Assembly: GCA_009602725.1 (NCBI GenBank)
Contig: WELB01000119.1
Coordinates: 161,646-200,395, forward strand
Reading direction: 5' to 3'
Origin: Spirogloea muscicola
Taxonomy: Eukaryota > Streptophyta > Zygnematophyceae > Spirogloeales > Spirogloeaceae
DNA: 38,750 nucleotides
Made by a program: the position numbers and the translations under genes. Of this stretch, positions 1 to 38,750 are shown piece by piece; position 1 is the first letter of the stretch; every line of letters begins with the position of its first letter. Below the pieces are notes generated by a model. That model ran no database searches, was not told the origin of the DNA, and worked only from the letters and a program-made list of their open reading frames with translations.

Positions 1-1154
1 CCCCCTTTCCCTGCCCCGCAAGACTTAGACTGAATAAGCACTGGGGCTACAAGCACTAGCATTCAGTGCCCCTCTCTCTGCTCTTTCTCACGCTTCGTCT
101 CGCATTCCAGGCTTTCACATCCTTGTCCTCTACTTCATGGACACTGGGGATGCATAGGTGGCCTGTGTGACACATTTCTACGTAATTATACAGGAACAAT
201 TCATTTTCGTTACAGTTTGGTTTGGTTCTTCCATGACATTTATGCACTGCATGTGCTAGGCAACGTAAGACTGTTTATATGGGCTTACATGAGTCTGCAG
301 CGTGCTTGTGCTCCTAACTCCACTAGTTTATTGCCAAGCATTGCACCGGTCTGCAGCTTGCTTGGCCCTGCTTAGTGGTGGTGGGTTGGAGTGAACTGGA
401 TTTGGGGGAGGGGAGGGTGGGGCAAGGCAAGGGGGGTACAAGACATATATTTGCATAGGTCTGCTCTGCTCGCATGGCTTGCTTGATAGCACATTCTGCT
501 GACACTCAGTGGCGTATATAGAGCTGTGCTTAGGTCACATTTTCGTACATCAATGATCTGTTATGAAGCAGACAGCTACTTGCATGCTAAGCACCTCAAC
601 AAGCACCTCAACATATTCTACTACTAGTCCAATATGACTTACACATTTTGAAGGTGTTTTACTGAAATCAAGTCTTGTTGCTGATGTCGTGCAAATACCT
701 CCACCGGCAATGCTGAGGACTCAAGCCATGGCATGTGGCACTATAGTATCAGAAAACATGTCGCAATTGACAACAATTTGAGGGTGATGATACGATTCTG
801 TATTTGAATAATGCAACAGACACGCGGTACAGCTTAGGCCACTTGTAGGAGGAAAATGAGGCGTACCCACCACATTCATTCAAGTTACCAATTCATCCAG
901 GTACTGCGCAAGAATGGATGCTGCTACTGGTACTGAAGCGACTGGTTGCTAGTGCCAGCCAAGACCTAAGTGTGGGTAGAAGGAAGCTAAGTCCAGCACT
1001 GCATCCAATTCTTTACCAAATTAGTCCTGGCAGCTGCAAGACAGTCCTCAATTTTCTCAGCTGTACCTTATCCAGCCCGACACCCAGTGGCCATAAAAGG
1101 GGCATGGCTCGGGAAAGCCAGCCCACAGAGAATGATCAAGGTCCGTGCCTTGAT

Positions 1155-1180
1155 CTTGTCAGCGTAAGTACGCTGACAAG
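1155..1180. repeat. Perfect 12-bp inverted repeat, 2-nt loop
   Basis: CTTGTCAGCGTA (1155-1166) is followed by AG and then its exact reverse complement (1169-1180). It lies between genes. Function unknown; it could be a footprint of a small palindromic element. Confidence 0.85.
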
Positions 1181-1365
1181 AGGCCCACTAGCGAGTCAAC
1201 AGGAGCTGCACGATCAGCGTCGATGCATCAGCTAGCACACTGTCAGCATAGACAAACGGATCTGAAGGCGACAATCAGCTGTTAGACGCCAGCTTCTCAT
1301 TATCCGGGTATCCAGTGTTCGCAAAGAGGCCCAAGCGACAAGCGCTGCAGCTCTTTTGGTGGTCC

Positions 1366-1385
1366 CCCCCCACTCTTGTGGGGGG
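1366..1385. repeat. C-rich/G-rich 8-bp hairpin
   Basis: CCCCCCAC (1366-1373), loop TCTT, GTGGGGGG (1378-1385). A perfect stem of eight pairs in otherwise ordinary sequence. Confidence 0.8.
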
Positions 1386-2099
1386 CTCATGACTCTCAAC
1401 AATTGTCAGAGAAGTGAACCTCACATCACTTAGCATTACACCCTTTAGACATGCAGGCTATGGAATGTGTAAGCAAATCAAGTGTCTCTTTTGGGGTGAT
1501 ATTGGCATGCTTCATCCCTATGGCCATATGTTGCCGACCTTCCAATACTATGGGCACATAACCTTTATTTGCTTTCCACTTATCTTTCACCTTCACGTTC
1601 ATATGAGCTTTCTGGCTTGTTTGCGCAAACCATTATAAAATGTGATGCGCTATGTTTTACAAAACTGGCAATGTACAACGTGTCTGGCCCAACAACATCT
1701 TCTATGATGTCTGTCTGCGGCGCTAACCGGCTGAATGGACTATGAAATATGAGATTGTTTTATCAGCTCAAATAGGCGTGTGTATGTACAATATAGCATA
1801 TAGCACGGCTCAACGACTATGTACCAACTTCGTCTGGACTGCTGTCATGCTTCCAGTACTTGTCACGCTCCAAGACGTCATTATGCACACACATCCAAAA
1901 TATAAGTTTCATAGAGGTTGCATCAGTTGCCAACAAGAACAAACTTTGTAAGCAGCCCAATCCTGCAAAGATTACAAATAGCAGCGTACGAAGTAGGATA
2001 TGTCCAATAGAGCCAAGAGCAGAAAGGTCAAGAAGCAGTTATCTTGCACACCTGGAATACCCAGAGCCGTAATTCGCAAAACCTGAAGGCAACAGGGCT

Positions 2100-2125
2100 G
2101 GCACCCTTGCCTAAACAAGGGTGCC
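2100..2125 (-). repeat. Perfect 10-bp hairpin spanning the stop codon
   Basis: On the minus strand GGCACCCTTG, loop of six bases, CAAGGGTGCC. The upstream arm codes for the last residues of the PqaA-like protein and the TAG stop (2113-2111) lies in the loop. It could act in 3' end formation or simply be chance. Confidence 0.7.
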
Positions 2126-5100
2126 ACGGCAGTCCTGCCCGTAGCAATTGGGGAAGGGGAAGTGCTGCGGAAGGATCACAGCCTCTGTAGTTGATATGAA
2201 GGGTAGGAAGGGTCGCAGTCCTCTAAAGCGAACCTCTATGAAGAAGGCAACATAGCCAGTCTGCATGCACAAAAAGGTTGTGCGCATGTAAGAAGGGTTT
2301 GCTCCCCACTTGACTGCAAAAGTTTATCACAAAGGGTACTCTCTGTGCAACGTTTGCTGCTTCTCTGTGAACAGGATGCTAGCACTGCTTACTGGTCCCC
2401 TGATAGTAGTGCAGCTTATTGAGTGACAAGCACGTTGCTGCGTAGTGACGACCAGAGCAGGCTGCTGGTATCCAGAGAGGCTCTCAAAACCAGCCGAGCG
2501 TGCACAGAAGGTATTAAATTGCATCTACAATACACATTTCGGAGGACCGTTTATCTTACAGTTGGGGCGGCCATCTCCGCAACATACTCAAAGTGGCTCT
2601 CACTAGCTTCATCAGAGCCGTTGCTATGCTTGAGACAATGAGTACGACCGAAGCCAGGGACAAGGGGTAACCAACGTCTTTCAAGTGTTCTCCTTCTGAA
2701 GAAAATAGGCTGCACACATCCTCCTGCTACAACTCTTGTTTTGCTGCGCCCAAAGCACGCGAGCTGTTTTGTCAGCAACCACAATGAAGCTTGTATTCCA
2801 AAAAATCCTTGTGCAACCATTGACTCCATCGCAGTACAAAGAGACCATTCTTGAAGCAAGACACATTTGCTATTTACAGGTCTTTGACTACTGATGCAGT
2901 GGGACACATGCTTGGGTCATACCAGTTTCCATCATCTGCAATGATCCACCGAAAGTCTCGACGGTCACTGTCCCTGGCAGTGAAGGCATACCTGCCCAGC
3001 CCAAGCGCTCTGTTTTGTTGTTGGTACGGCGTGCAACCTAAACAGATGTATCTTTGCACAGACATTTGTCAAATGCAGCACTCTTGATCTTAAAGCATGT
3101 CATTTGAGAGTGGTAGAGCAAAACACCACATGATTTCACGCTTACCACAAGGTCACCCTGATCGGCCGCTTGCAGGTGATCAAGGTGATTCTTCCCACTT
3201 GTTGATCAGCTTTCCACCAGAACTTTGGCCATGCTGAATCCAGCTTTCCGACGGCTTTGTTGGAATCTTGCCTGTCTGCTAGTCTTCGCCTCCTGTCTTG
3301 GAGAGGCAAGTGCTTCTTATTCTGACCGAGGAAATTGGGCATGATATCTGTGTCCAAGCTTGATGAACTGGTAATCTTGCTGCTGCTCAAAGATGCATGT
3401 TGTGCTGAACGTACTGTACCACTCTCTAGAATGTTGAGATAGAAGGAGCTCACTGCCGTCACAAGCTGTGGGGGATGACAAATACAAATGTTGTCAGGAG
3501 GGATGGTGGAAAATGCAGATGATAATGAACACATCTGGCACTGCTTTTGATTTTTGTGCAGTCGCTCAAGTACCAGACTCAACTCCTCAGCCAGCCCCCC
3601 TTGTGCTAATTCTTGCTTGACAACAAATGGTGAGGGCAACTGAGGCAGAAGTTGTGGCAGCCTCCTTCTTACAGTAGGAAGTCTTGTGACGAGGGAGTGC
3701 TCGGCATCCGGCAGGATGAGGAGATAATTTTCTCCAGGCAAGTCAGCTAAGTAGTACTGGCTGCACATCAAGGTACATGAAGCAGCTTGAGCACTCTCCA
3801 TGATCTACTGCTGGTAACCGCAAGCTCACACCAAGGAGATTTCTGACACACGGGACCATTCATCTTGGTTTCAGCAAATTGCGCCTACTAAAGAAAAGTG
3901 ATCAGGCAGAATGACAAAGGCAGGAACACAAAGAGAAGCACTAGCAAGGGCCTACCTGTTATCCATCATAAAGAACTCGTCGTTGGAGGCAACCACGATG
4001 AGCTTGGGCATGCTGAGGCGGTTGCGATAAGCGTAGGGGTCGACGAAGCTGACCAGCTGTCTAAAGGGCTGTGTGCCCATGTCGGCCGTGAGGTTCAGGT
4101 CAAAGTAAGGCTTGAAGACATAGGGCCAGCCTCCGAGGCTACGGTAGTAGTGGTGGATATTTAATTGGAAATTCAGGATGTCACAAACCATGGGCACTAC
4201 ACCAATCACCCTCTGCGCCACACGACAGGCAAGCTGTAAATTGAGCGTGCTCCTCTGCTATATACCACTTGGAGCAAAGTCATCAGTAGCATCATAAGAG
4301 CTCTCTGACCTGCTCAGCCTCGACTGAACAGAAGTACCAATGAACTAGCCAAGTGTCTGATGCTCACATTCATAAAAGTTGTACTTGCATGGAGTTTAAA
4401 TGCCAGGCTGACCTTGTCTACGGCAGCAGTTGTCCAGGCCGTCCACCCCCTCTTGCTGGCCCCAGCAACAACGAAATTGTCCACCTGGCAGCGACCACTT
4501 CATAAGATCAGATACGAGTTGGGGTCCTGGAGGCAGCAACAGAAGCAGGGAGGGTGCGGCAACTTGCAAACTGCTGGTGCCTGCAGAAGGTAAGTAACGG
4601 CGCTTTACTGTTGATGGTAGAAATGACAGAATCTCAGGCAGCACCTGCAAGCCTGTAGTGCTGAGCGTATACTCCTGCAGAGCATCCATAGCCCGCACAG
4701 TGGCCTTGGTCATCGGCAGGCGCAATGGCCACTTGGTGCGCCAAGGGCCGTTGACGAAGCGCCTCCACGTGTCTGGGATCCTCGCACAAAGGCACAGAAT
4801 GATCGACGAGAGTGGACCGTGCCTTGAGTGGAACAGCGGATGCCATCTTCAGCAAGCTACATGTGGACATTGAGGAGCAAGCCGGGAGCGAAGGTGGGAT
4901 TTTACAGGCAATGATGTCGTCCTCATAGCGCGGCCGACCAGACGCGTCGGAGGAGAAGATGCAGGGCTGGTTGGGGACTTGGTAAAGCACGGCGGCCATG
5001 CTGCGCGTGGTTACCGCAACCCTGCCTGACAGCAGCAGCACCGCAGAGCGTCAGCCCGCTTGCCTCTGCCTGCTCGTGCGGCGCAGTGGCGCAGCAGCTG

Positions 5101-6001
5101 TGATAGGGACGACGACGTAAACCAGAGGCACCAGCATCAGACAAGGCTCAGCTACATACGCAGCGGAGATGAGCAGCATGATGTCCGATGGCCCGAGCGC
5201 AAGGTCCGCCTCGTTGCTCCCGCCTGCTACCAGCAGCAACATGCTCGACGTGTGGTCCAGCGTCTCCGGCTTCTGCGTGAGTCGCAGGGCGCGAGTAAGT
5301 TTCAAGCATCGAGGAGTCGAGCTTGGGCGGCGTCGCCAACGCCAAGACGCCAAACGAGGAGGTGATGGCCAGAGGACGACAGCAGAGGCAGCGGTTGACG
5401 AACGCCAGCGGCGTCCAGGCGCGCGCGCAAGCGGCCGCTGGCTGGCGGCGGCACTCACCAAGACGACGAGGCGGTGCGTCCAGAGGGAGCAGGAGGCGTC
5501 GGCGGCAGGGAGCCAGCGCTGGGAGGTGAGGTTGAGGTACGCGCCGCGCCAGGCGCCGCCGGGCAGCCGGCCGTGCTCCTCCTCCCCGGTGTCGCGCCAC
5601 CTGCGCGCGGCCGCCATTGCTGCGAGACGGTCAGGCCGCCGCCGCTGCTGGCCGTCGCGACGGCCCTGGTACACTGCCGCAAGCAATTGATCAGCCAGCA
5701 GGCTTTGCTGCCGACGGCGTCTGTCCAGTCCCCCACGCAGTCCGCAATATGGCCATGGCCTCGGCGTGCATCCGAGCGCCAGCGCAAAGACAAGCTCCTC
5801 CAGGAGGGCCAGCCGCGGCGCTCGCCTGTACTCGCCGTCGGGCTCGGCAACGTAGTCGTCCAGTGGCGTCGTCCCGGCGCCGCAGGCGCGGGCGTGCGAC
5901 GGGCAGGGCCCCGGGCCCGCCGCCGCCGCCGCCGCAGTGACGGCAGCACACAGCAGGAGGAGCAGCAGCAGCGGCGGCGGCGGCGGCGGAGCGGCCGCCA
6001 T
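2111..6001 (-). CDS. PqaA/AprA-like secreted alpha/beta-hydrolase protein
   Basis: Member of the PhoPQ-activated pathogenicity-related (PqaA) family, which in eukaryotes includes Dictyostelium AprA; the substrate is unknown. Exons (- strand): 6001-5826, 5600-5459, 5272-5160, 5000-4906, 4772-4645, 4484-4413, 4212-3956, 3760-3673, 3465-3146, 2991-2878, 2695-2560, 2260-2111; all phases fit, giving about 596 residues. A leader of Pro and Leu runs (residues 1-30) looks like a signal peptide. Family marks in order: TPLDDYVAEPD near 46, NLTSQRW, VAGGSN, QVPNQP, LRLPMTKATVRAMDA, VAGASKRGW with the probable nucleophile S228, ASNDEFF (D320), DAEHSL (H349), and the C-terminal GYVAFFIEV...CRGTLV. I chose the ATG at 6001; upstream in-frame sequence to 6034 has no ATG. 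Intron 1 uses a GC donor. Residues about 373-434 are extra relative to the family and may hide an in-frame intron. The name describes homology only; nothing here indicates a virulence role. Confidence 0.9.
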
Positions 6002-6433
6002 GGCGGCGAGTGCAGCTGGCTGTCTCGCCTTCAAATCCTAAACCCTAAGCCCTCCAGCACTCAGGTCGCGCCTTCCTCCTGCGNGCTGGCCGGCGGGTTC
6101 CTGCTGGCCGCCGCGGGGGCGTTCCACGTCTTCGCGCTCCCGCGCCCGCTCGCCTGCATACTGCGGCCGGATATGGAGATCTGCCATGTGCGGCCCCCAG
6201 CAACCACGCTGACTCTCGCCCTTCCTATACCCTTGCCCGCCCGATGACAACGCAGTCGTCATTTAATCGCTGTGCTGAAACTGCTGAGCTGATCAAGCTG
6301 AGCTTGGTGGCGAGCTGAGCTTGATGGCGCGTCAGAATACAGCTCCTATGCTCGTACATCGCTCTCGTAGTAGAGGTAGGAACAGGGACAGAGAGGCTGG
6401 AGCTGCAGATGGAGTTGCTGTAGGGAGTGAGAG
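6002..6433. promoter_or_regulatory. Divergent spacer / presumed bidirectional promoter
   Basis: The start codons of the PqaA-like gene (-) and the beta-glucosidase gene (+) face away from each other across 432 bp. Both 5' UTRs and promoters must sit here unless there are untranslated upstream exons. I see no clear TATA box. The base at 6084 is ambiguous (N). The direct repeat GAGCTGA / GCTTGGTGGCGAGCTGAGC near 6285-6325 is the only local structure noted. Confidence 0.5.
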
Positions 6434-9966
<3,533 letters not shown>

Positions 9967-10929
9967 GAACCATCATGTACCACCAGCATCAAACAAAGAG
10001 CTCACTATTTTTTGATTGCCTCAGCATGTGACTGGACCGTGGATGCACAGGCAGAGCTGTTGATAGAATATGTTCAAGCGTGCAGCTTGGGGGACACGGA
10101 AATGCATGGCCAGCTGCCTTCGGCATTTGCATTTCAATATCATGGCTAGCGGGTTGTGCACCGTGTGGGCAAATTTACTACCTAGCATGTTGTACAGGAG
10201 GGAGAGTGAGTAGGAGGATCTCCTTGAAACTCGCTGCAAAGAGAGAGGAGGGGGCCCACGCGAAGTCGCTCACAAGCCGCATTGCCCGTGCATATGGCGG
10301 CCTGCGCTGCCCCCCTCGAGCTGGACGCAGCTCGGAGCTGGGCTGGGGTCTCGAGTGGCGCCCTTGTCAAGGCAGGCAATAGGCGGAAGCAGCCACAGGG
10401 TCTTGATGGTGCCCAGTGATTGACACCAGATGTGCATGGCAAGTGTGCAGGCAGACACAGCAGCTCTCTCAAATGGTGGCGGTTGCTGTTCAGCCCGTCA
10501 GATCGAAGAAGTGCGCGCCCATAAATAAGCTTAAGCCCTCCAACTCTCAATCCAAACTCACTTCTTCTTTTCCTTTTCCTTGGAAGAGCTCACTTCTTTC
10601 CTTAGAGGTCTGCTCTGCCTGAACACAGTACTGGCTTGACTTGGCCTCCCTTTCAATTTAGGTGCTCCGCGCGCCTTCTCTCTCTTTGAGCACCAAGTGG
10701 CCGCTCGAGTCGCTGTGTGCTTTAACGCTTTTCTGGCCTTTTCGAACTTTGTTCATTCTTCTTTCCTGGCCAGTCACAGCCATCGCCCTCCGCTGGAAAG
10801 AAGAATGCGGCTGCTGATATTAAACGAGCGGCTGTGAATGCCAGCAGATGCATGCAGGTGTTCATGACGGAGCCACAGGCTAGGCAGCCAGGGCGCTCTT
10901 AGTAACCCCGTGTCAGCAGTAGGAAAGAA

Positions 10930-11074
10930 GAAGAAAGGGCTCGCCCGTTGAGGATAGGGGCTGGAAAAGCCAGCCCAGAAAAGGAGGAACAAAGTACGAG
11001 AAGGGGGCCAGGGGAAGCGCTAAGAACAACAAGCACAACAAGAAACAAAGCAGCTACGTATTACTCAGTATCCC
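10930..11074 (-). repeat. Dispersed repeat, 145-bp copy A
   Basis: Matches 28441-28585 base for base in length with about six substitutions (roughly 96% identity). In the minus orientation it carries the family hairpin GGGCTGGCTTTTCCAGCCC and begins next to a GGA-TAC-TGA end, the tail of the repeat-coded peptide described for 25459-29531. Confidence 0.9.
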
Positions 11075-11085
11075 ACAGAGAGAGG

Positions 11086-11140
11086 GAAGGCGCGCGGTGC
11101 GCATGAAATTGAAAGGGAGGCCAATTCTAGCCTTACAAAT
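11086..11140 (+). repeat. GGCGCGCGGTGCGCATG dispersed repeat, copy 1
   Basis: Core AGGCGCGCGGTGCGCATG followed by an A-rich stretch, GGGAGGC and AGCCTTACAAA. Related copies stand at 22500, 23724 and 26107. Confidence 0.75.
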
Positions 11141-11830
11141 GTCCTATTAACTGGCTAATGAGCTGGCTAAGAGGGACACTAGTACTGGAAAAGCCTTCCT
11201 GCTCATCGTGCTCTTGTTAGCGAATGCGAGCACTGCCCATGGGCGCCTGCCCTCGGGCGCAGCTAGCACAAGCGCCGTCACTGGGAGTCAGGCCAGTTGC
11301 TGTCGCCCATCACAGTGGCGGCTCGCAGCCGCCGCTGCGGTCACCTCACAGCAGCATCGCCCAGCCTTGCCCGCCTGCGCCCACCGCGAAGACCACCAGT
11401 CGTGCCTCGCTGCATACACCGTGCTGCCACCAGAGCTCGCTCGTTGCGGCTTTCGGGCCGGCCTGGCCTCTGCCGCTGCGGCTCGCCCCCAGAGCCTGCA
11501 TGCCACGCTCCCGCCATGGCCCCGCCAGCTGCACAGCGCCCCACAACGGCCAGTACAGCGGCAGCTGAGCATCGGGCGCTGCATTGCGCCAAATGCTGGC
11601 GCAGGAGTGGCGTAGGCACCCAGTTCCCCTAACCCATTTATCCCATATCGCAATGAAAATTGCGGCACGATTGCCCTCGGACTCCTGGTGCACCATGTCG
11701 GCGATGGCGGTGCCATGCCTCGGCGGCTGGCGCAGTTGAGTGGGCGAGCGCTGCCGCGCCACCGATGCCAGCGGCAGCGATTCCTGCGGTGGGTCTTGGG
11801 TGCTGCGGCGCACTGCCGTGTAGGACAGCA

Positions 11831-14800
11831 ATGGCTTCGCGCGGGCTGCCAGGCCTGCTGGCCCGCCTCCGCCTGCAGGCCGCCGTGTCCGTCGCCTGCG
11901 GCGGGAGGGTCGCTGCGCCTTGGAGGCCAACAGCGGCTGTGGGCCACAGCCGCTCCACGACAACAGCCGGGCTGGCCGACATGCCGCTGCCGCTGCAGCC
12001 GGCGGCAGCGCCCAATGGTCATACCATGGCCGCCATGGACAGGGCCGATTCTCGTCCGCACACGAGCGGCAAAGGGGACGGCCCGCCAGCGGCTGCGCTC
12101 GAGGGCAGTGTCCGGCGCGTCCGCTTTTACAGCAACGACACGGGCTACACCGTCCTCGACATCCGCGGCTTCGAGGTCGGCCACCGAGATGGCAATGGTG
12201 GCATCAGCACGCCCTCAGGCTCCCCCGACACATACACCGCGGTCGGCTACCTGGGCAACATCCGCGAGGGCCAGTCACTGCGCCTGGAAGGGCAGTGGGT
12301 GGAGAATGACCGCTATGGGCGTCAGCTCCAGGTGGTCCGTATGGTGGAGAACCGGCCGCGGTCGGAGCCGGAGATCATCAGGTTGGCATCACTTGGGCTT
12401 GAATGCTGAAGCCGAGCAATCCACTTAGAATGCACTGAGGAGTACATAGCATTTGATGTGCGTGTCAGAGTCGGTGTTTGAGGCCAGGTACTTGGAGGAG
12501 GGCGCGATTGCAGGAGTGGGGCCGCAGACGGCGAGACTACTTGTTTCAGAGTTTGGGAGCGGAACATTGGATGCCCTGGACCAGGACAATGCCATCACCC
12601 TCCTGCAGCTGGTGCAGACTTTTCCCTTCTGAACTCACACTTCTGTCAGACTCTCACCTTCGCACCTTCAGCGAACCCAGCTACTTGGAAACTCACAACT
12701 TGCAGAAAATTGAAGTGAGTTGTCCTACTGTGGTTCTTCTCAAGTCCGTAGCTCTTGCCGCGCTCAATGTGTCAGTTGCGTCTACGTAACGTGCTAAAGT
12801 CTAAAGCCTAGAGTGCCGAACATGGACAAGCTGCAAGGACTGCATGCTCCATGCCCGAAATTTGATACAGATTCATTGTGTCCCCGTCGGCCTGCAGATA
12901 AAAGGCATAGGGAAAAAGAAGGCGACAAAGATAAAGGAGGAATGGGACAAAGACAGATGGGGCAGAGCAGCTATGTTCTTCCTGCAGGAGCATGGCGCCG
13001 GCAAGCAGGCAGCCAGTCAGCTTGGTGATACAAGCTCCACTCACTGGAATGAAGTAGGCTCGCATGTTCGCAGTGTGGCCTGGCTCCAATATGCATTGGC
13101 TTGGTAAAGCTAGACTGCTTGGTAGCTCACTGATGTGCAAAAACACGCTCTTTGAATCTTGAGTAAAGTACTAAGAGTCATGTGACGAGACCAGTGGAAG
13201 TTTGATTCGTGTATTTCGGTTGCCAGCGCAAAACATATTGGCTGACTTTGATCATTCATTGCTGCTGCCATAGTCAAGAAGCACGGGAAACACACAGAGG
13301 AGTTCGTGCGACGGGATCCATGGGAAGCCTGCGACAACATCCCCGGCTGGAGCTTCCCGGCTATGGAGGAGCTTGCGCAGCGCGTGGAGGCCGAACTCGG
13401 CTTGCCCAGCCGGGCTCGCGCAGCGCTCTGTCACGTGCTCAGGTCGCGGCGCGTTGAGGGCGACTGCTACCTCCCCTGGGAGCTTCTGGCAGCCAATGTG
13501 CAGCCCCTTCTGCAGGAGCCTCCAGATGCGCCGGCGGCCTTGGATGCATGTCTGGATGACAGATTGTGGGAGCTGGTCGATCGAGGACGTTTGGTCATGG
13601 ACAGCGCTGCGGAGCAGGAGAGTGTCATAGAATGCCGTCAACCAGTGAGCAGCGACTGCCGTGTGTACCTGAGCGAGCTCCACAAGGCAGAGGTATGGAC
13701 AGCACGCCTCACTGTCTTTCACCTCCATGCATGCTCCTTCCCTTGCACGTACCTCATCAGACAGTGCCAACACACAAGTAAAGAATCTGGCTTTATTCGG
13801 GTTGTGAAGCAAGTTCCCTTGGGTCAACTTGGGCTTGTAAGCTGCAGTCTCTTCTGTGCATTGATCACCTCCTTGAGCACGTTTGCTTCAAGCTCCACAA
13901 TGTATGACAGAGGAGCTGAAGGGTTGACGTAGAGCCGTACTTGGGTCATGCTTGACCTTGTTGTGCAGTGTATTGTGGCAAGTTTGCTGCGCAGTCGAAT
14001 GCAGTCAGTGGACAAGCCGGGCCTGGAAGCGAGAGTAGACAGCTGGATGGACAGGATCGAGAGCGAAGGCGGCTTCGTCTTACTGGCGCAGCAACGACAG
14101 GCTATACAGGCTGCAGCAAGTTCCCGGGTCCTCATCCTCACAGGAGGTCCTGGGTGTGGCAAGACCTCCACCACCAAGTTCATCGTCAACCTCTGGACTG
14201 CCATGAACTTCAGGGTGTGTACTTACCTCTGCCTTGCTTGCCTAACTCCAACTTCTCTTAAACCCTTGCAGTAAACTGCAGAGATTTATCCTACTCTTGC
14301 TCAAGTGTCTAACAACTGGACAAACTGACAGCTCTCTCAAGTATATGTCAGTGCCTGGACAAGACAGCTCAAGGCTTGCAGCCTTCTGGTGAGGCAGGTG
14401 AAGCTGTGTGCTCCGACTGGTATGGCAGCAAAGAGATTGTCACAGGCAACCGAGCGGGAGGCCAAGACAATCCACAGCATGCTAAGACCCACCCCAGACC
14501 TTTCAGACACTGGCCACTGGCACTTTCAGCACGACGCAACCAACCCTTTGGAGGTAAGGATGTGAAGCTGCGCTCAAAGTACAGGCAACTTGGAGGACTA
14601 TGCAGGAATATATATCAGGCGCTCAGACATCTTCACGAAGCAGCCGCATGTAGTTTTGCTGCTTCTGGACGACCAGCCAAGCTCGAATTCAATTGGACCA
14701 TGGCAAGCGGTAGGCCATGATATAGCACCACTGGCCTGATAAGAACACTTGCACACACAGGTTGATGCCATATGTGTGGATGAGGCGTCCATGCTGGATG

Positions 14801-16800
14801 TGCAACTAGCGGCGGCCCTGATGAAGGCAACCCCGTCGTGGGCCCACCTGCTCCTGGTGGGAGACATGGACCAGCTGCCACCAGTTGGTCCCGGCCACAT
14901 CCTGCAGGACTCCATCAAGTAATCGCATCACTATGTTCGTTCACCTTTCCTGGCATTTGTCGATCACGTGCACTGAAGGTGACTGCAGGCGCTGCTGGAC
15001 TGATGGTATGCATGTCCAATGCTGTGCAGCTCAGGCAAGGTGCCAGTGATAAGGCTGAGCGAGGTCCTCCGGCAAGTGGCAGATTCGGCAATCGTCACAA
15101 ATGCTCACTCGATAAAGGATGGGGACATGCCAGACTTTGAGCGCGTCGCACCGCACAATGGCAGCTGGTGGCAGAGTGGATTGCCTCTGATGCAAGATCC
15201 GAAGCAGAGGCCAGCTTGGAAGGCCAGGAGGATTGGCAGACCTGCAGACTTCAGTGAAGAAATTGTCACTGAGTGCCTGTGGATTGAGGTGACTAGACGT
15301 CTGGACGACTACTTTGTATTCTTATCAGATGCGCATTGCACAAGTTTCAAAGGCACCTGAGAGAGGCTGCCATGTGTGCCTTCTTGCAGGTCCCCGATGT
15401 CCCAGAAGTCATCAAGACAGCCCTCCAGGAAGCGATGCAGAGCCTCTTCCCTCAGCACAAGATAGACCCCGTGAGGGAGGTCCAACTCCTCACGCCCAGC
15501 AACAAGGGACCTCTGGGAACCACAGCTTTGAACAAGGTGAGCGCTGGTCTGTCTGCATCAGAAGAACCCGCTTTGGTCTTCCAATTGAATCACCGCTTTG
15601 CCAGACTCTACCTACAAGCCTCAGGAGGTTGGGGTTGAGAGATTGCCTACTGTTGCTACAGATGCTCCAGGCTCTGCTCAACCCTGCTGCAGAAGAAAAA
15701 GCGGAGCTGCGAAAGGGGCCCAAGGACGGTGGCATCACATTTCGTGAAGGGGATAGAGTGATCCAAGTGGTACTAGAAGAACTTCTGGGCAACTAGAAAA
15801 GTCAAATCCTCTTGTTACATTGGTCACCTTGATGGATGACACCCACTTCGGTACATGTTGTAGTGGGCCATCTCGTGTCGATGAGCACTTGTACTTACAG
15901 AGTGCCCTTTGTTGCAGAAGAATGACACTTCGAGGGAGATTGTCAATGGTGACATTGGCACAGTTACCCGAGTTGATGTAGCTCAAGGAATGGTAAGGAT
16001 GCTGTGCCTCACACTGCACTGTGGCGGCCACCTCAACTGCATTCTCTATAACATTGACTAGCTGCTCATTATCTCGTGATTCCTCCCCTTACTGCTGTAG
16101 GCAGACCTTGAACTAACATGCAAGCTTCGCTGATGATTGTGCAGGTAGAGGTAACTTTCACTGGCTGTCTCCTGGTGGAGGAAACAACAGTGTCGTACTC
16201 ATCGGTCGAGCTGGATGATCTCAGGCTTGCATGGGTCAGTACTTTTGCATCTCATCTCTTGGGCCGACAGCGCTTGCTACAGGCTGCTTACAACTTGTGC
16301 AAGTGCAAGTGCGGAGTCCTACTTGCCGTAACATTTTGGCAGCTCATGCAGGCAATTACCATACACAAGTCGCAAGGGAGCGAGTACTCTGCCGTCATCA
16401 TCCCCATGTCGAAGATGCACGGAAGGAACCTCCTGAGGTCAGTCCTTCTGACTGTGCCAGACCCTCTCAACAAGTTGCATGCTTATACTCATCACACACT
16501 GTTTCCTGCATACGACTCATGACACACGATTACTTTCAGGTTCCAATTTCTCTGCTGACCTATCTTGTCGCTTGAAATCTGAAGAGCAAGCTTCTCTTTG
16601 CTAACGTGCTTGCTAGGTCTTGTCCATTTGCTTCCTTTGCTTGCAGCCGCAAGCTTCTGTACACGGCTCTTACTCGAGCTCGCAACTTGGTGGTACTTGT
16701 TGGTGCCAAAGCGCCTATTAGAGATGCCATTGGCAACTTGAACGAAAGGACACGATTCACTCACCTGAAACACCGTCTGACGGAAATCAACACTAGCTAG
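11831..16800 (+). CDS. RecD2-like ATP-dependent DNA helicase, probably organelle-targeted
   Basis: Superfamily 1B 5'-3' helicase of the bacterial RecD2 type, acting in DNA repair or recombination. Exons: 11831-12381, 12488-12611, 12706-12714, 12898-13024, 13274-13692, 13969-14214, 14398-14553, 14761-14918, 15030-15288, 15390-15536, 15662-15766, 15918-15992, 16145-16234, 16352-16437, 16647-16800; phases fit, about 901 residues. Residues 1-90 are Arg/Ala/Ser-rich with few acids, like a transit peptide. Then: RecD2 N-terminal domain (about 92-185), two helix-hairpin-helix motifs (GVGPQTA, GIGKKKA), Walker A GGPGCGKT (about 469), DEASM (about 551), GDMDQLPPVG, ITIHKSQGSEY (about 825) and YTALTRAR (about 856). 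All helicase motifs are intact. The ATG at 11831 is chosen because it opens the leader; an in-frame ATG at 11765 is an alternative. Bacterial RecD2 is usually 720-800 residues, so the surplus is mostly the leader. Confidence 0.92.
12706..12714 (+). other. Nine-nucleotide microexon (K-I-E)
   Basis: The sequence between TTGCAG and GTGAGT codes for K-I-E in phase 0. It fills a short gap between the exon ending LLQL and the exon starting IKGIGKKK, where RecD2 proteins have a few residues. Without it the frame still joins, so transcript evidence is needed to be sure. Confidence 0.5.
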
Positions 16801-18059
16801 CGAAGCACAGCTAAGCTTTACTTCGTGTTACAGACGTGTCAGTGGCCATCCCTGGTCATGGCAAAGCAGTAGACGGGCGGCTTTAAATGTCTACCCATGA
16901 TCTGCTTGTATGTTGTGCTGCTTCATCGCAGTCTAAGGATGGCCATGGGGGCAGGTTATGTACCTGACATGATCAATGATACTCCGCAATAATCCCCAGC
17001 AGTCTCAGCTGCTCCTCTGCTAAACCCTGAGCACACGGCTATGACAATCTGAGGTACTACTAGTCAGTCTAGGTATTGAGGGTTTCAGTCATCCGAAGGG
17101 GCAGCAAGTTGGTTACATTATTTCAATGAGGGCTGGTCGCCATAGAAAACTGTGCAGCCCTTATATGCGATGCTTCGCGCTTTGGCTGCGGCCTCCGGCT
17201 TCCGTCAGGGCGACCTCTATCCGTCTGCTAGCTATTCCGATTTGCATCTACTGACTAGAGGTTACTGAGAGTCCCCTTGCTGCCGTCTTAGCACTTAGTA
17301 CCTTGCTTTCTGCGTCCGGCTCCTTCAGACCTTGTCCATTCCTTTGGGCTGGCCTCTCACATCCACCAGTCAATTTGGCCGCGCTTTCTGATGCTTCCCG
17401 TCACTGGGCGCTGGCAAGGAGCAGCAAGTGCTACTTGCTACTGATGGCTAGCATGGAACCGACAAAGAGTTAAAGCGCCGCAGTCATGCCCAACAATATA
17501 ATGAGTCTAATGTCCAGTTCATAATTACAACTACTGCATCAGACTGACGATGCGCATCTTATCAGCAATCAGCTTCCACCTACTTCTGAGTGTATGAATC
17601 CTTGCTCGACGTGGACTCTTGGCTCAGTTAGACATTCATGTTGCGTCTGATAGGGAATCTTGATATCTGTCCTCCAACCTCCAGAGCATGCATCGAACTG
17701 AAGCTCACTGCCCTTGACATAGTACACAGCCAGCTTGGGTAAACTGCAAGGACAAACCAGAGGTCCAGCAAGGTGCAACTTCTGGATTATGACAACTGCA
17801 GATTGAGTGAGGCATGTTCTCCTGATCTAGATCTAGTAGACCAGAAAAACTAGCTTGCGAAGCTTGTGAGGCATTGCTACTATTAAGGTCAAAATGATGG
17901 CCACTTTTGCGCACGAGGCCAGAGTTCCCATAAAAGGTTACCTTTAGGCTTTTGTCAAGACAAAGAATGAAGTGCATATCCAATGAGGACATTGACGGTA
18001 TTGCTGCCAAAGCATACATGAGTGGGAGGCGGACAACTCTAAGTGCCACTTGTTACATA
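16801..18059. other. Convergent spacer with repeat relic
   Basis: Lies between the 3' ends of the RecD2-like (+) and MON1 (-) genes. No gene seen. The middle (about 17190-17400) is a relic of the repeat family that fills 25459-29531. The open frame at 17705-18049 on the minus strand has no family resemblance and lies beyond the MON1 stop. Confidence 0.55.
17190..17400 (+). repeat. Relic of the YSDLxLLTRGY repeat family
   Basis: Bases 17230-17268 read S-Y-S-D-L-H-L-L-T-R-G-Y-stop. The same end with GGCGACxxCTATCCG upstream recurs at 28063-28101 and 28188-28226. Further on, CCTTGTCCATTCCTTTGGGCTGGCCTC and CCAGTCAATTTGGCCGCGCT match sequence near 28890-28930 and 29110-29130. Confidence 0.8.
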
Positions 18060-21000
18060 TCACCAGGACGATGACGCAGATCCATTGAGAAAGAGCTGAC
18101 TATCCAGATCATGAATCCACTGGCAAATCTTGTTACAAACTGCGATTGCAGGAGCCTGTATGCAGTTGCAATGCTGTGTCAATACACATTGCTTGTATCT
18201 TCTGATATCTGATACAAAGGAGCACTATGCTTTCCTAGCTCCAGTGTGCGATGCTTTTACTACCTTATTGCAGGGCGAAACCATACCACATTACAAATGC
18301 ATCCCCAATGTAAAGTGAAGATGTGGTAACAGTGCGAACTCTTGCTTGAGAATCATGTCTATCAAGGTCAAAGAGCACCTTGTCTGATAATGAGTCGAAG
18401 GCAGCATAGAGCTCAAAGTCGTCTGTTCTCCATGCAAAAAGTACTGCAGCACAAGATTTCAATATTGCTGAGAGAGTCAGTCTATAGCGTCCATTGCATT
18501 GCCGCCTCAACATGACAAAAACGTTAGGGTGGACTGCCTGGGCGGTCTGAGGCCAGAAGACAAGAGAGTCAGCAGCACAGTGCTGATTGATACCCTACAA
18601 TTATTCTCAGCTATGATGCTCACCATGTTGATCATTACAACGATACTGCATCTTATGAGGGCCGCCACCTTGACCTTGCATTGAGATGGTCATACGCTGA
18701 TACAATCTGAATAAGCTACACAATAAGATAACGGTAGTGACTGAGTCATAGGACGTCCAGGACACCTCAGCGCAAAATGCGTCCAACTGCCTTCGGGGAA
18801 GGCTATGGCAGAAGATCGCAACAACAATTGTTCTTGCTTTGGCTCTAAGAGACTTACCACTTCTGTGCTCCTCGGCTACTCAGTATCTTTGGGTAAGCAG
18901 AAACCACGTGCTGGTTGCATCGCGTACTTCTGTAGAGGAAGTGGTACAGACCAGATGGACCTGCACCAAGCTTCCGGTCTCCCTGTTCTCCATTTACTTT
19001 CTCAATGCTTTCTGGCCCATCTGCCAATTCCTCTGGCCTACTTGTTCCACCAGCATCGCCTCGCTCCTTGCCATACATGCCACTGCTTCTACTTCTCAAC
19101 ATGTAAGGCCCCATGTATGGGCCAGCATATGCTTGTGGGCTTCTCGCATAACTCCAGTCAGATCCACCATAGATGGACCAATCAATTGACGAAGCACTTG
19201 CTCCTGCTTGATCTCTTCTTTCCATTGGCAGGTCCTCCACCCTCAGGCCACCACGTGCAACAGATGCTGATATCTCTTTGAGAACGCCTAGATCCTGTAG
19301 GGTTTGTTCTATTTTCAATCTGTCAAGATGAAACCGAATATTCACTTGGGAGCTCTTATAGCGACCTGCTAAATAACCTTAAGCACTGTTCAAATATTGC
19401 TTAACTTAACCAATTTTACACGGGAGACTGCCTCCACACCTATATGTCCATGATCTATGTGTTTCACAAGTGAAACTCAGACTGCAGTTCCAGCCTACAT
19501 CTTCTTCGCTTACACATAACACGGAGTGCTTGGAGCTTGAGAGGAGGTTTTCAACCTCAGCAACTTCTGCACGACCTGCTCTGGTTCTGATAGCAGACAT
19601 TTTACCTGCACTCTTTAAGTTGGTGAAAAGCGTCAGCATCTGTTGAGAGAAGCACCAGCACCGTTGAGGAGCTGAGGTAGCGAACATATGCATACATAAA
19701 AATGCTGGGGTTGAGCTTTGGCAGGCACACTGGAGTGAACGTTTCAGAAGACCTACACGACCAAAACAGGGTCAACAGACGACGGTAGACACTGCTTACA
19801 GGTAAGCATAGCAAGCAATTATGCATCCTTGAAACTCAGCAATTGTGTAATTCATCAGATAGCTACCCTGGTACAGGGAATACTTCACAAGACCATGGAC
19901 AACAGCAGACACCCAGAGCCAATACCGTCAATATTCAAGATCTATGTCGTCAATGTAAAGCATGCTGCTTGTGGCAAACCCTAATCGGCCTGTAAAAGGT
20001 GGCTGATACCTGAAAGCGTCAGAGGAGGACACGAAGTTTGCAATCAGCAGAATATCATCAGGGTGCATACGGCTCTTTTTGGGAGCAAGAAGACTGACGA
20101 CTTGGTTCTTTGCTAGAAGAAGCCCGTATTGCGTGTGCACTGAGGAGGCCTCTTGCAGAGCCATAGCCACTGCTTGTCGATGGGGAAAGGACAAGGGAAG
20201 GCACGTGAACGAATGAAGCATCGCTGCATAGTTCCTGCATTTTGCAAGCAACAGCAAGTAGCAGCTCAGACCAGTCTTGATGGCTTCTAGAAACTGCTAT
20301 TAACCAGAGGCTTGTCAGCAGCACTACCAGCAACAGATTTACCAGCAGCCTAGCAGGCTCCCTTATGGAGTACGTGAAGGTCTAGTGGCTATTGCAACGA
20401 AATGGGAGGAAACTTTGTTACCAGCTGAAATCGTGGATTAAGGAAGAGAATGAGTTCTCAGTGCCTCCTAACAATGGCCGCATATCAAAATTGGGGTTTT
20501 TCAAAAAACAGCGGTCCACAGCTGACGTCAAGATCATCATCACCTGCAAGTTAGATGCATTAGAATCAGGATGCCGTTAGATTAGACAGATTATACATAA
20601 GCTCTTGAGCCTTTCCCTGCAACTTCCAGGCAGACACGCTTCCTCCGCTTGAGACAGACAGAAAGTATAGTGCAATTGATGCCAAAGCTGGCGGCATTAA
20701 GTACGGACAGATTGTCATCACACCTGGGCATGCAGAAGCTCTAGTTGAGCCTGGAGAGCAATGACTGGCTCGTCCGTGGATGATATAGATACGAGATAAA
20801 CGGGGCCCTTGGTGACGAAGACAATCTGGAGTGCACCTGCAGTTACCACTTTGATTGTGTCCCCCATATTCTGCACAAAAGATATGATTGCTTGGAGGAT
20901 GGCCGCAAAGCCCGCCAGCTTGTGCTCGTCTCCATATCTGGCACCACCCTTCAGCAGACAGGAAACAATATAGGGTCGTCAAGAAGAGCACCGTCACACG

Positions 21001-21818
21001 AATTCATGAAGGTAGGAGCATTCAACATCTATAAGAAACAGTGATGATGCTCTCATGAGCGCCAACGCCGATGAGGCAGACGAGGTGGACTGGACCTGGA
21101 GTAGATGGGCTTGCCAGCATTGCTAAGCACAAGAAAGTGCTTCTTGTGTTGTCTCCATGACGGCCTGCTGTCATCCTGCTCAGGTGACGGTCAAGAGTGA
21201 CCGTCTGATACAGTCAAAACAAATTCAGGCAATGATCTCTGGCCACTGATCACAGGGGGTATGGCTATCTTCTGTGATATGATACAACGCAGACCAAGAC
21301 AATATACTCTGTGCATCAGGTTCCTCGAGTTACCTTTTGCACCTAAGCAACAGGTACAGACAGGCGGACCATCCCGGCGGTACTAGCCTCTTGTCAACAC
21401 CGCGGAGTGGATGACCTTACTGTTAACCAAGATTCCAGAGGGCAGCCAGCAGTGCTTACCTGCTACACAGGAAAGCCCCTCAAATTCGGAGTTCAACCAA
21501 AAGGGAATCGCTTCGTCTATGGGAATGACCTGCGAGATTTACCTCGTCCGGGTGTCTCTTGCCAGGCAGCCACGCAGTGCGGCCCGGGGCGCCGTCCGTG
21601 CCGCTGCCATTGCCGGCGTCGTTGCCGCTTCCTCCTGCGGCGCTTCCATGAGTACCTTCGTCGTCGTCCGCGGGCCCCGCCGCCTCCGCCGCGGAGTCGG
21701 CTGCAATGTTAAGGTCGGGTCCGGCGGGTGCAGCTGAGTGGCCATCGCCAGAGGGCCCCGCGAGCTCGCCTATTCCGCGGGGCTCCGCGGCGCCGTCCGC
21801 GGCCGCGGCCGCCGCCAT
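18060..21818 (-). CDS. MON1: Vacuolar fusion protein MON1 (SAND family)
   Basis: MON1 works with CCZ1 as the exchange factor that activates Rab7 on late endosomes and the vacuole, driving Rab5-to-Rab7 conversion. Exons (- strand): 21818-21543, 21175-21096, 20937-20724, 20543-20422, 20234-20010, 19752-19606, 19319-18858, 18715-18624, 18443-18379, 18155-18060; all phases fit, giving 592 residues. Residues 1-80 are low-complexity (Ala, Gly, Asp), then the family begins: [136 protein letters not shown] and a C terminus ending SASSSW as in plants. These cover the successive longin domains. Exon 7 carries an extra acidic, Gly/Tyr-rich insert before GLYHFLYRS. The start is the only ATG before the conserved core; the GTG at 21899 is not a start. 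Confidence 0.93.
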
Positions 21819-21833
21819 CTCCCGCGGCGTCCT

Positions 21834-21872
21834 CCGCCGCCGCCGCCGCCGCTGCCGCCGCCGCCGCCGCCT
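21834..21872 (-). repeat. CCG/CGG triplet tract upstream of MON1
   Basis: Nearly pure CCG triplets just 5' of the MON1 start. They would lie in the 5' UTR or promoter of the gene. Similar tracts sit at the 5' ends of the PqaA-like, TCTP and Tudor-like genes in this window. Confidence 0.8.
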
Positions 21873-22497
21873 CGCCACGAGAGGGAGGCCTCGAGCCACC
21901 GCCGTGCCCGGGGTTTATGGCTATTCTTGGGGGAAGTGAGCTCTTCCCAAGTGGGTGAACTGGAGTGTGTGTTGCGTGATGGAGGATCCTGAGTGGCCCT
22001 GAGTGGCCAAGTACAAGACGAGCAGAACAACAGCTCGTCCCATCAAGCACACTGACAGATGTACATCACCTGCTGCTAGGCTGACCCGCTCAGGAACCAC
22101 GAGGTCAGCACGTAGAGGTCGCTGACTGATTCCCGAATACCGGACGGCCATTGACAAGCTCTTGTGCCACCAGCTAAGGCTTGACCACTTCTGGTGCAAA
22201 GCATGAGCCTGAGCTTGCTGCAAAGAGGCTGACACACGACGTCGCAAAAATGACAAGTAGGCTGCCTGCATGCCCCATCTGCGCTGGAAGCAGATCCTCA
22301 TGTCGTGCATATCCTAGACTTGCAATGTTCTCAAGTAGGGTATGAAGACGAGGACCCATGCAGCCAAAGGTGTCAATTGCGGCTCGTAGGAGGTGATCGC
22401 TGCAGGGGTAGTCAGATTAGTGCTGCAGCTTTCTCTGCTCTGCACTTCCCACTGCGTGGCCAGCAATGTGGATTGATGCTGGAGTTATGTACAGGGA

Positions 22498-22562
22498 AGG
22501 AAGAAAGGCGCGCGGTGCGCATGTAATGAAAAGGAGGCAAAATTGAGCCTTACAAAGTCCTG
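22498..22562 (+). repeat. GGCGCGCGGTGCGCATG dispersed repeat, copy 2
   Basis: AAGGCGCGCGGTGCGCATG, then GGAGGC and GAGCCTTACAAAGTCC. It shares the order of blocks with the copy at 11086, in the same orientation. Confidence 0.75.
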
Positions 22563-22587
22563 GTAATGAGGAGGGGAGCTCAGTGAT

Positions 22588-22622
22588 CTGCGTCAGTACT
22601 GCTGACGACAGTACTGACGCAG
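22588..22622. repeat. Perfect 14-bp inverted repeat, 7-nt loop
   Basis: CTGCGTCAGTACTG (22588-22601), loop CTGACGA, then its exact reverse complement (22609-22622). It directly follows dispersed-repeat copy 2. Confidence 0.9.
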
Positions 22623-23552
22623 GGGGGGCGGTCTGCTGGTTCATCGATGAGGGGCAACGCCCGGCTGAGGACGCGGACGTAGGAAAGACGGAAGCGGCAG
22701 GTATTGAACACAGCTGAGAGGTGCGCCATTAAGGGTCGCCAGAGTTGAAGGAACTTCTTGAATATTTAAATCATCGTATACCTCTCTGTCTTTCGAAGTC
22801 TGGCTTGCCATGACCAGCTACGTAAAAATTGGCTCTATGTATCAAAGGAAGAATACGTGACATGAGTGATTGGGCCACGTCTAGAAACTGACACCCAACA
22901 GCTTGACATGTTCGGTGACCAGACATGAGGCTCCTGACTGGCAGGGCGAATGTGCAATCGCATTCACTGACTCCCACTGTGTATCAGTTATACCGCTTTC
23001 ACACGTTCTAGTGCTTCAAGCAGCTCGCAGCAACTGAAGCGCTTGTGCAAAGCAAAAGCGCCTGCATCCAACTCATGTGCCCCGTTTCAAGACCTTGATG
23101 TCTAATTGTGTTGGTTTGGCTCGCCATCAAACAAGATCGTTTCATCATTCTTGCGCCCGTAAGGGCCACAAGTGACAGAGCCACTGCGCAGATCCTTTGT
23201 CTTATCACTTGGCAGCCTCACAGCTTTACAGCCTCACGCCTGCAGATACACGTTGCTAGGAGGATGTGCTGACAGACAATGTTCTCCATATACTGTGAGA
23301 CTCGTAGTGTAAGGCATACTACACAACATGTATACCTTGACTCGACAATATGACCCCACCTTAGGTAGCATCCCCTCCTCAATGGCCTTAAATAACACAC
23401 CCACATATTTGAGATACAGCATGCTCAGCACCTTGTGAGGCACACGCCACATGGTAGAAACATTTCTGTGGCTATTCGACCAAAGAATATTGCCAAGAGA
23501 AGCAGTGATGAATGGAGTTGTTGTTAGAGAAGTAGCAATCATGAGATCCCCT

Positions 23553-25129
23553 TCAGCACTTGACCTCCTTCAGGCCATCCTTGAAGTAAAGGAAGGTAGG
23601 CTCAGAGGCACCCTCTTTGTAGTAGGCAAAAGCCATAGAACCCTCCAGATTCATGCTTTCTCCAACAAAGCTGCAGAAGCAGAGAATCAGGGGAATGCCT
23701 CATAAGCCAAGGAGAGTACTGAAGGCGCGCAGTGCACATGGCATGAAAGGGAGGCCAAGCCGAGCCGGTACACTGTACAGGGAATATCATCATAATATAC
23801 ACAGCTATGCAAGTAGCAGCTTCCCACGTGAGTGAATGGCACCCCGTATTGCACTGAAGTACATGCATGCATCTCAGCTTGACCTTGCACCTAAAGGATG
23901 ATGTTGTGAGCATAAGCTTTCGAAGACCGTGTCCAAAGTGGTAACATCTCAAAAGGGACAGGCACTTACAATTGAAGATCACTGAGCTTCCCCAACAAAT
24001 ACTTTGCAGCCGGTTGCACCTTTGCTTTGAAATCGTCCTGGCGGTCTGCCGGCAAGAGGGGCGTCAACTTCTGGATGTAGCCCTTGAGGTAACCCATGAA
24101 GCTTTTCTTGTCAAAAGCTGGTTGCTCCTGGCCAACAACATACCAAAAACAGGAGCACGGCAATTCAGAGGCTCTGCAAACAACCTGAGCTATGACCAGA
24201 TTGACCAGACTTGCAATGAGGCCACCCAGCATTATTGATGGAGGAAAGTAAGTGGAGCTGTTAGGGCAACCTTGTGCAGAAGCCTTGCCACGTCCTAATG
24301 GCAGCGTGCTTTACAAGTTACTATAAACACAGACCGTCAAAAGACTAATGTCAAACTACAATAAACTAGGCAAGCGAGAGCTGCCAAGCAAGCACAGGAG
24401 GGGTGGAGCCACACTGGCACTGCCCACATCTTGAAGGCCTTCGTAACGTAGTGGAGATACCAACTTCTAAGGTTTTATGACAGGATTCCATGTCACCTGC
24501 AGTCGGAAGGTATCAACGATGTCCACTACTCGTACAGCCTGGTCGTCCACACCCTCGTCCTCCTCACCGCCCTCCGCGGAGGCATTGGCGCCAATGTCAA
24601 CACTGATCGGGCCCTGGACGACCCACTGATGAAAAGTGGCAGCGGCAAAGCTCCCAAGGTGTCAGGCGAGCAATAACGCACCAACTCTGCACCACCTGCT
24701 CGTTGCTGCAGCAGCCAATTTGCATAGTGGAATTGGGCTGCTGCAATGCAGCCTCGTCCACTTGCCATAGTAGTAAAGGAAGTAGAAGGTGTGCCAGAGA
24801 GAACCAGAGGAAGACTTCCTTTCAGAAATTCGGAGCTGCTGTCTGCACCTTGCCATTGACCTCGTAGAAGATGCCGTCTTGGACCTCAGTAAGCTCGAAT
24901 GAATCGGACAACAGCTCGTCACCTGGCCAGCGCGTCCAAATGGGGAACTCGTCAGTGTCGACCTTAAGAAAGGACGCCGGACGCGGGGGTCGGGGCTGCC
25001 ATGAGGTCAGACGGCGGGAGCGCCGCCAACGCAGCGCGCCAGCTCGTGAGAGGGCCCGAGCGACGACGAGGAACAGGCGGGGACAGGCGGGGCAGGCTGA
25101 CCGGAGATGATGTCCTCGTAGATAAGCAT
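23553..25129 (-). CDS. TCTP: Translationally controlled tumor protein (TCTP)
   Basis: Small, abundant, conserved eukaryotic protein with an Mss4-like fold, linked to growth control, translation factors and TOR/Rheb signalling in other organisms. Exons (- strand): 25129-25102, 24922-24849, 24625-24497, 24127-23970, 23670-23553; phases fit, giving 168 residues, exactly the plant length. Marks: [18 protein letters not shown] at the start, [31 protein letters not shown] (first TCTP signature), [33 protein letters not shown] (second signature) and the C terminus [10 protein letters not shown]. The first coding exon is only 28 bases and ends one base into the Gly codon. Upstream lies a (CGG)n-rich stretch with an ambiguous base. 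No residue of note is missing. Confidence 0.96.
23722..23775 (+). repeat. GGCGCGCGGTGCGCATG dispersed repeat, copy 3 (diverged)
   Basis: GAAGGCGCGCAGTGCACATG, then CATGAAAGGGAGGCCAAG and GAGCC. It lies inside the last intron of TCTP, antisense to the gene. Confidence 0.7.
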
Positions 25130-25400
25130 GTCTGCCTCGCCCGCCGCGGCGGCGGCGGCGACGGCGGCGGCGGCGGCGGCGGCGCGGCTGGAGANCGGCG
25201 GCGGCGGTAACGGCGGCGGCGACCGCGGCGGCCGCGGCGGCGGCGAGGGCGAAGGCTGGAGAGCGGCGGCGGGTGGGGGCCGGGTAATATGGGCATCCCC
25301 GGCCATCGCGGCGGGGCCAGCCATCGGACGGCCGCGATGGCTCTCCCAGCTACTTCATACAGGGTCGCGTTCACAACTACCGGGGTTCCGGCAAGAAAGA
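25130..25400 (-). promoter_or_regulatory. GC-rich 5' region of TCTP
   Basis: Immediately upstream of the TCTP start. Bases 25140-25250 are mostly CGG/CGGCGA triplets with an ambiguous base at 25195. Likely 5' UTR and core promoter. Long open frames through it on both strands come from the triplet composition. Confidence 0.55.
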
Positions 25401-25458
25401 AAGTAGCTGTCCCATAGAGGTCTATGGCCAGGCCATTGACCGGCGGCCGGGTCTGCCA

Positions 25459-25799
25459 GGGGCGATGCCCGGCTCCAACGCCGCCGGTTCGCTCGCACAA
25501 GTCATCCGCATGCGCCTGGCCGCATCGCTTCAACGCTCCCTTGCCCACGCCGTCCACACGCGAGCAGGCCGTGCTATGGCCGTCGCCTCTGGGTCTCGGC
25601 GGAGTGCCTCTTTCCCTGCAGCGAGCTACTCAGACCTGATGTTGCTCACTCGTGGTTACTAAGCTTTCCTCTGCCTCGTCTATGTGTTCTGCAGTGTTTT
25701 GTGGTGTAGTCCTTTTTCCGGCTCCTCTTTCTTTGGCTTTGGACAATGTCCATTCTTTTTTGGGTTGGTTTTGCCAGCCCCTCTTCTCTATGGGCGCGC
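25459..25799 (+). repeat. Repeat unit, copy 1 (about 340 bp)
   Basis: Starts GGGGCGATGCCCG, contains CGCTCGCACAAGTC and CACACGCGAGCAGGCCGTGC, the YSDLMLLTRGY-stop end and the GGCTGG..CCAGCCCC hairpin, and ends TCTATGGGCGCGC. Matches 27181-27518 nearly throughout. Confidence 0.85.
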
Positions 25800-26106
25800 T
25801 TTTCTCTATGGATGTGCTTGCCTTTGTACTTGAGGCTCCTCACTCCTTACTACTGAGTGGTCCATCCTCCCCCGTTCTGACAAAAAGCATCTTCAGGCCC
25901 CTTCGTAGCTGCTTAGCGCTTTTTAGGCCCCTCCCATCATTTGGCCCCTTCAAATCTTTGTCAACTCTTTTTCGGGCTGGCTTTTCACAGCCCTTGCCCC
26001 CATTGGGAGTGCCACTTCTTTGTACCAATTAATCTGGCCGTGCTTGCTTATTGGTACTTGGCCATTTGGCCTTCGTTCATTTCAAACACACGACCTTTTC
26101 CCATGT

Positions 26107-26165
26107 AGAGAAGGCTCGCCGTGCGCATGAAATGATAGAGAGGCCTATTCAGAACCAATACATTG
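26107..26165 (+). repeat. GGCGCGCGGTGCGCATG dispersed repeat, copy 4
   Basis: GAAGGCTCGCCGTGCGCATGAAATG, then GAGAGGCC and AGAACCAATACA. A diverged member of the short family at 11086, 22498 and 23722. Confidence 0.65.
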
Positions 26166-27180
26166 TTCTGGCAAAGCAGTGCAAAAATAGTAAGGCTACA
26201 TGAAACGAAGCCCTATGCTAAGTTGCTATTTTCTTCTGTGCTAAGTTGGCTAAGGTAGCAGTGTGACGGTAGTACCGCTTTTCCTGCTTCGAGTTATTCT
26301 GATTTGCTGTTGCTCACTCGTGGATGGTGAGCATCCATCTGCATCACTTCTTCTCTGGTGTGTAAGTTTTTCTTTCGCGGCACCGGTTTGTGGCTGGCCT
26401 TCGGATATCGTCCATTCTTTCCTGGGCTGGCTTTGCTAGCCCCTCTTTTTCTGTGGGCGAGCAAGTTCTCTAGTACCCAAGGGTGAACAAAGCTAGGACG
26501 TTAGTACCCAAAGGGTGAGCTGCGACAGCAGGGCACGCGGTCGGCCTGGCGGCCATGGCAAGGAGCGCAAGTATGTATTTCGCGGCACTGGCCATTGACG
26601 TGCACGGGCTTTTCGCAGTTGCTGGCTGGACCTCCTGCAGCGCTTCCCCTGGCCCCCTTCTCGTACTTCTGTTCATTCATTCATTCCACTTTGGGCTGGC
26701 ATTCCCAGCCCCTATCCGGGCGAGTCCTTTCTTCGCCTGCAGCGGCTTGCCCGGCAGGCCATCGATCGTCGACAGGGTCCGCAAGGGGAGCTGCCCGGCT
26801 TCAACGCTTGCCCAGGTCATCCGTATGCGGCTGTCAGTCTCTTTCCAGCATCGTCTGGCATTTTGTAGTGTTTTGTGGTGTAGTCCTTTTTCGGCCAGGA
26901 ACCCAGTCTCTCTGACCTGAGGCTGCTTAGCAGGGGTCACTGAGTGCTTCGTAGCTGCTTCGTTTCTTTTTCGGCACCTCTATCTTTGGCTTTGGACCTT
27001 GTCCTTTCTTTTTGGGCTGGCTTTGCCAGCTCCTCGTCTCTATGAGCGAGCACTGTCCAGCGCTCCCTGGCTCACGCAGTCCACTTGCGAGCAGGCCGCT
27101 CTACAGCTGCTGCATCTGGGTCTAGGCGGGGTGCATCTTTCCCTGCAGCGAGCTACTCAGACCTGATGTTGCTCACTCGT

Positions 27181-27518
27181 GGGGCGATGCCCGCCCTCAA
27201 CGCCGCCGTTTCGCTCGCACAAGTCTTCCGCATGCGCCTGGCCTTCGCTTCAACGCTCCCTTGCCCACGCCGTCCACACGCGAGCAGGCCGTGCTACGGC
27301 CGCCGCCTCTGGCTCTCGGCGGAGTGCCTCTTTCCCTGCAGCGAGCTACTCAGACCTGATGTTGCTCATGCTTGGGTACTGAGCTTCCCTCTGCATCATC
27401 TATGTGTTCTGCAGTGTTTTGTAGTGTAGTCCTTTTCTGGCTCCTCTTTCGTTGGCTTTGGACATTGTCCATTCTTTTTTGGGCTGGCTTTGCCAGCCTC
27501 TCTTCTCTATGGGCGCGC
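27181..27518 (+). repeat. Repeat unit, copy 2 (about 340 bp)
   Basis: Second copy of the unit at 25459-25799. It begins exactly where the preceding partial copy (27080-27180) breaks inside its coding end at the Arg-Gly codons, so one unit is joined in frame to the next. Confidence 0.85.
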
Positions 27519-28440
27519 ACTTCTCTTTCCAAGCTGCGAGTTACTCCGACTTGCTGCTGCTCACTCGTGTTTACTGAGCTTCCGTCGGCAGTAGTCTCAT
27601 GTCTAGCTGTGTGCTTTTAGGCGCCTTCCGGCTCTTTGGACCTTGTCCGTTCTTTTTGGGCTGGCCTTTCCCAACCCCTACCTTCTATGGGAGAGCACTT
27701 TCTTTCTAGTTGTCGGCCCGCTTGTTCTAGTTGTCGGCCCGCTTGCTCGACTGGCTGGCTGGCTGGCTGACAGCTTACTATTACAGCCCCCCTTAGCTAA
27801 CTTATTACCCCGTTACCAGGACATTTGTAAGGCCTTTCTACTTATCTCATGCGCCCCTTGTGCCTTCTCCTTACAGCCGCTCTTTCTTTTTAATGCCGCT
27901 GTACAGCCGCTTTTGATATCAGCACCCGCATTCTTGCGATAGTAAAGAATGCGCCTCTCGCCTCTTGCAGCTTACTTGCAAGCGCTCCCAAGAAGAGCTT
28001 GGGAGCACTTTCAAGCTCTCTCTGCCTCCGGGTTCCGCTAGGGCGACGTTTATCTGCCATATAGTTATTCTGATCTGCACTTGTTGACTAGAGGTTATTG
28101 AGCGCCCACTCGTAGGATTCATAAAGGGGAGTTTCAGTTTTATTGCGCCTTTCGGCCCTTTCTTTCTGCGACGGCTATCCGCCTGCTAGTTATTCCCGCT
28201 TTGATCTACTGACTAGAGGTTACTGAGAGTCCCGCTGGCTATCGACACGCATGGGGCGTTGGGCGTTTGGTCGCTCGCGCTGCTCAACTAGCTCGCCCGC
28301 CACGCTATCGTCCGCCACTTCCATGGGGAGCCAGTGGACTTTTATCCTGCAGCCGGGTCGCTAACGCAGGTGTACCGGATGCGCTTGGCCGTCTCGCAGC
28401 AGAGGTCTCTCCTTAGCTGCTGTCTTAGTACTCAGCACTC

Positions 28441-28585
28441 GAAGAAAGGGCTCGCCCATTGAGGATAGGGGCTGGAAAAGCCAGCCCAAAAAAGAAGGAA
28501 CAAAATACGAGAAGGGGGCCAGGGGAAGCGCTAAGAAAAACAAGCACAACAAGAAACAAAGCAGCTACGTGTTACTCAGTATCCC
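28441..28585 (-). repeat. Dispersed repeat, 145-bp copy B
   Basis: About 96% identical to 10930-11074, same orientation. On the minus strand it directly follows a SDLRLLSRGY-stop coding end (28608-28576). Confidence 0.9.
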
Positions 28586-28666
28586 CTGCTAAGCAGCCTC
28601 AGGTCAGAGAAGCGAGGCTCCTGGAAGTGGGTCCCCTGGCCAGAGCCAGGCAGCAGCGAAGTAGTG

Positions 28667-28846
28667 CGCGCCCATAGAGAAGAGGGGCTGGCAAAGCCAG
28701 CCCAAAAAAGAATGGACAATGTCCAAAGCCAAAGAAAGAGGAGCCGGAAAAAGGACTACACCACAAAACACTGCAGAACACAGAGACGATGCAGGGAAGC
28801 TCAGTACCCACGAGTGAGCAACATCAGGTCTGAGTAGCTCGCTGCA
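28667..28846 (-). repeat. Inverted partial copy of the 340-bp unit
   Basis: Reverse complement of the right half of the unit at 25459-25799: coding end YSDLMLLTRGY-stop (28839-28801), then the TGTTCTGCAGTGTTTTGTGG stretch, the hairpin and GGGCGCGC. Confidence 0.85.
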
Positions 28847-28970
28847 GCGAGGGCTCTGCCGGCACGCAGGTGCAGCGCCCGGGCACTCCGGCTCCTTGAG
28901 ACCTTGTCGATTCCTTTGGGCTGGCCTCGAGAGGCTGCCATAGCCTCTTCAGGCCCCGCAGTCGCTGCTT

Positions 28971-29060
28971 AGCTCGTAATTTGGCCCCTTCGAAACCTTG
29001 TCAATTCTTTTCGGGCTGGCTTCTCACAGCCCTTGCCCCCATTGGGAGAGCCACTTCTTC
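28971..29060 (+). repeat. Left arm of a 90-bp inverted repeat
   Basis: From AGCTCGTAATTTGGCCCC to GAGAGCCACTTCTTC. The reverse complement stands at 29442-29531 with only a few differences. The end of this arm is itself duplicated in tandem at about 29061-29105. Confidence 0.88.
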
Positions 29061-29441
29061 TTCTTCTCACACCCCTTGCCCCCATTTGGGAGAGCCACTT
29101 CTTCCCAGCCACCAGTCAATCTGGCCGCGCTCTGGCTGTTCATCAGCACGTTGAGTCGGGCCATTTGCTTCCGTGGCGGCGCTCTGGTTCCCAAGTTAGC
29201 CTGTCGAAAATTGTATGTGCTCACCCGTGGTTACTAACGTCACCCTGTCGCCTTAGCCACCTTAACATAGGGCTTTCATTTATACAGCCCCAATTCTGCA
29301 CCAGCTTCTTGCCTGGACAGTGTGTATTGGCTCCAGTTGGCCACCTTATCTTCCATCTCATGCGCCATCTCTCCTTCGATTGGCCTTCGATTGTTTCAAG
29401 TACACGAAATTCCATCTCCTTCGTTTGCCGGACATCCGGCA

Positions 29442-29531
29442 AGAAGAAGTGGCTCTCCCAATGAGGGCAAGGGCTGTGAGAAGCCAGCCCGAAAAGAATT
29501 GACAAGGTTCGAAGGGGCCAAACTACGAGCT
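29442..29531 (-). repeat. Right arm of a 90-bp inverted repeat
   Basis: Near-exact reverse complement of 28971-29060; the spacer is about 380 bp and holds one more RGY-stop coding end (29206-29238). Confidence 0.88.
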
Positions 29532-29972
29532 AAACGACATCCGGCCAACTCGCCACTCATTGCTGACCAACCTCACTGGCCCTCACTGCCATACCTCACA
29601 GCGGCCGGAGCTCTTGCCTCGGGAGCGCGCAAGCCGTCGTGCCCCGCCGCTCTCGCCGCCGCCGCGGCGGCATTGCCTCCAGCCGCCGCTCTTGCTGCGC
29701 GGCAGCTGGCCGAGGTCGAGGAGCGTGGCTGGTTGGCCACTGGCATGAGCTCGAGATGCAGCACAGCGATGGGATGGTGTTGCTATGCATTGCCCTCGGA
29801 TGTGCCTGGGCCTTGCTCGAGACGTGAAGGCTGATAGTGAGGCGGAAACTCAATCACGAGAGGCTATGGCAGGAATGCACTGTGGAGGAGCGGACGTACA
29901 GAACATCTGGGAGAGCTTCTTGCAGCTGACTGCAGGAACAGATCAACATTCACAAGTCTAGAGAGACCGGCC
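29532..29972. promoter_or_regulatory. Presumed promoter/5' UTR of the LYCHOS-like gene
   Basis: Follows the repeat cluster directly. A GC-rich patch (29600-29720) is open in several frames but has no recognised content. No core promoter element is clear. Confidence 0.4.
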
Positions 29973-32900
29973 ATGGCCGCTCTGAGCTCGGTAGGATTTG
30001 CCGAGATGCTCAGGGATGGCACCTCGGTCCTTGACAGTCTCGTCCCTGCCCTGGCTTCGGCATTCTCTGTGATCCTCGTCGGATTCGCTTGCGTGAAGCT
30101 TCAGATTGTGAAGGGTGCACACAAGCAGGTGAGTAGAATCCTGTGTTCCCTGTGTCAAGCTTTGCCAATGTCATGTAGACTAGCTCATTTGAACACATTT
30201 CCCAGTTGATCTGCTTGCAAGCATGTAAATCTCAGCGTTTGCTTGCTCACAGGGAACTGGGCATCCCATAGCCGACACTTGATTGCTGCACCATTTGCAG
30301 GGCCTTTCTCTTTTCGTCACCAAGCTCGCTCTACCATGCATGTTATTCTCTGGCGTCAGTGCTCTCAACTTCAGCACTGTGGATTGGGCATTCGTGGTAG
30401 CGTCTGCAATCGGGAAGATAGGTGTTTTTGTCGTCACTGCAGGTGAGTATGCAGTGAGGTTCATCTCCAGCTTACACTTTTACGCACCTTCACATTGCAT
30501 CGATTGCAGACTAAAGCTTGACCTACTGCCTTCAACCTCTCTCTTTCAGGCATCACCCTGCTACTAGATGTTGGACAGCCTTCGGTCCTTGGAACTGCCG
30601 GTGTCCATGCGATCTTCGTCTCTCAATCAAATGACTTTGCCTTGGGACTCCCTATCATTCAGGTTTCTGATTAAATTGCCATACACCACCAACTATGCAC
30701 AAACTAGAGAAGGCTGCAGTGCCTTGCAATCTGTAAGTAGAAAGGGCACTGAAAGGCACTTGTTGCTTGCTGTTTTGGGTAGATGTGCTCTACAAGATCC
30801 GCACCATGTATATGACGGGCTGAATGCAGGTGTAGTCGGCTCAAAGGGAGACATGATCTTGATTGGCCTGTTCTGCCACCACGTGCAATTTTCACCAGGC
30901 TTTGTTTCAGAACACGCACCCAGAGTACATAGGATACCTGTTTTTGGTGGCGCCCATTTCAGTCACGTTCCTAAACCCCATCGGCTTCTTGCTCATGGAG
31001 ATGGGCACGGAGAAAGGTGAGGCTGCAGATGCAGAAAGGCCGCTTTTGGTGGAGGACACCATCAAGGAAGGGGAAGATGAGGGTGAGGACGAGGACGATG
31101 AGGACTATCACAGCCCGGATGAGGAAGATGAGGATGAGGTCGCTGCCGACGCTAGGCAACCTAGAATCCCTGCAATCATGCAGGCTGGGTGGGTGGGAAG
31201 CGGGCGGAGACCCGCGCCGAGGGTGGCAACCCCTTACCCCCGGAGAAAGCCGAGCAAGATGTGGAAGGTGGTGGCCAACGTGATAAAGACACCTGTTGTC
31301 TTCATGGTGTGCACCAAAGCCCTAGCTGTCATCAGCGGCAGTGCTCATACTGCTCGCCATGTATGTTCACACTTATGCACTCCTGGTTCTACATGCTCAT
31401 GCCCATTGACATCCCCGCAGGTCCCCATTGGCCTTGTGGCGAACTTCCTCTTTGACCACCATTTACCTCCTTACTTATTCGGCACATTCCAGGTAAGCTA
31501 GCCGTGTGCAATCTGTCTAAGGGCCTGCGTTGATAATCCCATTTGACTGCACAAAGCCTAAAACTCTGTAATTGGAACTGTAAACAGACCTTCGCCAATT
31601 CCTTCGCTGCGTTGGCACTCTTTATTTTGGGAATGTCAATAGGGGAGCAATCTGAAGCTGCCAACAAAGGGGAAGCCACACTGGGACCAACAATTACGGC
31701 ACTAACCCTCATTGCAGGAAAATGCCTCTTGCTGCCGCTGGTTATTATTGTGGTTCTCATGTATGCACGAGGTATGTGAGCCTGCGTAAGCAGAGTGGCA
31801 AGTGAGGCACTGCCATGTGGTTTTGCACGTTGCAAACATAGCTTCTGAAAGCGTTGCTGATATGTTAGTGGGCTTGTTTTTGAAGCAGACTGATCCTGAT
31901 GCCTCCATGTCTCCTTGGCAGCTGACATATCTCTGGTTATGATGGGTCTCATCTATGGATCTCTACCCTGCGCTCCTGCAACCTTCTTCTATGCATCAGA
32001 ATATGGTACTCTTTGACCCACCTTGCAAGTCCAATGGCTGAGCAGGCCTGGTACTGTCTTTTCTGCCTATGGTTTCAGCTCCTTACAGATTGAGGATTGT
32101 TGTTTGTGATTGTGGCAGGCTTGTGTACAGAGTACATGGCCATGGCAACAGTTTTGGGAACGTTCCTTTTTGCACCTTTGGTTTACTTTTTGGCACAGCT
32201 TACTTTGATGGTGATGTCAGACTACCAGCACCTTCTTGAGCAGGTCACCAAAACATGTCGCATGTCCTGTGGCCTGCACTTTCTGCAAGCCATGATTCGT
32301 TGCAGTATCTGCTGATATTGATGATGCATAAGTTATACTGTGCGAGGCATAATATAGTAGCTGGCCAGTCATCGTCTGAAAGTCTTGACAAGGTGCTACA
32401 TTTCTGACAATGACCAAGAAGTAAGTATCAGAGCCTGACCACTGCAAATTTGCCAATTTCCTCCTCAGTTCGAAGGCATCATCACAGATATGGGTACTCT
32501 TGGGGCTATTTGTGCAATCTGGACACTCTTGGCACTCTTGCTGCAAAGGACTCGGCCTCATTTGCACTTTTCAGACCATTACAAGCTGGAATCCAAGCTC
32601 CTCTGCTCAGTGGCAATTGGATGGGTGAGATGTCTAACATGAACGCCTGGACAAGCTTTGGCATGACATAGTTGTGACCTGCAAGAGATGTGGGTGAAGG
32701 CCTTGGCTTCATGAGAGTGTCAGCAGCAGATCCAGAGGCTGCCCATAAAGGCGAAGTACTTTCCTGCCACGTCCTTAATGTTATGTACAAGTCTTGCTCA
32801 GTACTCGGCTTGCATATGACACATGTTCCATGAGTTGTGACCAGGCGGCAACGTGCATTGGAAGCCTCACATGTCGGCTCCAAACCTCAAACAAGACTAT

Positions 32901-35218
32901 ATGGGCCATACAGTATATTGGAACTTTTGGTGGTCGAATGGCAGCAAGGATTTTCCTCGGTCTCATCGCATTGTGCGAAGTTTGCTGTAGCAGTCTGGGG
33001 CCAGATGCTGTGCATCCAAAGTCAATCCTTGTGCTGCTCTCAGGCTGGGCCTTGACAGCGGTGGTCACAGCCATTCCTGTGCTCCTGACAAAGACATCTC
33101 CCAGCCGCAAGACCTTGTAAGTCAGCCGGCTGCACTTGACAAGTAATTTCAACCTGAGGGAATGTCCAAGTAGACCTGGTATTCGCCTTGGAGTTTCCTG
33201 TGCGCCATGCTCTTGAGCAGGCCTGCAATCTTCTCACAAGGCTTCTCGAACATGACATGCCGCAGAATGGATTGCTGGTACCCTTACGGCAGGACCCAAG
33301 ACCTTGTGGCTGCTGTTGTCATGCTGTCCTCAGGTAGAGAGCAACTTGTCTTGCGACAACTGACATAACCCAGGAGCCTGCACAACACTTGAGTTCCTTG
33401 TGAGAAAGTAATTTTCCAGTGATCAGAGTTGACAATCTGCAAGTTCAAGGCTCTCAGTGTCTGGCAAGAACTTTGCTGTTGGGTATTGGCCCTCTGACAA
33501 AGCTTAGCCAATTGCAGCTTCTGTCATTGTGGTGAGCATCTGCATTCTCATCAAGAAGCAAGTAGCCAACTCAAAGGCCAGGGGAGAACCCGTATGTTGG
33601 GGTTCCATTCGGCTGAATTGGCGGCCTGACCACGACAGGCATTCCAACTCTGCTCCACATTTGACCTCTCATTTCTCCCAGCAGAGGCAAGTTCAGCTTC
33701 TATTTGCTGTTGCCATCTGTCAGCTTGCAAGCCTTGCGTTCACCCCTTCACACTAACTGCTACAGAAGTCGGCTCTATTTGTTGTGTTTGTCATGATTAC
33801 CAGCTTCTGAGCACCAAGAATGTTGGAAAATTTGCAGTGACATAGTTCCATCTTCACGTACTTCGGCACCCATCTCGCCTAGAGGGCGATCAGCAGAAGG
33901 TGACGTGTTTGAGGGCATAGGCCAGGCAGTCACAGAAGTTGACATTGCTGCAGAGAGCAACGTCAAACCCCCAACTCTTGCCCAGCGGCGAAATGTGGGG
34001 CTTCCGACCAGTCTCTTGACCAACACGGATACTGCTCGCTCTTCCCACCCATCTGCAGCCCCTCCCAAGAGGCATGCTCATTGAGGCATTTCTGACGCTC
34101 CAGTTCGTCTTTGCACTCGAGCTGCTTTTGTTATCCTTGACCTGCTTGACCTGCTTTTGTTATCCAACAGCATCCCTTAATTGCGCTGCTATGGCAATAT
34201 GACACTTGACTGCATAGCATGTAAGATGAGGTATGCTGCATAACGTTGTTCCAGAGTCATTACTTTGACAGTCTGGGCTTTCACTTGCTCTGGCAAGCAG
34301 ACAGGTGGCAAGTGCATGGAGATTCCGGACAGACGAGGAGGAGCAGAACATGCTGCTGGTCTACTGCCTCATTGGCCTTGCCTCTATGCTCGTTGGCTCT
34401 TCCTATTGCCTCATGCCTCCTGACGAGGTATCTGACAAAGGAGCAGATGCGCTACACCTACACTCCTCTGATCTGAGACCTGCTTGCCGATACTGCTATG
34501 GATCGACTATTACCAGTCTGCATGATGCACCAACACCTGCCTTTAAGATTGCCGATGTAGTTGACCTATCTTCTTCCTGACCCTCATTTGGTGCCCTGGC
34601 GACATGACGAATGCAAAGCTTGACCAGGCATGGAGTCATTGTCTTGTGTGTCAGACAAAGGAAGGCAGCGGAGAGATATCCACAAAACACCTGCTACTTT
34701 TGCTTGATGTTTTACTCTCATATGGGCAAGGTGCGGTCCTGTTCTTGGCATTTGGCCTGCACCCTGGACTCATCCAGCCCATTGTGGCTCTCAGAGACAC
34801 GTGGTCCAGACATCGGGCACCGATGGTAAGTGTGTGGCAAGCATGGCAGGCAAGTTTGTTGGGATGAGAAATTGCCAGGAATCTGTTTGGTCATATGGTC
34901 TACGTTGATAGTCATATGCCATATCAAAACTGCACTTGGTGCTTCCCCCAGGAGGTCCACTCCAGATGTTAGTTGTGCATATATCACCTATAGCTTCTTC
35001 TTCTGGTAGAGGGTCCCAGGATGTCTATGTATTTATCATTGGTTCATGTCCAACATACAAAAATGAGAGCACTTGACTGCGCACTCCAGGCGAAGCACTA
35101 CACAAGGTGGACAGATGTTCTTGGTGGAGAAGTCGATGACGGTGGGGCAGGCTATAGGAAGCTGTACCGGCGAGCATCATCGGCCGCAGTCGATGCCCAT
35201 CGATCTGCAACAATATGA
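29973..35218 (+). CDS. GPR155/LYCHOS-like protein: PIN-like transporter fused to GPCR-like domain
   Basis: Multi-pass membrane protein matching animal GPR155 (LYCHOS), a lysosomal sterol sensor acting on mTORC1. Exons supported by phase: 29973-30128, 30301-30442, 30550-30662, 30911-31360, 31421-31492, 31588-31771, 31922-32005, 32119-32210, 32469-32624, 32845-33116, 33266-33333, 33518-33591; then 33682-33737 and 33838-(about 33990), less sure; 34305-34427, 34655 or 34661-34825, 35090-35218. PIN-like half: LVPALASAFSVILVGF, FVTKLALPCMLF, LNFSTVDWAF, SQSNDFALGLPI, LVAPISVTFLNPIGF, TPVVFMV, ALFILGMSIG, YGSLPCAPATFFYA. GPCR-like half: IWTLLALLLQRTRP, ILVLLSGWALTAVVTAIPVL, YGRTQDLVAAVVMLSS, LVYCLIGLASML, LLSYGQGAVLFLAFGL. 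An Asp/Glu-rich loop (31060-31140) sits in the central PIN loop. A short exon between 30662 and 30911 seems missing. No DEP domain follows. Likely location: vacuole or other endomembrane (inference). Confidence 0.88.
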
Positions 35219-35527
35219 TTAATTATGGCTCCATATATCATCTTGCCCTAAATTCTCGCTGTCTCTCAAGCAGTCTCCTGTGTCTCCTTTTATTTTACGT
35301 ACTTATTGACTAAGAGGCAAAAGCTCCAGTGATGACTACTGGTAATTTTTAATAGTTTTGCTGAAGGTACATCATGGTATAGAGATGTTTGTCTGTCAGA
35401 AACCTAATTCTAGTGCTACATCCGCCAATTTGGAGGTGCTAGATCACCATCAACTGAGGATTGTCTAGTGGAGCGTAACGAGTCGTATGCTCAGGATGTG
35501 GTGCTAGTACTCTGGCCTTTGTTCATG

Positions 35528-35561
35528 GTGCCACCTTGCAGCCCCAGCTGCAAGGTGGCAC
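35528..35561. repeat. Perfect 15-bp inverted repeat, 4-nt loop
   Basis: GTGCCACCTTGCAGC (35528-35542), loop CCCA, then its exact reverse complement (35547-35561). The strongest stem in the window, about 310 bp after the LYCHOS-like stop. Confidence 0.92.
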
Positions 35562-35898
35562 TGGATAGTCCTACATGCATGCAGCTGGCTAGCTTAGAGA
35601 GCTGGCCACGGTACTGAGGTGCACAGACTATATCAGTTGACTGATACATGTGCGATAAGCAGTGTTCTTGATTCTCACTGATGCACTCCATGTGATACAT
35701 TGCTTGAGGTTTAAAACTGATTTTCTAAGAGTACTCATATTTACTGAAGGCTCACGGAAAGTTTGCAATTTGCAACAGATGACTCTCATGTTGCAGACAA
35801 CTGTTGTACAAGAAGTGCATGTCACCCATTTACCTGGTAGCTTGTCAATGTAAGGTGGGAAATTCTGCATTGCATTCTTTCCGACTGGTTAATAGGAA

Positions 35899-35944
35899 GT
35901 GTGGGTGAGTTAGGCACTGTGAACAGACAGTGCGTAACCCACAC
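35899..35944. repeat. Interrupted inverted repeat
   Basis: GTGTGGGT...GCACTGT, loop GAACAG, ACAGTGC...ACCCACAC. Two perfect stem blocks of 8 and 7 pairs separated by short internal loops. Confidence 0.85.
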
Positions 35945-36362
35945 CTTTCAGATACTTCTGCAGTGACTAAGTACATGTGTGTCCTTGCTAACTTTGTAAC
36001 AAACAGTGCCTCCAAACAATCTCTCTAGAATGGTAGAGGATGAGAGTGAAAAACACTCCTGCAGAGTCAATGTTCCTGACTTCTTTTCTCCGGACTTTGA
36101 TTGTGCACTGATGACCTTTTAAGTCTGTGGCCAGAATATGGAAATATAGTATTGGCTATTAGCCATCACCAGAAGCAAAGTTTCAGGTCCCCAATCTGAA
36201 GTAGCTTACTTTGTGTTGTGGCATAGAGCCATCAAGATCAAGCTGGTTGCTCATCATTCTCTTCGACGAGCTGGAGTTTCCATCAGCCAGTTAGATGAGC
36301 CATAAAAGGCGCAGATGAACACAGAACATTCGAACTTTGTCGAGATACACACTGTTGGTAAC

Positions 36363-36380
36363 TCACAGACCAGTCTGTGA
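36363..36380. repeat. Perfect 8-bp hairpin
   Basis: TCACAGAC, CA, GTCTGTGA. A short stem inside the locally duplicated stretch. Confidence 0.75.
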
Positions 36381-37037
36381 CTTACCTGAACCAGAGAAAT
36401 ACGTTCACCACTCATTCTGAGCGAGCTCTTTTTGTGCATGGCAGAGAGCCATCAAGGCTGTTGATCAAAGTATTGGTTTCCTGATAATGAGCTGGCAACT
36501 ATATCATATTCAGTAAGTCTAGCCACAGAAGCGGCAGGTAGGAAACGCGCACGCACCATATTAAAGTACAGAGTTGGTAAATCACAGTCTTGGCTGATTT
36601 TGACCAGAACTCGGAGGACAACAATGTGACAAAAGCTGTCAAGCAACAAGGCGGCAGGTCTCACTGGCAGTGGCCTTCTTAAGAGATACAAATCGAAGTG
36701 CAGGCAATGGCGCATGGTGTGAGTCACTGACAGGGAATTACATGCCAGCAAGCTGCAAATGCAGCAACTCGCACGTCAGCTCCTGAGGAGAGGCTAACTA
36801 GAGAACAGGCTGACTTGCACTTACATATGCTAGCTGCTTGTGACTGATTGTGATGGCTTCAGCTCTGCCGGTAGACTTGACCAGAGCAACGGACCTACAG
36901 ATTTTTGCACCTACTCGCGATAGCGCTTTAGCTACGGGCCCTACTGGGGCTCCACTGCAGAGGAACAGAGCGCATGCCATGGTGTGCCCGCAGGCGATCA
37001 CGCACGAGACTCAGGCTCCGACGTCGGCTGCAAGTGC

Positions 37038-38536
37038 TCAGAGCTGGGACCCATCAGCGAGCAACAGACCCTCCAACTCTTCCCAGTACAGCTCCTCTTC
37101 GTCATCGTCCATGTAATGGACCTGCCAATACACTACGAGTGGTGATGCTGCAAAGCGCACCACACATGCTGCTGCACCATGGACCCCCACCAGGATGGAG
37201 TTGCCGAAGCTTTGTAAAATCTCAGCAGATTGTAGTAATGGAGGTCTTTTCACAGCCTACACACCACCTTCATGTCCCCTGTACACGTAGAAAGTATCAG
37301 CAGCCTCAACATAGTCGGCGAGCGGTCCCGTCAGCAAGTCATGGGGAGAATGCTGACCTTGTAGAGCTCGGCCTCGCTGTCGAACTCGACAACGGTGCCC
37401 TCAAAGGGCTCGTCGTCAAAGGTCTTAGACAGCCTGCTTCCTACGAGCGCCGCGCCGGGCCCTGCCGAGGCCAAGGTCGGAGGCGCCGCCGCCGCGGGCT
37501 TGCCGGCGGCTCCATGGCGCTTGGGTATTCGGGGCCCCTTCTTCTGCCTCGTCGCCTTGGTCGCCGCAGCGCTGCTGTCGTCACGGTGGACGTGCTCGCC
37601 CTTCTTCTGCCTCGCCACCTTCTTGGCCGCCACGGCGCCGCCATCCTGGTCGACCAGGCCCTCAATCGTCGGGCCCGACGCCATGGCCACGTACGTCCCC
37701 GCGCTCTTGCGCTTGGCCGGCCGCTCCAGCATGGTGATCGGGCCCAACTCTTGCGCCTTCGGCCTCCGCTTCACCCTGCCGCTGGTACGCCGAGCCGGGC
37801 CCCCTGCCGCCGGCGAAATCGTCTCCTGACCCTTTGCTTCGTGGTCCCCACCACTGGCCTTCATCCCATCTCCGCGTGCCATGCCAGACAGTGGCACCTC
37901 CTGCAGCTCCGTGGGCTCCGCCTTCTGAGTTTCGCCAGTGGCCATCAGCAGCTCGTCCATGCCCTTGGTCCGCGGTGGCACCGCAGCCGCCTCCCACTTC
38001 AGCCCGTGTCCCATGTCCTGCTCGCCCAGTGCCGCCGCCGGAGCCTCCTCGCCCGCTTCTCCCCCGCCAAACGGCAGAGCCGTCGACAACGGCGGCGGCT
38101 CTGCGGCCTTGCCCGCCTCATCTCTGACGCTCGCCAGCATCACCTCCAGAGCCTTGGCGGTGAACGGCAAGAGGCTCGACGGCGGCGACGCCTCCTGGCC
38201 GCCGCTGTCGGCCGCCGGCGGCTCCTCAAGAGCCTCACGCGGCCGCTCGGCCGCCGGCTCCGAGCCTTCGGATATCCGAGCGGCCGCCGCTTGGGCGCCG
38301 TTGCCATTGCCAGGGTCTGCCGGCACCACCGCCACGACCGTCGTCGTGGTCGTCGTCCTCCGGCGCACGATCCTGGCCCTGGCGTCCAGCCGCGGCGGCA
38401 GCGTCAGCCATGACCACGACTTGACGAGACGCCGGCGAGCTAGAGCTGCAGGGGGGTCCCTCACTTGACGGCCTTCCCGTCGGGCCGGGCCTCGGGGGCC
38501 CCGGCGGCCACTGGCTCCTTCGCCAACGCCACGGCG

Positions 38537-38577
<41 letters not shown>

Positions 38578-38750
38578 TCCAGCTCCAGCTCCTTGCTCTC
38601 GCTCGGCCTCCGGCACCAGCGTCGGCTCCAGCTCGTGCCATTCCAGGTCCTCCTCGTCGCCGTCCTCGTACCGCACCTGCCGCCGCCGCCGCCGCCGCCG
38701 CCGTCGCTAACGCCTCAGTGCGCCGAGCGCCACGGCGTGGCCGCCGCGGC
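37038..38750 (-). CDS. Tudor-like domain protein, partial (5' end off window)
   Basis: The visible part has two related Tudor-like modules. The first is only half seen: exon 38676-38465 opens VRYEDGDEEDLEWHELEP, which must continue a strand coded off the window. A long disordered linker follows, rich in Ala, Glu, Pro and Lys, with SGRVKRRPK (AT-hook-like) and two Lys-rich RQKKG boxes. The second module is whole: LVGSRLSKTFDDEPFEGTVV...ELYKV ending an exon at 37358, then VHYMDDDEEELYWEELEG in the last exon 37121-37038. Such modules occur in plant and algal chromatin proteins (for example beside PHD/DDT domains) and read histone or DNA-associated marks; that role is inferred. The join between 38465 and about 38420 is unresolved: AA|GTGAGG is a good donor, but no acceptor keeps both phase and the linker frame cleanly, so a frame error or another exon layout is possible. 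Confidence 0.6.
38536..38580 (-). repeat. GCC/GCG triplet tract coding for poly-Ala
   Basis: A near-pure GCC run in the Tudor-like gene gives about a dozen Ala residues directly after the first module. A second CCG tract (38680-38706) lies in the intron just before that exon. Confidence 0.85.

Follow-up and report, generated by a model that had tools for sequence, protein, structure and literature searches.

A very probable LYCHOS (GPR155)-like fusion of a PIN-type transporter and a seven-helix bundle, encoded by a probable streptophyte alga

Within the window, that is, the whole stretch of 38,750 nucleotides that was analysed, positions 29973-35218 of the plus strand hold one open frame of 16 exons that encodes 880 aa; the outer coordinates proposed by the initial annotation coincide with its ATG and its stop. 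Exon 1 (29973..30128) carries the ATG and TM1, in which P25 is aligned to human P44, and its frame and GTGAGT donor are kept in a second genomic copy of the gene. TM2-TM3 with LALPCMLF and NFSTVDW lie in exon 2 (30301..30442; CAG/GTGAGT), followed by the TM4 region with SQSNDFALGLPI in exon 3 (30550..30662). Exon 4 (30911..31306), 54 bases shorter than in the first model, spans TM5 with LVAPISVTFLNPIGF, an acidic central loop and the start of TM6, the remainder of which is supplied by exon 5 (31421..31492). Exons 6 (31588..31771), 7 (31922..32005) and 8 (32119..32243) contribute TM7-TM8, TM9 and TM10, respectively; F398 in exon 8 is aligned to human F352, and the PIN-like half ends here. The halves are joined across intron 8 (32244..32468). 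The 7TM half begins with exon 9 (32469..32624), which encodes TM11, DMGTLGAICAIWTL and the start of TM12, while the remainder of TM12 through TM14, with SGWALTAVV, is in exon 10 (32845..33116). Exon 11 (33221..33333) holds a loop with RMDCWYPYGRTQ, assigned to the lumenal side by comparison with the human protein, and the start of TM15; exon 12 (33518..33686) completes TM15 and opens the TM15-16 loop, which continues in exon 13 (33838..34071). TM16 lies in exon 14 (34301..34427) and TM17 with SYGQGAVLFLAFGLHPGLI in exon 15 (34655..34825). Exon 16 (35090..35218) encodes a C-terminal tail and the stop. The motifs listed at the outset were all found, in the order given: LALPCMLF at aa 61, SQSNDFALGLPI at 124, LVAPISVTFLNPIGF at 149, SGWALTAVV at 542 and YGQG at 804.

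Several junctions were revised during refinement of the gene model. An exon 4 end at 31360 was rejected, since the indels by which the two genomic copies differ in 31307-31360 compensate one another; the end was placed at 31306 because shortening the exon brings back a match of KTPVVFM-VPIGLVANF to human QNPIVFM-VFIGIAFNF. The Mem_trans score rose from 60 bits for an 875-aa model (model B) to 66.5 bits for the refined model with the shortened exon 4. Model B, in which exon 12 ended at 33591 and exon 13 started at 33812, was rejected by comparison with the second copy, where the kept frame and GCAAGT donor support 33686, and a start of exon 14 at 34305 was rejected because its acceptor is lost in that copy. 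The intron that follows exon 12 is GC-AG. Exon 13 has the weakest donor (AG|GCATGC), and its divergence between copies is 3.5%, whereas the introns on either side diverge by 15.9% and 18.3%; the least secure junction is exon 13/14, from 34071 (GC donor) to 34301. Two consecutive GC-AG introns are unusual.

The second copy has all 16 exons and an intact frame, with 95% identity (41 aa differences over 879 codons). Divergence between the copies is 5.3% in exons and 14.2% in introns, and the silent-site difference is only 0.17. As far as genomic comparison can tell, this conservation of exons and frame is strong support for one gene. Synteny spans 11.4-25.2 and 29.5-36.4 kb of the window: the gene was duplicated together with its chromosome segment. 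Contamination by animal or protist DNA would fit the view of GPR155 as holozoan in the accessible text of the eLife 2025 survey, but is refuted by the synteny of the two copies and by an LHC gene on the second copy's contig (the contigs measure 0.40 and 1.15 Mb); a neighbour gene has a plant-type PTM/DIR17 Tudor match, below cut-off, and we consider contamination extremely improbable. The host, at first described as a probable green alga, does belong to the green lineage; judged by protein families, GRAS genes and triplicate gene copies in the genome suggest a finer placement among streptophytes, probably in Zygnematophyceae and less likely among land plants.

LYCHOS, an animal membrane protein, signals cholesterol to growth control and combines a plant-type transporter with a receptor-like bundle. 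When PDB was searched with a profile of the two copies, human LYCHOS was by far the top match (2.8e-49), with auxin efflux carrier component 8 at 0.81; phmmer with model B as the query gave 2.1e-48 and 0.001, respectively. The N-terminal half is thus nearer to LYCHOS than to plant PINs in PDB searches, a comparison limited to PINs with solved structures. Pfam matched the refined protein to Mem_trans (2e-18) and to DUF3487 at E 1.8, which we take as chance, and NCBIfam returned an auxin efflux subfamily only (50.6 bits, cut-off 246). Identity to human LYCHOS is 28% overall (185/656 aligned residues), with 117/313 in the PIN-like half and 68/343 in the 7TM half. Homology of the first half to LYCHOS is well established by these alignments. 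The human chain to residue 725 outscores its PIN part alone by 14 bits (178.2 vs 164.0), and phmmer against PDB gave 168.3 bits for 8wr3 vs 154.3 for the 378-residue 9jbh; with the two-copy profile the longer human chain gains less over the PIN part (171.1 vs 166.2).

For the expected likeness of the exons at 32469-34825 to GPR155, profile searches gave a mixed result. The whole-protein profile alignment to human LYCHOS crosses the join and extends to aa 553, which takes in exon 9 and the larger part of exon 10. The second half alone, as a query (from model B), did not recover LYCHOS in PDB at E 10 and matched no Pfam family. Other stand-alone scores of the 7TM half were also weak: 0.029 by BLASTP with composition adjustment, 2.1 bits by phmmer against the human 7TM part, and a probability of 1.6% by hhalign, where the profiles had an effective depth of 1 and were uninformative. 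Matches of TM12 (22), TM13 (21) and TM16 (28) to their human counterparts are weak as well. Such scores could mean that the helices of the second half have no relation to LYCHOS and that their likeness to human TM11-17 is hydrophobic noise. Against this, the SW score of 76 to the human 7TM part was reached by none of 2,000 composition shuffles and none of 2,000 block shuffles, the latter preserving local hydrophobicity; in a larger run it was reached by 1/5,000 composition shuffles and 0/5,000 block shuffles. The same-order pairing of the seven helices with human TM11-17 ranks first among 5,040 orders, and swapped-half controls of the alignment test were null. For TM16-17 alone, the score was reached by 7 and 21 of 5,000 shuffles. 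We consider the noise explanation very unlikely. What relates the second half to LYCHOS is chiefly its collinear similarity to human TM11-17, as established by alignment, together with the shuffle tests and the order of the helices. Hydropathy detected 9+7 segments in the algal protein, with TM4 missed, and on human LYCHOS it missed TM4 and TM7; the algal protein most likely has 17 helices.

Near its start, exon 9 contains an in-frame ATG (M432), and the exon join was read from genomic sequence alone, so that two adjacent genes, one for a PIN-like protein and one for a separate membrane protein, might have been mistaken for one. However, intron 8, which is of phase 0, is bounded by GT-AG sites in both copies, its divergence is close to that of the introns overall (13.4% vs 14.2%), and the alignment with the human protein runs ungapped across the join. 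We regard two genes as highly improbable. One exon chain with likeness to both LYCHOS halves in a green-lineage genome, as the initial annotation had it, was borne out.

Between the copies, dN/dS is 0.13 overall, 0.07 in the PIN half, 0.23 in the 7TM half and 0.09 in TM16-17 (aa 740-838, exons 14 and 15); judged by these ratios, purifying selection acts on both halves. The lower ratio of the PIN-like half and its higher identity to the human protein favour the view of the protein as chiefly a carrier of auxin or anions within the PIN/AEC superfamily, its 7TM half serving as a scaffold or dimerisation module only. The low ratio of TM16-17 speaks against it, as does human LYCHOS, which, according to the accessible part of one report, binds IAA, probably without carrying it (PMC12056583); on human LYCHOS and IAA the data of two groups conflict (PMC11574030). 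We think it rather unlikely that the protein is mainly a carrier.

No DEP domain was found by Pfam in the 880-aa protein, and the tail, which stands in place of the human DEP, showed no likeness to it (null alignment test). Across the genome there were six DEP matches, none of them on contig C119 or C19. According to the accessible text of PMC9330825, the mouse GPR155 forms with DEP are Variants 1 and 5, which implies DEP-less forms; the missing DEP would therefore make the algal protein a variant rather than exclude it from the family. Without the usual tail domain, the algal hybrid probably works differently from animal LYCHOS.

The exon-wise genome search for Rag scored two candidates, neither of which matched; when run with Mem_trans, this type of search detected separate Mem_trans loci (C25, C326, C203, C128 and C15) and failed to pick up either copy of the LYCHOS-like gene. 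For IML1 and NPR2 of GATOR1 it gave no candidates, and neither model matched in any control. Raptor and G alpha were each above cut-off at three loci. Reviews, in their accessible parts, describe the green lineage as lacking RAG and GATOR1, and the human GATOR1-Rag route is doubtful in this alga.

We are highly confident that the gene encodes a LYCHOS (GPR155)-family protein. The whole explanation, in which this 880-residue membrane protein is a LYCHOS-like transceptor with a different output, we put at a probability of roughly 0.6. Its predicted layout has two parts: ten PIN-like helices at about aa 20-424 and, fused to them, a bundle of seven helices at about aa 425-832. An acidic loop of ~80 residues lies within the PIN half, the TM15-16 loop is long, and a short tail replaces the DEP domain. 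The protein would reside in an endomembrane or the plasma membrane; ligand binding, either within the PIN-like bundle or where the two halves meet, would change the 7TM bundle, which may signal via the TM15-16 loop to a non-GATOR1 partner, possibly G alpha. This sensing mechanism is tentative, at somewhat less than even odds, and the proposed 'vacuolar sterol or auxin-like sensor' is speculation.

Since a clear relative is encoded in a probable streptophyte alga, the LYCHOS hybrid is not confined to animals. The eLife 2025 survey, in its accessible text, detected GPR155 in holozoans only and placed its origin in the holozoan ancestor; its 30%-identity rule could miss a relative with the 28% identity seen here. 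Together with the accessible text of PMC9330825, which mentions, for SAR and Metazoa, Mem_trans followed by class-B 7TM and by DEP, that survey speaks for horizontal transfer: a holozoan or SAR lineage would have donated the fusion, already formed, to streptophytes, and DEP would have been lost. An overall identity of 28% to the human protein does not suggest a recent event, and any transfer would predate the duplication, both copies lying within one syntenic block. Pattern scans, which covered prokaryotic (GTDB) and viral (IMG/VR) contigs, picked out 50 and 36 stretches, respectively, none of them a relative. We give transfer a substantial, though clearly minority, chance. A bolder and on the whole unlikely proposal is that the PIN-7TM fusion predates the plant/animal split, that its first form signalled without GATOR1, and that it survives in streptophyte algae as an endomembrane receptor, in which ligand binding by a fold of the auxin-carrier type is coupled to a GPCR-like bundle and plant G alpha. 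If true, the plant side would have a genuine GPCR-type receptor. Here a lineage in which, by the accessible text of PMC11195488, the existence of GPCRs is contentious has a PIN fold with a GPCR-like bundle fused to it. The algal gene offers a natural test of which LYCHOS part senses.

Like human LYCHOS (PDB 8U54 and others), the algal protein continues without a gap from a 10-helix PIN-like half into seven helices, whose order is unchanged; it shares the landmark motifs and a long TM15-16 loop, and preserves the equivalents of F352 and P44, which we take to line the sterol site of human LYCHOS; a literature search for sterol-site residues found none with LYCHOS. Unlike the human protein, it has no detected DEP, carries the acidic loop in its PIN half and has a TM15-16 loop of dissimilar sequence, and human Y57, F43 and E48 are replaced by F, V and S. 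With the plant PIN/PILS auxin carriers (AEC family) it shares the transporter superfamily (Mem_trans), but its nearest PDB relative is LYCHOS rather than a PIN-type transporter, and it has seven extra helices; to our knowledge, PINs have no 7TM half. The proteins of SAR and Metazoa with Mem_trans followed by class-B 7TM and DEP were reported in the 2022 survey (PMC9330825) and are compared here by its accessible description only. Those of SAR are said to have DEP and lie outside the green lineage, and they resemble the algal protein in being a fusion outside animals.

The LYCHOS-like gene occupies window positions 29973-35218 (+). The initial annotation had proposed a single plus-strand exon chain carrying both a PIN half and a GPCR-like half, and this is borne out: 16 exons, with all junctions in frame, encode a predicted product of 880 aa, in which the LYCHOS motifs named there, running from LALPCMLF to SGWALTAVV and FGQG/YGQG, are all located in the order claimed. 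Thirteen of the 15 introns are GT-AG and two are GC-AG. The GC-AG introns, at window 33686 and 34071, are consecutive, and a second copy of the gene keeps both donors. A longer exon 4 (54 extra 3′ bases) was discarded since those bases shift the frame between the two copies, and the first exon 12 model was discarded after comparison with the second copy. The least certain junction is the exon 13 donor, AG|GCATGC. A stop codon lies directly past it in both copies, on C119 (the contig carrying the window) and C19 (the contig with the second copy) alike, so there is a slight chance that the gene terminates just after exon 13; however, exons 14 and 15 are strongly constrained and similar to human TM16-17, which argues against such an early end.

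Searching the host genome (G000; 153 Mb in 471 contigs) in all six frames with the LYCHOS-like protein gave 32 exon matches at E 0.01, confined to C119 and C19. Alignment of both copies showed all 16 exons intact, with 41 amino-acid differences over 879 codons and divergence at 14.2% of intron versus 5.3% of exon sites. dN/dS between the copies is 0.13 for the whole gene. It is lowest in the PIN half (0.07) and in TM16-17 (0.09), higher in the 7TM half as a whole (0.23) and in residues 630-739 of the TM15-16 loop (0.39), and reaches 0.71 in the short, 42-codon last exon. Both copies fall within one syntenic block, in which window 11363-36408 pairs with G000:C19:830601-857600, the C19 side examined, with main pieces at 84-91% DNA identity. 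Because of this, and because one copy shares its contig with an LHC gene, we conclude that the gene is native to the host genome and was doubled together with a chromosome segment. Raptor, G alpha, GRAS sets and one Mem_trans set occur in threes in the genome; together with the syntenic block, this looks like whole-genome multiplication. Three copies of one gene are also described for Spirogloea muscicola in the literature. The host is probably a zygnematophyte, perhaps Spirogloea; a land plant with a small genome is a less likely alternative. Chlorophyll-binding exons are plentiful in the genome (68 matches). Among the best 60 of 99 matches of one Lhcb exon, the top one was 9vfj, an LHCI-2 chain of 620 residues in which two stretches match, followed by 8htu, 7xqp and 8c29 (342 to 332 bits), which we take to be moss and conifer structures, above 6kac (320 bits), presumably from Chlamydomonas.

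Elsewhere in the window, RecD2/YrrC-type helicase pieces, of a family known chiefly from bacteria, lie at 11657-16519 in separate open frames (OB_YrrC, HHH_RecD2, AAA_19, UvrD_C_2). Three further proteins are represented by fragments: a glycosyl hydrolase of family 1 (7746-9005, +), a MON1/FUZ-type longin protein (19931-20296, -) and TCTP (23969-24310, -). A long open frame (37334-38749, -) has a weak PTM/DIR17-like Tudor match under the curated cut-off. Imperfect direct repeats with units of 63-192 nt cluster at 25459-28390, where duplicate-block matches are scattered and non-collinear; this cluster is perhaps mobile or satellite DNA.

Human LYCHOS (GPR155) took the top 12 places in the PDB search, at 2.1e-48 with the first gene model and 2.8e-49 with a two-copy profile. 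Auxin efflux carrier component 8 ranked next with the first model (0.001) and stood at 0.81, amid chance AP-2 mu matches, with the two-copy profile. Identity to the human protein is 28.2% over 656 aligned residues: 43.9% over 148 residues for TM1-5, 31.5% over 162 for TM6-10, 19.8% over 172 for TM11-15, 16.7% over 90 for the TM15-16 loop and 23.0% over 74 for TM16-17. A hydropathy scan yielded nine plus seven segments in the algal protein, with TM4 unseen, and eight plus seven in human LYCHOS, with TM4 and TM7 unseen and one false segment in DEP. The homology of the PIN half to LYCHOS is beyond doubt.

For the second half, the similarity to GPR155 anticipated for a profile search was recovered in part. 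Taken alone, this half matched neither LYCHOS in the PDB at E 10 nor any Pfam family; the human chain to residue 725, however, outscored its PIN part by 14 bits. The difference between 8wr3 and the 378-residue 9jbh was 14 bits with the first model and 5 bits with the two-copy profile. On its own, this half gave E 0.029 in BLASTP and 1.6% in hhalign (control, 0.1%). The Smith-Waterman score of 76 was reached in 0/2,000 full and 0/2,000 block shuffles, and on repetition in 1/5,000 and 0/5,000, respectively. For TM16-17 alone the corresponding score was reached in 4/2,000 and 2/2,000 shuffles (7/5,000 and 21/5,000 in the repeat), and for TM16-17 of the second copy in 1/2,000 and 11/2,000; controls with swapped halves were null. 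In a helix-by-helix comparison, with segment limits chosen when the alignment was already known, same-order pairing gave the highest sum of 5,040 orders (232; mean 144, s.d. 18). Judging from these sequence comparisons, the 7TM half is very probably homologous to LYCHOS TM11-17.

Among earlier surveys, a 2025 eLife study (PMC12716839) describes GPR155 as detected only in Metazoa and close relatives, lists chlorophytes and seed plants as its Viridiplantae proteomes, set minima of 30% identity and 70% coverage for its EukProt search (993 species), and searched the listed proteomes with a 7TM HMM when nothing was recovered. Its 30% rule could well overlook a protein that is 28% identical to the human one; other queries may have differed. 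A 2022 IJMS survey (PMC9330825) mentions SAR proteins in which class-B 7TM and DEP come after Mem_trans. We met no green-lineage PIN-7TM hybrid in the consulted parts of the GPR155 and algae literature (PMC11982790, PMC12716839, PMC9330825, PMC9333335); a prior mention may exist elsewhere, e.g. in Bayly-Jones 2024, Shin 2022 or structural papers.

Unlike human LYCHOS, the algal protein has no DEP domain detected with Pfam. Its C-terminal tail bears no resemblance to the human tail, and none of six DEP matches in the host genome lies on C119 or C19. Raptor was found in this genome. An exon-by-exon search of it found neither Rag (two candidates, no match) nor IML1 and NPR2 (0 candidates); since this search was exon-wise, both of the latter models were also silent in controls, and its Mem_trans model listed neither copy of the LYCHOS-like gene, the result falls short of proof of absence. 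It fits the loss of RAG and GATOR1 from the green lineage stated in two reviews (PMC5745459, PMC9664231).

In human LYCHOS, according to two papers (PMC11574030; PMC12056583), sterol sits at the seam between the halves, IAA in the PIN fold, and GATOR1 on the TM15-16 loop. By analogy with that protein, we favour a reading in which the algal protein would act as a ligand-gated transceptor with an output other than that of human LYCHOS. Of three residues that we take to belong to the human sterol site, F352 and P44 have equivalents retained in the alga, whereas Y57 is replaced by Phe.
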